Part shown: positions 1 through 64,000 of the stretch, in pieces
How the letters are laid out: the number at the start of each line of letters is the position of its first letter
How positions within the stretch are numbered: the first letter of the stretch is position 1
Assembly (NCBI RefSeq): GCF_026041215.1
Contig: NZ_JAPEIQ010000011.1
Coordinates: forward strand, 1 to 64,000
DNA length: 64,000 bases
Direction of reading: 5' to 3'
Source of the DNA: Hoyosella sp. YIM 151337
GTDB lineage: Bacteria; Actinomycetota; Actinomycetes; Mycobacteriales; Mycobacteriaceae
Notes under the pieces: generated by a model
What the model saw: only the letters and a program-made list of their open reading frames with translations
Told to the model about the DNA's origin: nothing
The model's database searches: none
Made by a program: the position numbers and the translations under genes

Positions 1-589
1 TGGGGGTGGTGGTGAAGCGGGTATCGACCTCGATGGTGATGTTCAAGCCCTCAGGGGCAGGCCCCTCAAGCTCCGAAAACACCCCCACCATGAAAGGCAT
101 CAGGTTGCCTTCACGGATGTTCGGTTCGTCATCCAGGCCAGTGAACTCGGTACTCACGTGGCTTTTTGTCACACTGATGCGGACCTCTGCGCAGTCGCTC
201 ATCGCGTCGAGTGGCTGAGACGCGACAAGCACGTTCCGCAGGAGGACTTCAGCCTCGCTGCCGGTGCTTCGGACCTGCAGTCCGAAGCGCTGGCTGTCGG
301 GCGAGTCGGCCGGGATGGTGGAGGCGATCAGTCCGCCTTCGGGCGGGAGGTCGTCGAAGACGGTGCAGGGGATGCTGGCGTCGACTTCGAGGGGAAGGTA
401 GGAGATCAGTGGTGCTTCGACACTGGTGGTCTGGCCGTCTTGGGGCCAGCTGACCGTGGCGGTGGTCTGGTTAACCGGCAGCAGCGGCGTGGCTACCGCG
501 AGCAGAAACCCGGCAAGACCAGTCAGCAGCGCAACAACCCGCGCTACGCGAACACCACCATCGGGGATCGAACCAACAGAACTCGGCAC
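1..589 (-). CDS. emb: Arabinosyltransferase, Emb family (N-terminal part, runs off the left edge)
   Basis: Reading the minus strand from a GTG at 589 gives about 196 residues without a stop. A first membrane segment at about residues 15-35 is followed by LLPVNQTTATVSWPQ, the classical start of the extracytoplasmic domain of EmbA/B/C. Further along, APLISYLP, SIPC and EGLNITIEVDTRF also match the family. Emb proteins use decaprenylphosphoryl-arabinose to build the arabinan of arabinogalactan and lipoarabinomannan, and they span the plasma membrane many times. A GGGGA sequence lies about 3 bases before the GTG. Only about a fifth of the usual ~1100 residues is present, so I cannot say whether it is EmbA, B or C. 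dprE1/dprE2, which make the donor sugar, lie about 5 kb away. Confidence 0.9.
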   Translation of the reverse strand, partial: MPSSVGSIPDGGVRVARVVALLTGLAGFLLAVATPLLPVNQTTATVSWPQDGQTTSVEAPLISYLPLEVDASIPCTVFDDLPPEGGLIASTIPADSPDSQRFGLQVRSTGSEAEVLLRNVLVASQPLDAMSDCAEVRISVTKSHVSTEFTGLDDEPNIREGNLMPFMVGVFSELEGPAPEGLNITIEVDTRFTTTP

Positions 590-656
590 AATCCCCGATG
601 GTATTCGTACCGCACTGCTTTACCGCACGACGGGCCGTTGCAGTGCACCGCACATG

Positions 657-875
657 CTATTGATGTGGGTAATCCTCGTCGTCCGGAACCTCTTGCAGCT
701 GCTCCGCGACATCGGCTTCGTTCGCGCCGAAGATGTCCGCCGCGCTCACCGTCCGGGACGGTGACGCTTCTTCGTCGGGGGTGACGGCGAGTTCTTGTTC
801 GAGCCGGTCCGCCTCAGGAACCTCCGCATGGGAGGCCGGCATCACCCGGCGCGAGGACGGGGTGCGTGCTGACAT
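657..875 (-). CDS. Small acidic protein of unknown function
   Basis: This 72-residue protein has a basic N-terminus (about residues 1-16) and a very acidic remainder ending in VPDDEDYPHQ. It has no signal peptide or membrane segment. An excellent ribosome site, AAGGAGGAG, lies 5 bases before the ATG, which argues that it is translated. It ends 67 bases before the emb start on the same strand, so the two may be co-transcribed. I recall similar short acidic proteins with an 'ADVAEQ...DDEDYP' tail in Rhodococcus and Nocardia, but I do not know a function. Confidence 0.7.
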   Translation of the reverse strand: MSARTPSSRRVMPASHAEVPEADRLEQELAVTPDEEASPSRTVSAADIFGANEADVAEQLQEVPDDEDYPHQ

Positions 876-991
876 TCGTGCTCCTCCTTACATCGCTGTC
901 GAGAGTGAGCCCGCAGGTGAGCTGCACGTTGAATACCCAGTCTAGTGAAGTGAGCTCGCACCGCTACCGCCTCGGCAGAACGCCATTGCAA

Positions 992-1021
992 TTGAGCGCA
1001 CACAAGCCCGCCCGTTATGCT
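992..1021 (+). promoter_or_regulatory. Candidate promoter of the lipoprotein gene
   Basis: TTGAGC at 992-997 and TATGCT at 1016-1021 are separated by 18 bases and lie just upstream of the GGAGG ribosome site of the lipoprotein gene at 1046. Both hexamers resemble the main sigma factor consensus. This is a visual assignment only. Confidence 0.4.
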
Positions 1022-1045
1022 CTATCTCATATTCGGAGGTGCGGT

Positions 1046-1579
1046 ATGCGACTACGTGCGCTACTAGCGATTTGTGTTATCGCGGGCGCTGCCGCGTGTG
1101 GTGGCGAATCCGCGGAACCGGCCGGAAACGGTTCCCGCGATGCGAATGCCGCGACCGAGGCGGCACCGACCGCTCCGGAACCGCAACAGCCAGAGATGGC
1201 GACCGCGCCCGCAGATGACGGCGCGACAGAGATCATCGTCGCAGACAGTGAATTCGGCGACATGCTCTACGCGGGAAATGGGCAGGCGATCTACCTGTTC
1301 GATATCGAAACCGACGGTCGTCCGCTTTGTTACGACGACTGTGCGCGCGCCTGGCCCCCGGTTCTCACCGAAGCGGCGCCCCGGGCGCTGGCCGGTGCAC
1401 ACGAAATGCTGGTCGGTACGGTTGCGCGTGATGACGGTGCCACGCAAGTCACGTATAACGGCTGGCCTCTCTACTTTTATGCTGCCGAGGGGCTGTGGGA
1501 GGTGAAGTGCCACAACGTCACCGGGTTCGGTGGACTGTGGCTGGTAGTGACCCCGGAAGGTAACGCCGCTCCCCATTGA
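1046..1579 (+). CDS. Secreted lipoprotein with Lipoprotein_15-type repeats
   Basis: The protein has 177 residues from an ATG with GGAGG 7 bases upstream; an in-frame GTG upstream would lack a proper signal peptide. Residues 1-18 form a lipoprotein signal ending in AAAC, with Cys18 as the probable lipidated residue. A Gly/Ala/Pro-rich linker follows. Two repeats come next: the first contains GQAIYLFD and CYDDCARAWPPV, the second VTYNGWPLYFY and GGLWLVVTPEG. These are hallmarks of the 'secreted repeat of unknown function' family (PF03640 type). The protein should sit on the outer face of the membrane. Its biochemical role is unknown. Confidence 0.85.
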   Translation: MRLRALLAICVIAGAAACGGESAEPAGNGSRDANAATEAAPTAPEPQQPEMATAPADDGATEIIVADSEFGDMLYAGNGQAIYLFDIETDGRPLCYDDCARAWPPVLTEAAPRALAGAHEMLVGTVARDDGATQVTYNGWPLYFYAAEGLWEVKCHNVTGFGGLWLVVTPEGNAAPH

Positions 1580-1583
1580 GGAC

Positions 1584-1621
1584 GAGGCCACCTGCGGTCG
1601 ATATGGTGTGCAGGCGGCCTC
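1584..1621. terminator. Bidirectional hairpin between convergent genes
   Basis: GAGGCCACCTGC (1584-1595) pairs with GCAGGCGGCCTC (1610-1621) with one mismatch and a 14-base loop. It lies in the 56-base gap between the convergent lipoprotein and MFS genes, where a shared terminator is expected. There is no clear T-run. Confidence 0.55.
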
Positions 1622-1635
1622 ATGCTGCATTGATG

Positions 1636-3072
1636 CTAGCGGCTGAGCGGCGTGTCCTCAGGTGTTGCGATCCCGGCCTTTGCGCGGAAGTGCTTTTCGA
1701 TTTGTTCGAGGCTGCGGCCCTTGGTCTCGGGAACACAGCGCCAGGTGAAAAGTAGCGCGACTACGCAGATGACTGAGAAACCGGCGAAGAGCTTGCCCAC
1801 ACCGAACGCCTCGAGTAGTGGTGGGAAGCCGAAGGACACGACACCGTTGGCGCCCCAGAGCAAGACGGTCGCAACACCCATCGCGGCGGCTCGGATACCC
1901 AGCGGGAAAATTTCTCCCAGCATTACCCAAACCATGCTGCCCCAGCTCATCTGGAACAGGAAAATATAGGCGGACATGCACGCCAGTGTCACGATTCCGA
2001 CAAGGCCGAATCCGTCAGGTTCGGGAAGCAGCAGGTTCGTCGCGGCGAGAATGCCCAAGCTCAGCGCGGTACCGATTGCACCAGCGATGAGTAGCGGCTT
2101 GCGGCCCCATCGGTCGGCGTACGTGAGTGCGAGCCAGATGGCGAGGATATTCATGACACCGATGATGAGGTTGGCGGCCACCGCGGCCTGATCGCTGAAT
2201 CCGACGTTCTGCAGAGTCGTGGGTGCGTAGTAGATGATCGTGTTGATGCCCATGGTCTGCTGCAGTATTGCCAGGCCAAGTCCCACGATGAGGATCGGTC
2301 GCACCCACGGAAGCGTCAATGCCCTAAGGCTTTGCGCGCCCTCCGCCTCTTCGGCTTTCTCGATGTCGTGGATCTCACGCAATTCGCGCTGAGCCTCATT
2401 AGGCGAGCGATCGTACAGAAGGATCGTCAGGGCTTCATTCTCACGGCCCCGCTTCACCAGCCAGCGCGGTGTCTCCCAAACGAAGAAAAGCCCGGCCGCG
2501 AACATGAGTGAGGGGATGACGGAGAGACCAAGCATCCAGCGCCACGACTCCATCGGGGTGAAGGCCCAGCCGATGAGGAAACCAATGAACTGGCCGGTGA
2601 CGATCGCGAGTGCGTAGAACGCGGTGACTTTGCCGCGAATTCGTGCGGGTGCCAGCTCCGACAGAAAAACAGGCAGTGTGACAGCAGCGAGTCCAGCTCC
2701 GAGGCCGACGATGAAGCGGAAGAAAAACAGAGTGCCTGCATCGGGCGCGAGCGCCATGCCCAGAGGTGCAACGATAAATACTACGGCGGTCGCAAGCAGC
2801 ACCTTCTTGCGCCCGAACTTGTCGGAGTGCTTTCCACCGACAGCGGCGCCGATGACAGCGCCAAACATCAGGGCGGCCACGAGCCAGCCTTCGGCGAAAC
2901 TGGTCAGTTCGAAATCACGACGGATGTAAAGAAGGGCCGCAGAGATAACGCCTGTGTCGTAGCCCCAGTTGAGGCCGCCAAGTGCGCCGAAAAGATAGAT
3001 GAAGATCGTGTTCTTCTTCTTGCGTTGCGGTTGGCCGGTATGTTGGCCGGCATCGTTCTTGTTCGTTGTCAA
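1636..3072 (-). CDS. MFS sugar/proton symporter
   Basis: This is a 12-TM major facilitator of the sugar porter family, 478 residues from the chosen TTG start. Family marks seen are GYDTGVIS in TM1, DKFGRKK and DRWGRKPL in the 2-3 and 8-9 loops, ETPRWL after TM6 and PETKGRSLEQIEKHF at the C-terminus. It should import a monosaccharide or polyol with protons; the substrate is not readable. The TTG at 3072 is preceded by GAGGAAGA at a good distance. An in-frame ATG at 3183 would add 37 residues that look non-coding. Confidence 0.9.
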   Translation of the reverse strand: MTTNKNDAGQHTGQPQRKKKNTIFIYLFGALGGLNWGYDTGVISAALLYIRRDFELTSFAEGWLVAALMFGAVIGAAVGGKHSDKFGRKKVLLATAVVFIVAPLGMALAPDAGTLFFFRFIVGLGAGLAAVTLPVFLSELAPARIRGKVTAFYALAIVTGQFIGFLIGWAFTPMESWRWMLGLSVIPSLMFAAGLFFVWETPRWLVKRGRENEALTILLYDRSPNEAQRELREIHDIEKAEEAEGAQSLRALTLPWVRPILIVGLGLAILQQTMGINTIIYYAPTTLQNVGFSDQAAVAANLIIGVMNILAIWLALTYADRWGRKPLLIAGAIGTALSLGILAATNLLLPEPDGFGLVGIVTLACMSAYIFLFQMSWGSMVWVMLGEIFPLGIRAAAMGVATVLLWGANGVVSFGFPPLLEAFGVGKLFAGFSVICVVALLFTWRCVPETKGRSLEQIEKHFRAKAGIATPEDTPLSR

Positions 3073-3199
3073 CGATTCTTCCTCGGTCGAGTGCGGCAGT
3101 ACCTTGTGCTGCCTAGGGCAGTTGGGGCAACCTGCGTTCCATCGTCCGCTCGGGTGACGTGTGACGGAGACGGTGTGGGCCACAGGACTTTGTTAGAAC

Positions 3200-3229
3200 A
3201 TTATGGCTACAGTCACAACACTTTGTCCA
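3200..3229 (-). promoter_or_regulatory. Candidate promoter of the MFS gene
   Basis: On the minus strand TGGACA (3229-3224) and CATAAT (3205-3200) are 18 bases apart, resembling -35 and -10 boxes. They would give a leader of about 120 bases before the TTG start at 3072, which fits that start and not the upstream ATG at 3183. The rest of the 232-base gap shows nothing else. Confidence 0.35.
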
Positions 3230-3304
3230 TACATTCTGACTAAGTCAAGGGGTGGGGGATGCCGCAACGGCACCATGCTCCGCAACAGGGGTGCGTCTTC
3301 CGCT

Positions 3305-4786
3305 TCATTCGCCGTCGTTGTCGGGCAGCGATTCACCCTTGGCCCACGCGGTGACGATTCTGTTTGCGTCGGGCCGGCGCGGCATTGCGACGATCACCAG
3401 GTCGTCCACTCTTAGCTTTGTGCGCGGTGTGGGCATCAGCAGCCGAGGTCCGCGTGTGATCGTTGTGATCAGGCCGAGCGGTGGCATTACCTCACTGAGG
3501 TATTTCCCCGCGATCGGCAGGTTCGACGTGACCCGGACTTCGACAAGCTCGGCGTTGAGGTCCCCGATGGGGATACCTTCCGCGACGGGGCTCCAGACGT
3601 CGCCCTCGCGCGTGAGGTTGAGCCACCCCGCGACGGTCCGGATGCTCATTCCCTGGACAACCGCCGATATCAGGACGACGAAGAAGACCATATTGAAGAT
3701 GAGATCGCCGTCGGGATAGCCCGCGACAGCGGGGAACGTTGCGAGGAAGATCGGCACTGCGCCGCGCAATCCGACCCAACTGGCGAACGTCAATTCCTGC
3801 CAGGTGAATCTGAACCAAATCAGGCATGCAAGGACCGCAATGGGGCGGGCCACCAAGATGAGAACAGCTGCGATGGCAAGTCCAGGCAGTGCGACGTCCA
3901 CGAGGTTCGTCGGAAACACCAGCATGCCGAGCATGAGAAACAACCCGACCTCTGCGGTGTTAGCAAGCCCTTCGTGAAAGGTCCTGATTCCGCGCCGATG
4001 CAGCGGCACGCGCGCACCAACGATCAGTCCGGTTACGTAAACGGCCAGGAAGCCGGACGCTCCACCCGCGGCGGCGAGACCGTAGGACAGTCCGGCCACG
4101 CCAAGGCCGAGGACCGGGTAGACGCCAGCCGGGCCGAGCGCGGTCACGAGCAGCAGTCGGCTGCCCGCAAAGCCAACTAGTGCGCCGATGAGCAATCCGC
4201 CCCCCAACTGCGTGACGGCGAACGAAATCCAATCGCTCGTCGGTGGCGACTCAGTCCAGGTCGCGATAAGCCCGACTGTCAGCATGATGGCCATCGGGTC
4301 GTTAGCGCCCGACTCCACTTCGAGGAGGGCGGACATTTTCCGGGGCAGTGGGGCGCGGCGCAGCATCGCGAACACGGCGGCCGCGTCAGTGGATGCTACG
4401 ACCGCACCGATCAGCAGCGCCGTTAGGAGGTCGACATTGAGTATGAAGTAAGTGGCCCCGCCCAGCAGAGCCGCAGTGATCACCACCGCCACGGTGGCCA
4501 ATAGGAGACCCGGTGCAGCGGCTCTTCGCACGTCACTCGGCTTTGTAGTAAGGCCCCCCTCGTAAAGGATGAGTAACAGTGCTACGGTACCGACGACCTG
4601 CGCTATTTCGGGGTCATCGAGAGAGAACAATCCAAGTCCGTCATCGGAAATGACCATGCCGAGTCCCAAGAACAGCAGTAGGCCCGGCATCCGGATACGC
4701 TGGGCTAGCCCAGCGGCCAAGATCGCGGCAATAAGCAGCAGAGCGGCTGCCAATACCCAGCGATCCGCTGGCAATTGAATACTCAT
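3305..4786 (-). CDS. Potassium/proton antiporter, CPA1 NhaP2/CvrA type
   Basis: The protein has 493 residues from an ATG preceded by AGAGGATT. The first ~390 residues carry about 12-13 hydrophobic segments with the CPA1 features LLILYEGGL, VVASTDAAAVF and SGANDPMAIML, the last containing the ion-binding ND pair. The final ~100 residues form a soluble TrkA-C-like domain (ELVEVRV ... VDDLVIVAMPR), which in NhaP2-type antiporters senses ligands. It probably expels K+ or Na+ in exchange for protons. It is transcribed divergently from the stress protein at 4831, with only 44 bases between the starts. Confidence 0.9.
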   Translation of the reverse strand: MSIQLPADRWVLAAALLLIAAILAAGLAQRIRMPGLLLFLGLGMVISDDGLGLFSLDDPEIAQVVGTVALLLILYEGGLTTKPSDVRRAAAPGLLLATVAVVITAALLGGATYFILNVDLLTALLIGAVVASTDAAAVFAMLRRAPLPRKMSALLEVESGANDPMAIMLTVGLIATWTESPPTSDWISFAVTQLGGGLLIGALVGFAGSRLLLVTALGPAGVYPVLGLGVAGLSYGLAAAGGASGFLAVYVTGLIVGARVPLHRRGIRTFHEGLANTAEVGLFLMLGMLVFPTNLVDVALPGLAIAAVLILVARPIAVLACLIWFRFTWQELTFASWVGLRGAVPIFLATFPAVAGYPDGDLIFNMVFFVVLISAVVQGMSIRTVAGWLNLTREGDVWSPVAEGIPIGDLNAELVEVRVTSNLPIAGKYLSEVMPPLGLITTITRGPRLLMPTPRTKLRVDDLVIVAMPRRPDANRIVTAWAKGESLPDNDGE

Positions 4787-4830
4787 AATCCTCTTGATGC
4801 TGTTGAGCGGGGACAGAAAGGAGCTTACCG

Positions 4831-5676
4831 GTGGGTGAAGTGCCACCTCTGTCTCGGCGGCGAAAGGTCAAGCCTTCCGCCCCGATCGAGAGATTGATCG
4901 TTCCGCTCGACGGAACTGATGAGGCGGAGGCGGCGATCACGCCGGCAGTGAAGATTGCTCGCCAGCTCAGCGTGACACTGGAGCTTTTCACTGTGCACGA
5001 CCCGGTGCGCGGGCGGTGGGCGACGGACATCGATACAGTTGCGGCTGAAACGGGTTATGACGATGTGGAGGTGGTCTGCGTCAGCGCAGGCTGGGCGGGC
5101 GATCACCTTGTGCACATGGCCAGCGAAGTCCCGGGTACGGTCATCTGCCTAGCGACCCACAACCGGGATCGGTTCTCCCGCATGGTCACCGGCAGTGTGA
5201 CCGAGCATGTGATCCGGGTATCACCGCACCCGGTGCTTATCGTGGGGCCTGAGTATGAGCCTGCGTTCGAACCGGACAGCTACCGGGATTGTATTGTCTG
5301 CCTCGACGGCAGTGACCGGGATGAAGCTGCCCTGCATACCGCGCAGCTATGGGCGCGACAGCTCGGCTTGACGATGCACCTCGTGCATATCGACTCGCCG
5401 CGCAAGCCGGACGAGCCGCAAGTATTTGAAGAGTCTCTCGCCGCTCGCGCAGAAGAGGTCGCGCTTTCGGGGATACGTGCGGAGTACGCGCACATCCTGC
5501 ACACGGACCCTGCTGAAGGTATTCGCACCCTTCAAACTCGGTTGCCTGGCTCGCTGGCTGTGTTGACCAGCCGTAACCGCGGTGTCACCCGATGGGCAGT
5601 GGGCGGTGTTACCTCGACTGTGCTGGCGCACAGTCCAGCGCCTGTGCTGCTGGCGAAGCCGCCGGACGTTTCCTGA
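4831..5676 (+). CDS. Tandem universal stress protein
   Basis: The protein has 281 residues from a GTG preceded by AAAGGAG. Two Usp domains are present: about residues 18-140 (LIVPLDGTDEAEAAI ... VTGSVTEHVIRVSPHPVLIVG) and about 150-281 (CIVCLDGSDRDEAAL ... VTSTVLAHSPAPVLLAKP). The G-2x-G-9x-G(S/T) type nucleotide loop is recognisable in both as GSVTEHVIRVSPHPV and GGVTSTVLAHSPAPV. Tandem Usp proteins bind ATP and respond to hypoxia or stress in mycobacteria. The head-to-head arrangement with the cation antiporter suggests joint control or Usp input on ion transport; that is inference. Confidence 0.9.
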   Translation: MGEVPPLSRRRKVKPSAPIERLIVPLDGTDEAEAAITPAVKIARQLSVTLELFTVHDPVRGRWATDIDTVAAETGYDDVEVVCVSAGWAGDHLVHMASEVPGTVICLATHNRDRFSRMVTGSVTEHVIRVSPHPVLIVGPEYEPAFEPDSYRDCIVCLDGSDRDEAALHTAQLWARQLGLTMHLVHIDSPRKPDEPQVFEESLAARAEEVALSGIRAEYAHILHTDPAEGIRTLQTRLPGSLAVLTSRNRGVTRWAVGGVTSTVLAHSPAPVLLAKPPDVS

Positions 5677-5684
5677 TCCCCGGA

Positions 5685-6440
5685 TTACACCGGCAGCTTC
5701 CGGAAGATCGGGCGCGGCACATGCCGCAGAGCCGACATGACGAGGCGGAGTTGTGCGGGCGCCCACACTAGGTCCTTGCCTTTGCGTGACGCTTTGACCG
5801 CGATTCGGGCGACTTCTTCTGCGGTAATCGTCATAGGGGCGTCGTCCATCCCGTCGGTCATCTTCGTGCGCACCATGCCTGGCCGCACTACGGTGACGAC
5901 GACGCCGAATGGCCGCAGCGCCTCCCCGAGTCCCAAGAAGAAGCCATCGAAGCCAGCTTTGCTGGAGCCATACACAAAGTTCGACCGGCGCACTCGTTCA
6001 CCGGCAACGGATGAGAGCGCGATGATTCGTCCGTATCCCTGTGCTTTCATCTTGTCGCCGAGCAGAACACCCGCAGAAACAGCAGCCGTGTAGTTGACGG
6101 TGGCAAGTTCGACAGCTTTGCCCTGGTCCTGCCACATCTCCTCGGCATCGCCGAGAACGCCGAATGCCACGACCGCCACGTCGATGTCTCCCCCTGAGAA
6201 GGCTTCGTCGAGGGACTTCTCGTGGCTTGCCGAATCCAGCGCGTCAAAGTCGACCAGCACTACGGTCGCGCCCATGTGGCGCAGGCGGCTCGCGGACGCT
6301 TCACGCCGGTCTGAGGGTCGCGCGGCGAGCACCACGCGTGCGGGTCCGGCCGCGAGATACTCCTCAGCGATCGCGAGGGCGATGTCGGAGTTACCACCAA
6401 GCAACAGGATTGATTTTGGGTTGCCAACAGCATCGATCAT
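5685..6440 (-). CDS. dprE2: Decaprenylphosphoryl-2-keto-ribose reductase DprE2
   Basis: This short-chain dehydrogenase of 251 residues completes the DprE1/DprE2 epimerisation, reducing decaprenylphosphoryl-2-keto-erythro-pentose to decaprenylphosphoryl-arabinose with NADH. The variant nucleotide loop [12 protein letters not shown] is near the start and the catalytic Tyr/Lys lie in YGSSKAG. The length matches the mycobacterial protein (~254). The start ATG at 6440 overlaps the dprE1 stop as ATGA, so the two are translationally coupled. Its product feeds Emb-type enzymes such as the one at the left edge. An in-frame upstream ATG at 6515 lies inside dprE1 and is unlikely. Confidence 0.95.
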
Positions 6441-7873
6441 AGGAGTTCCAGCCTTCGCGCGAGATCGGAGGTAAACACACCATTCGGGTCGACGGACCGT
6501 CGTATTTTGATCCACTCGTCGATCCGCGGATACATTGCGTGGAAGGTTTCAGCGCTGGTGCGGGAATCTTTCGCCAGATACAGGCGGCCGCCCATTTCGA
6601 GAACACGCCGGTCAAGGTCGGTCACGAGTTCATGCAGTCGAGGTTTGATAGGGAAGTCCACGCAGATGTTCCAGCCGGGCATCGGGAACGACAGCGGGGC
6701 GTCGTTGCCCGGGCCAAAGCGTTTGAACACGTTGAGGAACGAATAGTGCCCAGAGTGAGCGATGTCGTGGATGATTCTGCGGAACTCTTCAACGGCGCTG
6801 AGCGGCACGATGAACTGGTACTGCAGGAAGCCCGTGGTGCCGTAGGCGCGGTTCCATTCACCGAACAAATCGAGCGGGTGGTAGAACTGCGTCAGGTTCT
6901 GAACCTTGTTCCGGTACGTGCCCGACTTCTGGTACCACACCTCGCCGAGCATGCTGAACGTGAACTTGTTACCCATCCCGTTGGGGAAGATGTCCGGCAG
7001 GGTCATCAGCGTCGGCGCGTCAAACTTCAGCGGATTCTTCTGCAGCTTCTTCGGTAGCTGATCGAGCTTCGCGAGCGACCCCCGGGAGATCGCTGCCCGT
7101 CCCAGTTTCGGCCCTGTCGAAATCGCGTCGAACCAGCCCGACGAGTAGTCGTACTCGTCCTCACTGCCATCGCTGTGCAGGGCAATCGTTTCGTCGAGAT
7201 TGCGGGTGCGGTCGCCATCAGCGATGAAATATGCGGTCTCGGTGGGTGTCATCTTAATGACGGCACGCAAGATGATGCCCGTGAGCCCCTGACCGCCGAC
7301 CGTTGCCCAAAACAGCTCAGAGTTCTTGCCGTGCGGGGTGAGGGTGCGGACTTGACCGTCAGCTGTCAGCAGGTCCATCGACACCACATGGTTGCCGAAA
7401 CTACCGGCACTGTGATGGTTCTTTCCGTGAATATCCGAGCCAATCGCACCGCCAATCGTCACCTGACGGGTGCCGGGAAGCACGGGAACCCACAGTCCGA
7501 AAGGCAGCGCCGCCTTCATTAGCTGGTCGAGGTTCACGCCCGCGTCGACGTCGACTAACTGCGTGTCAGCATCGATTGAATGGATCTTGTTCAGCGGATT
7601 CATGTCGATCACGAGCCCGCCGGCGTTCTGTGCGGGATCGCCGTAGGAGCGGCCTAGCCCGCGGGCGATGATCCCGCGCTTCAGATAGTCCGGCTTCTTG
7701 CCATCCGCGCGCTCACTCGCCATGCGAACAGCTTTGGCGATCAGCTCGACGTCCGGCGTCGAAAGCACGTGGGCAGTCGTTGGCGCCGTGCGCGCCCAGC
7801 CCATCAGCGTCGTTGTGTGGGTCGGCAACTCCGGGCTGAAACCCGCGCCGTCCGATTTGGCAGTCGTTGACAT
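6437..7873 (-). CDS. dprE1: Decaprenylphosphoryl-beta-D-ribose 2'-oxidase DprE1
   Basis: This FAD-dependent oxidase has 478 residues and carries out the first half of decaprenylphosphoryl-ribose epimerisation, which gives the only arabinose donor for the cell wall. The FAD-binding half contains [38 protein letters not shown] and GSFGNHV. The C-terminal half holds GWNICVDFP, whose Cys (~404) corresponds to the Cys387 hit by benzothiazinones in M. tuberculosis, and [11 protein letters not shown] with the active-site Lys. By sequence the enzyme is of the benzothiazinone-sensitive type. No Shine-Dalgarno is visible before the ATG; a TAACCT 8 bases upstream might serve a leaderless transcript. dprE2 follows with an ATGA overlap. 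Confidence 0.96.
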
Positions 7874-7925
7874 CGAGGTAGAGGTTACTCGCCCCGGGTG
7901 CCCGGTTGTGTGTGACAGGCCAATC

Positions 7926-8465
7926 TCAGTCTCCGCTTAAGGAACTGACGAAAGCCTGGATGCCCTTCTCCCACGTCTGGTCAAGTTCTGAACCTGGCGG
8001 GTAGCGATTGTCGATCTCCAGGATCGCCATTCCGTGTGCGTAAGACCACAGCGCTTGAGCAAGGTGGGGGTCGTTCGTTACGAGGAAGAACGGTTCCCCC
8101 GCCCATTCTTCGAGGCCATCGGGGAGATCGCTGCGCGGCATTTCGCCGACCGTGGCAAGCCGGTACATGTTGGGACTGGACTGGGCCAGTTGCCGGTATT
8201 CGTGCAGCAGCGCGGCTATCGAATGTTCTTGCTGAAGTGCCGCGTGGAGGCGTTCCCCGGTTTCGGCCAGAGCGTCGGTGATGAGGGCGGCGCGCAGGGC
8301 ATCACGGTTACGGAAGTGTTTGTATAGCGAGGGTGCCTTGATGCCGAGTTCAGCGGCAAGCACGCGCATCGTCACGGCGTCCCACCCGTGAGCCTCCACG
8401 AGTCGGCGCGCGCATCGGGTGATTTCCCGGGCGCGCGCCGATAACGGGGGCGGCTGGGGTGTCAC
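7926..8465 (-). CDS. TetR/AcrR family regulator
   Basis: The protein has 179 residues. The N-terminal helix-turn-helix lies at about residues 12-55 ([27 protein letters not shown]) and an all-alpha ligand domain follows, with a C-terminal region resembling the TetR_C family that contains [11 protein letters not shown]. The GTG start overlaps the stop of the upstream SRPBCC gene (GTGA), so the two form one operon. The paired 15-base palindromes at 8990-9030 are the obvious candidate operator, giving autoregulation. Confidence 0.88.
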
Positions 8466-8977
8466 TGAGCGCGCGCCTCCACTCGCTGTTTGAGTGCCTC
8501 GTTCATCGCGGCAAATCCGTCCTCAACGTCGAGGGCGCCGCCTGCGAATGGAACGAGAGCGCCGCGGAAGTGTTCTCCATGTACGAACCGTACCTGGCCG
8601 CTGCCGAGGGATTCGATGAGGAAATAGTGCTCCCCGTCGATGATGCCTGGGACGGGGAATTGCCCAAGCCAGCGCAGTTCTCGGCCGGCGTCAGCAACTG
8701 TGATCGTGGGTGTGAACGTCATCTCGCTCGTGCCGTTAAGCAGCGTGTTGGTCAACTGCGTGCCGACTGCCGCAGTGCCACGTGACTCGATGATAAACGG
8801 ATTCCATTCGCTGTACCGGTCAAAATCGGTGAGCACATCCCAAACGGCACCGGCGTCGGCGTCGATGACGATCGAAGTTTCGATCTGCGGTTTCGTGATG
8901 GCAGTCCAGGCGTAGCTGCCGACCGCGATGAGAACGACAACACCAACGACGCCGATGATGACCTTGATGATTCGCAT
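8462..8977 (-). CDS. Membrane-anchored SRPBCC (polyketide cyclase/START-like) protein
   Basis: The protein has 171 residues. One membrane helix at about 5-25 (IIGVVGVVVLIAVGSYAW) anchors a START-like helix-grip domain that begins with ETSIVIDADAGAVWDVLTDFDRYSEWNPF, the usual first strand and helix of SRPBCC proteins. Such domains bind hydrophobic ligands; the ligand here is unknown. GAGGAGGGG lies just before the ATG. It is the first gene of a two-gene operon with the TetR regulator, and its promoter region contains two exactly mirrored palindromes. Confidence 0.85.
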   Translation of the reverse strand: MRIIKVIIGVVGVVVLIAVGSYAWTAITKPQIETSIVIDADAGAVWDVLTDFDRYSEWNPFIIESRGTAAVGTQLTNTLLNGTSEMTFTPTITVADAGRELRWLGQFPVPGIIDGEHYFLIESLGSGQVRFVHGEHFRGALVPFAGGALDVEDGFAAMNEALKQRVEARAQ

Positions 8978-8989
8978 AACCCCTCCTCA

Positions 8990-9030
8990 GCTAACACTGT
9001 TAGCCTCTAGTATGAGCTAACAGTGTTAGC
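8990..9030. promoter_or_regulatory. Twin 15-bp palindromic operator
   Basis: GCTAACACTGTTAGC (8990-9004) and GCTAACAGTGTTAGC (9016-9030) are each palindromic around one base and are exact reverse complements of each other. Their centres are 26 bases apart. They lie 13 bases upstream of the SRPBCC/TetR operon start and within 60 bases of the gtrA start. Two symmetric sites near a TetR operon are typical of autorepression. Confidence 0.75.
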
Positions 9031-9075
9031 CACGCAAGGTGGCGACAGTTGCGCCGCCGAATCAGCGGCGCGCGC

Positions 9076-9081
9076 TACTCT
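9076..9081 (+). promoter_or_regulatory. -10 box for a leaderless gtrA transcript
   Basis: TACTCT is followed by exactly 6 bases and then the GTG start of gtrA at 9088. This TANNNT-N6-start layout is what leaderless actinobacterial messages show, and no ribosome site is present. Confidence 0.45.
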
Positions 9082-9087
9082 CACCTC

Positions 9088-9555
9088 GTGACATCACCGT
9101 CCGAGGAACATCACGAGACGCCGCTGCCCGTCGAGCTTCCGCTCGATGAGTACACGAGCACCGCAGACGTACCTCTAACGACGCAGGTTTTCCGGTTCGG
9201 TGTGACGGGCGGACTGTCCGCAATCGTCGACTTCGGCACCCTGTTGGCCTTCCTGGCTTTCGGGCTGCCGTTTTGGCTGGCCAAGTCGATCAGCTTCATC
9301 CTCGGCACCACCACCGCGTACATGATCAATCGCCGCTGGACATTCAAGGCGCCGCACAGCAATGCGCGGTTCTTTGCGGTCGTCGCGCTTTACGGTGTGA
9401 CATTCGCGCTGCAGGTCGGCATTTCAACCGCGCTGTACCACTACTTCCCCGCGGATGCGTGGTGGCGGGTGCCCGTTGCCTTCGTCATAGCGCAGGGCAC
9501 CGCTACGGTGATCAACTTCATCGTCCAGCGTACGGTGATCTTCAAGATCCACTAA
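9088..9555 (+). CDS. gtrA: GtrA-family membrane protein
   Basis: The protein has 155 residues and four membrane helices. VFRFGVTGGLSAIVDFG, SFILGTTTAYMINRRWTF, VALYGVTFALQVG and VIAQGTATVINFIVQRTVIF closely resemble Rv3789, the GtrA protein next to dprE1 in M. tuberculosis. Rv3789 is linked to arabinogalactan assembly, with flipping of decaprenylphosphoryl-arabinose or a scaffolding role proposed. The GTG at 9088 is chosen because a TACTCT box lies 6 bases upstream; a TTG at 9049 would add 13 residues without a ribosome site. Its stop overlaps the convergent Uma2 gene by 4 bases. Confidence 0.9.
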   Translation: MTSPSEEHHETPLPVELPLDEYTSTADVPLTTQVFRFGVTGGLSAIVDFGTLLAFLAFGLPFWLAKSISFILGTTTAYMINRRWTFKAPHSNARFFAVVALYGVTFALQVGISTALYHYFPADAWWRVPVAFVIAQGTATVINFIVQRTVIFKIH

Positions 9556-10106
9556 CGGGCCGCGGCGAGTCCGTCCAGCTCCAGGGTGAGCGGAAAGGGT
9601 TCAGCCGTGGCGAACGTTCCCCGGACGGCGGGCGCCTCCTGGTAACCGAAGTCTCCAGCAAGGTGCAGCGCTGCAACAGTCACCGGCTCATCGAGATCGA
9701 CAACCCAGTAGTGCGGGATCCCCGCTTCTGCATACTCCGATCGCTTCGTCACAGTATCCGTGCGCTTTGACCCGGGCGAAACAACTTCGACCGCGATGAG
9801 AACATCGGTTGCAGCCACACGCTTTTCGGGCCCGTCGGTACGGGTCACGACCACATCCGGCACGCGGACCGTTGCAGGAAATGCTGCCTCGACCACAACT
9901 TCGAAGTCGAGGAGGGCTTCGAACCCAAGCGGAAGCTGCGAATCAAGCTGCTTCCAGATCCGTGCTGCGGCGCGCTGATGCTGCCGCTGTGGTTTCGGGC
10001 TCACAATCAGCACGCCTTCCTGGAGTTCGATGCGGGCAGTGTTGTCTTCCGGAAGTGCATTCCAGTCTTCCAGTGACAGCAGCCGCGCCGAATGCGCGCT
10101 CGCCAT
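9552..10106 (-). CDS. Uma2-family putative PD-(D/E)XK nuclease
   Basis: The protein has 184 residues of the Uma2 (DUF820) family. The nuclease-like core is visible as RVPDVVV (Asp), AVEVVSPGS (Glu) and a Lys in TDTVTKRSEYAEAGIPHYWVVD. These proteins are common in actinobacteria and cyanobacteria; their biological role is unsettled. GGAGGC lies 11 bases before the ATG. It seems to be a single gene, convergent with gtrA. Confidence 0.88.
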   Translation of the reverse strand: MASAHSARLLSLEDWNALPEDNTARIELQEGVLIVSPKPQRQHQRAAARIWKQLDSQLPLGFEALLDFEVVVEAAFPATVRVPDVVVTRTDGPEKRVAATDVLIAVEVVSPGSKRTDTVTKRSEYAEAGIPHYWVVDLDEPVTVAALHLAGDFGYQEAPAVRGTFATAEPFPLTLELDGLAAAR

Positions 10107-10205
10107 GGTGTGTTGCCTCCAGCCGCGTGTGAAACGTCAGACTTAAGATTAGTGGCTCATCGCAATGCGGGGTGTGTGCGTCGACGACGTGCAGGGCTCG
10201 TGTCG

Positions 10206-11375
10206 TCACGGCCTGGTTTCGCCGACCCTCACCTTTCGGGCGGACCCGTGCAGCATCAGTGCCACCCCGCTGAGCAGTGACACTGTGGCGGTAAGGAGGA
10301 GCAGGACCCCCAGGCCCAGGTCGGGGATCACTGCACCAGCCAGGGCCGGTGCGGTGACCGAGCTCAGGGCCCCCACAATCAGGCAGGCAGTAAACGCCGC
10401 GCCGGCGCGCTCGGGTGCCAGCTCGGCGGTCCAGACCGCGAGGACCGCCGATCCTGTCATGTACCCCACGCCGAAGATGCACGCCGAGGCCGCCGTGGCG
10501 GTCAGGGAGTCAGTGGCCAGCCCGAGCAGCGCCAGTGCCACACCAACCGTCACGAGACACAGCGCTGCGACCCGCACGCTGCCCAGCCGCTGCGCGAAGG
10601 CCCCGGTCGCCACGCCCACCATGCCGCAGAACCCGATGGCCGCGTAGAGCATCGGAACGGCTGCCGCCGGAAGGGCGCCACGCTCGAGTACGTCGGCGGC
10701 GTAGGTGAAGTAGATGACAATGACCGCGAAGTAGGCCACGGAGTAGGCGCCCGGGACGCGAAGTGTCCGGGCCAGCGAGGATGAACCGGCCCGTGTGGCC
10801 GGGCGCGGGTCCGGCCTGGCTTTCGGCACGAGGCGCAGGTTCACGAGTGCGGAGGCCACCGCAGCCAGGGCGATACCGGCCCAGGCCAGCCGCCAGGAAC
10901 CCAGTACTGCCAGGACGGCCAGCCCACCCAGTAGCACCAGCCCGCCGCTGGTGCCGGTGGTGATGATCGCCAACGCTCCGGGCTGCTGCTGCAAAGGGAC
11001 GGAACGGGTCACGATGTCGGAGTAGGGCGCCCATACCAAACCGCCGGCGCTGCCGGCCAGGACTACACCGACTGCGAGCAGCCCCGAGGGCTCGGCGAGC
11101 GTCACGATCACCGCCCCCAGGGCGCCGCAGATCCCGCCCACGGTCGTCGGGGCACGTGAACCGAAACGGGCAGCGAGTCGCCCCGCCAGCAGCAGGCCGG
11201 CAAGGTAACCCGCGAACGTTGCGCTGGAGATGAAGCCGAGCAGCAGCTCGGAAAGTCCCAGGTCGGCCCGGATACTGGGCAGCGTCAGACCGTAGGCGTA
11301 GCGGGCCATGCCGAAGGCGACCCCAACCACCAACGCTCCGGCTAGTCCGATCCGGCCGCCTGCGGAGAGGGCCAT
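10206..11375 (-). CDS. MFS transporter (CynX/YbfB-like)
   Basis: The protein has 389 residues and about 12 membrane helices, with GMARYAYGLTLPSIRADLGLSE in TM1 as in the YbfB/MFS_1 group, and AARFGSRAPTTVGG in the 2-3 loop. The substrate is unknown. The ATG at 11375 has a perfect CGAGGAGGTAACG ribosome site, so the in-frame ATG at 11426 is rejected. It is divergent from a TetR regulator, with a symmetric operator between them, the usual layout of a drug or metabolite efflux unit. The third codon positions are almost all G or C, more so than in neighbours. Confidence 0.88.
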   Translation of the reverse strand: MALSAGGRIGLAGALVVGVAFGMARYAYGLTLPSIRADLGLSELLLGFISSATFAGYLAGLLLAGRLAARFGSRAPTTVGGICGALGAVIVTLAEPSGLLAVGVVLAGSAGGLVWAPYSDIVTRSVPLQQQPGALAIITTGTSGGLVLLGGLAVLAVLGSWRLAWAGIALAAVASALVNLRLVPKARPDPRPATRAGSSSLARTLRVPGAYSVAYFAVIVIYFTYAADVLERGALPAAAVPMLYAAIGFCGMVGVATGAFAQRLGSVRVAALCLVTVGVALALLGLATDSLTATAASACIFGVGYMTGSAVLAVWTAELAPERAGAAFTACLIVGALSSVTAPALAGAVIPDLGLGVLLLLTATVSLLSGVALMLHGSARKVRVGETRP

Positions 11376-11468
11376 CGTTACCTCCTCGATTGGCGCAGTG
11401 CCGTGGAGTCGCTGACTGCATTGCAAACCTCTGTCAGGAGGACCTCCATAACGGGCGTTACGCTACAC

Positions 11469-11484
11469 CAGAACGGTCGTTCTG
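11469..11484. promoter_or_regulatory. Palindromic operator between MFS and TetR genes
   Basis: CAGAACG-GT-CGTTCTG, a perfect 7-base inverted repeat with a 2-base centre, lies 26 bases before the TetR start and 94 bases before the MFS start. It is the likely TetR operator for both genes. Confidence 0.7.
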
Positions 11485-11509
11485 TCCCGGTGCTCCTTAC
11501 ACTGGGGGG

Positions 11510-12091
11510 ATGACCACCGCCCAGCGAATCCCTGCGCGCACCCGGCTGCTCGAGGCCGCCGATCGCGTGCTGTTCGAACGCGGTATCCGGGACACGCCCG
11601 TTGATGAGTTGCTGCGTCAGGCGGAGGTCTCGGCGGCCACCTTGTATGCGCACTTCGGCAGCAAGGACGCCTTGGTTGCCGAGGCCCTGCGTGTCCGGCT
11701 GGCAGACTGGCGGGCGGTCTGGGACCAGCACATCGTTGCGGCCGACAATGACTTGGATCGGTTGCTCGCGGTCTTCGACGCTCTGGCCTCCTACCGGGGC
11801 GACCAGCGTCATCCCTCACGGTGGTGCGCCTTCCTGGCTGCGGCCACCGAGTTCCCCGAGGCCGCGGAGGAGATCAGCGAGGTGCTGACCGGTGACACAG
11901 CCCTGCTCGCCGACCGTCTCCTGCACCTGTCTCGCCCGCTTGCCGGGGCACGCGCCCAGGACCTGGCCGATGAAGTGCTCCTGGCCTACAGCGGGGCCCT
12001 GACCGGATTCCTCCGCGGCTCCCCCCAGTCACCGATCGATGCCGGCCGTCGCCTGGCCCACGCAGCAGCCCGAGCCCACAGCAGCGACTGA
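11510..12091 (+). CDS. TetR family regulator
   Basis: The protein has 193 residues. The helix-turn-helix is at about residues 10-52 (ADRVLFERGIRDTPVDELLR, then AEVSAATLYAHFGSKDAL). The C-terminal domain resembles those of TetR proteins regulating a neighbouring MFS pump. Translation from the ATG at 11510 follows a G-run; the longer frame starting at 11390 covers the operator and is unlikely. It is divergent from the MFS gene and probably represses it. Its codon use is as GC-rich as that of the MFS gene. Confidence 0.88.
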   Translation: MTTAQRIPARTRLLEAADRVLFERGIRDTPVDELLRQAEVSAATLYAHFGSKDALVAEALRVRLADWRAVWDQHIVAADNDLDRLLAVFDALASYRGDQRHPSRWCAFLAAATEFPEAAEEISEVLTGDTALLADRLLHLSRPLAGARAQDLADEVLLAYSGALTGFLRGSPQSPIDAGRRLAHAAARAHSSD

Positions 12092-12099
12092 CGCGCCCC

Positions 12100-12687
12100 T
12101 CACGCGCGGAACGATGGCAACAGTCCCTGTTCGTGGGCTTCTTTCAGCGTCGGCGCCGCTGCGTCCTTATCCGAGAGGACCGGATCGAGTGGTCGCCCGG
12201 TATGGCCGATGTGCGGCCAGGCAATGCCGATTTGCGGGTCGAGTGGGTTGATGCCGTGTTCTGCTTTCGGGTTGTAACCGCTCGTGCAGAGGTAGAGGGC
12301 CGTCGAATCGTTATCGAGCGAGAAAAAGGCATGGCCGAGGCCCGCCTCTATAAACACAGCGCGTTTCGACAAGTCGTCGAGCAGCACACTGTCCCACTGG
12401 CCGAATGTCGGTGAGCCGACCCGAATGTCCACGACGACGTCGAGAAGCGCGCCGCGTACACACGTCACGTATTTCGCTTGCCCCGGCGGTATGTCCGCGA
12501 AATGGATTCCGCGAAGCACGCCCTCGCCGGAAACAGACCAGTTCGCCTGAACAAGTTCGAACGGCTGGCCGGTGGCTTCAATGAATACGTCTTGCTTGAA
12601 CCATTCGAGAAACACCCCGCGATCGTCCGAGAACTGCCGCGGTGTCACCTCCCAGGCGCCGGGAATCTTCAGCTCACGAAACTCCAT
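12100..12687 (-). CDS. rmlC: dTDP-4-dehydrorhamnose 3,5-epimerase RmlC
   Basis: This cupin enzyme of 195 residues converts dTDP-4-keto-6-deoxyglucose to dTDP-4-keto-L-rhamnose. It shows [36 protein letters not shown] with the catalytic His, and a Tyr-containing [20 protein letters not shown]. dTDP-rhamnose is needed for the rhamnose link between peptidoglycan and galactan. The ATG at 12687 stands 6 bases after GAAGGGG, whereas the ATG at 12693 directly abuts it, so I prefer 12687. It overlaps the end of rmlA, indicating one operon. Confidence 0.94.
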
Positions 12688-13555
12688 TGCCATCCCCTTC
12701 GAGAAGTTCCAGCAGGTAGCTGCCGTATCCAGACTTCATCAACGAGTGCGCAAGACGCTCAAGGGCGGCATCGTCGATGTAACCGCAGCGCCAGGCCACT
12801 TCTTCTGGAGCGCTGATTTTGAGGCCCTGTCGGTGCTCGATCGTTCGTACAAAGTTGCATGCTTCGAGGAACGAGTCGAAAGTCCCTGTGTCAAGCCAGG
12901 CGGTGCCGCGGCCCAGGCATTCCACCGAAAGCCTTCCAGCACGAAGATATTCGAGATTGATATCGGTAATCTCGTATTCTCCCCGCGCTGACGGCTCGAG
13001 GGCGCGGGCGATGCTGACGACGTCGTTGTCGTAAAAGTAGAGTCCCGGCACGGCGTAGTGCGACTTCGGCTTCGCAGGCTTTTCTTCGAGCGACAATGCA
13101 CGCCCGTCTGGGCCGAATTCGATGACCCCATAGGCGGACGGATCCGAAACCCGATACCCGAACACGAAACCGCCATCAAGACCATGGAAACGTTTCAGGC
13201 TAGTGCCGGTACCAGGTCCGTAGAAAATATTGTCACCCAAAATCAGCGCGACTGAATCAATACCGATGTGCTCGGCACCGAGCGTAAAAGCTTGTGCCAG
13301 CCCCTGAGGTTTCTCCTGAACGACGTACGTCAGATTGATGCCGAACTGCGAGCCATCACCGAGCAGCCGCTGAAACTGAGCCTGATCGTGCGGAGTGGTG
13401 ATGACAAGAATGTCCTGAATCCCCGCCATCATCAGCGTGGAAAGCGGGTAATAGATCATCGGCTTGTCATAGACAGGCAGCAATTGTTTACTGACGCCCA
13501 ACGTGATCGGGTGCAGCCGTGAACCTGTGCCGCCCGCCAGGATGATTCCCCGCAT
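12674..13555 (-). CDS. rmlA: Glucose-1-phosphate thymidylyltransferase RmlA
   Basis: The protein has 293 residues, the normal length. It begins [16 protein letters not shown] with the nucleotide-binding loop and contains [40 protein letters not shown] and [15 protein letters not shown], all classical RmlA positions. It makes dTDP-glucose, the entry to dTDP-L-rhamnose. rmlC follows with an overlap of its 3' end. rmlB is 4.3 kb away on the other strand, and rmlD is not in the window. Confidence 0.96.
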
Positions 13556-13612
13556 GCAGCCATCGTGTCAGGTTCGCGTCGTGAATCAAGAACCACCCCG
13601 AACGGTGGCGAT

Positions 13613-14977
13613 TCAGCAGCCCGGAAGCATAGAGCCTTGCTCGCTGCCGTACCGGTGTCCAAAACCTGGGCTAGCCGCGAGTGAATTGGCTAGATCAGCG
13701 CTGACCTGCAGATAACTGATAACGGGAAGCCACACATGTAGTTCCGGCGCGGGCTGAAACAGAAGATTCGGTTGCCACAGCGTGACCGGGTCCGTGGGGT
13801 TCTCGACGAGGGCGGTGCGTACGGTTGTGCGGTCAACACCCGGTGGCGGGCCAGCCCACAGTGCCCCGCACGTCTCGATTTCTGGAGCGAAGCCCGTCAG
13901 GGCGGCGAGGGCTGAGGCGCCCGCAACTGCCCCCATGCTCAGACCATAGAGATAGATGTTTGGACGGTCGTCGGCCGGGATGTTGCGGATCTGGTGCGAA
14001 ATTTCCCGCGCGAACGCTACTGCTGCCGCTTCTGCTTCCGATCTTCCGAACAGGTAGCTCATCCAGCTCGGTCTTTGCGAGTACGCCATGGCCGCGATCG
14101 CTAGGTCCGCACCGAATCGGGCTTCCATTGCGTCGAGCGCGTTCGCGTCAAGCCAGCCGCTGCCTGTGGGAAACGCAAGCACCAGATGCTCCTTGCGAAG
14201 TCCGCCGGCCCGCTCGAGCTCAGCACCGACAAGACGAGCCCGATCGTCGACAGTTGCCGCGGACAGCGGTCCAGCGTAGACGCGCACGGAGGTGGTCGCG
14301 TTCGAAACGAAGCGCTGACCGTGGCTGCCGAGCTCGTCCCAGCGCACCAGTGACGCTGTGCTGCCAGCGAGCGACGGGTTCCCCGCCACCGATGCCGGAA
14401 TGGCTAAGCCTGCCGGTTGCACTGAGCGCGTGACAACCGTGTTGCCCAGCGGCAGGACAAACGTGTACACAACGGCAACGGACGCAATGGTGGCAACGAC
14501 TCCGCGCCTGAGCGGAACGAATACGCGTGGCACGTTACGTGCCGTGACGACGACAAGGCCGGTCAGCGCGGCAGTTGTCACTGCGGTGAGCGTCCAGTGG
14601 GTCACACCGATCGTCGGCATCCCCATTTCCGTCCGCAGCAGGTTCTGCCAGCTCCAGTTGAACCAAAGCGCGCCCAGCGCAGCAAATACCGAGATACCGG
14701 CTGCTGCGGCACCGGCAAGGGGTGCGAAACCACACCTGAACCGCCGGACACCTGCGAGCAGAACCAGGGCCGCGACGACGAAGAGGGCCGTAACCACGGC
14801 CTGCATCGGCCACGCGCGCGGCAGCACCCCGGGAGTCAGCGACAGCGCAACCCCCAGAGCGATCGCAGCAATCGGACCGGAGTGCGCCATGAACCAGGGC
14901 GTGGTCACACCAGCAGCAACCGTTCCGACGGGGTGTGCCGGCGTGGGGGTTTTTCGGTGAAGCTGCGTTACAGCCAT
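13613..14977 (-). CDS. Membrane protein with C-terminal alpha/beta-hydrolase domain
   Basis: The protein has 454 residues from an ATG with AAGGATT upstream. About four to five membrane helices occupy residues 30-175. The soluble C-terminal half has the nucleophile elbow YLYGLSMGAVAG (GLSMG) and ends with WLPVISYLQVSADL and GFGHRYGSEQ, as in the large actinobacterial 'alpha/beta-hydrolase family' membrane proteins (Abhydrolase_9 type). The active site should lie outside the membrane. The substrate is unknown; lipids are a reasonable guess. It ends 57 bases before rmlA on the same strand. Confidence 0.82.
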   Translation of the reverse strand: MAVTQLHRKTPTPAHPVGTVAAGVTTPWFMAHSGPIAAIALGVALSLTPGVLPRAWPMQAVVTALFVVAALVLLAGVRRFRCGFAPLAGAAAAGISVFAALGALWFNWSWQNLLRTEMGMPTIGVTHWTLTAVTTAALTGLVVVTARNVPRVFVPLRRGVVATIASVAVVYTFVLPLGNTVVTRSVQPAGLAIPASVAGNPSLAGSTASLVRWDELGSHGQRFVSNATTSVRVYAGPLSAATVDDRARLVGAELERAGGLRKEHLVLAFPTGSGWLDANALDAMEARFGADLAIAAMAYSQRPSWMSYLFGRSEAEAAAVAFAREISHQIRNIPADDRPNIYLYGLSMGAVAGASALAALTGFAPEIETCGALWAGPPPGVDRTTVRTALVENPTDPVTLWQPNLLFQPAPELHVWLPVISYLQVSADLANSLAASPGFGHRYGSEQGSMLPGC

Positions 14978-15048
14978 AGTGAGTAATCCTTCTGTGCCAG
15001 AAAGCAAAGCGGCACCGGGCCAGGCCCGGGTCTTGGAGACCGCCCGTC

Positions 15049-15723
15049 TCAGGGTCGGGTAGGGGTGTCTCCCAGGAGGCGCCGGAGTTCCTGCTTACGC
15101 GGGCGGGCGCTGACCAGGGCCAGTGCGAGCGCCGCCCCCAGACCGATCAGATGAATCGGCAACCAGGGCTCATGAATGGGGACACCCAGTCCTTGCCGCA
15201 ATGAGTTCGCTCGGACCGCGGTCGCGGCGACAGCGGCGGCGGTGGCGCACGCGGGGGCGGGTGTTGTTGCGGTGCTGCAGCTGTCTGCGAGCCGTTCGGC
15301 GAATACGTCGTCGATCCGCAGCCTGGCGGTCGGTGGCAGGGGCTCATTGGTCTCCGCGCCGTAACGCAGAAGGTCGTACCCAAGGTCGTGCTCACGGCAC
15401 GCGTCGGTGAACTCGGGCGGCAGTGGCACGGGCGACGAGCAGTCCCCGTCTGGATTGACCCAGTAGTCGTCGATCCGTTTCGGTGTGTAGCCCGCTACGG
15501 CAGGAAAGGCGTCGGGCCACCAGTTGTCCTCGGCCGGGGATTGCGCGGTGAACGCATCGATCGCGTCCCGGGCGTGGGTGGGTGGGGCCTCGCGATCTGT
15601 GGCTGCCGCGCGCACCGGTGCAACAGCGTAAAAAGTCAGCGCGGTCAACACGACAAACCCGGCGAACATGCGTCGCCGCGCGGCCCGCACCGACGCGGAA
15701 CTCGCTGGAGCTGGATCTCTCAT
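15049..15723 (-). CDS. Secreted phospholipase A2-like protein with C-terminal membrane helix
   Basis: The protein has 224 residues. A signal peptide or anchor is at about 20-41 (FAGFVVLTALTFYAVAPVRAAA). The central part contains NPDGDCSSP, the Ca2+-loop region of prokaryotic phospholipase A2, then FTDACREHDLGYDLLRYG, the Cys-x2-His-Asp catalytic helix with the aromatic pattern of the family. Two more Cys follow (DSC, PAC). Unlike the short soluble Streptomyces enzymes it ends with a hydrophobic stretch (IHLIGLGAALALALVSA) and a basic tail, so it may stay membrane-bound. No ribosome site is obvious at the ATG. Confidence 0.78.
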   Translation of the reverse strand: MRDPAPASSASVRAARRRMFAGFVVLTALTFYAVAPVRAAATDREAPPTHARDAIDAFTAQSPAEDNWWPDAFPAVAGYTPKRIDDYWVNPDGDCSSPVPLPPEFTDACREHDLGYDLLRYGAETNEPLPPTARLRIDDVFAERLADSCSTATTPAPACATAAAVAATAVRANSLRQGLGVPIHEPWLPIHLIGLGAALALALVSARPRKQELRRLLGDTPTRP

Positions 15724-15790
15724 GGGGAGCGAAACTATGGTTCACGGACCCGCTGGAACATCACCTTCCCGGCGGAAAAACGCGGTGATA

Positions 15791-15837
15791 CCACTCGGTG
15801 ACATTGGTACCGTGGTAGTACCCCGGTACCAGAGTGG
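15791..15837. promoter_or_regulatory. Large near-perfect palindrome before the sensor kinase gene
   Basis: The core 15805-15831 is TGGTACCGTGGTA-G-TACCCCGGTACCA, a 27-base palindrome with 12 of 13 pairs matching. A further CCACTC (15791-15796) / GAGTGG (15832-15837) pair flanks it. It lies 32 bases upstream of the kinase start and 67 bases from the divergent phospholipase-like gene. It may be the binding site of the adjacent NarL-type regulator. Confidence 0.6.
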
Positions 15838-15868
15838 GATAGCTCTGTAGTGGGAGGCACAATCGCGG

Positions 15869-17065
15869 GTGGCTGCGTACGGTATGTCTGTGGCAGCCGT
15901 ATCGAGAATGCGTGCATCGTTTCGCACGAGAAGCGCGCTGTGGATCGACGTGCTCCTGGGCGTAACCACGACCATCCTTTTCGTCGTTTCCTGGGCGACG
16001 CTTCAGCTGACCCATGATGTGCCACTGGGCGTGCAGCCAGTGGTCGCGGCATTGACAGCAGGACCCGTGTTTTTCGCGCGGCGATCGCCGGTCGTCGCTT
16101 TCGGCGCCGCCGCCCTGTGGGCGATCATCGTTCCGATGCGGATTACCCCGCTGCCTGACTGGCCAATTCCCTGGCAGGTCGTGCACGTGATCGTGCTCTT
16201 CGTGCTGGCAGGCGCCGTGGCGATGCAGCGGCGCGTGTGGATCAGCATTATCGCGTGGGCGTTCACGCTCGCGATCTTCGATCAGGGCCCAGCTGCTTCT
16301 GAAGGTTTGACGCTGGGAGTCACCGCGCTGGTTGTGGTGGGAGTACTGCTGCGCAGCCTGGTGCTTTCCCGGGTCCAGCTTTCGGACGAGTCACGCATGC
16401 GTGAAGCGGAACGCGAGCGCCGCATCATCCTTGAAGAGCGCGCGCGTATCGCTCGGGACCTCCATGACGTCGTCGCGCATCAGATGTCCCTCGTGGTGGT
16501 GCAAGCTGAGAGCGCGCCATACCGATTGAGTGAAGTTTCTCCTGACGTGCGCAGCGAGTTCTCATCAATCGCTACGACTGCGCGCGAGGCGCTGATGGAA
16601 GTTCGTGGCCTGCTCGGTGTGCTGCGTGAGCCCGCGTCCGCCGCCCAGCGCGCCCCGCAGCCCGGTGTTCCGGACATTGAAGAGTTGCTTGCCAGCACGA
16701 AGCGCGCGGGCGTCCCCGTCTCGTGGACCATCAGCGGCGAACCGCCCGCCCATGTGAGCGCACTGATTGGGATGAGCCTTTACCGCATCGTCCAGGAGGC
16801 TCTCGCAAATGCGACTCGGCACGCGCAGGGCGCACCTGTCCGTGTGACGATTACGTACCGCGACGACACTGTTGACGCGGTCATTGCGAACAAACTGACC
16901 GCGCCGCTGCACGGAGTGCCTGGTAACGGCATCGCAGGCATGAATGAGCGCGCGCTCAGTGCGGGAGGCGAGTTCCGGGCAGGTCCAACAGCGAAAGGCA
17001 GCTTTGAGGTGCGAGCGTCGCTGCCTGTTGAGATGCGTCCGCCACTTCCTGCCGCACCAGCATAG
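15869..17065 (+). CDS. Sensor histidine kinase, NarL/DesK group (HisKA_3)
   Basis: The protein has 398 residues. Four to five membrane helices cover about residues 25-160. A helical linker follows, then the HisKA_3 dimerisation domain with the phospho-His in ERARIARDLHDVVAHQMSLV. The HATPase domain shows LYRIVQEALANATRHAQG (N box) and GNGIAGMNERALSAGG (G box). It should phosphorylate the response regulator encoded just downstream. There are few extracytoplasmic residues, so it probably senses a membrane or envelope signal. GGGAGG precedes the GTG start. Confidence 0.92.
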   Translation: MAAYGMSVAAVSRMRASFRTRSALWIDVLLGVTTTILFVVSWATLQLTHDVPLGVQPVVAALTAGPVFFARRSPVVAFGAAALWAIIVPMRITPLPDWPIPWQVVHVIVLFVLAGAVAMQRRVWISIIAWAFTLAIFDQGPAASEGLTLGVTALVVVGVLLRSLVLSRVQLSDESRMREAERERRIILEERARIARDLHDVVAHQMSLVVVQAESAPYRLSEVSPDVRSEFSSIATTAREALMEVRGLLGVLREPASAAQRAPQPGVPDIEELLASTKRAGVPVSWTISGEPPAHVSALIGMSLYRIVQEALANATRHAQGAPVRVTITYRDDTVDAVIANKLTAPLHGVPGNGIAGMNERALSAGGEFRAGPTAKGSFEVRASLPVEMRPPLPAAPA

Positions 17066-17074
17066 GGTTGCACC

Positions 17075-17740
17075 GTGACGATCAAGCTGTTCATCGCGGA
17101 CGACCAGGCCATGGTGCGACAAGGTTTTGGGGCGCTCCTTGCCGCGCAAGACGACATGATCGTCGTTGGTGACGCAGCGAACGGCTCGGCTGCGGTTGAT
17201 GCGGTGCAGCGGTTGCAGCCAGACGTGGTTCTGATGGACGTTCGGATGCCCGTAATGGACGGACTTGAGGCTACTCGGCGCATTATGCGGGCAAGCTCAG
17301 TGCGGGGTCACGTCAAAGTGCTGATGCTCACTACTTTCGACGTGGATGACTACGTCTATGAGGCGCTGGCTGCGGGTGCCAGCGGATTTCTGCTGAAGGA
17401 CGCGACCGCTGAAGAACTGGTCCGCGGTGTCCGCGTGGTTGCTGCGGGCGAGGCGCTGCTCGCGCCTTCGGTGACGCGCAGGCTGATTGCGGACGTCACG
17501 AAACGCCGTGCTGCCCCGCGAAACCATCGGGTCCGGCTCGCTGGGCTTACCCCCAGGGAACGTGAGGTGCTTGAACTCGTCGCGCATGGCATGAGCAACG
17601 CGGAAATCGCAGACGCGCTCGTCGTTGCCGAGCAGACGGTGAAAACGCACGTCAGCAATGTGCTGTCCAAACTGAACCTGCGGGATCGCGCCCAGGCGGT
17701 GGTGGCTGCCTACGAATCCGGGCTGGTCACTCCGGGATGA
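17075..17740 (+). CDS. NarL/LuxR-type response regulator
   Basis: The protein has 221 residues. The receiver domain has ADDQ near the start, the phospho-Asp in VVLMDVRMPVMDG (~56), Thr in MLTTFD and Lys in FLLKDA. The LuxR helix-turn-helix is at the C-terminus (LTPREREVLELVAHGMSNAEIADAL ... TVKTHVSNVLSKLNL). It is the partner of the upstream kinase, 9 bases away. TAGGGT sits exactly 6 bases before the GTG, so a separate leaderless transcript is possible. The palindrome upstream of the kinase gene is a candidate target. Confidence 0.94.
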   Translation: MTIKLFIADDQAMVRQGFGALLAAQDDMIVVGDAANGSAAVDAVQRLQPDVVLMDVRMPVMDGLEATRRIMRASSVRGHVKVLMLTTFDVDDYVYEALAAGASGFLLKDATAEELVRGVRVVAAGEALLAPSVTRRLIADVTKRRAAPRNHRVRLAGLTPREREVLELVAHGMSNAEIADALVVAEQTVKTHVSNVLSKLNLRDRAQAVVAAYESGLVTPG

Positions 17741-17813
17741 CGACAGCGAGAATCTCTCACAGGACGGAACAATGCGGTTGACGATCCGTGGATCTGACGT
17801 TGCTTGGATTTGA

Positions 17814-18839
<1,026 letters not shown>

Positions 18840-18935
18840 AGCGCGGGTGGGACTGTCCGATTGGCATAATTTCGGCGCCTAGATAAAAATGGTTGCTGTT
18901 TTCAGTAAACCGATTTTGATCCTTGCGAGGCGCTG

Positions 18936-20036
18936 TTGTCACCCGTCGCTGCGAAAAGGCGCGAAGCGTGGCGTGGTAGCGCCACGATCCGCGGCGCGCG
19001 AAGTGTGACGGTGCTCAGTGCCGGACTGATTACTGCGATCCTCGCTATCCTGGTGATTTCCGCAAGCGTTGGCCCACTTGATACCTCGCTGGCTGACGCG
19101 GCGAAAATCGTGATAGGTCACGTACTGCCCGGTATGCCGTGGATGACGGACGGCACCATTTCCGTGGCTCAGGATCGTGCGGTGTGGAACTTTCGCGTGT
19201 CGCGCACCCTTCTTGCCGCCATCGCTGGCGCCTCACTTGCGCTCGCTGGCGCGCTGATGCAGGTGACTGTGCGCAACCCGCTCGCTGAACCGTACATCCT
19301 GGGGGTTTCGGCCGGCGCGGGTGTGGGCGCCGTCAGTGCGATCGTTCTTGGGTCCGCGGCTCTCTCCGGGCTGCCCATCAGCCTCGCTGCGTTCGCGGGG
19401 GCTGTCGTCGCGACCGGCCTCGTCTACGGCCTCGCACAACAACGCGGTGTGATAGCTCCGGCACGGTTAATTCTCGCCGGTGTAGCCCTCGGGGCACTGC
19501 TGTCGGCGGTAACCAACTTTCTCACGATCACCACCGAGGCGCAGAACGTGTACAGCGTGCTGTTTTTCCTGCTCGGAAGCGTATCTGCGGCGACCTATAC
19601 GCAGTTGATTTTTCCTGCTATCTGCCTTGTGCTGGTGTCTGGCGTGGTCATGCTGCGTTCACGAGACCTCAACGCAATGCTCGTGGGTGACGAGTCGGCG
19701 ATCGCGCTTGGCGTGAACGTTGGCTTCTTGCGTAAGCTCCTTCTCCTTGCCGCAGCACTCCTTACCGGCGCGACAGTCGCGGTCGCAGGCGGTATTGGCT
19801 TCGTGGGGCTGGTGATACCGCACATCGCAAGGATCATCGTGGGAGCTGATCACCGCCGGATGCTCCCCGTCACAGTGCTCGGCGGCGCATGTTTTCTGAT
19901 GCTCGCCGACCTGCTCTCCCGAACAATCGCACAGCCAACCGAGATTCCGCTTGGCATTCTCACTGCGGTCGTCGGCGCGCCTTTCTTTCTATGGCTGATG
20001 CGGCGTTCGTCCGCAGTGCGGGGAGGTATTAGCTGA
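18936..20036 (+). CDS. FecCD-type ABC transporter permease (siderophore, haem or cobalamin)
   Basis: The protein has 366 residues and about 9-10 membrane helices of the FecCD family: NFRVSRTLLAAIAGASLALAGALMQ, NPLAEPYILGVSAGAG, LLLAAALLTGATVAVAGGIGFVGLVIPHIAR (the ATPase-coupling segment) and PTEIPLGILTAVVGAPFFLWLM. The TTG start has a GAGG before it. The stop overlaps the ATPase gene start (TGATG). The substrate, an iron-siderophore, haem or B12, cannot be told from sequence. The 96 bases before it are AT-richer, but I see no clear Fur, Zur or cobalamin element. Confidence 0.92.
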   Translation: MSPVAAKRREAWRGSATIRGARSVTVLSAGLITAILAILVISASVGPLDTSLADAAKIVIGHVLPGMPWMTDGTISVAQDRAVWNFRVSRTLLAAIAGASLALAGALMQVTVRNPLAEPYILGVSAGAGVGAVSAIVLGSAALSGLPISLAAFAGAVVATGLVYGLAQQRGVIAPARLILAGVALGALLSAVTNFLTITTEAQNVYSVLFFLLGSVSAATYTQLIFPAICLVLVSGVVMLRSRDLNAMLVGDESAIALGVNVGFLRKLLLLAAALLTGATVAVAGGIGFVGLVIPHIARIIVGADHRRMLPVTVLGGACFLMLADLLSRTIAQPTEIPLGILTAVVGAPFFLWLMRRSSAVRGGIS

Positions 20037-20842
20037 TGCGGGTTCGTTGTGATCGGCTGTGTGTGACGCTCAACGGTCGGGCGATCGTGCATGACGTTAC
20101 ATTCACTGTGCCTACTGGGACCTTTCTGGGTCTGCTTGGACCTAATGGCAGCGGAAAGTCGACCTTATTGCGGGCTCTGTACCGGCTGCATAAACCCTCG
20201 CGGGGCCACGTTTTGCTCGGTGAGCGTGACCTCCGATCTATGTCAGCACGGGAGTCCGCGCGGCTGGTAGCCGTCGTCGCGCAGGAGAGTCCGCACGATT
20301 TCCCGCTCACCGTGCGCGATGTCGCGCTGCTCGGCCGGGTTCCGCACCAGCGCGGGTTCGGCAGTGACTCGCAGTACGAGCTGGACCTGGCTGCGGAGGC
20401 TTTGCGCTCTGTCGGCGCTGCCCACCTGGCAGCCCGTATGTTCGCGGATCTCTCTGGTGGGGAGAAGCAGCGCGTCCAGCTTGCGCGTGCACTGGTTCAG
20501 GAGGCTCCGGTACTCATCCTCGACGAGCCCACAAATCACTTAGACATCGGATTTCAGCTCGAACTCATGGCGATGATTCGTGAACGAGGCCTCACAACAA
20601 TTGCAGCACTACACGACTTGAATCTCGCAGCGACGTTCTGCGACGACGTCGTCGTGCTCGCCCAGGGGTCCGTTGCGGCTGCTGGCCCACCAGCTGATGT
20701 GTTGCAGCCGGGATTGATCCGAGAGGTCTTCGGCGTCACCGCCGATATCGTGCCGCATCCCCATGACAGCCGGACGGTTATCGCCTTCTCCGCGCTGCGA
20801 GCGGTGGATGCTGTGAAATTGACCCCCAGATTCAAGGAGTGA
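20036..20842 (+). CDS. ABC transporter ATP-binding protein, FepC/BtuD type
   Basis: The protein has 268 residues. Walker A is GPNGSGKSTL (about 38-47), the Q-loop is VVAQES, the signature is LSGGEKQRVQLARAL, Walker B is APVLILDEPTNHLD and the H-loop is ALHDLN. It is the energy-coupling subunit of the importer formed with the FecCD permease upstream (1-base overlap) and the binding lipoprotein downstream (6-base gap). Confidence 0.94.
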   Translation: MRVRCDRLCVTLNGRAIVHDVTFTVPTGTFLGLLGPNGSGKSTLLRALYRLHKPSRGHVLLGERDLRSMSARESARLVAVVAQESPHDFPLTVRDVALLGRVPHQRGFGSDSQYELDLAAEALRSVGAAHLAARMFADLSGGEKQRVQLARALVQEAPVLILDEPTNHLDIGFQLELMAMIRERGLTTIAALHDLNLAATFCDDVVVLAQGSVAAAGPPADVLQPGLIREVFGVTADIVPHPHDSRTVIAFSALRAVDAVKLTPRFKE

Positions 20843-20848
20843 GGACGA

Positions 20849-21832
20849 ATGCGCCGGACAGTTTCGGGAGCAGTGGTTGTGCTGGGCACTGTGCTGCTGG
20901 GTGGTTGCGGACAATCCGTCACACCCACAGGTGCGGCTGACGACACTGGGGTCCGCAGCATCGAAAACTGTGGCCGCACGGTCACAGTGAACGGAGAACC
21001 GGAGCGGCTGGTGTCCATGATGCCTGGAACCACAGACCTTCTGGTCCGTCTCGGAGTGGGGGACCATATTGTGGCGGAGGCACAGTCGAAGGGGGCGCCC
21101 CTCAACGCGGAGCTCGATTCCCAAGCGGTCGAGAGGTTGAGCGAGGACGGACCACCTTCCCGCGAGGTACTGCTCAACGTCGCGCCGGACCTCGTTGTTT
21201 CCCCGACGAGTTACGAATTCACCGCTGAGCAGGGTTTTGCGAGCATTGATCAACTCAGTGACGCGGGCGCCGCCGTTTACATCTCGACCGCAGGCTGTTT
21301 TGATCGGCGAAAAACGGCGGAAGTATCAGACTTGATCGTCGACATCGAAAACCTATCCGCCCTGTTGGGTACGGAACGAGTCGGTGCGGAGTTGGCGGAC
21401 GACGTCCGCGCGGAAATAGTGACGATCACACAGGCAGTCGACGACCAGCCAAAGCCGACGGTGGCGCAGTTATTCATTGAGGGAACAACGATCTCGGCGG
21501 TCGGAGCGGGCCTCGAATACGACATCATTCGCACTGCAGGCGGTGACAACGTCTTCGACCCCGGTGACCCGGAGTTCTCGGATTTCATCGCCGCGGTGAT
21601 TTCTCCCGAGGAACTGATCGCGCGTGATCCCGAGGTGCTGGTCGTCAGTGTGATGAGTGATGCGCACGAACAGTCAGTGCGGGCTTTGCTCGCCGATCGA
21701 TTTCCCGACGTCGCTGCAGTTCGTGACGGCCGGATCATCGCCGTGTCGAGTGATGCGGTGATGCCGGGCACGTGGGGGAATCTTGAGGTATTGCGGCAGT
21801 TGGCGGGCGCGTTTCATCCGAGCGTCTTTTAA
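20849..21832 (+). CDS. Periplasmic-binding lipoprotein of iron/cobalamin ABC importer
   Basis: The protein has 327 residues. A lipoprotein signal ends in LLGGC (Cys20). The remainder is a class III (TroA/BtuF-like) fold, with ERLVSMMPGTTDLLVRLGVGDHIV at the start, APDLVVSPTSYEF in the middle and AVRDGRIIAVSSDAVMPGTW near the end. It captures the substrate outside the membrane and passes it to the permease encoded two genes upstream. GAGGACGA precedes the ATG. Confidence 0.9.
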   Translation: MRRTVSGAVVVLGTVLLGGCGQSVTPTGAADDTGVRSIENCGRTVTVNGEPERLVSMMPGTTDLLVRLGVGDHIVAEAQSKGAPLNAELDSQAVERLSEDGPPSREVLLNVAPDLVVSPTSYEFTAEQGFASIDQLSDAGAAVYISTAGCFDRRKTAEVSDLIVDIENLSALLGTERVGAELADDVRAEIVTITQAVDDQPKPTVAQLFIEGTTISAVGAGLEYDIIRTAGGDNVFDPGDPEFSDFIAAVISPEELIARDPEVLVVSVMSDAHEQSVRALLADRFPDVAAVRDGRIIAVSSDAVMPGTWGNLEVLRQLAGAFHPSVF

Positions 21833-21838
21833 AGCTTG

Positions 21839-22657
21839 TCATTCGGCGGCACGCGAAAGCTCTCTTCTGATTGCTTCGCTCATGAGGTGAACCAACGGCA
21901 GTACGTCGCGCTCGTCCCAACTGTCCGCGCGCATTCCGAGGTATGCGCGGCGTGCGAGATCCAGCGCAGCGCAGTGGGGGTGGGTGAGCCGGTCTCTGGC
22001 CCATGCAGCGGCCGCGTCCTTCGAGGCGATCGTGCCGGTTGCGGCCGTCATCCACATGCGCGCGAGCGTGAGCAGAACGTTTCGCTCATCGCCCGCAACG
22101 CTGGTGAGCAGTTCGGGGAGCGTATCGGCGATCGCCCTGCGCAGATCGGCCTCCGGGACTGGATCAAACACCTCTCGTGCTGGCCTGCCAACGAGGGCCA
22201 CATTGTGGTCGCGCGCTTGAGTGATGACAATTGCCAGGTCGGGGTTAGGTGCGGGCGGAGGTATGTGGTTGCGTTCGAAATCCGGCCGCAACCACTCGCC
22301 GTACAGAAACTCGTGGATGGGCGGGTAGCGCCAGGGGCGAATATCTGGCTCAGCCAGTACCGTCACCTCAAGGGGGCGGGGAGTCTCAGCGCGGTAAGGA
22401 TCACCAGAGATGCCCATGAATGCCGCGGCAAGGCGCTCGCGCGCGCTCGCTGTGGTTCGGTTACGCGTGACAACTAGCACGTCGACGTCGCTCTGAGGCT
22501 GGAGTCCGCCCGTGTTCACAGCGGAACCGAACAGATAGACGCCCGCGAGCTCCGCCCCGAATTCTCGACTTACGGCAACATGCGCCTGAGCCGCTTCGGC
22601 GGGGATGGGTTGGGGCGGGGGCACGATCTGTGGACTCTGGTGTCGCTCCATCACCAC
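21839..22657 (-). CDS. AadA-like aminoglycoside nucleotidyltransferase family protein
   Basis: The protein has 272 residues from the chosen GTG. The nucleotidyltransferase core is clear: VYLFGSAVNTGGLQPQSDVDVLVV with the GS and DxD motifs. The C-terminal half resembles the AadA/DUF4111 domain (TLARMWMTAATGTIASKDAAAAWA). Enzymes of this type adenylylate streptomycin and spectinomycin, and many chromosomal homologues have unknown substrates. It starts 3 bases after the stop of the TetR gene, so the two form an operon. GTG at 22657 and 22654 and ATG at 22651 are all possible starts. Confidence 0.85.
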   Translation of the reverse strand: MVMERHQSPQIVPPPQPIPAEAAQAHVAVSREFGAELAGVYLFGSAVNTGGLQPQSDVDVLVVTRNRTTASARERLAAAFMGISGDPYRAETPRPLEVTVLAEPDIRPWRYPPIHEFLYGEWLRPDFERNHIPPPAPNPDLAIVITQARDHNVALVGRPAREVFDPVPEADLRRAIADTLPELLTSVAGDERNVLLTLARMWMTAATGTIASKDAAAAWARDRLTHPHCAALDLARRAYLGMRADSWDERDVLPLVHLMSEAIRRELSRAAE

Positions 22658-22660
22658 CTG

Positions 22661-23254
22661 TCACTTCCCTGCGGGCAGAAGAGCTGCGAGGAAGGAGGTG
22701 AAGGTCGAGCCGGGAATTGAAGGGTCGGCTGCGCGCTGGATGCCGATGCCGAGTGCGAGCCCGAGTACGCCGATCATGAGTTCGTCCGGGGGGAGTGCGA
22801 ATCGAATACCGCGCTCTGCAGCGAGGGTGTCTGCGATGTCGATACCGGCCGCGCGTAACCGCTTGTAACGCTGTGCGTTTGCGTCGCGTATTTCGCCATC
22901 ACCCGCTGCCGAGGTGACCTCGGTCTCCAGCCGCGTCCAGCGGGCATCTCCGATCGTCTCCGCGCTCCAGGCAGTGATGGCAGTGAGGAGACCAGTAACG
23001 TCTTCTCCTGCACTGTGGATCGCTTCGCGCAGCCGGGTCGCGGCGCGGTCATACAACTGGTCCACCACCGCGACCCCAAGCGCGGTCTTACTGGCGAAGT
23101 TGGAATACACCGCACCATGTGAATAGCCCGCAGCATCCGCGACCTCGCCGATCGATGTCACTCGGTAGCCCCGGTCCAGGAACAGTTCGGTCGCTGCGTC
23201 GAGGACGCGCTGCCGCGTCTGTTGCTGACTTTCTCTCCTTGTCAGCCGTTGCAT
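22661..23254 (-). CDS. TetR family regulator
   Basis: The protein has 197 residues. The helix-turn-helix is at about residues 14-60 (DAATELFLDRGYRVTSIGEV, then ADAAGYSHGAVYSNFASKTAL). It lies in an operon with the downstream nucleotidyltransferase and is divergent from the monooxygenase/dehydrogenase pair. The inverted repeat at 23289-23305 lies between the two start sites and is a likely operator, so it may control both directions. Confidence 0.9.
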   Translation of the reverse strand: MQRLTRRESQQQTRQRVLDAATELFLDRGYRVTSIGEVADAAGYSHGAVYSNFASKTALGVAVVDQLYDRAATRLREAIHSAGEDVTGLLTAITAWSAETIGDARWTRLETEVTSAAGDGEIRDANAQRYKRLRAAGIDIADTLAAERGIRFALPPDELMIGVLGLALGIGIQRAADPSIPGSTFTSFLAALLPAGK

Positions 23255-23288
23255 GCCGTCATCCTACTGTGCGATTATTTGCGTATTC

Positions 23289-23305
23289 AGATTACCAGCT
23301 AATCT
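23289..23305. promoter_or_regulatory. Inverted repeat between TetR and monooxygenase genes
   Basis: AGATTA-CCAGC-TAATCT, with 6-base arms and a 5-base spacer, lies 34 bases from the TetR start and just before the monooxygenase ribosome site. A repressor bound here would block the monooxygenase transcript. Probable TetR operator. Confidence 0.55.
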
Positions 23306-23322
23306 CAATGAGGAGATCATCT

Positions 23323-24819
23323 GTGGTACCGGATCACGAAGTCCTCATCGTCGGCGCGGGGTTCTCCGGAATCGGTGCAGCGATCAAGCTTGATCAGGCA
23401 GGGTTTTCCGATTTCGTCATTCTGGAAGACGGTGACGGGGTCGGGGGTGCGTGGCACTGGAACACTTATCCTGGTGTAGCCGTAGATATTCCCTCGTTCA
23501 GTTACCAGTTCTCGTTCGACACGCGTCCCGACTGGTCGCGGGTGTACGCCCCCGGCCGCGAATTGAAGTCGTATGCCGAGAGCTGTGTCGACAAGTACGG
23601 CCTGCGTGACCGGCTGCGGTTTAACAGCAGAGTTGAATCCGCGGTATTTGACGAAGCGTCTGACTGTTGGGTTGTCGGCACGACGAGCGGAAAACAGTTG
23701 ACTGCCCGCTACCTTGTCACCGCGACAGGTGTCCTTACACAGCCAAAACCACCGGCAATCGACGGCATTGACAGCTTCGGTGGCACGCTCATGCACACCG
23801 CGCGGTGGGACCATACGGTGGATCTTCGTGGCAAGAAGGTGGCAGTGATCGGCACCGGCGCGTCCGCGGTACAGGTGATACCGTCCATCGCGCCTGAGGT
23901 CGGTCACTTAGTTGTCTTCCAGCGCACGCCTATCTGGTGTCTGCCTAAGCCCGATGGCCCGATACCGGCACCGGCACGGTTCGCTCTCGGCCACGTTCCA
24001 GGCGCGCGCCAGTTAGCTCGCCTGGCGAGTGAGTGTTTTGTTGAACTCACCTTTCCCATCGCAGCGCATTTCTACGGAAAGGTCCCTATTTCGCGTGCCG
24101 GGGAAAAAGTTGGCCTGCAATTCTTGCGTCGTCAGGTGCATGACCCAGTGGTGCGGGAGAAACTCACTCCCAAATACCCGCTTGGCTGCAAGCGGCCGAG
24201 CTTTTCAAACGACTACCTCTCCACGTTCAACCGCGCCAACGTGTTTCTGGAGACGAACGGAATCGACAGAATCACAGCGGATGGGATCCGCACGGTCGAC
24301 GGAGCTGAGCACCAAGTCGATGTGCTGATACTTGCGACGGGCTTCAAGGTATTCGAGGCCGGAAACATGCCACCCTTCCGCATGGTCGGGCGGGGTGGGC
24401 GCGACCTTGAGTCATGGTGGGATGAGACCCGCTACCAGGCATACCAAGGTGTGAGTGTCCCGAAGTTCCCGAACGCCTTCACCGTCTTGGGTCCGTACGG
24501 CTACAACGGATCGTCCTACTTCAACTTGATCGAAGTCCAGGCGCAGCACATCGCTCGGTGCCTCACGCACGCACGCCGAAGCGGCGCGACACGAGTGGAA
24601 ATCACTGAACAGGCAAACGCCCGCTATCTCGACAAGATGATGCAGCGCCGCGACAATCAAGTTTTCTTCCAGCCTGGCTGTGCGACGTCGAACAGCTATT
24701 ACTTCGACAAGCACGGCGATGTGCCATTCCGTCCTGCGCTGACGCTGGAAACTATGTGGGAAAGCCGAACATTCGACCTTAACGACTACGCGTTCGCCGC
24801 TGCTAGGCCAAGACAGTGA
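23323..24819 (+). CDS. FAD-dependent monooxygenase, Baeyer-Villiger type
   Basis: The protein has 498 residues. It has two Rossmann motifs, VLIVGAGFSGIG at the N-terminus for FAD and VAVIGTGASAVQ near residue 168 for NADPH. Between them is FGGTLMHTARWDH, the FxGxxxHxxxW fingerprint of Baeyer-Villiger monooxygenases. Near the C-terminus LILATGF is the usual ATG-type motif. It should insert oxygen next to a ketone; the substrate is unknown. GAGGAG stands 6-7 bases before the GTG at 23323, which is preferred over the ATG at 23308. Its stop overlaps the next gene (GTGA). Confidence 0.88.
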   Translation: MVPDHEVLIVGAGFSGIGAAIKLDQAGFSDFVILEDGDGVGGAWHWNTYPGVAVDIPSFSYQFSFDTRPDWSRVYAPGRELKSYAESCVDKYGLRDRLRFNSRVESAVFDEASDCWVVGTTSGKQLTARYLVTATGVLTQPKPPAIDGIDSFGGTLMHTARWDHTVDLRGKKVAVIGTGASAVQVIPSIAPEVGHLVVFQRTPIWCLPKPDGPIPAPARFALGHVPGARQLARLASECFVELTFPIAAHFYGKVPISRAGEKVGLQFLRRQVHDPVVREKLTPKYPLGCKRPSFSNDYLSTFNRANVFLETNGIDRITADGIRTVDGAEHQVDVLILATGFKVFEAGNMPPFRMVGRGGRDLESWWDETRYQAYQGVSVPKFPNAFTVLGPYGYNGSSYFNLIEVQAQHIARCLTHARRSGATRVEITEQANARYLDKMMQRRDNQVFFQPGCATSNSYYFDKHGDVPFRPALTLETMWESRTFDLNDYAFAAARPRQ

Positions 24820-25961
24820 GGGCGGTGACGTGCACCGCTGGCGCGTTGGAGGTCGTTGAGTTGCCAGCAGCCCGGCCCGAACGTGGGCAGGTCGTGCTCG
24901 ACGTGCTCAACTGCGGTATTTGCGGTTCCGATTTACACGCCCGCTATCACGCTGACGAACTCGCCGGTGTGGCGGCTGCGACCGGGTACTCCGGTGCGAT
25001 GCGTTCACATCAGAGCGTCGTGATGGGGCACGAATTCTGCGGCGAGGTGGCAGATTACGGTCCCGGTACACGCAAACGGTGGCGGCCCGGTACCCGTGTC
25101 GTCGCGATGCCGCTTCGTCGCGCCGCTGGCGCCTCGCATCTAACGGGCCTGTCCGAAGCAGCCCCTGGCGGTTACGCCGAGCAGGTGGTTGTCGAGGAGT
25201 CGCTGACATTCGAGGTGCCGAATGGGCTGAGTCCACAGGTTGCAGCGCTGACTGAACCGATGGCGGTCGCGTGGCACGCGGTGCGGCGCTCGGAGATCGG
25301 GAAGAAGGACACCGCGATAGTGATCGGCTGCGGGCCTATCGGGCTGGCAGTGATCGGGATGCTCGCTGCCCGCGGCGTGCGTCACATCATCGCGAGCGAT
25401 TATTCCCCCGCTCGCCGCGCACTGGCAGCCACACTCGGTGCGCACGAGGTGGTGAATCCAAGTGACTCGTCTCCTTATTCAGACTTGGCCGAGCGTGGGC
25501 ACCTTGTCGCAACTCCAGCATTACTGGATCTCGCGATAGACGGCATGCGCACGTTGCGGAGGCTCCCGGTCCCGTGGGAACCGTTGTGGCGGGTCGCCGA
25601 ACGCGCGGGCGCGATCGACCCGAAGGCGCCAGTGATCTTCGAATGTGTCGGCGTGCCGGGTGTGATCGACAGCATTGTCGCCGCGGCGCCGATCCGTTCG
25701 CGCATCGTTGTTGTCGGGGTCTGTATGGATGTCGATCACTTCCGGCCCGCGCTCGCGATCAACAAAGAGATCGACTTGCGTTTCGCCCTGGGCTACCTGC
25801 CGATCGAGTTCCGGGACACCTTGCACATGCTCGCGGTGGGCAAAGTTGACGCCGCACCGCTCATCACCGGAACGGTGGGGCTCGACGGGGTCAGCGAAGC
25901 GTTCGACGCGCTCAGCGACCCAGAACGGCATGCCAAGATACTGGTCGATCCGACCTCCTGA
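24816..25961 (+). CDS. Zinc-dependent alcohol dehydrogenase
   Basis: This medium-chain dehydrogenase of 381 residues has the catalytic zinc ligands in NCGICGSDLHA and VVMGHEFCGEV, and the NAD-binding motif VIGCGPIGLAVIGMLAARG. The cluster of four structural-zinc cysteines is absent, as in the butanediol/sorbitol dehydrogenase-like branch. The GTG start overlaps the monooxygenase stop. I infer that it oxidises an alcohol to the ketone used by the monooxygenase, or an alcohol released from its ester product. Confidence 0.9.
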   Translation: MRAVTCTAGALEVVELPAARPERGQVVLDVLNCGICGSDLHARYHADELAGVAAATGYSGAMRSHQSVVMGHEFCGEVADYGPGTRKRWRPGTRVVAMPLRRAAGASHLTGLSEAAPGGYAEQVVVEESLTFEVPNGLSPQVAALTEPMAVAWHAVRRSEIGKKDTAIVIGCGPIGLAVIGMLAARGVRHIIASDYSPARRALAATLGAHEVVNPSDSSPYSDLAERGHLVATPALLDLAIDGMRTLRRLPVPWEPLWRVAERAGAIDPKAPVIFECVGVPGVIDSIVAAAPIRSRIVVVGVCMDVDHFRPALAINKEIDLRFALGYLPIEFRDTLHMLAVGKVDAAPLITGTVGLDGVSEAFDALSDPERHAKILVDPTS

Positions 25962-25965
25962 GCCG

Positions 25966-27417
25966 TCAGCCCGCGCTGCTTTCCGTACTGGTACCAGCGC
26001 TGTCCGCGGGCATCGGTTTCCGCTTGCCGAAGTAGAGCAAACCGGCCGCAATGGAACCGATAAGGAGCGCGAGCATTCCCGCGAAGAACCACCCGGCGCC
26101 GAAGCTCATGATCAGCGGGATTGAGCCAGCCGTGATGAGACCACCACCGAAAAACGGCTCGAGCACGAGCTGCTTGTAGCCGAAAGCCGGGTACGCGGGC
26201 GTCTTCAAGTCGGGGTCGGCCACGCGCAGCAGGATGAGGCCAGTGGAGGTGACGCCGAGCGACTGGCCGATGTCGGCGATTCCCCGCTCGAACCAGTAGT
26301 CGGGCATGACCCGCCGCGCGAGAACGATAAAGGCGAACAGTGCCCATGCGAGACCGGTGATTGCGAGCAGCAGGAACGGACCGAAGTTCGCGGCGATCGC
26401 CTGAAGCGACAAGGTACCCAGCGCCGCAATGATCAGCACGTCGAGCGAAAAGCCCTGAATCCGCTCGACAAGCTGCTGGTCGACGATGTCGTGTTTGTCG
26501 AACGTCTGAATCGCGAGCTGTACGAGGATGCCCCCGATCATTGCGATCGGGAATAGCGGAACGTGCGCGAAGATTTCGAAGTTGTCGGCCCAAAGCTGTT
26601 GCTCGATCCAGCGCAGCCCTTCGAGGATCATCCATCCGATGAGAACTGCAAGCGCGATGAGACCAAAGTGAAGAGTAAGTGGTTCGATTGATGACGGCTG
26701 GACTGTGAGAGTGCCTGCACGGCGGCGGTTCTCCTTCTCCACCAGACCTGCCTGCTCGGCAACAGAGAGGCTGCCTTTCTCTTTGAGTTGTGTGGTTTTG
26801 TTGGTGCGAACGCCCCAGTTGATCAGAATGATGCCGACGATCACGCCCGACAGGATGCCGATGGTGGCGAGGCCGAGAGCGAGATCCTGGCCCTCCGGGA
26901 AGCCGAACTCCTGGAAGGTAGCCGCCATGCCCGCGGCCGTTCCATGGCCACCCTCAAACCCAATCTCGATCAGCGTTCCAGAAATAATGGGGAGCCCGAA
27001 TACCGGACCGAGAACGAGAAACGCGAGGGCCAATCCCAAAACGTACTGCCCGCTGCCGAGGGCCATGCCGAAGCTGATCTGCGGGCCAGCTACATGGAAG
27101 GCCTCCCTAGGGGAGGGCAGCCGGTGGCCGAGGAACAGTGCCGCGAACACGACGGAGATCAGCAGCCCTGGCAGCGTTCGCCACACGTCGAGGATGCCTT
27201 CGGTGAACAAACCGGATTCCTCGAACCAGTCAACTCCTACGGCGCCCATGAGGCGGCCAAAGATATCCGGCCCGAACAGCAGTGCAAGCCCGCCCCCAAG
27301 GACGGAGCTGGGAATGAAGAGCTTCTGCGCGAGCCGCCACTTGACCCGAATAATCTTCGATACCAGCATCACCACGCCGATGAGCAGCAGGGCGAAACCG
27401 ATCACGTTCGCGGACAT
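25966..27417 (-). CDS. gltS: Sodium:glutamate symporter-like carrier (GltS family)
   Basis: The protein has 483 residues. It has two repeats of five to six membrane helices joined by a cytoplasmic linker (about residues 205-250, rich in Lys/Glu). IEIGFEGGHGTAAGMAATF and IADIGQSLGVTSTGLILLRVADPD resemble the paired GltS motifs, although the family is divergent here. AAAGGATCATC precedes the ATG. It probably imports glutamate or a related acid with sodium. It converges with the alcohol dehydrogenase, leaving only 4 bases. Confidence 0.82.
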   Translation of the reverse strand: MSANVIGFALLLIGVVMLVSKIIRVKWRLAQKLFIPSSVLGGGLALLFGPDIFGRLMGAVGVDWFEESGLFTEGILDVWRTLPGLLISVVFAALFLGHRLPSPREAFHVAGPQISFGMALGSGQYVLGLALAFLVLGPVFGLPIISGTLIEIGFEGGHGTAAGMAATFQEFGFPEGQDLALGLATIGILSGVIVGIILINWGVRTNKTTQLKEKGSLSVAEQAGLVEKENRRRAGTLTVQPSSIEPLTLHFGLIALAVLIGWMILEGLRWIEQQLWADNFEIFAHVPLFPIAMIGGILVQLAIQTFDKHDIVDQQLVERIQGFSLDVLIIAALGTLSLQAIAANFGPFLLLAITGLAWALFAFIVLARRVMPDYWFERGIADIGQSLGVTSTGLILLRVADPDLKTPAYPAFGYKQLVLEPFFGGGLITAGSIPLIMSFGAGWFFAGMLALLIGSIAAGLLYFGKRKPMPADSAGTSTESSAG

Positions 27418-27869
27418 GATGATCCTTTCCCCGCAAGTTGGCGTGTGGCCGCATTATGCGGTGTTCCCGTGAGTTCGGAAGAGCGTCATGTGGACTCGGT
27501 TTCACGCGTCCCTAAGACGATTACGGTACGTCAGAAGGTGGCGCCGGGCGATTCGAATGCCAAACAAATGCCGCCGCATCCCCTCCCTCGCGAAATTCAT
27601 CTGCGCAGGTCACGGCAAACCGGTGAAATCGGGCGGTTTTCGTTGACATGCGGAAGCAGATTTGCGTTGGGAGGCAAAAATCAGATGCGCGCTCGTTGCC
27701 ACTGCTGTACGTTCGCGGCGTGTATAAATGCGCAATCGCAGTGACCCGCATCCGCCGCACCTAGCGGCGGACCAGATTCACCAGAGTTGCTCCGCCGCTT
27801 CAGTACTCGAGTACTGGGCGGCTGTCCGGGCCGCCCGGGTTGTTTCACGACACTCCCGGGGATTTCCAC
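27418..27869. other. Intergenic region between gltS and erm (452 bases)
   Basis: The left part should hold the gltS promoter. A TTGACA at 27643 has no good partner. TGTATAAAT at 27721-27729 is the best -10-like sequence for erm and would give a leader of about 135 bases. The last 70 bases hold two adjacent hairpins, listed separately. A 64-codon frame from 27728 runs into erm and has no ribosome site, so I do not call it a gene. No longer coding frame is convincing. Confidence 0.5.
27801..27836 (+). promoter_or_regulatory. Two adjacent hairpins in the erm leader
   Basis: CAGTACTCGAGTACTG (27801-27816) is a perfect 16-base palindrome. Directly after it GGGCGGC (27816-27822) pairs with GCCGCCC (27830-27836) across a 7-base loop. 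They end 33 bases before the erm start and could form an attenuator, an operator or a transcription barrier. Confidence 0.5.
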
Positions 27870-28682
27870 ATGCCTGCATATCGTGCCGGTCGACACGAAC
27901 TCGGCCAAAACTTTCTCATTGACCGCCGCATCGCGCGCGCAATTGTCAACGCAATTGCGTGCACCGAGGGGCCGATCATCGAGATCGGCGCTGGCGATGG
28001 GGCGCTCACGCTGCCACTGGAGAAACTGGGGCGGCCCCTCACCGGAATCGAGATCGACATGCGCCACGCGACACGGCTGCGAAGGCGTGTGCGTGCGTCA
28101 ACGCGCATCGTCAATGGTGACTTTCTGCGGTATAGCCTGCCACGAGAACCGCACGTGCTCGCCGGCAACTTGCCGTTCCATCAAACCACTGCGATGCTGC
28201 GCCGTATCTTGCACAGCCAGCACTGGACTGATGCTGTGCTGCTGGTGCAGTGGGAGGTTGCGCGGCGCCGGGCGGGCGTTGGCGGCGCCACAATGATGAC
28301 CGCGCAAGCGTGGCCGTGGTTCGAGTTCGAACTACTGCAGCGTGTTCCTGCTGCGGCATTCACTCCCCAGCCCGCAGTGGATGGCGGACTGCTGACAGTG
28401 GCGCGGCGCTCGCGGCCGCTCGTAACAGAAAAGGATCGACGGCGCTACAGCGCCTTCGTGCACTCTGTCTTCACCGGGAAGGGCCGGGGGATCAAAAAAG
28501 TACTGAACCGAGTGGCGCCAGCGTCGTGCCGAACACAGATGCAGAAATGGATGAGCGCGCATGGGCTGTCACCGTATGCGCTGCCGCGTGACCTCACACC
28601 GGTGCAGTGGGCTGAGCTGTATGCGCTGCTCGCACAACAACCGCACCCGCGTCCTCAAGCCACGCGAGATCCTTATCGGTGA
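27870..28682 (+). CDS. erm: 23S rRNA (adenine) N6-methyltransferase, Erm family
   Basis: This Rossmann-fold methyltransferase of 270 residues starts RAGRHELGQNFLIDRR, typical of actinobacterial Erm proteins. Motif I is IIEIGAGDGALT, the acidic second motif is GIEIDMRHA and the catalytic motif IV is AGNLPFHQTT. Erm enzymes methylate A2058 of 23S rRNA and confer macrolide-lincosamide-streptogramin B resistance. KsgA is the alternative, but the HELGQNFL start and the NLPF motif favour Erm. The ATG at 27870 follows GGGGAT; a TTG at 27840 is possible. The last 89 bases overlap the convergent chelatase-like gene. Confidence 0.87.
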   Translation: MPAYRAGRHELGQNFLIDRRIARAIVNAIACTEGPIIEIGAGDGALTLPLEKLGRPLTGIEIDMRHATRLRRRVRASTRIVNGDFLRYSLPREPHVLAGNLPFHQTTAMLRRILHSQHWTDAVLLVQWEVARRRAGVGGATMMTAQAWPWFEFELLQRVPAAAFTPQPAVDGGLLTVARRSRPLVTEKDRRRYSAFVHSVFTGKGRGIKKVLNRVAPASCRTQMQKWMSAHGLSPYALPRDLTPVQWAELYALLAQQPHPRPQATRDPYR

Positions 28683-30156
28683 CGCACGCCCCTGTGTGTG
28701 TAAGCGGCAGGACCTCCACCGGCATGTGTGCCGTGAGCATCATCAACTGTTCGGCTGCGTGTTCTTGCGCGCTGCCGGTCTCGTCCGGATCGAGTTTCAC
28801 CGTCGCACTGCCGTCGGTGACGAGGAGTGCCCGAAGCCGCACGTTGCGCCGTGCGAGGAAGGGGGCGCTCACGACTCGCGCGAGCTGGAAAGCGGACGCG
28901 AGCGGTGTGCCGCCACCGCTTGGCAGCCGCGTGAGGACGCGATGCGCACGCAACAGGCCGCGTGTCGGTGGGAGCACGAGCTGCGCTTTGGCTCCGCGTG
29001 CACTGATGACTGCGACGTCGCTGCGGTCCAGATATGCGCGTTCGAGGGCGTCCGAGGCGAGCGCTGTGGCTTGCCGAATCCGCAGCATCCCCATTGAGTC
29101 GGACCGGTCGACGACGACAATCGTCAACGTGCGCGCGCGGCCGGCGCGGAGGACGCCCCGCAGGTCGGCTCGGGTGACCTGGAATGGTTCCCGGCCACGT
29201 GCCGCGTGACGGCGCGCAGCGGTCACCAGCGTGGGGTGAATCGCGACCTTGCCGTGTGCCCGCTCGATGGACACGACGCGGCCTGCGCGCCCTCGTTCGC
29301 TGTGAATGCGCGGACCGCGGCGCGCCGATCCGTCCACAGTCTGTCCACGTAAACGTGCTTGCTCTGGTGTGCTGATGTGGCGGGGCACTGCGACCAGGTC
29401 GCCAGGCTCGGCGGTTCCTTCTCTCTCGGCTTGATCTTCCGCCATGTCCCAGCTCCCATCGCTACCGCCACTTGCCGGCGTCCCGCGTTCAGCAGAACTA
29501 TCGGTGCCGCCGGACACAAGCGGTTCGTTGGCAGCATCCTCATCGCCGCGTGTGTCATCGCGGGATGAGGAGTTCTGTTCGCCTTCCTCACCGGAAGATG
29601 CCGATCGCCCGACGGTGCCGTCACTATCCGCACTCGATGGACCGTGTAGCCGTGGCGCGATGACCGTGCGGTAAAGCGCATCGATTCCGGCCTGTATGCC
29701 GCGCGCTTGCGACACTGCGCGAACGAGACGCGCTGCAGCGACGTCGAGGCCGTGGTCGTGAAGACTGTTGGCTTCGAGTGCTTCGACCACAGAGAGTGCG
29801 ATGTCAGCGGTAGGTGTGGCTCGCCGGGGCTTTTGCGTACTTTTCCTCCGTACACCGATGATGCAGGTCATGCGTCGTAAAAGGGCGGGCGGTACGGATT
29901 CGGTGTCGGGTGCGGCGGCGAGGATTCGTTCGGTGTACCCAGCGGCGTCGTCGCTGTTGACGAGATCTGCCGCGGGCAGGAGTTCAGCGGTATTTCCGTT
30001 GTGGCGCGATGCCGCGGCTAATTCGCGCCACAGGTGTTCACGGCCCCAGCTATCGCCCACGAGAAGGAGGCCATATTGACCACCGTGCAGCCAGATCTCA
30101 CAGAGCGCCCAATCCGACGCGGTGAGTAGTTCCCGAGGTTCAGGTTCGAGTCGCAT
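28594..30156 (-). CDS. Magnesium-chelatase subunit D-like protein with VWA domain
   Basis: The protein has 520 residues. The first ~170 residues are a degenerate AAA-like part. A low-complexity acidic Ser/Gly/Glu linker follows at about 170-260. The C-terminal ~200 residues are a von Willebrand A domain with the metal site TIVVVDRSDSMG (DxSxS type), LPSGGGTPLASAF and LLVTDGSA. This is the ChlD/BchD/CobT layout. The start overlaps the chlI-like stop (TGATG). No large chelatase subunit (ChlH/CobN) is nearby, so the metal and tetrapyrrole, if any, are unknown. The 3' end overlaps erm antisense by 89 bases. Confidence 0.87.
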   Translation of the reverse strand: MRLEPEPRELLTASDWALCEIWLHGGQYGLLLVGDSWGREHLWRELAAASRHNGNTAELLPAADLVNSDDAAGYTERILAAAPDTESVPPALLRRMTCIIGVRRKSTQKPRRATPTADIALSVVEALEANSLHDHGLDVAAARLVRAVSQARGIQAGIDALYRTVIAPRLHGPSSADSDGTVGRSASSGEEGEQNSSSRDDTRGDEDAANEPLVSGGTDSSAERGTPASGGSDGSWDMAEDQAEREGTAEPGDLVAVPRHISTPEQARLRGQTVDGSARRGPRIHSERGRAGRVVSIERAHGKVAIHPTLVTAARRHAARGREPFQVTRADLRGVLRAGRARTLTIVVVDRSDSMGMLRIRQATALASDALERAYLDRSDVAVISARGAKAQLVLPPTRGLLRAHRVLTRLPSGGGTPLASAFQLARVVSAPFLARRNVRLRALLVTDGSATVKLDPDETGSAQEHAAEQLMMLTAHMPVEVLPLTHTGACVTDKDLAWLEDAGAVVVRAAHTAQPTAPV

Positions 30157-31106
30157 CAGGCTGCGTTGTGAAGCCCGAAGGTTCGCATCGCGATGTTGTG
30201 GACGCGGGCACCGGACGTGGTCGGGTTCTCGAACGGCTCACGGGTGACGCGGTGCCGCAGCGCCGGTACGGCGACGGTGAGGATGTCCCGCGTCGTCGCT
30301 TCGGTTCGCCCCCGCAGGGCGGCCGCCGCGCGCGCGGCACGCACAAGCACGATTTCGGCACGGTGCCCGATGACGCCACACTCGACACAGAGTTGAACGG
30401 CTGCCTCGCTGACCCGTTCGGGGATAGCGACGTTGCTGACCGTTTCGCGGGCGCGGGTGATTGTTGCCGCGAGTTCCTGCTGATGCGTCGCGAACTCGCG
30501 GCTCATGACGCCGGGGTCGGCGTCGAAAGCCAGTCGGCGCCGAACAATCTCAGTGCGCACTGTGACGTCGCGAATGGTGCTGACATGGGTAGAGAGACCG
30601 AAGCGGTCCTCGAGTTGCGGCCGCAGTTCGCCCTCTTCCGGGTTGCCTGAGCCGACGAGCACGAAGCGAGCGTCATGCTGATAGCTGAGACCGTCACGTT
30701 CGACACGGTTCACGCCGGAGGCGGCAACATCAAGCAGCAAGTCGACCAGGTAGTCATCGAGAAGATTGACCTCGTCGATGTAGAGGAAGCCGCCATGGGC
30801 GTCCTGTAAGAGCCCGGGGCGGAAGTGGACCTCACCGCGCGCGAGTGCGGCGTCGACGTCGAGCGAGCCGAGCAGTCTGTCTTCGGACGCGCCGAGGGGA
30901 AGATCAACGACGGGAGCGTCGATGCTGGCGGCATCGAGCAGTCCGGCGAGCGCACGGACGGTGGTGGACTTCGCGGTACCGCGATCGCCCATGGCAAGTA
31001 CGCCACCAATTCCGGGATCAACAGCGTTCAGCAGCAGAGAGTGCTTGAGCCCTTCTTGCCCCAGGATTGCGGTGAACGGAAACTGCGTGCGCATAGGCGA
31101 ACACAT
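30156..31106 (-). CDS. Magnesium-chelatase subunit I-like AAA+ ATPase
   Basis: The protein has 316 residues. It starts FPFTAILGQEGLKHSLLLNAVDPGIGGVLAMGDRGTAKST, with Walker A inside. Further features are GGFLYIDEVNLLDDYLVDLLL (Walker B), LVGSGNPEEGELRPQLEDRFG (sensor 1 and Arg finger region) and GHRAEIVLVRAARAAAALRG in the lid. It should form a hexameric ATPase ring working with the D-like subunit encoded directly downstream. The start could also be the ATG at 31094; neither has a clear ribosome site. It follows glfT1 on the same strand after 33 bases. Confidence 0.9.
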   Translation of the reverse strand: MCSPMRTQFPFTAILGQEGLKHSLLLNAVDPGIGGVLAMGDRGTAKSTTVRALAGLLDAASIDAPVVDLPLGASEDRLLGSLDVDAALARGEVHFRPGLLQDAHGGFLYIDEVNLLDDYLVDLLLDVAASGVNRVERDGLSYQHDARFVLVGSGNPEEGELRPQLEDRFGLSTHVSTIRDVTVRTEIVRRRLAFDADPGVMSREFATHQQELAATITRARETVSNVAIPERVSEAAVQLCVECGVIGHRAEIVLVRAARAAAALRGRTEATTRDILTVAVPALRHRVTREPFENPTTSGARVHNIAMRTFGLHNAA

Positions 31107-31139
31107 TAATGGAAACAGTTATCAGTTCCAACTCTACGA

Positions 31140-32021
31140 TCAGATTCGCCGGAACCGCTCGTTGCGCCCAAGCTTCCGCAGGCGGTTCCATTCCTTCCAC
31201 CCGGTGAAGTCCCGCTGTGAGACCAAGAAATACCAGCTGAACCGCACCCATTCCTGGAACAGCAGCTTCCGCATGCCAGGCTGCGCGAGCAGGTAACCCC
31301 GATTTCGGTACGTGTAGTACCGCTTGACTGAGTTGTCGGGGTACTGCGTGTGCATCTTGCCGCCGAGGATTGGCTTGAACTCGTCAGAACCATCGGGGTG
31401 CAGGTACGCGGTCTGCAAACACGTGCCAAACGGCAGGCCGGAGCGGACCAGCCGCCGGTGCACATCGACTTCGTCGCCGCGCACGAACAGTCGGAGGTCA
31501 GGCACGCCGACAGCCTCGATTGCCCGTGCGGAAAAGAGCGCTCCATTGAACAGGGAAGCGATGCCTGGGAGGAACTCCTCATCGCCGAGTTCGTGCCGCC
31601 ACCGGCGCCACACGAGTCCGCGGCGCAGCGGAAAAGCCAACCGGTCTGGCTCACCGATATTGCAGACCACTGGCGAGACTTCTTCTAACTGATGCTTCTC
31701 GGCGCACTCGAGAAGTGTGTGCAGGACATCGGGACCCTCGGGGCGTCCATCGTCATCCGCGAGCCACACCCAATCGGCGCCAAGCGCGAGCGCGTGCAGC
31801 ATACCCAGCGCGAATCCTCCCGCACCGCCCAGATTGTGCTGCGAACCGATGTATTTGGCAGGCACCGGCTGAGACTCAACCAGTTCGCGCACCGCTGCCT
31901 CGGCGGCGTTGTCCACGACGATCACATGGTCGACTGGGCGGCTCTGTCCGGCGACCACGGCAAGCGACTCGGCGAGGAGTTCCTTGCGCCGGTGTGTCAC
32001 GACAACCGCGATGATTCTCAT
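31140..32021 (-). CDS. glfT1: Galactofuranosyltransferase GlfT1
   Basis: This GT-A glycosyltransferase (GT2-like) of 293 residues resembles Rv3782, which adds the first galactofuranose residues to the rhamnosyl-GlcNAc lipid linker of arabinogalactan. Visible features are AVVVTHRRKELL, VDNAAE, NLGGAGGFALGM, the metal-binding WLADDDGRP, and FVRGDEVDVHRRLVRSG with the catalytic acidic residues. The start overlaps the wzt stop (ATGA). The order wzm-wzt-glfT1 corresponds to Rv3783-Rv3781-Rv3782 of M. tuberculosis, with the local order differing slightly. Confidence 0.93.
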   Translation of the reverse strand: MRIIAVVVTHRRKELLAESLAVVAGQSRPVDHVIVVDNAAEAAVRELVESQPVPAKYIGSQHNLGGAGGFALGMLHALALGADWVWLADDDGRPEGPDVLHTLLECAEKHQLEEVSPVVCNIGEPDRLAFPLRRGLVWRRWRHELGDEEFLPGIASLFNGALFSARAIEAVGVPDLRLFVRGDEVDVHRRLVRSGLPFGTCLQTAYLHPDGSDEFKPILGGKMHTQYPDNSVKRYYTYRNRGYLLAQPGMRKLLFQEWVRFSWYFLVSQRDFTGWKEWNRLRKLGRNERFRRI

Positions 32022-32815
32022 CCTTCAGCCGCCATATCTGCCTGCACTTTATCGACGATCTTGGCTGCCTCTGGGCCCTTGTAATGCGTCAGCACATCTT
32101 TGATGTTGCCCCGCTCGCGGATCGTGCCGTGATCGATCCACATCGCGGTGTCGCACAGTTGGGCGAGGAATTCGTCGGAGTGACTCGCGAACACCAAAAT
32201 GCCGGACCGGGAGACCAGTTGTTCAAGCTTCTTTCGTGCCTTACGCATGAATTCGGCGTCAACCGCCCCGATGCCCTCGTCGAGCAGCAGGATCTCGGGC
32301 TCGATACTGGTGACCACACCCATCGCCACCCGCACGCGCATGCCCGTGGAGTAGGTGCGCAACGGCATGTTGAGATAATCACCGAGTTCGGTGAAATCCG
32401 CGATCTCGTCCATGCGCGCCATCATCTGCTTCCGCGTCATTCCGAGGAATAACCCGCGGATAATGATGTTCTCGTAGCCCGAAATTTCGGGATCCATCCC
32501 GACACCGAGGTCGAAAATTGGCGCTACCCGGCCTTGAATCCGGGCTTTGCCGCGCGTCGGCTCGTAAATGCCCGCGAGCAGGCGCAAGAGTGTTGATTTG
32601 CCGGCGCCGTTATGGCCGACGAGGCCGACACGATCGCCCTCCCGCAGCGACATCGTGATGTCACGCAGCGCTTCAACAATGACGACGTTGGAGGTGTTCC
32701 GGCCGATGGTCCCACCGGCTTTCCCCAGGAACGCCTTCTTCAGCGAACGGGTCTTCGCGTCGAAAATCGGAAAGTCGACGCACGCGCTCGCCGTATCGAT
32801 ACGTACTTCTGGCAC
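32018..32815 (-). CDS. wzt: Galactan/O-antigen ABC exporter ATPase Wzt
   Basis: The protein has 265 residues. Walker A is GLVGHNGAGKSTLLRLLAG, the signature region RTYSTGMRVRVAMGVV is of the polysaccharide-exporter type, Walker B is EPEILLLDEGIGAVD and the H-loop is FASHSDEF. The variant signature STGM is usual in Wzt/TagH ATPases. It powers export of the lipid-linked galactan across the plasma membrane. The GTG start has GGGAGGGACA before it. It lies 9 bases after wzm and overlaps glfT1. Confidence 0.94.
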   Translation of the reverse strand: MPEVRIDTASACVDFPIFDAKTRSLKKAFLGKAGGTIGRNTSNVVIVEALRDITMSLREGDRVGLVGHNGAGKSTLLRLLAGIYEPTRGKARIQGRVAPIFDLGVGMDPEISGYENIIIRGLFLGMTRKQMMARMDEIADFTELGDYLNMPLRTYSTGMRVRVAMGVVTSIEPEILLLDEGIGAVDAEFMRKARKKLEQLVSRSGILVFASHSDEFLAQLCDTAMWIDHGTIRERGNIKDVLTHYKGPEAAKIVDKVQADMAAEG

Positions 32816-32824
32816 TGTCCCTCC

Positions 32825-33739
32825 CTACACCCAGTAGGGCACGCGGGCCCGGTAGTTGCGTAAAGCGATAATCGTCAGTACCCACCCCGCGACCGTGCAC
32901 GCCAGAACGATGCCCCAGTGGTAGAAAGCGACGGAATTACCCAGCATTGGCGCGCGGACGATCTCGAGATAGTGGTACAGCGGGTTGATTTCCACGATGC
33001 GGGCACGGTCGGCGGCCTCCCCGCCACGTGCGATCAGCCCTTCGGTCGTCCACACGATTGGCGTCATGAAGAACAGCAGCAGCGTGAGACTGTTCAGGAT
33101 TGGCTGAATGTCCCGGTACCGAGTCGCAAAGATCCCGAAGAACAGCGTCACCCACACGACGTTCAGCATTATCAGCACGAGCGCCGGAATTGCGAGCAGG
33201 CTCGACCAGTCGAGTGACGGCCGGAATATGGCCAGCATGATCACGTAGATCAGGATGTTGTGAATAAACAACAGGAACAAACGCCAGGCCAGCCGGTACA
33301 CATGCACGCTCAGTGCGGACGGCAAGAATTTGATGAGGCCTTCGTTCTTGATGAACACCTCGGCGCCGTCAAGGATCGCGCCCTGGATCATCGTCCAAAT
33401 GATGAGCCCCACGGTGACGTGCGGCAGAAAAGTCCGCAGTTCCACTTCAAGAAGCACCGAGTACAGCAGCCCCATCGCGACTGCCTGCACGCCAGTGGCG
33501 ATCGTGATCCAGAACGGTCCGATCACTGACCGCCGGTAGCGCTGCTTGATGTCCTGCCACCCCAGCTGCAACCACAATTCGCGCTGGGCCAAACCCGTGC
33601 GGAGGTCGCCGAACGCGCGCGCGAACGTCTTCGAATCCGAGGTGATCTCGTGCACCTCGACCTGCAGCGCGTGAGCGCCTGCGGGCTCCGGGTTTCCCTG
33701 GTCTGCCGGGTCGTCGGGTTCTGTCGGTGAGTCGGGCAC
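32825..33739 (-). CDS. wzm: Galactan/O-antigen ABC exporter permease Wzm
   Basis: The protein has 304 residues, with a cytoplasmic N-terminal ~70 followed by six membrane helices of the ABC-2 type. LGWQDIKQRYRRSVIGPFWITI is the classical amphipathic coupling segment, and TRYRDIQPILNSLTLLLFFMTPIVW is also typical. It forms the exporter with Wzt. It starts with GTG at 33739, close to the divergent pyruvyltransferase-like gene. The first 35 residues are acidic and Pro-rich. Confidence 0.93.
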   Translation of the reverse strand: MPDSPTEPDDPADQGNPEPAGAHALQVEVHEITSDSKTFARAFGDLRTGLAQRELWLQLGWQDIKQRYRRSVIGPFWITIATGVQAVAMGLLYSVLLEVELRTFLPHVTVGLIIWTMIQGAILDGAEVFIKNEGLIKFLPSALSVHVYRLAWRLFLLFIHNILIYVIMLAIFRPSLDWSSLLAIPALVLIMLNVVWVTLFFGIFATRYRDIQPILNSLTLLLFFMTPIVWTTEGLIARGGEAADRARIVEINPLYHYLEIVRAPMLGNSVAFYHWGIVLACTVAGWVLTIIALRNYRARVPYWV

Positions 33740-33849
33740 GAACGGTAAGCCTAGTCGGCAGTCACAAGAATCCGCGCGGGGCCGCGCGGCGACACTCGGA
33801 AGCCTGCGCCGAGTTGCCTAAAAGTAAAGAGATCGCCAAAGTTGTTCCC

Positions 33850-35121
33850 ATGCTGCAGCCCGATGAAGGCCGTGAAGTCGTCTACCTCATAGCGCCCAGT
33901 GGGCACCCTAATTATGGGGACGAGTTCATTGCCGCAGCGTGGCTGCGTTATCTGGCGCGCGTCCGGCCCAGTGCGCTTGTGGTCTTGGACTGCCACACTC
34001 CTGGTCAGGCCGCGGTGCTGCTGCGTGGCTGTCATCCACGGGTTCTCTTCGTGGACACTGCGTGGCGGCTCGCAGTCGAGGCGTCGACGCGTCCACCTGC
34101 TGAGGGGCGCGAACTGCTTGACCGTGTCGTCGGCGAGCCGGGGCGCGCGTGTTTGCTCGCGGACGGGATTGGCTTGCTCGCGCGGGCGTCGAGCATCCAT
34201 CTGCTCGGCGGCGGCTACCTTAATACTGTTTGGCCGCACCACCTGGGTCTTTTGCGGCTGGTCCGTGCCGCTGCACGCGCCTCGGGCGCGCCGCTCTACG
34301 CGACCGGACAGGGACTCATGCCGGCCGGAGACGGCGCTGAACTGCGTGAAAGCGTTGCAGATTTCGCCGTGTTCGACGTGCGTGACGACGAGTCCGCTCG
34401 CCTGCTCAGTCTCCCTGTCGGGGGTGATGACGCGTGGCTCGCGGTGCCGCTGCCGTCGCAGCGGCGCGGAAGCGTGCCGATCTTTGACACCGCGAGCGAG
34501 GCCTCGCGCCGTGAGTTCGTCCTATGCCTGCAATCTGACCTGGTGACCGACGATGAGTCGGCGGACAGTTCGATCGCCCGCCGTGCAACAGAACTGCTTG
34601 ACGCCTGGGGCGTGAAGGGTGACCAAGTCGCCGTCATCGAGGGAATCCCTGGGACGGATCGCGTGGTGTTTGACCAGATCGCGGACCGCGTGGAGGGCGC
34701 GGAATTCGTGCCGTTCACCGAACTGTGGCGCAACGGGTTGCCCGCCCGGCGAGGACAAACCTGGATCAGTACCCGCTTCCACCCGCACCTACTCGCGGCA
34801 GCGACCGGCGCGTCGGGTGTCGCGCTGAGCGGGCGGAAAGGTTACTACGACACGAAGCACCGCTCACTGACCGCAGCCGGCTCGCAGTGGCTGGTGCTCG
34901 GAGCCGACGCGTCCAGCCTCGCACCCGCCCAGCCCCGCGGCGGTGGTTTCGCAGCCAGCGACGTCGAACGAATGGTGATGCAGAAGCGGGATCTCGCTGC
35001 CGCGTTGTACCCCAAGCTGCCATTGCAGATCCGCGCGAAGCAAGCGGTTCCGCCGCGGGCGCGGCGTTCACTGCGTGCGGGGGTGCAGCGGGCCAAAGCC
35101 TTGCGGCGGAGCAGAGTCTAG
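33850..35121 (+). CDS. Polysaccharide pyruvyltransferase-like protein
   Basis: The protein has 423 residues from the chosen ATG. GHPNYGDEFIAAAWLRYL at the N-terminus (binding of a GN(L)GDE type), LLGGGYLNTVWPHHLG, and STRFHPHLLAAATGASGVALSG near residue 335 are features of the CsaB/WcaK pyruvyltransferase fold. Such enzymes transfer pyruvate to cell-wall sugars, though many homologues are uncharacterised. The frame stays open back to a GTG at 33727, which would overlap wzm; those 41 residues look unlike the family, so I start at 33850. The divergent position next to wzm suggests a role in envelope glycans. Confidence 0.75.
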   Translation: MLQPDEGREVVYLIAPSGHPNYGDEFIAAAWLRYLARVRPSALVVLDCHTPGQAAVLLRGCHPRVLFVDTAWRLAVEASTRPPAEGRELLDRVVGEPGRACLLADGIGLLARASSIHLLGGGYLNTVWPHHLGLLRLVRAAARASGAPLYATGQGLMPAGDGAELRESVADFAVFDVRDDESARLLSLPVGGDDAWLAVPLPSQRRGSVPIFDTASEASRREFVLCLQSDLVTDDESADSSIARRATELLDAWGVKGDQVAVIEGIPGTDRVVFDQIADRVEGAEFVPFTELWRNGLPARRGQTWISTRFHPHLLAAATGASGVALSGRKGYYDTKHRSLTAAGSQWLVLGADASSLAPAQPRGGGFAASDVERMVMQKRDLAAALYPKLPLQIRAKQAVPPRARRSLRAGVQRAKALRRSRV

Positions 35122-35126
35122 GGCCC

Positions 35127-35666
35127 TTACAGGTATTGGCCGGTGCCCGACCCTGAGTGCCCACTCTCGTGTTCGCTGTCACGGTGTGTGTGCCCCAGAC
35201 TGATGCCCGGGGGCAGTGCTCCCTGACGCATCTGTTCAAGCTGGGCGCGGGCGGCCATTTGCTGTGCGAAGAGGGCCGTCTGAATACCGTGGAAGACTCC
35301 TTCGAGCCAGCCCACAAGCTGAGCCTGTGCGATGCGCAGTTCGGAGTCACTTGGCACCGCATTCTCGCTGAAGGGGAGCGAGATGCGAGTTAGCTCATCG
35401 CGCAGCTCCGGGGCCAGGCCGTCCTGTAGCTCGCGAATTGACGATTCGTGGATTTCTCGCAGCCGGGTTCGGCTGGCATCGTCGAGCGGAGCGCTGCGGA
35501 CCTCTTCAAGCAGCTGCTTGATCATCGTGCCAATGCGCATAACCTTCGCGGGCTGTTCGACGAGGTCGGTGAGCGCTGTCGGCCCTTCCGGCTTTCCGTT
35601 CGCCTCACTGTCTGGAGCTTCAGTGGTTTCTGTGCCGATCACTTCGATGCCGTCATTCTCAGTCAA
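35127..35666 (-). CDS. bpa: Bacterial proteasome activator Bpa/PafE
   Basis: The protein has 179 residues. The helical core (about 30-145; LVEQPAKVMRIGTMIKQLLEEVR, LVGWLEGVFHGIQTALFAQQMAARAQLEQM) matches Rv3780. It ends with the exposed tail GTGQYL; the GQYL motif of Bpa docks into the 20S proteasome and opens its gate without ATP. Bpa forms a dodecameric ring that feeds unfolded proteins such as HspR to the proteasome. The start is a TTG with AGGAA 6 bases upstream. Its place near wzm/wzt/glfT1 matches the mycobacterial gene order. Confidence 0.95.
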   Translation of the reverse strand: MTENDGIEVIGTETTEAPDSEANGKPEGPTALTDLVEQPAKVMRIGTMIKQLLEEVRSAPLDDASRTRLREIHESSIRELQDGLAPELRDELTRISLPFSENAVPSDSELRIAQAQLVGWLEGVFHGIQTALFAQQMAARAQLEQMRQGALPPGISLGHTHRDSEHESGHSGSGTGQYL

Positions 35667-35698
35667 TGGGTTTCCTATCTCATTTCTTGGCGCCGATG

Positions 35699-36700
35699 TT
35701 AAGACATGGCGCTGAGCAGAAGCTTGCCGGTGACGGACCCGGACTCCAGCATCTTGTGCGCTGCGCCAGCATCACTGACGGGCAGCTCGTCATGCACCAC
35801 AGGACGTACGAGACCACTGCTGATCATCGGCCACACGTGCGCGATGACTTCGCGAATCACCTCGTCCTTCGACCCGGGGCCGGTCAATGGACGCGCACGC
35901 AGGCTAGTCGCAGCTATTCGGGCGCGCTTCATGAGCACTTTGCCGAGATTGAGTTCGGCTTTGCGCCCGCCTTGCAAACCGATGATCACAAGATGGCCGT
36001 CGGCCGCAAGCGCGTCGATGTTTCGTTCCAGATACTTAGCCCCCATGATGTCGAGAATGATATCCGCTCCGTGACGGACTGAGTTCTGGGTGAAGGATGT
36101 GATTTCCTCGACAAAGTCCTGTTCGCGATAGTTGATCAGGCACTCAGCGCCCAATTCCGCGCACACCGCGAGCTTCTCTGCGGAGCCTGCGGTCACTGCG
36201 GTGCGCAGGTTCATGGCGCGTGCTACCTGAATTGCGTGCGTGCCGATACCGCTTGCGCCGCCGTGGAGAAGAACGGTCTGTCCGCGATGCATCCCCGCTG
36301 TCATCACGAGGTTCGACCACACCGTGCAAGCGACCTCCGGCAGGCTCGCCGCGGTTCGGAGGTCCACACCCTCAGGGACGGGAAGCAACTGTGTTTGCGG
36401 CACGGCAGCGTATTCGGCGTATCCGCCACCCGCGAGCAGTGCGCACACCTCGTCGCCTGGTTTCCAGTCGTGTACGCCCTCGCCCACCTCGGCGATGACG
36501 CCGGAGCATTCCAGGCCGAGAATGTCGCTGGAGCCGGGCGGCGGCGGATAGTGGCCCTGCCTCTGGAGGATGTCGGCCCGGTTCACTGCAGTCGCAGCGA
36601 CGCGGATCAGCACCTCTCCGACATCGGGTTTAATATCGGGCACTTCGGACCATTGGAGGACTTCTGGCCCGCCTGGCTCGGAGATCGTGATTGCGCGCAT
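35699..36700 (-). CDS. NAD(P)H:quinone oxidoreductase, zinc-free MDR family
   Basis: The protein has 333 residues and is of the QOR/PIG3 type. It shows VNRADILQRQGHYPPPPGSSDILGLECSGV, AGGGYAEYAAVP, LPEVACTVWSNLV and the NADP-binding motif VLLHGGASGIGTHAIQVARAM. The zinc ligands of alcohol dehydrogenases are absent. It probably reduces quinones or enones with NADPH. The ATG start lies in an AT-rich stretch divergent from the MarR gene (131 bases between starts). Confidence 0.9.
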   Translation of the reverse strand: MRAITISEPGGPEVLQWSEVPDIKPDVGEVLIRVAATAVNRADILQRQGHYPPPPGSSDILGLECSGVIAEVGEGVHDWKPGDEVCALLAGGGYAEYAAVPQTQLLPVPEGVDLRTAASLPEVACTVWSNLVMTAGMHRGQTVLLHGGASGIGTHAIQVARAMNLRTAVTAGSAEKLAVCAELGAECLINYREQDFVEEITSFTQNSVRHGADIILDIMGAKYLERNIDALAADGHLVIIGLQGGRKAELNLGKVLMKRARIAATSLRARPLTGPGSKDEVIREVIAHVWPMISSGLVRPVVHDELPVSDAGAAHKMLESGSVTGKLLLSAMS

Positions 36701-36831
36701 ATTAACGAGATTAGCGTTTGAGGCGACCGGGATTCTTGCCCGTTTTTGTGGCAGTATTTTCCTTTGGTAACCATCGAACGTCGCTAGGCTCTGTAGTCAG
36801 CAACCCGGGAGCAAAGGGGAGACCGCACATC

Positions 36832-37311
36832 ATGATTCCCGTGCAGACCGCAAGCGTGCGGTGGTTAAACGACGAGGAACAGCAGGCGTGGCGAGCTTTC
36901 ATCGACGGCAGTCAGCGGCTTCTCGCCGTTCTCAATAGTGATCTTTCCGACGCTACCGGCCTGACGATCGCTGACTATCGGATTCTGGTGCTGTTATCAG
37001 AGGCGCCACGCAAGGCGCTGCGGATGAGCGAACTCGCGGCGGGCATTCTCGCGTCCCGTAGCAAGCTGACGCACCAGGTCAGACGGATGGAAGCGCAGGG
37101 GCTGGTAGTACGCGAGTCGTGTGAAGAAGACGGCCGCGGCGTGATTGCGAAGATCACCCCGCGCGGCCTGGACGAGCTCCGAGCTGCCGCGCCCGGACAT
37201 GTGGAGAGTGTGCGCGCGCATTTCGTCGACCTGCTTGATTCGTCTCAGTTGAAGCTAATCGCCGAGGTATTCGAAAAGATCGACGCGCACATTCAGGAAA
37301 CCACCGAGTGA
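36832..37311 (+). CDS. MarR family regulator
   Basis: The protein has 159 residues. The winged helix lies at about residues 40-110 (LTIADYRILVLLSEAPRKALRMSELA, SRSKLTHQVRRMEAQGLVVRESCEEDGRG with the wing). The ATG at 36832 follows AAAGGGGAGA. It is divergent from the quinone oxidoreductase, which makes that gene a plausible target. No clear palindrome stands out between them. Confidence 0.9.
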   Translation: MIPVQTASVRWLNDEEQQAWRAFIDGSQRLLAVLNSDLSDATGLTIADYRILVLLSEAPRKALRMSELAAGILASRSKLTHQVRRMEAQGLVVRESCEEDGRGVIAKITPRGLDELRAAAPGHVESVRAHFVDLLDSSQLKLIAEVFEKIDAHIQETTE

Positions 37312-37312
37312 C

Positions 37313-38596
37313 CTAAGCCGGTTCGAGGGCCCAGTCGCTCGTCATTTGTGTGATCAGGTCGGGAAGCCGGACGATGAGGCGGTTCGACTCAGCCTGTGGG
37401 CGGAACGATACGCCGAGATAGCGTGGTGCTTCGCTGGGCCGATCCTGAACCAGTGAGCGGAACGCGGGTACTAAGTCAAGCGCGATGTAGTCCCAGCGAG
37501 GTTCGCGGTCAGCCCAGTTGAACGCGGGCAGGGGAGTGCGCAGGGCCCAGCGCTGCCCCTCAACGGTCGCGTGCGCGGTGAGCGGCCGGAACGTGCCGAG
37601 TGGTGTGGCGCCCGGTACGTCCGGGTTGCCGCCGACCGTCGTCGCGTAGGTGAGTACTCGGCCGATGGTGCCGCGTCCGCCAGCGGTGTCGTCCCACTGG
37701 TCGGCGATGATCTGGTTTTGTTCTCGCGACGCCATCCGCACCAGCGCTTCGGCGAGCCCCTCTCGGGTTCCGCTAGCGAGCTGGAGCCACCCCTCGATGA
37801 TGTAGTCGTCGTACGCGCCAGACTGCGCGAGCTCCAGGACCCCGGCCATCCCGCGCGCAGCGTACGCCTCGTGCATCGGCACCATATCCATGAAGATGTT
37901 GCGCTGTTTGATAAGCAGCCGGTGCAGATACCAGTCGATGTCGGCCTGCGTGATGGACGGCCCGTCCGTAGCGAGAAGAACGACGTCGCGCGGCAGCTCT
38001 TCGGCGACTTCCCACGGCAGCTCCGCGATCGCGGAACCAACTGCGCTACCCAGCTCATGTATCCCCGGGACGGTGAGGAGTTGTCCGATGTCGTTCAGGT
38101 CCCAGAACCCTGCCGCAAAGGAGATGCCTGCGAGACCGGCCATTCCCGACCAGTAGAACTCGGGGTTCTCGTTGTAGAGGCGCAAGTAGTTTTCGTAGAC
38201 CTTGTCGACTGTTGCGAGGTTCGCATCGAGACCGGCGGCTGGCTCCCAGGACGCGAGGTCGATGCCTGCGTTGTCTGCCGCGACAGCTAACCAGTACTGG
38301 CGCAGCAACGTTCCGTATCGCTGGGGTGTGACGCCGGCTGCGCGGGCGCTGTCCAGGGCTGAAGCGAGGGCACGCTGGTCGAGTGGGAGGTGTGAGGCGA
38401 ATCCGCCGCTGCGTTCACCGTCGTTGTTGTCAGCCACCGCATCGAGATACTGCGCGTATGGTGCCGCTGCGGCGTGCGGGGCCGCGGCGAGCGCCGGGAT
38501 TGAACACAACAGCACACTGGCGATTGTGGCTCCGATACGTGTGCTGATGCGCATTTGCGAATAAGCGCGGCGTGAACGATGCCCGGCACACGTCAT
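37313..38596 (-). CDS. Secreted protein of unknown function
   Basis: The protein has 427 residues from an ATG with AGGGGG 9 bases upstream. A long signal peptide (about 1-50) has a twin-Arg pair at the front and likely cleaves after HAAAA. The mature part begins PYAQYLDAVADNNDG and has a Tyr/Trp-rich helical middle (QYWLAVAADNAG, YENYLRLYNENPEFYWSGMAG) and a domain with DWYLHRLLIKQRNIFMDMVPMHEAY. I recognise no catalytic motif or family. It converges with the MarR gene (2-base gap). Confidence 0.8.
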   Translation of the reverse strand: MTCAGHRSRRAYSQMRISTRIGATIASVLLCSIPALAAAPHAAAAPYAQYLDAVADNNDGERSGGFASHLPLDQRALASALDSARAAGVTPQRYGTLLRQYWLAVAADNAGIDLASWEPAAGLDANLATVDKVYENYLRLYNENPEFYWSGMAGLAGISFAAGFWDLNDIGQLLTVPGIHELGSAVGSAIAELPWEVAEELPRDVVLLATDGPSITQADIDWYLHRLLIKQRNIFMDMVPMHEAYAARGMAGVLELAQSGAYDDYIIEGWLQLASGTREGLAEALVRMASREQNQIIADQWDDTAGGRGTIGRVLTYATTVGGNPDVPGATPLGTFRPLTAHATVEGQRWALRTPLPAFNWADREPRWDYIALDLVPAFRSLVQDRPSEAPRYLGVSFRPQAESNRLIVRLPDLITQMTSDWALEPA

Positions 38597-38737
38597 CGTG
38601 CAACCCCCTGAAGTTGTGTGGTGACCGGCGTCACCATTTGGTTTGGTGACAGTCTTCACCAGAGCTGGCGCGAAAGCAAGACCCGGAATCACGTGCGGAT
38701 TCGCCGATTGGGGAGGGTTTTCGTTAGGATTCCCCGT

Positions 38738-38823
38738 GGAAGCGTGGCAGAGCGGCCGAATGCACTCGCCTTGAAAGCGAGCGTCGTTAACAGCGACCGG
38801 GGGTTCAAATCCCTCCGCTTCCG
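38738..38823 (+). tRNA. tRNA-Ser(TGA)
   Basis: This 86-base class II tRNA has the acceptor stem GGAAGCG/CGCTTCC, a long variable arm and GGTTCAAATCC in the T-arm. The anticodon loop CTTGAAA within ACTCGC/GCGAGC gives TGA, reading UCA codons. CCA is not encoded. Confidence 0.95.
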
Positions 38824-38827
38824 CTGT

Positions 38828-38860
38828 GGAAAGCCGAACCCCTGGCGGGTTCGGCTTTCC
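38828..38860 (+). terminator. Terminator of tRNA-Ser(TGA)
   Basis: GGAAAGCCGAACCC (38828-38841) pairs perfectly with GGGTTCGGCTTTCC (38847-38860) over a 5-base loop, 5 bases after the tRNA. The 14-pair stem is an intrinsic-type terminator without a long T-run. Confidence 0.85.
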
Positions 38861-38952
38861 TGTATTTGGAAGGATCGAGGCGCTGAGTGCGCCCCGATCG
38901 TTCACAATCGGTAGGTCCGGCTGGTCGGCCGGGGTTCTTAAGTGCCCTGTCC

Positions 38953-39006
38953 TTGGGAATCTGCCCTAGCCACGGCCGGGGCAAATTCCCAACGACGGGG
39001 CAGATT
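38953..39006. repeat. Overlapping alternative inverted repeats after the 5'-nucleotidase-like gene
   Basis: TTGGGAATCTGCCC (38953-38966) can pair with GGGCAAATTCCCAA (38979-38992), 13 of 14 pairs. Its inner part AATCTGCCC (38958-38966) can instead pair perfectly with GGGCAGATT (38998-39006). The two structures exclude each other. The region is just past the stop of the minus-strand 5'-nucleotidase-like gene, so at least one is probably its terminator. Confidence 0.6.
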
Positions 39007-39025
39007 CGACCGGTGGACGGAACGC

Positions 39026-40747
39026 CTACGACTCCTGCAGCGAAACCCGATCCTCACCGGGCACCTTCACCGGTGAATGCGTGCTGACGTAGTCCGTGAA
39101 CGCCTTGCTCGTCGTGGTTATCGCGGCGCGATCTGTGCCCGAGCCGAGGGCGGTGAATCCGAATCCGCCGATCGCGATGCGGTCCGTCACAGTGATCCGG
39201 TACGTCTCGTCGTCCACAACTGGAGAGTCTCCGATACGGATGTCCGTCACTCGTGCGCCCGGACCTGCGCCCGGGTTTATCGTGTAGGTCAGCTCTTGTG
39301 AGGGCTGCAGCATGATGTCGTCACCGTCGCGGAACTGCTGTTCGAGCGCCTCTTTCAGCTCCGCTCCGGTGAGCGAAAGCGTCACGAGCATTGCGGGTCG
39401 GGGTGCGCTAAAAGCGTCTCGGTACGTCACCGCTGAATCGAGGTCTCGCGGGGATGCTGAGGGCGGCAGCAACGCGGCTTGGGAGTCGCTGCTCGTAGCG
39501 GCGAACTGCGCCGCGTCGGCAAGGATCCGCCCGGCCGGTGATTCGCCCGCGGGCGTCGTACGGCTGAGTGCTGCACCGCTGATCTCACCGATCTGCCGAT
39601 CACCAACCTCGATGCTCAGTTCTTCCGCCCGCGCGATGATGTCCTGAGTTGTGTGATCCGGCTCGACATTGCGGGTAACGACCTGGTTGAAGGCGCTGGT
39701 GCGTTCGCGGAGCACTTCTCCGGTGTGGCGGTTGATCACGATGTCGGCCACTGAAACGGTCCTGCCGTTCGAAGCTGCGCGAATGAACGGCCGCTCTACG
39801 CCGCCAGGGTCCCGGACGGTGCAGTTGAAGGCGTCGGGCCCGCCCGCGGAGAAGATGACGTCCACATGGGGGCTCGCCTCGGTCGCGAGCGTGTACGCTG
39901 GGCCGTCCTCGATGCCGCACCCGTTAGGGCCGTCCGCGCTGCGTGCGGCAGCGTCACCGTACAGCAGCAGCGTAATTGCCTTCACTCCGAAGAACTCGAG
40001 GACCTCCGCGGTTTTTTCGATGGCCTCAAGTTCATCCTCTATCTGGACGGCATCGCCGGTGGCTCCGGCTTCGGAGGCGGTGGCCGCAGCGTCTCGCATC
40101 AGGACGCCAATCGCACCGACGGGCACATCATCCACGTAGTTGATGGAGAAGGGGAGGGTAATGGGCTCACCCGCCTCGTCAACCAGATTCGCGCCGAGCA
40201 GCGGGAAGTTCGCGCCGGTGAATTCGTCACCGAACTGACAGCCATGCTCGGGATGGCACCCGCCTTGCGCCTTGCGGAGTAGCTCACCGAGCCCTTCGGA
40301 GAGTTCAGGGGCACCCACGGCCGATGCCGCGATGTCCCACGAGTTCAGTACCTCGATCGTCGGCTCACCGGAAAACATGCGGTACGGGCCGTTACCGTCG
40401 TAGGCGACGTTTCCGCCTCCCGAATACAGCAAAGAACGAGGCGCCTGGCGCCGCAGTTGGTCGAGAAATGCTGCCAAGTATCCAGCGCCGCCAGCGTCCA
40501 CGCGGGAACCATCAGATTGAATGAGCGATCCGGCGTCTCCCTCAGGCGGGCGCAGGCTGTCGCCGAGATCTCCGAACGATAACAAGCGCACTTCGACATC
40601 GTCCACTTGATTGTTGCGCGGATGCAGAGCCGGTGCCGCCGCGGCAACTGGAAGTGAAGTCAGCAGCAGCGCAGCTGAGCCCGCTAACGCGGTTGCAAGG
40701 CGAAGGGACCGCGAGGAGGGTGCTGCAGAGCCACCGTGGCGGGGCAT
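39026..40747 (-). CDS. 5'-nucleotidase/metallophosphatase homologue lacking metal ligands
   Basis: The protein has 573 residues, with AGGAGGT before the ATG and a signal peptide at about 15-38. It aligns along its whole length with secreted bifunctional 5'-nucleotidases, including the C-terminal substrate domain (FIRAASNGRTVSVADIVINRHTG and ALEQQFRDGDDIMLQPSQELTYT). The metal-site motifs are altered, however. NDFHG is GDLGD, the GD(L/N)xGxS loop is SGGGNVAYDG, GNHEFD is GAPELSE, LxHxG is LLYGDA and GHTH is AGGPDA. I therefore expect no metal-dependent hydrolysis; it may bind nucleotides or have another role outside the cell. Confidence 0.88.
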   Translation of the reverse strand: MPRHGGSAAPSSRSLRLATALAGSAALLLTSLPVAAAAPALHPRNNQVDDVEVRLLSFGDLGDSLRPPEGDAGSLIQSDGSRVDAGGAGYLAAFLDQLRRQAPRSLLYSGGGNVAYDGNGPYRMFSGEPTIEVLNSWDIAASAVGAPELSEGLGELLRKAQGGCHPEHGCQFGDEFTGANFPLLGANLVDEAGEPITLPFSINYVDDVPVGAIGVLMRDAAATASEAGATGDAVQIEDELEAIEKTAEVLEFFGVKAITLLLYGDAAARSADGPNGCGIEDGPAYTLATEASPHVDVIFSAGGPDAFNCTVRDPGGVERPFIRAASNGRTVSVADIVINRHTGEVLRERTSAFNQVVTRNVEPDHTTQDIIARAEELSIEVGDRQIGEISGAALSRTTPAGESPAGRILADAAQFAATSSDSQAALLPPSASPRDLDSAVTYRDAFSAPRPAMLVTLSLTGAELKEALEQQFRDGDDIMLQPSQELTYTINPGAGPGARVTDIRIGDSPVVDDETYRITVTDRIAIGGFGFTALGSGTDRAAITTTSKAFTDYVSTHSPVKVPGEDRVSLQES

Positions 40748-40910
40748 CAGCTACCTCCTTCCTCGTTGTCACATGCTTCATCGCATGTCGCTGGGCGGGC
40801 ACAGCGTATCGACCACCACCTCTAGTGTCAGGCCAGTTGGTGCCTCGAACGTGGCGCATTGCGGTCACAGTTCTGTCACGGGTGTGGCAGTAACGAACTT
40901 TTGTGACGCA

Positions 40911-42014
40911 TCACACCGCGTTGAGGATACCTGCCGCCGAATCGCTCAATGCGAACCGGAGGAAAACATCGTTTTCGGCTGGGGTCCCGATTGTGACTCG
41001 CGCCCCCTCCCCGGCAAATGGCCGGATCAGCACACCTGCTTCGGCGCAGCGGGCTGCGAAGGCCTCTGTTGACGCCCCGAGGTCCAGCCAGACGAAATTC
41101 GCCTGCGTCTCGGGAATGCGATAACCGGCCGCGGTGAGCGCGTCGCGAACCCGCTCACGTTCCTTCACCACGGCATCGGTCCGATGAAGCAGTTCTTTCG
41201 CTGCTTCCAGGGACGCGATTGCTGCCGCCTGCGCAATGCTGTTCGCACTGAACGGGACGTACACCTTGCCCAGTGTTGTAATGACCTCTGGGTGACCGAC
41301 CGCGTAACCGACGCGAAGCCCGGCAAGTCCGTACGCCTTGGAAAAAGTGCGCAGCACCACGACATTGGACCGGCTTCGCTGAAGCTCGACACCATCCGGC
41401 AGATCACCTTCCGCGAACCCGTCCGGGCGCAGATACTCAAAGTACGCCTCGTCGAGAACGACAAGGATGTGGGACGGTACCGCGTCGAGGAAACGTTCGA
41501 GCGCTGCGCTGCCGACCGCCGTACCCGTTGGGTTGTTGGGATTGCAGACGAAGATCAGTCGAGTGTTGGGGGTGATTGCCGCGACCATCGCATCAAGGTC
41601 GTGGACGGCATCGCGGTCGAGCGCAATCTTCACCGGCGTGGCGCCCGCAACCAGGCTGACGAGTGGATACGCCTCGAAGGAACGCCACGCGAACAGCACC
41701 TCGTCCCCCGGGCCGCACGTTGCCTGCACGAGCTGCTGGCACAAGCTCACCGAGCCGCAACCCACCGAAACGTGCTCTGGACCCACCTTCAGTTCATCGG
41801 CGAGCGCTGACTTCAGCGCGAGCGCGCCGTTATCCGGGTAGCGGTTCACCTCAGCCGCCGCCCGTGTGATCGCATCAACAACGCTTGGCAGGGGCCCCGG
41901 AGAGGTTTCGTTACTGGCCAGCTTGATCGCTCCGGGCCATGATTTGCCTGGAACGTAAACCGGGATGCTCGCAAGGTCGGGCCTGGTACGTGCGGTAGGT
42001 GCGGGATCACTCAC
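40911..42014 (-). CDS. hisC: Histidinol-phosphate/aromatic aminotransferase
   Basis: This class I/II PLP enzyme of 367 residues shows LASNETSPGPLPSV, NRYPDNGALALKSALA, FVCNPNNPTGTAVG, VLDEAYFEYL and the PLP lysine in RTFSKAYGLAGLRVGYAVG. It most resembles HisC2/Pat (Rv3772), an aromatic aminotransferase in the same syntenic area of M. tuberculosis; histidinol-phosphate as substrate is the alternative. The GTG at 42014 gives the family length; TAGGCT lies 7 bases before it, hinting at a leaderless message. The frame extends upstream to 42257 without support. Confidence 0.9.
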   Translation of the reverse strand: MSDPAPTARTRPDLASIPVYVPGKSWPGAIKLASNETSPGPLPSVVDAITRAAAEVNRYPDNGALALKSALADELKVGPEHVSVGCGSVSLCQQLVQATCGPGDEVLFAWRSFEAYPLVSLVAGATPVKIALDRDAVHDLDAMVAAITPNTRLIFVCNPNNPTGTAVGSAALERFLDAVPSHILVVLDEAYFEYLRPDGFAEGDLPDGVELQRSRSNVVVLRTFSKAYGLAGLRVGYAVGHPEVITTLGKVYVPFSANSIAQAAAIASLEAAKELLHRTDAVVKERERVRDALTAAGYRIPETQANFVWLDLGASTEAFAARCAEAGVLIRPFAGEGARVTIGTPAENDVFLRFALSDSAAGILNAV

Positions 42015-42090
42015 GCCTGAAAGCCTAGCGGGTGCGCGCCTCGATGAGCAGGCACTCGCAAAGCGGACAAACCGGTGGGAGAGTAGATGT

Positions 42091-42825
42091 ATGTCGGGGA
42101 TCAGTATGGTACGAATCCGGCAGGAAACAGCGGCCCTGCCGGGCAACACGAAGAACCGAGTGCCGCTCACCGTGGCTGAGCCGGAGGGCCGGCCGCGCGG
42201 AGGCATCGTCTTACTGCATGAGAGTCGATCTTTCAGTCCCAGCCTCCGCCAGTTCATGGAGGAGTTCGCGGAAGAAGGATGGACTGTTGCGGCACCTGCC
42301 CTCGCGGACGAACAGTCCGCTTCAGATTCCGGAAATGCGTTGCTTCAGGAGTTCGACGCGGCCCGGGGCTGGTTGCTTGGTGAGGAGATATATCCAGATC
42401 GCATCGGTGTGATCGGCTTCGATAGCGCCGGAACTGTCGCCGCGCTGGCTGGAGTAGAGCGGCCGCTCGGGGCAGTTGTGAGCGTCGCCGCTCACGGGAT
42501 CACGGGGCCCGTGCGTGAGGGCGTTTCACCGCTCACTGAGGCCGTGCGCCGACTGTGCGTGCCGTGGCTCGGAATCTTCGGTGACGAGGACCCCCGCACG
42601 CCGCCGGAGGAAGTGCAGCTTCTCCGTGACGCAGCTGCGCATGCCAGTGCCGCGACTCTCATCGTCACGTACCCGGGGCTTGGTCATCGGCCTGACGAAG
42701 GCCTTCCAGCCGAGCCAGCCGGGGACGTCGATGATGTGCCGGACACTGCTGATGCCTCACCGAGTGTCGCTGCTGTAGCGGCGAAACAGCACATATTTGA
42801 ATGGTTCGATAGCAACCTGCGCTGA
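42091..42825 (+). CDS. Dienelactone-hydrolase-like protein with Asp at the nucleophile position
   Basis: This alpha/beta-hydrolase fold protein of 244 residues has the dienelactone-hydrolase layout. GGIVLLHESRSFSPSLRQFMEEFAEEGWTV opens it, then comes the nucleophile elbow VIGFDSAGT, the acid in GIFGDEDPRTPPE, and the His in YPGLGHRPDEG. Dienelactone hydrolases have Cys at the elbow (GFCxGG); here the codon is GAT (Asp) and the second Gly is lost too. Either it is an Asp-nucleophile enzyme or it is inactive. An insertion rich in Asp/Pro/Ala (about 202-222) precedes the last helix. Confidence 0.82.
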   Translation: MSGISMVRIRQETAALPGNTKNRVPLTVAEPEGRPRGGIVLLHESRSFSPSLRQFMEEFAEEGWTVAAPALADEQSASDSGNALLQEFDAARGWLLGEEIYPDRIGVIGFDSAGTVAALAGVERPLGAVVSVAAHGITGPVREGVSPLTEAVRRLCVPWLGIFGDEDPRTPPEEVQLLRDAAAHASAATLIVTYPGLGHRPDEGLPAEPAGDVDDVPDTADASPSVAAVAAKQHIFEWFDSNLR

Positions 42826-42930
42826 AGGCATTGCTTTGACACAATCGGCGAGGCCTGCCCGCCCACGTGGCGTTTTGCATAGACGGGGCAGCGTGTGTAG
42901 TCTTTTCGATGGCCCACGCAAGGGGCCCAG

Positions 42931-43019
42931 GGAGGCGTGCCAGAGCGGCCGAATGGGGCTCACTGCTAATGAGTTGTCCCCCTAAAAGGGGACCGGAGGT
43001 TCAAATCCTCTCGCCTCCG
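42931..43019 (+). tRNA. tRNA-Ser(GCT)
   Basis: This 89-base class II tRNA has the acceptor GGAGGCG/CGCCTCC and a long variable arm (GTCCCC..GGGGAC). The anticodon loop CTGCTAA between GCTCA and TGAGT gives GCT, reading AGC/AGU. It is 34 bases before tRNA-Arg and may be co-transcribed with it. Confidence 0.95.
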
Positions 43020-43053
43020 CCACCGGTCAAAGCCGGTATAACTGAATAAGCTC

Positions 43054-43126
43054 GCGCTCGTAGCTCAACGGATAGAGCATCTGACTACGGATCAGAAGGT
43101 TAGGGGTTCGAATCCTCTCGGGCGCA
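43054..43126 (+). tRNA. tRNA-Arg(ACG)
   Basis: This 73-base tRNA has the acceptor GCGCTCG/CGGGCGC, D-arm AGCTCAACGGATAGAGC, anticodon ACG in CTGACTACGGATCAG, and T-arm GGGTTCGAATCC. Its A34 is the substrate of the tRNA deaminase TadA, which is encoded at 49490-49960 in this window. Confidence 0.96.
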
Positions 43127-43142
43127 CGTCTGGTTGAGACAG

Positions 43143-43175
43143 CAACTGAACCCCCTCTAGCAGGGGGTTCAGTTG
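43143..43175 (+). terminator. Terminator of the tRNA-Ser/tRNA-Arg unit
   Basis: CAACTGAACCCCCT (43143-43156) pairs perfectly with AGGGGGTTCAGTTG (43162-43175) over a 5-base loop and is followed by TTT. It lies 16 bases after tRNA-Arg. Confidence 0.88.
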
Positions 43176-43202
43176 TTTCCGCGTCTTTCGGCTGATGGGC
43201 CC

Positions 43203-43239
43203 GAATTATGGGTGGGGTGGATGTCCCACCCATAAATTC
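43203..43239. promoter_or_regulatory. Inverted repeat upstream of the LysE-type exporter
   Basis: GAATTATGGGTGGG (43203-43216) and CCCACCCATAAATTC (43225-43239) form a 14-pair inverted repeat with one bulged A and an 8-base spacer. It ends 37 bases before the exporter start, separate from the tRNA terminator, so an operator is more likely than a terminator. Confidence 0.5.
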
Positions 43240-43276
43240 CAATGCGCCGCGGTAGCGATGCAGACATACTCATCCC

Positions 43277-43894
43277 ATGACTTTCGGCCACTACGCGAGC
43301 TTGATGGCAGTGTGGGCTGTGGGGGTTGCGTCACCCGGGCCTGACGCCGTACTTGTTCTGCGTCAATCCGCGCATGGCTCGCGCCGCGCGGGTGTGGCCG
43401 CTGCCCTGGGGATCGCATCTGGCATCGCCGTATGGGTGACACTCGCGATGATTGGACTCGAGGCCGCACTCGCGAGCAATCCAGCTCTGGTGGGCGGATT
43501 ACAGGTTGCCGGGGGTCTGCTGCTCGGGTACCTCGGCGTTGCAGCGCTGAGATCCCCGGGCGGTCTCGAAACAAGCCCGTCGGCTGCGCCAGCGTTGGGC
43601 CGCCCATTCATGCTCGGGCTCGCCACCAACATCACCAACCCGAAAGCCCTGGTGTTTTTCGCAGCGGTATTCGCGACCTTGATCCCACACACCGCCACTG
43701 TTGGCGACTGGGCTACGGTTGCGGTCCTGCTGGTGCTGGCGGAGGCCGCGTGGTTCAGCGCGCTTGCCATCTTCGCGTCCTCTCGCGCGACACAGAAGTG
43801 GTTCCGCACGCGCTGGTTCGCTGTGGTGACGGGTCTGGCGTTCCTGGGACTGGGCGGCGCGGTGCTTTTTGCGGGGGTGCGCGCCTTTGGGTGA
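43277..43894 (+). CDS. LysE/RhtB family amino-acid exporter
   Basis: The protein has 205 residues and six membrane helices. VGVASPGPDAVLVLRQSAHGSRRAGVAAALGIASG is the family's N-terminal signature, and FMLGLATNITNPKALVFFAAVF is the second. It exports amino acids or homoserine-lactone-type compounds; the substrate is unknown. CATACT stands 6 bases before the ATG and no ribosome site is seen, so it may be leaderless. A strong inverted repeat is just upstream, but no regulator gene is adjacent. Confidence 0.92.
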   Translation: MTFGHYASLMAVWAVGVASPGPDAVLVLRQSAHGSRRAGVAAALGIASGIAVWVTLAMIGLEAALASNPALVGGLQVAGGLLLGYLGVAALRSPGGLETSPSAAPALGRPFMLGLATNITNPKALVFFAAVFATLIPHTATVGDWATVAVLLVLAEAAWFSALAIFASSRATQKWFRTRWFAVVTGLAFLGLGGAVLFAGVRAFG

Positions 43895-43905
43895 CATTCA
43901 GAGCG

Positions 43906-44667
43906 CTAGCCGTACAGTTTGACGAACGTCCGTAGAATCGATGGGGGATGCGCGACATCGAACTCCTGCACCCTCTCCTTCAGCGCGTCCGCCGTTTCGG
44001 GCGCGAAGTAGCCGTGATGCTTGTACACGTCAATTCGGGTGAGCATCCCAGCGACATCGAGTTCTGGGTGAAACTGCGTCGCGTACACGTTGTTGCCCAC
44101 CCGGAAAGCTTGCACCGGGCTCATCGCGGAGGACGCAAGCAGGACTGCATGTTCGGGGAGGGCGCTGATGGCCTCTTTATGGCCCACAAAGGCGTCGAAT
44201 CGCTCGGGAAGCCCCGCCATTAGTGGATCCCTGCGGCCTTCGGCGGTGAGTTCGATGCTGGTGCCTCCGACGGGCTCACTATACTTACGGTCTAGCGCGG
44301 CCCCGATGTACGTGCCGAGCGTTCCAATCCCGTAACAGCAGCCGAGAAACGGGAAGTCACGCGTGACGATCTCGTCAAGGAGCGCTTGCATGGCGCTCTC
44401 AGTGCGCCGTTGCGGCTCGGACTTCGTCTCATGCGGGTCGGTGACGTTATACGGTCCGCCGCCGAGGATGATGCCGCGCCAGTCGTCGAGCCTTATCGAG
44501 CCAAGTGGTTCGTGAGTGAGCCGGATGCGGTGAAGTTGCGCCGGTTCAAGTCCCGCGAATGTGCGCACTGCATCGTATTCCTCGTCGGCCGCCGCGTCAT
44601 CCGCCCTGATTGACAGCAGCAGGAACCGGGAATGCGTGCGTGGCAGGCGGGGCCGAGAGGTCGTCAC
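43906..44667 (-). CDS. Class I glutamine amidotransferase-like protein
   Basis: The protein has 253 residues of the GATase1 fold. IILGGGPYNVTDP is at the start, the nucleophile elbow is FPFLGCCYGIGTLG (Cys in GCCYG), and NNVYATQFHPELD carries the catalytic His-x-Glu pair. It resembles the stand-alone GuaA-like amidotransferases of actinobacteria. The acceptor of the ammonia is unknown. The GTG at 44667 is preceded by TACCAT and exactly 6 bases, a leaderless layout; the open frame up to 44826 overlaps the divergent gene. Confidence 0.85.
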   Translation of the reverse strand: MTTSRPRLPRTHSRFLLLSIRADDAAADEEYDAVRTFAGLEPAQLHRIRLTHEPLGSIRLDDWRGIILGGGPYNVTDPHETKSEPQRRTESAMQALLDEIVTRDFPFLGCCYGIGTLGTYIGAALDRKYSEPVGGTSIELTAEGRRDPLMAGLPERFDAFVGHKEAISALPEHAVLLASSAMSPVQAFRVGNNVYATQFHPELDVAGMLTRIDVYKHHGYFAPETADALKERVQEFDVAHPPSILRTFVKLYG

Positions 44668-44711
44668 ACTGGGATGGTATCGGTCGCAGCGACAGCTAGG
44701 CTGGTGTCTAG

Positions 44712-45869
44712 ATGAGGATTGTGACGCTATCTCCATGCCCAGTGACAGATTGGAGCAACGAGCGCCGGAAGGCCCAGTTGCGCGCGACGCGGCTGGGGCA
44801 CAATTGGCGCCGGTTCCGGCGTACACGCCTATTTATCGTCCTGATGTGTTTGGCGATGATTCCACCGCTGATTATGAGCACCCAATACTGGGTGCACGAC
44901 GTCCACCCGGAGCGGCAACGGCTCGCCGCGACGCAACCGCACCTGCACCACATTTTCGACGCGGCAGAGCCCGCCAACCAGGACACCGCGGTGGTCAACG
45001 TTGTGGGTTTGGGCAACCTCGATGCCAGCGATACCGCGCGGGCGCTGCCAATGTTCACCGAGCTCGGGCAAGTGTGGGCTGTGCAGTATGACAACGCTGG
45101 TATCGACACGGCTGTAATCAGCCGGATGGTGGCCGAGCATGCGACTGAGATGGGCGTGGAACGGCTGGTTTTCGTCGGTCACAGCATGGGCGGAATTGTC
45201 GCGCTCGAGGCCGCTCACCACATCGTCGACGACACCGATCTCGACCTTCTCGCGGTTGTGCTCGATTGCACTCCCATCGATCTGCACGCGGTACGACCGG
45301 AAAAGCGTGATGCCGGCGAAAACATGCTCCGCTGGATGGGGTGGCTGCCGGGAGCGCGGGAAAGCCGGGTCTTGCGATTTACCGTGGAGATGGCAGCTCG
45401 GCAGGAACGCTTTCTGACGACTCGCCCGCGCGCACTGCCGGACATAAACCAGGCCGCACTGAGCGACGCGGTCAGTGAAGTGCTGCGCGACAAGTTCTAC
45501 AACGACTCTGCCGCGAGCAACAGCCTGATCGAAGCGCAGTTCCTCGCGATCGTGGCGTCGGGTGCCGCGGACCACGTCGTGGCCCTCAGCCGCGAGAATG
45601 ATGAGCGGCCGCGTCCAGCGCTCATCTTCATGCGGCCGCACCGCGGGATCCTTGATGAAGTCGTGGACGTCGACCATACGCAGCGCGCACTATTCGACCG
45701 GGCAGGCGGGCCCGGGGGAACGCTGTTCGTCACCCGCATGTACGGAACCGGCCACGCGAATCCGATCCAGCAGCCGCATGTCTACAACGAAACAGTGAAA
45801 AACAGTGTTGTGCCGTTTGTGAACCGATTCAGTCAGCGAGACGTCGCGCTGGCCGAGCGCAGTCGGTGA
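44712..45869 (+). CDS. Membrane-anchored alpha/beta hydrolase
   Basis: The protein has 385 residues. A basic N-terminus leads into one membrane helix (LFIVLMCLAMIPPLIM, about 40-56), so the hydrolase domain lies outside the membrane. The nucleophile elbow is LVFVGHSMGGIVAL. A His near the C-terminus in MYGTGHANPIQQPHVY is the probable catalytic base. The overall form recalls the lipase-like hydrolases of mycobacteria. The substrate is unknown. It is divergent from the amidotransferase, 44 bases apart. Confidence 0.84.
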   Translation: MRIVTLSPCPVTDWSNERRKAQLRATRLGHNWRRFRRTRLFIVLMCLAMIPPLIMSTQYWVHDVHPERQRLAATQPHLHHIFDAAEPANQDTAVVNVVGLGNLDASDTARALPMFTELGQVWAVQYDNAGIDTAVISRMVAEHATEMGVERLVFVGHSMGGIVALEAAHHIVDDTDLDLLAVVLDCTPIDLHAVRPEKRDAGENMLRWMGWLPGARESRVLRFTVEMAARQERFLTTRPRALPDINQAALSDAVSEVLRDKFYNDSAASNSLIEAQFLAIVASGAADHVVALSRENDERPRPALIFMRPHRGILDEVVDVDHTQRALFDRAGGPGGTLFVTRMYGTGHANPIQQPHVYNETVKNSVVPFVNRFSQRDVALAERSR

Positions 45870-45984
45870 CACGCCGCCGGAAGGGTCGGCACTGTGCCCC
45901 GCCAGAACAGCAGCGAAACGCGCACACGGTGGGACTTCGCTCGGTTTCTTGCGCGCACGGCAGTTGGCTCCATACCGTAGGGGC

Positions 45985-46572
45985 GTGACAGACGCGCTAA
46001 CGTCGGCAGCAAACTGGCCTGCAGTTCTCACTTGGGGGGCGCATTCGGCACCCCGAATGGAGTCCGTGCGCATCCAGATTGGCGGCAAAAAGATCAAGGC
46101 GTCAGGACGGATCATCGGCGCGGATTGCGATGACCACCCAGCGTTCAGTGCGTCGTACGATCTCATCACCGACGAATTTGGGGCGACCCGACGGCTTTCG
46201 CTGCGCGCGCTGGTTGCTGCGGGGGAGCGCGTGCTGTCGGTGAGCCGCGACACCGAAGGTTATTGGACCATCCATGAAGGCAACACATCGACGCGGTCGC
46301 GCTTCAGCGGGGCGCTGGACGTTGACGTCATCCTGAGCCCATTCTTTAACGCGCTGCCGATTCGCCGCCTCGATCTGCACACTGAAGCCAACGACATCCA
46401 GGTTCCTGTCGTGTACGTTTCGCTGCCGGACTTGAAGGTGCGGGAAGAAACCCTCACCTACAGCTCACATCCAGAGGGAATCCACGTTTTCTCACCGGTT
46501 GCGAGCGCCACCGTCACCGTCGATAGTGACGGGTTCCTGATTGACTATCCTGGCCTCGGTCAGCGCATTTAG
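45985..46572 (+). CDS. Putative glycolipid-binding protein (DUF1089/PF06475 type)
   Basis: The protein has 195 residues without signal or membrane helix. SVRIQIGGKKIKASGRIIGADCDDHPAFSASYDLITD and ILSPFFNALPIRRL match the 'putative glycolipid-binding' family as I remember it; the function is poorly known. The GTG is preceded by TACCGT and exactly 6 bases, a leaderless layout, although AGGGGC could also act as a weak ribosome site. It overlaps the convergent amidase by 4 bases. Confidence 0.8.
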   Translation: MTDALTSAANWPAVLTWGAHSAPRMESVRIQIGGKKIKASGRIIGADCDDHPAFSASYDLITDEFGATRRLSLRALVAAGERVLSVSRDTEGYWTIHEGNTSTRSRFSGALDVDVILSPFFNALPIRRLDLHTEANDIQVPVVYVSLPDLKVREETLTYSSHPEGIHVFSPVASATVTVDSDGFLIDYPGLGQRI

Positions 46573-47918
46573 CGCGCCACCACCGCGCCCAGAGCCAGCG
46601 CGAGCGCGTCGGCCTCGCCGGGGTTATCGCGCGGGGCAGCCGCTATTTGTATTCCTGACGGCAAGCCGTCCTTATGGGTGATGGGCGCGGACAGCGCAGC
46701 CACGCCAAGCATGCTGAACGGAATGCACATGCGCAGCAACTCGGCACGTACGGTTACGGTCCCGCTGCTCGTTTCAGCTTCTTCCATGCCGATCGGCGTG
46801 GCACGCAGCGGCGTCGTCGCGGTGAACAGCGCGTCGATACCGGCATCACGAAGCGCCGTGAAACACTCAAGCCGAATCGCATCGCGCCTGCGCAGGGCAT
46901 GAATGTACGCGGTTGCTGAGCGGTCGCGCTGTGCGAGCAGCCGTTCGCGTGTGACGGGCTGAAAACGATCGGGCAGCGAGCTAAGGGCCGCCGTGTGCGT
47001 GGCGTACGCTTCGCTGCCAACTATCGCCCCGTAGTGCTCAACAAGCTCCTCCATATGGGGGAGTTCTACGTCGACGACAACGGCTCCCGCCGCGCGCAGC
47101 GCGCGTTCAGCGTCATCCAGAGAACGTTCGATCGACGTGTCATGCACCTGCCATGCTGCCCCGTGCAGACGACCGACGGTGAGTTCCGCCAGCGGCGTCG
47201 CCTCCGCCACGCTGCCGGTCAGTGCCTCCCATGCGTATGCCACGTCGGCAGGTGCCGCCGCCAAAAGGCCGACGTGGTCGAGCGTCGGGGACAGCGGAAA
47301 CACACCGTCGGTCGAAAGCACACCGGAGGTGGGTTTGAAACCGGTGATGCCGCACAGTGCTGCGGGTGTCCGCACGCTGCATCCAGTGTCTGTGCCCAGC
47401 GCGAGCGGCACGGTGCCGAGCGCGACCAGACCAGCGGAACCTGACGAGGAGCCGCCGGTAATGCGCTCAGCGTCAAGCGGGTTGGCTGCAGGGCCGTCTA
47501 CGCACACAGCGCCGGTAGGTCCATACGCAAACTCGTGGAGGTGTGTTTTCGCGACGACAATCGCGCCCGCCGCACGCAATCGTGTCACGATCGCAGCGTC
47601 GCGGTGTGCGGGTGGCGCGTCGGCTCGGACACCGCTTCCACAGCGGGTCGGCATGCCTGCAACGTCGATCAGGTCTTTCACTGCAACGGCTACACCGTGC
47701 AGCGGGCCGAGCGGGCCATGATCTTCGAAGTACTGATCTAGGACCTTCGCTTGCTCGCGGGCTTGCGCCGCCAAACGGGTCTGGTGACTCCGCACGGCGA
47801 CCAAATTTTCCCACGGTGTCCCCGTGAGCTCGTCAATTCGCGTCAGTGTCTGTTCGACGTGTTTACGTGCGGTGAGTTGCCCGGAAGCGAGCAACTCCGC
47901 AACGTCGCACAGCGTCAT
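46569..47918 (-). CDS. Amidase (amidase signature family)
   Basis: The protein has 449 residues. The Ser-cisSer-Lys triad is visible: Lys in VAVAVKDLIDVAG, and two Ser in the signature ITGGSSSGSAGLVALGTVPLALGTDTGCSVRTPAALCGITGFKPT. The usual DTGGSIR is DTGCSVR here. It hydrolyses an amide or allophanate-like substrate that cannot be identified; it is not GatA, because gatB/C are absent. Its ATG overlaps the tyrA stop (ATGA), so it is translated after prephenate dehydrogenase. Confidence 0.9.
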   Translation of the reverse strand: MTLCDVAELLASGQLTARKHVEQTLTRIDELTGTPWENLVAVRSHQTRLAAQAREQAKVLDQYFEDHGPLGPLHGVAVAVKDLIDVAGMPTRCGSGVRADAPPAHRDAAIVTRLRAAGAIVVAKTHLHEFAYGPTGAVCVDGPAANPLDAERITGGSSSGSAGLVALGTVPLALGTDTGCSVRTPAALCGITGFKPTSGVLSTDGVFPLSPTLDHVGLLAAAPADVAYAWEALTGSVAEATPLAELTVGRLHGAAWQVHDTSIERSLDDAERALRAAGAVVVDVELPHMEELVEHYGAIVGSEAYATHTAALSSLPDRFQPVTRERLLAQRDRSATAYIHALRRRDAIRLECFTALRDAGIDALFTATTPLRATPIGMEEAETSSGTVTVRAELLRMCIPFSMLGVAALSAPITHKDGLPSGIQIAAAPRDNPGEADALALALGAVVAR

Positions 47919-48865
47919 GAGCGCTCCTCTGGGAGGGTGAGCAGCGCCTCACCGCGCCGTCCCGCGGCACGCAACTCTTCGAGCCATCCCGGCGCGCCAG
48001 GCGAAACAGCGGTGATCGCGGATTTCTCACCGCGTCGCAGGTACCTTTGGTGCGCATCGAAGCCAGCCGCAGTAAGTTCGGCTGTCGAATCCCCAGCCAG
48101 TGCTTTACGTGCCGCGGTCAAGGTCTGTAGCGCTTCATCGAGCACGCGGCGCAGTGCGTCCGCGTTGGCCTCGCACATCGCGTCAACCAGTGCGGGTGCC
48201 GTTCCAGCAACGCGCGTCCCATCGCGGAAAGAACCCGCCGCCAGCGCGAGAGTCAGGTCGCCGCCGCGAGCGCCCGCCAGCGCGAGCGTCTCCGCGAACA
48301 GGTGCGGGAGATGCGAAATCCGGGCGGCTGCCTCATCATGCTCACCGGACTCCGCAGGAACAACGACTGACCCGCAATCAAGCGCGAGGCGAACCACGTG
48401 TTTCCACACGACAGGGTCGCGCCCGCTATCCACACTCACCACCCACCGCGCGTTCCGGAACAACTCCGCGTCGCCCGCCGCCCAGCCTGATTCCGCGGTG
48501 CCAGCCATCGGGTGCCCACCGACGTACCGTGCGTCGAGGCCATGCTTCCGTGCGAGCGCCGCAACCGGTTCCTTGACGCTGACGACATCCGTCAGAGGGC
48601 ACTGGGGCGCGTGCTCCGCCACCGCCTTCAGCACGCTATTGACAGCGGGCATTGGCACCGCGATGACGATCAGCGCACCATCCGCGCGAGCCCGCGCAAG
48701 AACCCCGCCAAGGTCGGCGCTGGCCTCGAATCCGTCAGCTGAAGCGGCGGCTGCCGCATCACCAGACCGGTTGTACCCGTAAGCTGTTCGGCCCGCGGCA
48801 CTCGCTGCGCGAAGGAGAGATCCCCCGATGAGGCCGAGACCGAGTACACATACTGGAACAGACAC
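47915..48865 (-). CDS. tyrA: Prephenate dehydrogenase TyrA
   Basis: The protein has 316 residues. The NAD-binding motif VCVLGLGLIGGSLLRAA is at the start, then TDVVSVKEPVAALARKHG, GGHPMAGTAESGWAAGDAELF (substrate-binding His/Ser region) and ISHLPHLFAETLAL. It converts prephenate (or arogenate) to the tyrosine precursor. AGGAAC precedes the GTG at 48865; the longer frame to 49003 lacks support. The amidase follows with ATGA overlap. A 20-base palindrome lies upstream. HisC/Pat at 40911 could supply the transamination step. Confidence 0.92.
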   Translation of the reverse strand: MSVPVCVLGLGLIGGSLLRAASAAGRTAYGYNRSGDAAAAASADGFEASADLGGVLARARADGALIVIAVPMPAVNSVLKAVAEHAPQCPLTDVVSVKEPVAALARKHGLDARYVGGHPMAGTAESGWAAGDAELFRNARWVVSVDSGRDPVVWKHVVRLALDCGSVVVPAESGEHDEAAARISHLPHLFAETLALAGARGGDLTLALAAGSFRDGTRVAGTAPALVDAMCEANADALRRVLDEALQTLTAARKALAGDSTAELTAAGFDAHQRYLRRGEKSAITAVSPGAPGWLEELRAAGRRGEALLTLPEERS

Positions 48866-48898
48866 GTTCCTAGCCTTGCACACGTTGAGGGAACGTGT

Positions 48899-48918
48899 CT
48901 CCCAGCGAACGCTGGGAG
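48899..48918. promoter_or_regulatory. 20-bp palindrome between tyrA and the TadA partner gene
   Basis: CTCCCAGCG-AA-CGCTGGGAG, with perfect 9-base arms and a 2-base centre, is 34 bases upstream of tyrA and 61 bases upstream of the divergent gene. The short centre favours a protein-binding site over an RNA hairpin. Confidence 0.5.
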
Positions 48919-48966
48919 TTCTCCAACGATTTGCCGCCAGATGTTCCTTGCGCCTGTCCTGCGCGC

Positions 48967-48972
48967 TAACCT
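48967..48972 (+). promoter_or_regulatory. -10 box of a leaderless transcript
   Basis: TAACCT is followed by 6 bases (CACCGC) and the ATG at 48979. There is no ribosome site, so the message probably starts at the ATG. Confidence 0.5.
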
Positions 48973-48978
48973 CACCGC

Positions 48979-49509
48979 ATGGCTGCACAGCGCGCTCGCA
49001 CACAAAAAGATGACGAGTTCGACATCGATGGTTTCGGTATTGGGGTTGTCCGGGAAGAGGGACGCTGGCGGTGCTTTCCGCTGCCCACGGTTGCGCTCAC
49101 AAGTCTGAGCGAGGTCGAGACGGAACTGCGTGAACTGCGAAGCTCAGGAGCCACTTTCGGACTCCTCGACGTGGACGATGAGTTCTTCGTAATCGTGCGA
49201 CCAGGACCCTCAGGGACGCGGCTGCTGCTTTCCGACGCGGCCGCTGCTATCGACTACGACATCGCGGCCGATGTGCTCGAGGAACTCAATGTGGACGTGC
49301 CCGACCTCGACCCCGATGAACTTGATGAGACCGACCCATGGGAAGAAGGCGACCTCGGAATCCTCGCAGATCTGGGTGTGCCCGAGCCATTGATGAGCGT
49401 GATACTGGCGGAAACGGACTTGTACCCGGATGAGCAATTACAGATGATCGCGGAGCGGCTTGGGTTCGAAAGGGAGTTCGCCTCGGTTGTCGACTCCATT
49501 CAGAAGTAG
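48979..49509 (+). CDS. tRNA adenosine deaminase-associated protein
   Basis: This acidic protein of 176 residues is of the kind found directly upstream of tadA in most actinobacteria. It has IGVVREEGRWRCFPL, a DVDDEFFVIVRPGPSGTRLLLSDA strand-rich part and a long Asp/Glu stretch (ELNVDVPDLDPDELDETDPWEEGDLGILADLG). Its biochemical role is not established. Its end overlaps tadA by about 20 bases, so the two are coupled. Confidence 0.92.
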   Translation: MAAQRARTQKDDEFDIDGFGIGVVREEGRWRCFPLPTVALTSLSEVETELRELRSSGATFGLLDVDDEFFVIVRPGPSGTRLLLSDAAAAIDYDIAADVLEELNVDVPDLDPDELDETDPWEEGDLGILADLGVPEPLMSVILAETDLYPDEQLQMIAERLGFEREFASVVDSIQK

Positions 49510-49960
49510 TCTGAGCGACGCCGACTACCTCGGGGCGGCGATCGATGCCGCGGGGTTAGCCGGACACGATGACGTGCCTGTGGGCGCGGTCGTCTTCGCC
49601 CCGGACGGCTCGATACTTGCCCGCGCCGGCAACGCCCGAGAGCAACTCGGAGACCCCACTGCACATGCCGAGATCCTGGCATTGCGGGAAGCTGCGCGCG
49701 TGTACGGGGACGGCTGGCGCCTCGAAGGCACGACGCTCGCGGTAACACTCGAACCGTGCACCATGTGCGCGGGTGCGATCGTCCTCGCCCGGGTAGCTCG
49801 TTTGGTGTTCGGGGCGTGGGAACCGAAGACAGGCGCTGTGGGTTCGTTGTGGGATGTGGTGCGTGACCGGCGGCTCACCCACCGGCCTCACGTGCGCGGT
49901 GGGGTGCGGGAAGCCGAATGCGTGGCGCTGCTCGACGCATTCTTCGCCCAGCATCGTTAA
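49490..49960 (+). CDS. tadA: tRNA-specific adenosine deaminase TadA
   Basis: This zinc deaminase of 156 residues converts A34 to inosine in tRNA-Arg(ACG). The zinc and proton-shuttle motif is PTAHAEILAL and the two Cys ligands are in LEPCTMCAGAIV. VFGAWEPKTGAVGS and the C-terminal RGGVREAECVALL are also typical. The TTG at 49490 has AAAGGGAG upstream at a good distance; a TTG at 49460 is the alternative. The substrate tRNA-Arg(ACG) is encoded 6 kb to the left. Confidence 0.92.
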   Translation, partial: STPFRSSLSDADYLGAAIDAAGLAGHDDVPVGAVVFAPDGSILARAGNAREQLGDPTAHAEILALREAARVYGDGWRLEGTTLAVTLEPCTMCAGAIVLARVARLVFGAWEPKTGAVGSLWDVVRDRRLTHRPHVRGGVREAECVALLDAFFAQHR

Positions 49961-50015
49961 TTGGCGATGACCTGCGGATTCGGAGCTAAGTGCCGCCTCA
50001 GGTACAGTTGTGCGC

Positions 50016-50103
50016 GGTGGCGTGTCCGAGCGGCCGAAGGTGCAGCACTCGAAATGCTGTGACGGGTAACCCCCGTCCGAGGGTTCAAATCCCTCCGCCA
50101 CCG
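50016..50103 (+). tRNA. tRNA-Ser(CGA)
   Basis: This 88-base class II tRNA has the acceptor GGTGGCG/CGCCACC and the anticodon loop CTCGAAA between CAGCA and TGCTG, giving CGA, which reads UCG. The variable arm is long (GACGGG..CCCGTC) and CCA is not encoded. Confidence 0.95.
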
Positions 50104-50106
50104 CTC

Positions 50107-50142
50107 AAACCCCCTCATCTGCGATGGCAGTGAGGGGGTTTT
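50107..50142 (+). terminator. Terminator of tRNA-Ser(CGA)
   Basis: AAACCCCCTCA (50107-50117) pairs with TGAGGGGGTTT (50131-50141), followed by TTC TTG. It is an 11-pair stem 4 bases after the tRNA with a short T-run. Confidence 0.85.
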
Positions 50143-50333
50143 CTTGTGCGCGCTCCACTCTGCGGCCTTAAGCGACATTTCCGCCCCGGTTCTCAGCGAA
50201 TTCGGTCGCTTAGGGCTGCGAAGTTGCACGCGGCCGCGCGTAACACGGCGGTCCGATTTACGTTTCAAACCGTGTCTCGCGCGGGACACTAGGTATGGGA
50301 ATGCCCCTCGCGCCGAGATGAGGAATGATTGCG

Positions 50334-50630
50334 ATGACCACATCAGCTGAACCCGCATCCGCCGACCCCGCCGCACTCTGTGAGAAGATCGTCGCCGCTG
50401 AGCGCGCGCTTGTTGGCCTCAACCGCCAGATCAATGAGTTGCAGCGCGCCTACGCCCGGTTTGGTTACGACGAACTGATGACGGACGACGACGGCCCGCA
50501 TATTGAACCGGTGATTGCGCTGCAGAATACGCGCCACGGGCTCGCGGACACGTTCGCCGGGATCGATGTGGTGGCGTACGGCCTGGAGAAAGCGCGACGA
50601 TCAGCGGCGCGCCTGCACCAGCGGACCTGA
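50334..50630 (+). CDS. Small helical protein of unknown function
   Basis: The protein has 98 residues from an ATG with GAGGA 7-8 bases upstream; an ATG at 50325 is too close to that site. It is predicted all-helical. ALCEKIVAAERALVGLNRQINELQRAYARFGYDELM looks like a coiled coil, then IEPVIALQNTRHGLADTF. It has no membrane segment, Cys or DNA-binding motif. I do not recognise the family. It ends 5 bases from the convergent AraC gene. The 190 bases between the tRNA terminator and this gene show nothing clear. Confidence 0.65.
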   Translation: MTTSAEPASADPAALCEKIVAAERALVGLNRQINELQRAYARFGYDELMTDDDGPHIEPVIALQNTRHGLADTFAGIDVVAYGLEKARRSAARLHQRT

Positions 50631-50635
50631 GGGGC

Positions 50636-51574
50636 TTAGGTGCCGCGCAAAGTTTGTGACGGTGCGACACCATATTTCTTCCGGTAGGCGGCCGCGAAGC
50701 GGCCCGTGTGCGTCATGCCCCAGCGCATGGCGACGTCGGTAACCGACGTCGCCGAGTCGCCGGACGCCAATTCTTGATGAATGTGTTCGAGTCGCACGTC
50801 CTGCACATAGTCGCGGGGGCACATACCGAGGTATTCGCGGAAGCCTTCCTGGAGCCGCCGGACACTCACCCCGGCTATCTGCGCCATTTCTGCTGACGTC
50901 CAGGGCTGTGCGGGGTCGTCGTGTATCCGGTCGAGCACACGCTTGATGATCCGTGGTCGGGCGTGGGCGGTTGATTCCGTTTCCGCGGGCATCGTCGCGA
51001 GGACGAAAGATGTGGTGAGTGCGCCCGCCAATTGCTCAGCGACAAGGGGATTCCGCCACAGTTCCGTGTCCGCCCTCAGTTGTACGACCACGGAGCGCAA
51101 TAGTGACATCCAGCTCTGTCCAGCCTTGGTTGTGAGGTCTGCCTGCCAGGGCAGGTGCTGGTCGGGCCGTCCCAGCACGCGGGTCATCTCCCGGTGGAGA
51201 TAGTCGCGGTCGAACCGCACACCCACGATTTCGCAGTCATCAGTCCAGCGATCGATCGCAGCTGGAGTGTCAGGCCGGAAGACCGATGCGGCGCCTTGCC
51301 CGGAGACGATCGTGTGCCCCTGCGACGTCGACTCGATCTGGCCAGACATCGGAATGTTCACGGCATAGCCACCGGGATGGGACGTGTGGACTGAGACACT
51401 CGCTCCCCATGTGATCCGGGTGAGCCGCATCGGCCCAAGGGGCAGCGCCTTGACGTGAAGCGCGGGCGCGGCGTTCGTGTCGAGCGGGGTGAGGTTGTGG
51501 GGGAAGTAGGCGTGCGACACCACGCGTTCGGCGTCATCCCAGTCTGGGGCGTTACCACCGGGCATGGCAGGCAT
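50636..51574 (-). CDS. AraC/XylS family regulator, probably of hpaCB
   Basis: The protein has 312 residues. An N-terminal AraC_binding_2-like domain (about 20-180; HVKALPLGPMRLTRITWGA, YAVNIPMSGQIES) precedes two helix-turn-helix motifs in the last 100 residues (MAQIAGVSVRRLQEGFREYLGMCPRDYVQDVRLEHIHQEL, SVTDVAMRWGMTHTGRFAAAYRKKYG). It is divergent from the hpaC-hpaB operon and its nearest relative in the window is the regulator beside gcoAB. The ATG at 51574 follows AAAGG; a longer frame to 51619 is possible. Two direct repeats at 51662-51700 are likely targets. Confidence 0.9.
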   Translation of the reverse strand: MPAMPGGNAPDWDDAERVVSHAYFPHNLTPLDTNAAPALHVKALPLGPMRLTRITWGASVSVHTSHPGGYAVNIPMSGQIESTSQGHTIVSGQGAASVFRPDTPAAIDRWTDDCEIVGVRFDRDYLHREMTRVLGRPDQHLPWQADLTTKAGQSWMSLLRSVVVQLRADTELWRNPLVAEQLAGALTTSFVLATMPAETESTAHARPRIIKRVLDRIHDDPAQPWTSAEMAQIAGVSVRRLQEGFREYLGMCPRDYVQDVRLEHIHQELASGDSATSVTDVAMRWGMTHTGRFAAAYRKKYGVAPSQTLRGT

Positions 51575-51661
51575 GGCGGGCAGGCCTTTCTGTTCGCTTC
51601 CATTCCACTTTGACCCCAAGTGTGACGTGGCGCACGTCAGCTGGGCAAACAGTCTGTGAAA

Positions 51662-51700
51662 TCCACCGCGCTAGGGGGATTTCCACCGCGCTAAGCGGAT
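51662..51700. promoter_or_regulatory. Tandem direct repeats, probable AraC-type operator
   Basis: TCCACCGCGCTAGGGGGAT (51662-51680) and TCCACCGCGCTAAGCGGAT (51682-51700) differ at two positions and repeat with a 20-base period, about two helical turns. AraC/XylS monomers bind such direct repeats. They lie 64 bases before hpaC. A short inverted repeat CAGAC-ATATG-GTCTG follows at 51718-51732. Confidence 0.7.
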
Positions 51701-51763
51701 CGCAGCGCCGGAACCTTCAGACATATGGTCTGGCTCACACCAGCAAGCCTAGGAGGTACGGCC

Positions 51764-52327
51764 ATGGATCAGCGGAAACTGCGGAGCATTTTCGGCCAGT
51801 TCGCGAGCGGCGTCACCGTCATCACCTGCCGTAACCGCGACGGGCTGCCGCACGGCGCGACCGTCACCGCGTTCACTGCGGTGTCGCTCGAGCCGCGACT
51901 GTGCCAAGTAACCCTGACGCGCACATCGAAAGCGTGTGCATTCCTGACGGGTTCACCCTTCGCGGTGAACATTCTCGCGTCCGATCAGATGGATACGGCA
52001 CTGCATTTCGCGGGGCGTCCGCAGTCGACGCCGCCGGTCTGGCGGCAAGGTCCGACCGCGCCAATGCTCGCTGGTACTGCTGCGACCTTGTCGTGCGTTC
52101 CATGGCGCGAGTACGACGGCGGGGACCACGTCATCTTCATCGGCGAGATTGTCGCCGCCGAATGCGACGAGAAAGACCCCCTGCTTTTCTATCGCAGTGC
52201 TTTCCACGACCTCGGCGCACCGAGCGCCGAGGCGCTATGGAACGGCTCGATGGACGACCCGCACAGCGGGTGGTTCACCCCCACATGCACCTTTACACCG
52301 CTTCACCTCGCTGCTTCAGCGTCCTGA
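51764..52327 (+). CDS. hpaC: Flavin reductase, HpaC-like component of a two-component monooxygenase
   Basis: The protein has 187 residues, with AGGAGGTACGG before the ATG. It shows [36 protein letters not shown] and SPFAVNILA, the flavin-binding features of the HpaC/flavin reductase family. It reduces FAD or FMN with NAD(P)H and hands it to the oxygenase encoded 20 bases downstream. The unusual length of the last part (about 130-187) includes [10 protein letters not shown]. Confidence 0.9.
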
Positions 52328-52347
52328 CCACGTCAAGGAGAATCACG

Positions 52348-53967
52348 ATGACCACTGTCGAAGCCCAGCTCACCAACATTGTGACCGACCGTTCGCAGGT
52401 CAACCCCGCCGCGGATGCGCCAGCAAACACGCAACGCAACTTCGCATCTCGCCCGATGACTGGCGACGAGTACATCGAGTCGATCAAAGACGGACGCGAA
52501 ATCTATCTGCACGGCGAGCGAGTGCGGGAATTCTGGAACCATCCGGCGTTCCGCAATTCAATACGGATGACGGCCAGACTGTACGACGCGATGCACGCCG
52601 GCGCGCACACCGATACGCTGACCTGCCCGACGGATACGGGCAACGGCGGGTTCACGATGCCGTTCTTCCGCACGCCGAAGTCGTCTGACGATTTGCGGAA
52701 AGACCGTGACGCCATCGCACAGTGGGCCCGGCTTACGTACGGCTGGATGGGCCGCAGCCCCGACTACAAGGCGTCCTTCCTGGGCACGTTGAACGCAAAC
52801 AGCGAACTGTACTCACCGTTCCAGGACAACGCGCGCCGCTGGTATCGCGAATCGCAGGAAAAGGTTCTGTACTGGAACCACGCGATCATCAATCCGCCGG
52901 TTGACCGGCAGCTCCCCCCGGACCAGGTGGGCGACGTCTTCATGAAGGTGGAAAAGGAGACTGACGCGGGACTCATCGTGTCGGGAGCGAAGGTCGTCGC
53001 CACAGGCTCGGCCATCACGAACTACAACTTCATCGCGCATTATGGGCTGCCGATCAAAAAGAAGGAGTACGCGCTGATCTGCACCGTGCCGATGGACGCA
53101 CCGGGCATAAAGCTGATTTCGCGAGCGTCGTACTCACAGAACGCCGCCGTGGTTGGCTCGCCGTTCGACTACCCGCTCTCGAGCCGGATGGACGAAAACG
53201 ACGCAATCTTCATTTTCGACAAGGTCCTTGTGCCGTGGGAAAACGTGTTCATGTACGGCGATGTCGAGAAGATCAACGCGTTCTTCCCGCAATCCGGATT
53301 CCTTCCGCGCTTCACGCTGCAAGGCTGCACACGCCTTGCTGTGAAACTCGACTTCCTCGCCGGGTTGCTGCTCAAAGCCCTCGACTGCACCGGTGCGGGT
53401 GGCTTCCGCGGTGTCCAGACACGCGTGGGTGAGGTAATCGGCTGGCGAAACATGTTCTGGTCGCTGACCGAGTCGATGATCGGTGACCCCGAGCCGTGGA
53501 TCGGCGACACGGTCATCCCGAAGCTCGAATACGGCCTGACCTATCGGATGTTCATGATGCAGGGCTACCCGCGCATCAAAGAGATCATCGAGCAGGACGT
53601 CGCATCGGGACTCATCTACCTGCCATCCTCGGCCGCGGACTTCAAGAACCCGGACGTCCGCCCATACCTTGACAAGTACGTGCGCGGCTCCGACGGCATC
53701 ACCGCCGTCGAGCGCGTGAAGGTAATGAAAGCGCTGTGGGATTCCATCGGATCGGAATTCGGTGGCCGCCACGAACTCTACGAGCGCAATTACTCCGGCA
53801 ACCACGAGAACGTCAAAGCTGAACTGCTGTTCGCCGCACAGAACCGCGGCCTTGTTTCGTCAATGAAGGGTTTCGCGGAACAGTTCATGAACGAATACGA
53901 CCTCGACGGCTGGACCGTGCCGGACCTCATCGGCAATGAGGACGTGACAGCGTTCTACAAGCGCTGA
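52348..53967 (+). CDS. hpaB: 4-Hydroxyphenylacetate 3-monooxygenase oxygenase subunit-like protein
   Basis: This FADH2-dependent oxygenase of 539 residues is of the HpaB family. [24 protein letters not shown] is the usual N-terminus, followed by [36 protein letters not shown] and [13 protein letters not shown]. HpaB-type enzymes hydroxylate 4-hydroxyphenylacetate or related phenols next to the OH to give catechols. No ring-cleavage gene is in the window, so the exact phenol is unknown. AAGGAG precedes the ATG. It forms an operon with hpaC. Confidence 0.9.
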
Positions 53968-53979
53968 CAGCACCGAGGG

Positions 53980-54018
53980 GCCGCGCACGTGTGGAGAATG
54001 TCTCTGCCCGTGCGCGGC
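53980..54018. terminator. Bidirectional hairpin between hpaB and the gco regulator
   Basis: GCCGCGCACG (53980-53989) pairs perfectly with CGTGCGCGGC (54009-54018) around a 19-base loop. It lies between two convergent genes, where a shared terminator fits. Confidence 0.55.
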
Positions 54019-54047
54019 TTCTCGCGTGTCTGAGGAGCGCCAGTGTC

Positions 54048-54977
54048 TCAGGAACGCAGCGTCGCACTGGGTGTCTGGCCATATCGGCGGCGGTACGCTG
54101 CCGAGAACCTGCTTGGGTGGCTGAACCCCCAACGCGCCGCGACTTCCGTGACCGTGACACCGCCACTCAGCAATTCGCGATGCGCTCGATCAAGCCGAAC
54201 GTCCATCAGGCACGTGAGAGGCGTGCTACCGACGTACTGCGCAAACGTCTCCTGCATGCGCCGCACACTGGTGCCCGCGATCTCCGCCATGTCCGCAGCG
54301 GTCCACGGTCGAGCTGGGTCGTCGTTGAGGGCTGTGAGGACGCGCCGCACCATGCCGGGGTGCGGAGGTGTGGAGCGCTCGTCAGGTGGCGCGATCGCAA
54401 GCACGAACGCTGCGGTGACCGCGCCTGACAGTTGCGCGCTAACGAGCGGACTGCTAATTAACTCGCTAGACGGCGACACCTGCTCAGCAAGAGCCCGCAC
54501 GAGCCGGTGCCACTCCGAGGCGCGTCCTGACAAATCGAGTTGCTGGGGCAGGCTTAGCCGCGAACGCACCGTTGACTGCGTGATGCGGTCTGCCTCCCGC
54601 TCGAGGTACTCCCGTTCGAACTTGACTCCGAGGACCGCGCAGTCACTGGACCATCGTGTGATCAGGCTGGGTGTGTCCGCTTGAAAAACCGCGGCTTGAC
54701 CTGGAACCGATGCCACGCGCTCATTCGGGTGGTCGCCGCGCGTTTCCAGTAGTCCGGTCAATGGGATGTTGACCTCGTACGCGCCTTCGTAATCGCAGGC
54801 AATGGCCACGTCGGTGCCCCAGGAGAGCTTGCCGATAGTAACCCCGCCGAGGTCAGCGGTGCGCAAATGTAGCGAGGGGCGCTCGGCGCCGGTCAAGTTC
54901 TTCAGCTCGTGGGGGAAGTAGGCAGCCGCGACCGCTTGCGAGGCTTTTCGCCAGTCAGCAATTCCGGTGACGTCCAC
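54048..54977 (-). CDS. AraC/XylS family regulator, probably of gcoAB
   Basis: The protein has 309 residues from the chosen GTG. It is built like the regulator at 50636: sensing domain (HLRTADLGGVTIGKLSWGTDV, YEVNIPLTGLLETRG) and two C-terminal helix-turn-helix motifs (MAEIAGTSVRRMQETFAQYVGSTPLTCLMDVRLDRAHREL, TVTEVAARWGFSHPSRFSAAYRRRYG). TACCCT lies 7 bases before the GTG, close to a leaderless layout; an ATG at 55091 is the long alternative. It is divergent from gcoAB and is probably an aromatic-responsive activator. Confidence 0.88.
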   Translation of the reverse strand: MDVTGIADWRKASQAVAAAYFPHELKNLTGAERPSLHLRTADLGGVTIGKLSWGTDVAIACDYEGAYEVNIPLTGLLETRGDHPNERVASVPGQAAVFQADTPSLITRWSSDCAVLGVKFEREYLEREADRITQSTVRSRLSLPQQLDLSGRASEWHRLVRALAEQVSPSSELISSPLVSAQLSGAVTAAFVLAIAPPDERSTPPHPGMVRRVLTALNDDPARPWTAADMAEIAGTSVRRMQETFAQYVGSTPLTCLMDVRLDRAHRELLSGGVTVTEVAARWGFSHPSRFSAAYRRRYGQTPSATLRS

Positions 54978-55020
54978 ACGGTCGAGGGTACGGGCAAAGC
55001 GACCAGTGTCACACAAAGTC

Positions 55021-55060
55021 GCGCGAAGTGTGCGGGCGCCGCGCAATCTGTCTCGCGGCC
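55021..55060. promoter_or_regulatory. Direct repeats with 20-base period upstream of gcoA
   Basis: The 20-base units 55021-55040 (starting GCGCGAAGTGT) and 55041-55060 (starting GCGCAATCTGT) agree at 12 positions. The period equals that of the repeats before hpaC. They lie 80 bases before gcoA and 44 bases from the regulator start. Confidence 0.45.
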
Positions 55061-55139
55061 GTAAAGTAACCCGTCCTACCGTGTGCATCACATCACTGCA
55101 GAGAGGTCAGAAGGTACCTCTACAACGCAAGGAGCTGGG

Positions 55140-56351
55140 ATGACACGCACTCTGGAATGGATCGAAACAGTCACGATGGCGGAACTGGAGCGCAACCCGT
55201 ACCCGGTGTATGAGCGGTTGCGGGCGGAAGCCCCTGTCGCGTATGTCCCCGTACTCGATGCGTTCGTTGCTTCGACACGGGAGGCCTGCCATGCAGTCGC
55301 CACGAGCGACGATTTTGAAGCGATCATCACGCCCGCAGGCGGCCGGACGTTTGGACACCCGGCAATCATCGGCGTCAATGGTGCCGTTCATGACGACCTC
55401 CGTTCAATGGTGGAGCCCGCCCTGCAGCCGTCTGAAGTTGACCGGTGGATCGACGGACTGGTTCGGCCGATCGCGCGCCGGTACGTCGAGGCGATTGAAG
55501 CCGGCGGCAGTGCGGACATCGTTGCTCAGTACTGCGAACCGGTGAGTGTACGGGCGTTGGGCGACCTTCTTGGTCTCGCCTCGGTGAGTTCGGACAAGCT
55601 GCGGGAGTGGTTTCACAAGTTGTCAGTTTCGTTTACGAACGCCGAGGTCGACACGAATGGGGAATTTACGAACCAGGAGCGGTTCGCGGCCGGGGATGCC
55701 GCGAAGGCGGAGATCAGGGCGATTGTGGACCCGCTGATTGACCATTGGGTATCGCATCCCGACGACAGCGCGATTTCGCACTGGCTTCACGACGGTATGC
55801 CCGAGGGGCAAACGCGCGATAGGGAGTACATCTATCCCACACTGTATGTGTTCTTACTGGGGGCGATGCAAGAGCCCGGTCATGCGATGGCTTCTACGAT
55901 TGCGGGCTTGTTCACTCAGCCTGACCAGTTGGAAGCAGTTATCGACGAGCCATCGCTACTGCCGAGGGCGATTTCCGAAGGTATGCGGTGGACCTCACCT
56001 ATCTGGTCGGCGACGGCACGTATAGCTCGGCGGGATACAACCGTCGCCGGGGTCGAGGTGAGAGAGGGTGCCGTTGTGATCTTGTCGTACGGGTCGGCAA
56101 ACCATGACACGGGCACGTACGACGCGCCAACCGAATTCGACGTGACGCGACCACCAGTGCCGCATCTCGCGTTTGGCGCGGGCAACCACGCCTGCGCAGG
56201 AATCTACTTCGCCAACCAGGTGTGCCGTATTGGGCTTGAGGAGTTGTTCGAAACGATTCCCAACCTCGAGCGCGACACGAACTCTGAGGTCGAATTCTGG
56301 GGCTGGGGATTCAGAGGGCCGACGGCCCTGCAGGTGAAGTGGGAAGTCTGA
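55140..56351 (+). CDS. gcoA: Cytochrome P450 aromatic O-demethylase, GcoA-like (CYP255 type)
   Basis: The protein has 403 residues, with AAGGAG before the ATG. The haem loop is [16 protein letters not shown] with Cys352 as ligand. [18 protein letters not shown] and the end [19 protein letters not shown] match what I remember of GcoA of Amycolatopsis, the guaiacol O-demethylase. GcoA converts guaiacol and similar methoxyphenols from lignin to catechol plus formaldehyde. The I-helix reads [15 protein letters not shown], without the usual acid-threonine pair, as in GcoA. The reductase gene follows after 20 bases. Confidence 0.92.
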
Positions 56352-56371
56352 CAGGCACAGGGTGAGTGATC

Positions 56372-57376
56372 ATGCGCTACACAATCACAACGGATGCCAC
56401 CACTGCAGAGTGCGGCGTGGAGCAGACTGTGCTCGATGCACTGCTTCGCAGCGGTGTATGGATGCCGAACTCTTGTAACCAGGGAAGCTGCGGAACATGC
56501 AAGATCAGGGTGCAATCCGGGCGGGTCGATCACCGCGCGTCGCCGCTCGACACACTGCCTGAAACTGAGCGCGCTGCCGGGTTCGCTCTGGCGTGCCAGG
56601 CAACGGTGCTGAGCGACGTGGTGGTCGCTAACCCCGCGGGGGGTCATCGTGAAACGAATCGACTGCGTGATTTTTCCGCGTTGGTTAGCGCGGTGGTGGA
56701 CGTGGCGGCGGAGACACGGATGATCGTGTTGTCGTTGGAAGAGCCACTTCAGTTTTCGGCGGGGCAGTATGTCGAGATCAAGGTCCCCGGCACCGATATC
56801 CGGCGACAGTATTCGCTGGCGAACCCGCCGAGTGACACACAGCGGCTGGAACTGCATATACGGCGGCGTTCAGGCGGCATCGCAAGTGACTGGTGGGCGT
56901 TCGACGCGGTGCGGCCCGGACAGCGGGTCGACATCACCGGCCCACTGGGGGATTTCAGTTTTGACGAGGATTCGGCTGGCCCGATCGTCATGCTTGCGGG
57001 CGGTACGGGCCTTGCACCGATGAAAAGCATTCTCTGCCAGGCTCTCGCGAGTGATGGCTGCCGCGAGATTGTTCTTTACCACGGTGTTCGTTCGAGGCGG
57101 GAGCTGTACGATCTCGACTTCTATCGAGAGATGGAAGAAGAGTATTCCGGCTTTCGATTCGTCTCGTGCGTAAGCAGGGAAGCGGGCGGTGATCGCGCCG
57201 GGTACGTCACGGAAGCTTTCCTCGGCGACATCGCATCGGCGAAAAACTACACTGGCTATGTTTGCGGGTCAGAAGTGTTCGTGGACAGTGCGGTCAAGGC
57301 GCTCAAGCGCCGACGCATCTCACCGCGACGCTTGCATCGGGAGCGGTTCTCGCGTGCGGCACCGATTTCCGCCTAA
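56372..57376 (+). CDS. gcoB: P450 reductase GcoB-like, 2Fe-2S/FAD/NADH in one chain
   Basis: The protein has 334 residues. An N-terminal plant-type 2Fe-2S domain has Cys35, Cys40 and Cys43 in SCNQGSCGTCK and a fourth in ALACQA (~77). The FAD domain follows with RQYSLANPP, then the NADH domain with MLAGGTGLAPMKSIL and GYVCGSEVFVDSAVKALKRR. This single-polypeptide layout is what GcoB has as partner of GcoA. AGGGTGAG precedes the ATG at 56372; a GTG 6 bases upstream is less likely. Confidence 0.93.
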   Translation: MRYTITTDATTAECGVEQTVLDALLRSGVWMPNSCNQGSCGTCKIRVQSGRVDHRASPLDTLPETERAAGFALACQATVLSDVVVANPAGGHRETNRLRDFSALVSAVVDVAAETRMIVLSLEEPLQFSAGQYVEIKVPGTDIRRQYSLANPPSDTQRLELHIRRRSGGIASDWWAFDAVRPGQRVDITGPLGDFSFDEDSAGPIVMLAGGTGLAPMKSILCQALASDGCREIVLYHGVRSRRELYDLDFYREMEEEYSGFRFVSCVSREAGGDRAGYVTEAFLGDIASAKNYTGYVCGSEVFVDSAVKALKRRRISPRRLHRERFSRAAPISA

Positions 57377-57499
57377 CCCTACTCACGAACCACCTTTCAC
57401 ATTGATCAGAAAATTTCGCAGCAACAAAATAATCTTGTAGAGCGATAGCTACCTGGGAGCCCGTTTTTTCGTCTCAACCTGATGACGGTCGTCACAGTG

Positions 57500-57514
57500 T
57501 TGCAGTCCGTGCAA
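57500..57514. promoter_or_regulatory. TTGCA/TGCAA inverted repeat upstream of the 57589 gene
   Basis: TTGCA-GTCCG-TGCAA resembles TTGCAGTCTGTTGCAA at 58816-58831 before the TetR gene. A second symmetric element, TGACG-GT-CGTCA, lies at 57483-57494. The first is a candidate operator shared with the downstream TetR operon. The rest of the 212-base gap after gcoB shows nothing else. Confidence 0.45.
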
Positions 57515-57588
57515 GGCGGCAAGCTACCCTCGCGAACGAGAGTTGTTGGAGCGTGAATGTTTCGGAAGTCGTGTGAGGGGTGGTGTGA

Positions 57589-58239
57589 GTGACAGCGACT
57601 GAACGCCCCGCTGGACTATGCGCGGGTATCACGCTGGTCAACTTGGCCTCGCACGCTGAGGTGTCGGCGGATCCGGTTTTGAGCGGACTGCTGACCTGGG
57701 CGACAAGCTTTCTCACGTACCCACATGCTGACTTGGGCCGCGGCGGTCCGGTGTGTCCATACACAGCTCCTTCGCTGAATCGGCGGTTGATGTGGGCGGC
57801 GGTGGTGCGTGGCTCGGATTTGACGGTCGATCAGGTCGGGCGCTATGCCGATGACTTGATTGAGCTTTTCCGCGCGCTCGACCCTCGGGACGAGTCCCAG
57901 GAAATATATAGGTCCGCAATGGTGATATTTCCCGATCTGACCGATTATTCGTTTATCGATACCGTTCAGGCTGAACGGAAACCGGTCGTAGTGCCGGAAG
58001 GCCTGATGATTGGGCAGTTCTATCCAGGATGCAGTGAGGCTGGATTGTGGAACGCGGAGTTCCGTCCGCTGGATTGTCCGTATCCGCTTATTGCGCTGCG
58101 ACACATGGTGTCAAGCGATTTTGCCTTTCTTGCGGCGCGGCGGGAGTGGCTCACTGCCTACTTTAAACGATTCGCTCCCGCGATCCCGGGCCCGGTGCGG
58201 TCCTCGATCATCGACCGTATGGCACCCGGGCAGCGTTAA
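57589..58239 (+). CDS. Conserved protein of unknown function (DUF6875-like)
   Basis: The protein has 216 residues from a GTG with GAGGGG 8 bases upstream. GGPVCPYTAPSLNRRLMWAAVV, VPEGLMIGQFYPGCSEAGLWN, FRPLDCPYPLIALRHMVSSDFAFLAARREWL and YFKRFAP recall a family I know only as DUF6875, seen beside biosynthetic and tRNA-linked genes; the match is from memory. No catalytic residues are evident, though two Cys and a His are spaced regularly. It is followed after 28 bases by a YbaK-type deacylase. Confidence 0.75.
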   Translation: MTATERPAGLCAGITLVNLASHAEVSADPVLSGLLTWATSFLTYPHADLGRGGPVCPYTAPSLNRRLMWAAVVRGSDLTVDQVGRYADDLIELFRALDPRDESQEIYRSAMVIFPDLTDYSFIDTVQAERKPVVVPEGLMIGQFYPGCSEAGLWNAEFRPLDCPYPLIALRHMVSSDFAFLAARREWLTAYFKRFAPAIPGPVRSSIIDRMAPGQR

Positions 58240-58267
58240 CCATCCATACGGCGAGGAGCAGGGGCTC

Positions 58268-58771
58268 GTGAATTCACCCCACCCGAAGGTATTTCGCCTC
58301 CTTGGCGAGTCCGGTGTGGATGCGAAGGTCCACGACCACGAAGCCTTCGCCACGCGGATCAGTTCGCCGCAGGATTTCGCTGATGCACTCGGATATTCGT
58401 TGCGGCGCATCACGAAAACGGTCTTTCTGAGGTCGAAGTCCTCCAGCGAACGCTACGCGGTGGCGGTGTGTGGAATGGACCGCAAACTCGATTTCAAGGC
58501 CATCGCTGGGTCGGTGGAGCCGCCGGAGCGGATGGAAGTGGCTAGCGCTGATGACCTGGATCGCATCACTGGGTACCCCAAGCATGGTGTGTCGCCGCTT
58601 GGTTTGCCTGCCGGTGTCGAGGTGCTGCTTGACGAGAGCTTGCTGGACGAAACGACGGTTCTTGTTGGCGGTGGTGCCGCCGGAGTAGAGATCGAGCTGG
58701 ACCCCTCGGATCTGGCAGCTATTGCGGGTGCGCGGATTGCGAAGATCACCCAGTTCGCCGTCACATCCTGA
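58268..58771 (+). CDS. YbaK/ProX-type aminoacyl-tRNA deacylase
   Basis: The protein has 167 residues from a GTG with GAGGAG upstream. It shows HPKVFRLLGESGVDAKVHDHE, a Lys in ITKTVFLRSKSS, and GYPKHGVSPLGLP, the GxxxGGVSPxG-like loop of YbaK proteins. YbaK clears Cys-tRNA-Pro and related mischarged tRNAs in trans; freestanding homologues vary in substrate. It forms an operon with the unknown protein upstream. Confidence 0.87.
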   Translation: MNSPHPKVFRLLGESGVDAKVHDHEAFATRISSPQDFADALGYSLRRITKTVFLRSKSSSERYAVAVCGMDRKLDFKAIAGSVEPPERMEVASADDLDRITGYPKHGVSPLGLPAGVEVLLDESLLDETTVLVGGGAAGVEIELDPSDLAAIAGARIAKITQFAVTS

Positions 58772-58780
58772 CTAACACGG

Positions 58781-58832
58781 TGTTGCAAATCATATTTCTG
58801 CACTCGGGCGAAATATTGCAGTCTGTTGCAAA
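58781..58832. promoter_or_regulatory. Clustered TTGCAA repeats before the TetR-MmpL operon
   Basis: TGTTGCAAA occurs at 58781-58789 and again at 58824-58832. Between them ATATTTC (58792-58798) and GAAATAT (58810-58816) form an inverted repeat, and TTGCAGTCTGTTGCAA (58816-58831) is a near-palindrome. The cluster ends 19 bases before the TetR gene and is probably its operator and promoter. Confidence 0.55.
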
Positions 58833-58851
58833 AAACTAGAGGATCGATGTC

Positions 58852-59499
58852 ATGGAGGCATCGACCGGGCTGCGCGAGCGGAAAAAGGCCGCGACACGGG
58901 CTGCGCTTAGCGCTGCCACTGTCCGGATCATCCGTGAACGCGGGATCGAGGCCGCGACCGCCGAGGCGGTCGCGGCAGAAGTCGGTGTTTCCGCCCGGAC
59001 CTTCCACAACTACTTCGCCAATAGAGACGAAGCCATCGTTTTCCACTTGGAAACTCGATTGGAGTGGTTGACCGAGAAACTCGCTGCAACGCCTTCTGAT
59101 AAGCCGATTCTCAGCACGCTGCGGGCACTCGTAGCTGACGCTGCGGAGGATGACGCTCTTCGTCTCGGTGAGCTGGCGAGTGCCCTACTGCTTGCTGAAG
59201 CCAACCCGCATGTCGCCGCGAGCAACCACGTCGTTTTCACCCGGGCGATGGGAAAGATGGTGCGCATCGTCGCGGAACGCACAGGCACCGACCCTGACAC
59301 GGATCTGTACCCGCACGTGGTGCTGATGTCAGCCGCGGCAGCTCTGCGATCGGCAGTCGAACTTTGGCTCACGGGGAAAGTGACCGACAGGTCACTTCCT
59401 GACGTGCTCGGGGAGGCATTCGACCTCATCGAGTCCGGCCTGCAGCAACCGTGTTCACGGCAGATCTCCGCATCTGCACGCTCACACCAGGAGCTTTGA
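58852..59499 (+). CDS. TetR family regulator of the MmpL exporter
   Basis: The protein has 215 residues. The helix-turn-helix is at about residues 12-58 (AALSAATVRIIRERGIEAATAEAV, then AAEVGVSARTFHNYFANRDEAI). The C-terminal domain is of the MftR/TetR_C type. The stop overlaps the mmpL start (TGATG), so regulator and pump are made together. The repeat cluster just upstream suggests autorepression with the pump. Confidence 0.9.
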   Translation: MEASTGLRERKKAATRAALSAATVRIIRERGIEAATAEAVAAEVGVSARTFHNYFANRDEAIVFHLETRLEWLTEKLAATPSDKPILSTLRALVADAAEDDALRLGELASALLLAEANPHVAASNHVVFTRAMGKMVRIVAERTGTDPDTDLYPHVVLMSAAAALRSAVELWLTGKVTDRSLPDVLGEAFDLIESGLQQPCSRQISASARSHQEL

Positions 59500-61823
59500 T
59501 GGCAACGTACCTCTACCGGTTAGGCAAGTTCGCTTACCGGCGGAAAGGGATCGTCCTTTCCTTCTGGCTTGTCGCACTTGTGCTTGCCGGCGTGGCGGCG
59601 GCGACCTTATCCGGACCAACCAAAGACACGTTCTCGATCCCGGGAACGCCCGCGCAAGAAACTCAGGAACTACTCGCCGAACGCTTCCCTGAAGCAGCGG
59701 GATCCGATCCATTCAGTTCGCTTTCTGCGCGTTACCTGATCGTCGCGCCGGACGGTGAGACGCTCGACGAACCCCACAACCAGGCTGCGATGGACGCAAT
59801 GCTCGCCGCGATCCGCGACATCGGCCAGGTTGAAGACTTCGCGAAAGCCCCGCCGGGCCCGGACGCGCCGGGCGCGCTGGTGAACCCAGTTGCAGCCAGC
59901 GACGGCGTACTGCAGCAGATGCTTGCTCAGGGCATTCCGGAGGAGCAGGCTGAGGCGGATGCGGCTGCTGTGAGTCCGCTCAGCTCGGACCGGACCGTCG
60001 GATACGTCGACGTACCGGTCGCAGGGGACTTCTCCGACGTCACCGATGAGCTGCGGGGAGAATTGCGTGATGCGGCGAACGCAGCCGAGGATGCCGGACT
60101 CGAGGTGCTCGTCAGCGGTTCCGCCATTCAGGAAATGGATCCACCGGGCGGAACCTCCGAACTTGTCGGCATGGCTGTTGCCGCTGTGGTCTTGGTGATT
60201 ACCTTCGGTTCGCTCATCGCTGCGGGTATGCCGCTGCTGAACGCGATCATCGGAGTGGGTATCGGCGTGGCGCTGATCACGGCAGCGACCGGATTCATGG
60301 AACTCAGTTCGATGGTGTCGACGCTCGCGATCATGATCGGTCTCGCGGTAGCGATCGACTACTCGCTGTTCATCCTGTCGCGGTACCGCGCGGAACTCTC
60401 ATCGGGCATCGCCCGAGAGGAAGCTGCTGGCAGAGCTGTCGGCACCGCGGGTTCCGCTGTCGTGTTCGCCGGCTTGACCGTGATTATCGCGCTGCTCGCT
60501 CTTCGCGTCGTCAACATTCCGTTCCTGACAGACATGGGCCGCGCCGCAGCCCTTACTGTTTCGCTTGCGGTGCTGATCGCGATCAGCCTGCTCCCCGCAG
60601 TTTTGGGTTTGACCAAGTCATGGGTCTTCCGTGGCCGGATCCCGTTTATGGCGGATATCGACCCCGAACACCCGACTAAGCTGACCAACGGGCGCCGCTG
60701 GGTCAACGTCGTTACTCGGATACCCGCTGTCACGCTCGTAGCCGGAGTGGTGCTTCTCGGTGTGCTGGCGATCCCCGCGGCCCGGCTCGAACTGGCCCTG
60801 CCTACCCCGGCAACAGAGCCCCCAGGGACGGTGGAGCGCGCCACCTACGACACCACAGCGGACGCCTTCGGCGAAGGGCGCAACGGGCAGCTGCTCGTCG
60901 TCGCTGATGCACAAGATGTTCCTGAGGGCGAGCGTATGGACGCGTTCGGGAACGTGCTGCAGACCATGCTCGGATTCGACGGTGTCACTAACGCGCAAAT
61001 CGTCGGTGTCAACGAGACCGGTGATACCGCACAAATACTGGTCACACCGGTGTCGGGGCCGATCTCTGAGCAGACGATGGACCTCGTCCACGACATTCGG
61101 GACGCAGAAGCTGCGCTTTACGATGAAACCGGTGTCCACTATGGCGTGACTGGCCAGACCGCAATGGAACTCGACGTCTCCGAACGGCTCGCGGACGCCT
61201 TGATTCCGTATCTGGCAGTCGTGGTGGGGCTCGCGTTTATCCTGCTCATGCTGGTATTCCGGTCGATCCTGGTGCCGCTGACCGCGACGCTGGGCTTCCT
61301 CCTGAGCGTTGGCGCGACATTCGGCGCGACAGTAGCGATCTTCCAGCTCGACTGGCTCGGTATCGTCGCGAACCCGCAGCCTCTCGTCAGTTTCCTGCCG
61401 ATCTTCCTGATTGGCGTCGTGTTCGGCCTTGCCATGGACTACCAGGTGTTCCTCGTCAGCCGGATGCGAGAGGCATACGTCCACGGAGCATCAGCGAAAG
61501 AAGCGATCATCAGCGGGTTCTCCCACGGTGCCCGAGTGGTGACCGCGGCCGCGATCATCATGATGTCGGTTTTTGCCGCGTTCATCGCGGAAGACCTGGC
61601 GTTCATCAAGGTCATGGGCTTCGCACTTGCCGCCGCGATTCTGTTCGACGCTTTCGTTGTCCGAATGGTGATCATCCCGTCGGTGATGGCGCTGCTCGGT
61701 GACAAGGCGTGGTGGCTGCCGCGCTGGCTCGACAAGATCCTGCCCAATGTTGACGTTGAAGGTGAGAAGCTCACGCGGCAGCTCGAACAACAGCAGCCTG
61801 ACCAAGAGCTGACACGCGTCTAG
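59499..61823 (+). CDS. MmpL-family RND transporter
   Basis: The protein has 774 residues, with CCAGGAG before the ATG. One helix is followed by a large extracytoplasmic loop, helices 2-6, a second loop and helices 7-11. MMPL hallmarks are IGLAVAIDYSLFILSRYRAEL and FGLAMDYQVFLVSRMREAYVHG, with the proton-relay Asp-Tyr pairs. It resembles the shorter MmpL/YdfJ-type drug or lipid exporters, not the large mycolate flippase MmpL3. Control by the coupled TetR suggests efflux of a small toxic compound. Confidence 0.93.
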   Translation: MATYLYRLGKFAYRRKGIVLSFWLVALVLAGVAAATLSGPTKDTFSIPGTPAQETQELLAERFPEAAGSDPFSSLSARYLIVAPDGETLDEPHNQAAMDAMLAAIRDIGQVEDFAKAPPGPDAPGALVNPVAASDGVLQQMLAQGIPEEQAEADAAAVSPLSSDRTVGYVDVPVAGDFSDVTDELRGELRDAANAAEDAGLEVLVSGSAIQEMDPPGGTSELVGMAVAAVVLVITFGSLIAAGMPLLNAIIGVGIGVALITAATGFMELSSMVSTLAIMIGLAVAIDYSLFILSRYRAELSSGIAREEAAGRAVGTAGSAVVFAGLTVIIALLALRVVNIPFLTDMGRAAALTVSLAVLIAISLLPAVLGLTKSWVFRGRIPFMADIDPEHPTKLTNGRRWVNVVTRIPAVTLVAGVVLLGVLAIPAARLELALPTPATEPPGTVERATYDTTADAFGEGRNGQLLVVADAQDVPEGERMDAFGNVLQTMLGFDGVTNAQIVGVNETGDTAQILVTPVSGPISEQTMDLVHDIRDAEAALYDETGVHYGVTGQTAMELDVSERLADALIPYLAVVVGLAFILLMLVFRSILVPLTATLGFLLSVGATFGATVAIFQLDWLGIVANPQPLVSFLPIFLIGVVFGLAMDYQVFLVSRMREAYVHGASAKEAIISGFSHGARVVTAAAIIMMSVFAAFIAEDLAFIKVMGFALAAAILFDAFVVRMVIIPSVMALLGDKAWWLPRWLDKILPNVDVEGEKLTRQLEQQQPDQELTRV

Positions 61824-61837
61824 GTACTCCCTGACCC

Positions 61838-61912
61838 CCAAATCCATCTGCGCCCGTCATCGAAAACCGGCCGAAAACCGGGTTTTTGATTGACCTGTGC
61901 AGATGGATTTGG
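61838..61912. repeat. Long intergenic inverted repeat with nested hairpin
   Basis: CCAAATCCATCTGC (61838-61851) and GCAGATGGATTTGG (61899-61912) are exact inverted 14-base arms separated by 47 bases. Inside lies a second hairpin, AAAACCGG...CCGGGTTTT. The element lies between mmpL and tgt, both on the plus strand. It could be an mmpL terminator, but the wide spacing and exact arms also fit a small non-coding repeat element. Confidence 0.7.
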
Positions 61913-61953
61913 ACTGGGTGGACGCCGTAGGCGCCCGCCATCTGATTGGATAG

Positions 61954-63192
<1,239 letters not shown>

Positions 63193-63213
63193 CGGTGCTG
63201 CGATAGTGAGCTC

Positions 63214-63633
63214 ATGATCAAGACGATCGCACGCTGGGCGCTGGGGCTTTTCTTACTGCTCGCGGGTTTCGCGCACCTCACCTGGGCACGAGCGGAATTT
63301 CTTGCGCAGGTTCCGGATTGGCTGCCGCTTGATGGTGATTTCGTCGTCGTGGCGTCGGGGATTGCCGAAATCACTCTGGGCGCGGCCCTCATCGCTGTGC
63401 GAAGGAAGCGGGCACTGGTGGGCTGGGTGGTTGCTGCATTCTTTGTCGCAATCTTTCCCGGGAACATCCATCAGTTCGTTACCCAGACTGACGCGTTCGG
63501 TCTGAACTCGGATGTGGCGCGCGGTGTGCGGCTGCTTTTCCAGCCGGTCCTCGTTGTGTGGGCGCTGTGGTGTACGGGTGCGATTGGTGGTCGCCGAGCA
63601 GACGACAAGCAAAGGAACTTCAACCATGCTTGA
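63214..63633 (+). CDS. DoxX-like small membrane protein
   Basis: The protein has 139 residues and four predicted membrane helices. It starts ARWALGLFLLLAGFAHLTWARAEFLAQVPDWLP, then ASGIAEITLGAALIA, and GNIHQFVTQTDAFGLNSDVARGVRLLFQPVLVVWAL, as in DoxX-family proteins. The molecular role is unknown; relatives are tied to redox stress and thiosulfate metabolism. Its 3' end overlaps the next gene by 8 bases. Confidence 0.85.
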   Translation: MIKTIARWALGLFLLLAGFAHLTWARAEFLAQVPDWLPLDGDFVVVASGIAEITLGAALIAVRRKRALVGWVVAAFFVAIFPGNIHQFVTQTDAFGLNSDVARGVRLLFQPVLVVWALWCTGAIGGRRADDKQRNFNHA

Positions 63634-64000
63634 AGCAGCAGTTACCGTGCAGGAAAACGGCCACCGCCTGACCTACACGTACGACGATCTCATGCTCTAC
63701 CACGGACCGGGCTTTCCCGGCGGCGTCGCGCACGCGTTCAAAGTGATGGAGCGTGCGCTTCCGCTGCTCGGTGAGGGTGAACTGGTGGAGCGTCGTGAAG
63801 TCCGGATCGTGACGCCGTTCCCCGGTCCCGGTGCGCGCGACGCGTTCGAGATGGTGACGCGGGCGGTGACTGAAGACCGCTACACGGTAGATCCGGCGCT
63901 AAAGCGGGCCGACCGCGGAGATCTGCTGCAGCGCTACGTCTTCACCCTCAGTTACCGCGGCCGATCGGTCACGGTGGTGATTCGTGACGAGGGTTTCGTG
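63626..64000 (+). CDS. Unknown protein, truncated by the right edge
   Basis: 125 residues are visible from an ATG with AAAGGAAC upstream. It begins MLEAAVTVQENGHRLTYTYDDLMLYHGPGFPGGVAHAFKVM and continues with ERREVRIVTPFPGPGARDAFEMVTRAVTEDRY. It has no signal peptide or membrane helix so far and is strand-rich. I do not recognise the family. It is coupled to the DoxX-like gene by an 8-base overlap. Confidence 0.8.
   Translation, partial: MLEAAVTVQENGHRLTYTYDDLMLYHGPGFPGGVAHAFKVMERALPLLGEGELVERREVRIVTPFPGPGARDAFEMVTRAVTEDRYTVDPALKRADRGDLLQRYVFTLSYRGRSVTVVIRDEGFV

Follow-up and report, generated by a model that had tools for sequence, protein, structure and literature searches.

The window analysed here, a stretch of 64,000 nucleotides from contig NZ_JAPEIQ010000011.1 of Hoyosella sp. 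YIM 151337, carries on its reverse strand an uninterrupted open reading frame that starts with ATG and encodes a protein of 573 amino acids (P0001, to which all residue numbers refer; Table 1). An initial annotation, made from the letters of the window alone, had described the frame as intact and equipped with a ribosome site. This holds, as the frame is open and an AGGAGGT sequence lies 5 bases before the ATG. By eye, the N-terminus has the look of a Sec-type signal peptide that ends in AAAAPA and is apparently cleavable, and no anchor is visible in the protein, so that the cell-surface location that had been proposed is not evident from the sequence. The sole Pfam domain found was 5_nucleotid_C (PF02872; E 1.9e-19, 70.7 bits, cut-off 23.6), and Pfam gave no match to Metallophos (PF00149) at E <= 1. 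NCBIfam models of secreted nucleotidases matched the protein as well, two of them across most of its length, with all scores far below the cut-offs. Judged by its sequence, the 573-aa protein is a homologue, or descendant, of the two-domain 5'-nucleotidases of the UshA/CD73 type.

The gene lies downstream of an aminotransferase gene which we take to be hisC/pat-like. On its other side it adjoins a gene for a secreted-looking protein of about 420 aa (37313-38575, minus strand), which is found nearby in all three Hoyosella genomes at 75% identity; of the remaining loci whose flanks exceed 8 kb, a single one (L033) gave a match, short and with 34% identity. The only Pfam match of this protein is a 21-residue stretch of DUF2515. 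Three tRNA-Ser genes (tga, gct, cga) and one tRNA-Arg(acg) gene lie inside 12 kb (38738-50104), and the tga, gct and acg genes recur at the same locus in other genera.

Table 1. Features of the putative pseudo-5'-nucleotidase locus of Hoyosella. Coordinates are positions in the window.
Feature	Coordinates	Strand	Basis and remarks
Pseudo-5'-nucleotidase gene, putatively secreted product, 573 aa	39026..40747	-	ORF, translation, homology, orthologues
Shine-Dalgarno-like AGGAGGT	40753..40759	-	5 bases ahead of ATG; read off the sequence
Probable signal peptide, residues 1-38	40634..40747	-	Basic start, hydrophobic stretch, AxA-type end; by eye
Former NDFHG, now GDLGD, residues 59-63	40559..40573	-	Asp60 retained, His position is Gly62; alignment
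Former GD loop, now SGGGNVAYDG, residues 109-118	40394..40423	-	GD is G111-G112, bridging Asp position is Gly112; alignment
Former GNHE, now GAPE, residues 145-148	40304..40315	-	Metal Asn replaced by Ala146, catalytic His by Pro147; alignment
Former LxHxG, now LLYGDA, residues 261-266	39950..39967	-	Metal His is Tyr263; alignment
Former GHxH, now AGGPDA, residues 301-306	39830..39847	-	Both His replaced, by Gly302 and Pro304; alignment
5_nucleotid_C domain (PF02872), residues 386-534	39146..39592	-	Pfam match
Former NPGGxR loop, residues about 428-434	39446..39466	-	Asn and Arg gone; loop alignment less certain
Former QPFxN base-stacking segment, residues about 448-453	39389..39406	-	Phe and Asn gone; alignment
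Former NxFLAxGGD segment, residues 521-529	39161..39187	-	Second stacking Phe replaced by Arg523, Asp by Phe529; alignment
Upstream aminotransferase (Aminotran_1_2), syntenic anchor of the clade	40911..42257	-	ORF and Pfam; true start uncertain
tRNA-Ser(tga), downstream neighbour	38738..38824	+	Within the available flank in 21/47 clade rows with flanks over 8 kb

Metal, catalytic and nucleotide-pocket residues are lost in Hoyosella

For comparison with relatives we drew 401 genomes of the family, 130 of which held a match at E <= 1e-20. The alignment comprises 97 rows: 83 of the 130 matching genomes contributed 84 rows, other families of the order contributed 8 genomes, and 5 named records were added. 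All row counts refer to these 97 aligned rows, the other 47 matching genomes lying outside the alignment. Fifteen columns were treated as functional: seven metal ligands, two catalytic residues and six residues of the nucleotide pocket. We adopted UshA residue numbers as presumed labels for the ligand columns and took the Asp partner of the GNHE catalytic His to be the second catalytic residue. The pocket was defined by two stacking Phe (Tyr was accepted for the first), an Asn and an Asp that bind the base, and two residues of the NPGGxR loop, its Asn and its Arg. The set of seven dinuclear metal ligands was taken from passages describing Efn1 (PMC11708047).

All 15 functional residues are kept in 22/22 canonical rows. 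In contrast, the three Hoyosella rows agree in keeping one of seven metal ligands (Asp60), none of the catalytic pair, which is replaced by Pro147 and Ser150, and none of the six pocket residues. Both stacking Phe have become Arg, the base-binding Asn is Ala and the phosphate-binding Arg is Pro, the alignment of the Arg loop being less sure. The five motif changes listed in the initial annotation (GDLGD, SGGGNVAYDG, GAPE, LLYGDA and AGGPDA) were found as described, with conserved flanks in the alignment to relatives of 42-47% identity. Its view that the whole metal centre is altered goes slightly too far: six of seven ligands are lost, but Asp60, the first metal Asp, is kept. The loss of the C-terminal pocket is an addition to these observations, which had concerned the metal centre. 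The GD loop is moreover 3-4 residues longer in the Hoyosella protein than in its relatives according to the alignment. Misalignment of the motifs was considered and is unlikely, because the residues flanking them match in many relatives.

The losses are concentrated at the functional columns. Among 73 columns that are invariant in the canonical rows, 28 are lost in all three Hoyosella species; these include 14 of the 15 functional columns versus 14 of the 58 others (Fisher p = 1.3e-6, with columns treated as independent). The pattern also bears on the idea, raised in the initial annotation, that the protein is a nucleotide sensor or scavenger which no longer catalyses but still binds nucleotides through its C-terminal domain. 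While PF02872 is present in the Hoyosella protein, the residues that would stack on the base, form hydrogen bonds with it and hold the phosphate are gone (0/6), and because of this pocket loss we reject the idea as first choice and rate it quite unlikely for Hoyosella. It could hold in the genera g14 and g27, which keep the pocket despite the loss of metal ligands.

The fold itself seems to be retained. We obtained AlphaFold models from 6 aligned rows (mean pLDDT 42.3) and from 7 aligned rows (54.8), and used the 7-row model solely for matching the fold of the N-domain, not for ligand geometry. At this confidence (pLDDT 54.8), the N-domain model best matches CD73-type structures (best E 2.3e-9, TM about 0.53, rmsd about 7). 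The nearest solved structures found by a profile of the clade described below are 3ivd, 2z1a, snake-venom 5'-nucleotidase and CD73, with UshA lower down.

The orthologues form a clade at one locus

The protein was found in all three Hoyosella genomes examined; the other two copies are 75-76% identical to it and their frames are open. A tree separated a clade of 75 rows from eight genera, Hoyosella among them, from the 22 canonical rows (SH-aLRT 99; the trees are quick ones calculated without bootstrap, with warnings on long rows such as G199 and G119b). The split persists without the motif columns, in a tree where two long canonical rows, G038 and G073, join. The 75 clade rows stand for 73 genomes plus two named Rhodococcus rows that are the same or nearly the same as rows of genus g24. 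We use the label Rhodococcus for g24, which has a row identical to Rhodococcus sp. ARC_M6; g10 and g16 are possibly Rhodococcus in other taxonomies.

Two features set the clade apart from the canonical rows. The first His of GHxH is present in 0/75 clade rows versus 22/22 canonical rows, a difference for which one change on the tree suffices. The aminotransferase gene lies upstream on the same strand in 75/75 clade rows versus 0/22 canonical rows, seven of the latter having less than 3 kb of upstream sequence. Where the flanks of a clade row exceed 8 kb, tRNA-Ser(gct) is found upstream (47/47) and, within the available flank, tRNA-Ser(tga) downstream (21/47); a MarR regulator and a quinone-oxidoreductase-like gene come next in part of these loci. 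The canonical relative G073, from another family, has its gene in the same neighbourhood but beyond tRNA-Ser(tga) and MarR, with the aminotransferase about 20 kb off on the same contig. This position hints at a descent of the clade from a canonical enzyme near the present locus.

Some genera lack the gene at this locus. At 33 aminotransferase loci (one of only 2.9 kb) of genomes without the clade gene, a search with profiles of the clade, of the canonical rows and of both combined gave no credible match to a trace of it; chance-level scores turned up at two loci, in one case within the frame of the aminotransferase. In G023 and G013, two of these 33, tRNA-Ser(tga) lies about 70-100 bases past the aminotransferase match, so close that there is no space for the clade gene. 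Some of the 33 genomes, among them G024, G029, G053 and G073, carry a canonical copy at another place. Two scans of viral contigs yielded two relatives in one and none in the other, and one of these relatives is a row of the alignment.

Outside the former active site the clade shows conservation of two kinds. Phe353 and Gln355, both of which lie between the domains, reach 99% and 100% in the clade versus 0% in the canonical rows (genus-weighted), and their fixation suggests a constraint unrelated to the old active site. Cysteines 164, 170, 277 and 309 are present at 90% or more in clade and canonical rows alike and are retained in 3/3 Hoyosella genomes, as are many glycines in the Hoyosella protein.

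Active-site residues have been lost to different depths

The number of metal ligands kept falls from 7/7 in 22/22 canonical rows through the genera of the clade. Six are kept in 20 of 23 Rhodococcus rows (five in 2 and four in 1), five in 9/9 rows of g10, four in 3 rows of g16 and five in 1, four in 16/16 rows of g27, three in 4/4 rows of g14, one in 11 rows of g4 and two in 1, and one in 3 rows of g21 and two in 1. The catalytic His and Asp are both present in every Rhodococcus, g10, g27 and g14 row and both missing in Hoyosella. Retention of the six pocket residues runs from all six in Rhodococcus, g10 and g14 (4/4 rows) through 6/6 in 13 and 5/6 in 3 of the 16 g27 rows, five or six in g16 and three or four in g4 to one in g21 and none in Hoyosella. 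Orthologues with canonical ligands had been named in the initial annotation as evidence that would tell against its reading. They exist in part, as the Rhodococcus rows with six of seven ligands, but none of the 75 clade rows has the full functional set. The PF00149 domain was recognised at E <= 0.01 in 9 of 22 clade members versus 19 of 20 members of a set made of 19 canonical rows and one Rhodococcus clade row, in line with the fall in ligands. The model does poorly on canonical rows too, giving the first member of that set 20.8 (cut-off 21.5).

In place of the first GHxH His, 49/75 clade rows have Asp; in place of the LxH His, 18/75 have Tyr, Hoyosella included. We compared the conservation of the nine metal and catalytic columns within genera with 500 random draws of N-domain columns, leaving out G199 (g4), G119a (g21) and the two named Rhodococcus rows (g24). 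The draws that reached their conservation numbered 3 of 500 in g10, 2 in g27 and none in Rhodococcus, so that the proteins of these three genera may well be active enzymes whose site is altered. In Hoyosella, the same columns have a conservation of 0.852 versus 0.869 in the rest of the N-domain, a value reached by 377 of 500 draws. As the columns of the former site are no more conserved than the rest of the N-domain, nothing indicates that a new site has arisen at just this place.

We therefore weighed, for Hoyosella, a remodelled metalloenzyme in which Asp60, Tyr263 and the shifted acids Asp63, Asp265 and Asp305 form a different, perhaps mononuclear metal site that acts on a non-nucleotide substrate. 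Asp60 is kept, the other four residues are identical in all three Hoyosella rows, and the Asp and Tyr that recur in the clade at the GHxH and LxH positions can bind metal. Against this stand the Gly in place of the bridging Asp, the Ala in place of the metal Asn, the Pro in place of the catalytic His and the average conservation of the nine columns. We regard a remodelled site as unlikely and nonetheless keep it in view, because several acids close to the former site are conserved and the quality of the model does not allow them to be placed.

Several genera deserve mention in their own right. Genus g4 forms a separate, very long branch, and most of its rows share a nearly fixed set of residues at motif positions one to five (Glu, Ser, Asp, Arg, Arg); its near-complete loss may be independent of that in Hoyosella. 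The g4 row of G199 (L107) differs strongly from the others. In the g27 rows (e.g. L069), the LxH His is Tyr in 15/16 and Phe in one, both His of GHxH are acids and the pocket is retained, which makes the g27 protein a candidate nucleotide binder or altered-metal enzyme. In G232 (C1:350202-351874; assembly 79% complete) and G270 (C26:18592-20246; assembly 75% complete) the clade gene matches in two pieces, and this could be an assembly error or a true breakage.

The Hoyosella gene shows purifying selection in one species pair and no paralogue in its genome

For the Hoyosella pair G001-G002, dN/dS of the mature protein was 0.063 (NG86) or 0.060 (YN00), a value from the one species pair close enough for the estimate. 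Split by part, dN/dS was 0.0149/0.3332 in the N-domain, 0.0221/0.1748 in the C-domain and 0.041/0.2159 in the neighbouring aminotransferase; the ratio of the N-domain is thus lower than that of the aminotransferase, and that of the C-domain is higher than that of the N-domain. Two Rhodococcus pairs gave similar values (0.08 by NG86 and 0.03-0.06 by YN00), and in the strongly eroded genera g21 and g4 the NG86 ratio was 0.14-0.18.

A dN/dS of 0.06 indicates that the Hoyosella gene is not simply decaying. A relic in slow decay, whose function is gone and whose frame has stayed open by chance, would be in keeping with the long branches (0.66 changes per column to Hoyosella and g21, and 0.55 to Hoyosella), with losses that vary among genera and with the two-piece matches in G232 and G270. 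Yet besides the low dN/dS, the open frame and the cysteines are found in 3/3 Hoyosella genomes, and the absence of the gene from the locus in some genera argues that it is dispensable where not needed. We consider a relic very unlikely. A pseudogene in the strict sense is likewise disfavoured by dN/dS and by the open orthologues.

A decoy had been among the suggestions of the initial annotation. In the Hoyosella genome there is neither a second match to the protein nor another PF02872 protein, so a decoy for an active paralogue is unlikely there and was rejected. Of the 40 clade genomes that were searched, 38 have the clade protein as their sole PF02872 protein, and in most of these genomes there is therefore no active family paralogue to regulate, help or mimic. 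The two exceptions, G119 and G199, each have a second PF02872 protein. In G119, which belongs to the sister genus g21, the two copies (L071 and L072) differ: the one next to the aminotransferase is eroded, and the other, elsewhere in the genome, is canonical by alignment. The window genome also holds two PhoD-type matches, and these proteins could serve phosphate uptake.

A proposed non-catalytic role for an eroded 5'-nucleotidase

We favour the reading, with a probability of roughly 0.6, that the Hoyosella protein is a pseudoenzyme maintained by selection and exported, which serves in binding or as a scaffold without catalysis and stands at the far end of a graded series. The selected pseudoenzyme proposed by the initial annotation is supported by open frames in 3/3 genomes, by a dN/dS of 0.06 from one species pair and by the concentration of losses at functional columns. 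In terms of catalytic-residue loss, fold and purifying selection the protein is a pseudoenzyme, given a fold model of low confidence and a single species pair. The exported, folded two-domain body would act without catalysis, as a binder or scaffold in the envelope or outside the cell, and what it binds might be a protein partner or a non-nucleotide ligand.

We speculate that such a role existed beside catalysis already in the common ancestor of the clade, in which case catalysis could fade to different depths in each genus. The conserved metal site in Rhodococcus, g10 and g27 means that the clade as a whole is not dead, so the ancestral non-catalytic role is a guess. In active enzymes, a linker of about 20 residues connects the domains, which turn by about 96 degrees in the cycle, according to the sections consulted of PMC10454023. 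The fixed, altered inter-domain segment with Phe353 and Gln355 would fit a body that no longer cycles, and its presence in the possibly active Rhodococcus proteins is left unexplained by this. Taken together, a wider account can be offered tentatively, at slightly less than even odds: a single actinobacterial family has, in eight of its genera and at one fixed locus, a secreted 5'-nucleotidase whose non-catalytic function would be as old as the clade, and catalysis would have faded stepwise and to unequal depths, with metal centre and pocket lost in Hoyosella and nearly so in its sister g21, and the metal centre lost, perhaps separately, in g4. The clade would then be a living ladder from enzyme to pseudoenzyme.

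No account of this protein as a pseudoenzyme was found in the literature searched, which includes few subscription papers; among papers on inactive calcineurin-like proteins, no title concerned a pseudoenzyme of this family. A survey reports, in the sections consulted, that Hoyosellaceae, Gordoniaceae and Dietziaceae are without ushA-like genes and that Nocardiaceae have them (PMC10454023). The survey required an alignment score above 150 and a coverage above 70%, and itself cautions that distant homologues may escape (PMC10454023). The absence call for Hoyosellaceae fits the divergence seen in the Hoyosella protein. This is a pitfall for annotation: PF02872 alone would suggest a 5'-nucleotidase, and a strict similarity cut-off an absent gene. 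Pseudoenzymes are often dead copies next to an active paralogue. Here it is the orthologue itself that is eroded, to unequal depths in neighbouring genera, at one locus and mostly as the sole PF02872 protein of the genome. Such graded erosion of one orthologue should permit a direct test of the order in which chemistry was lost and a new role gained.

Comparison with known systems

The Hoyosella protein shares with 5'-nucleotidases of the UshA/CD73 type the two-domain length, PF02872 and many conserved glycines, and differs from them in the missing PF00149 match and in the residues kept (1/7 metal, 0/2 catalytic, 0/6 pocket). With the aminotransferase-linked orthologues of Rhodococcus it has in common the locus, the clade, the lost GHxH His and the inter-domain residues. 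Unlike Hoyosella, these orthologues keep six of seven ligands in 20/23 rows and the catalytic pair and pocket in 23/23, and they may be enzymes.

A more distant parallel is POLD2, a calcineurin-like phosphoesterase without activity that serves DNA polymerase delta as its p50 scaffold subunit. The likeness lies in a metallophosphoesterase fold whose metal site is gone and which binds protein, and the Hoyosella N-domain model gave weak Foldseek matches to it (6tny_B, 9ekb_B and 3e0j, E 0.007-0.04). POLD2 differs as a nuclear eukaryotic subunit that lacks a 5_nucleotid_C domain and has no close kinship with the Hoyosella protein. For SntA of Streptococcus suis, a CpdB-like surface protein, the portions consulted of two papers report heme binding and interference with complement (PMC5964162, PMC8981391). 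SntA has phosphodiesterase activity and a wall anchor, neither of which is visible in the Hoyosella protein, and its reported interactions suggest that the two-domain fold can bind things at the surface.
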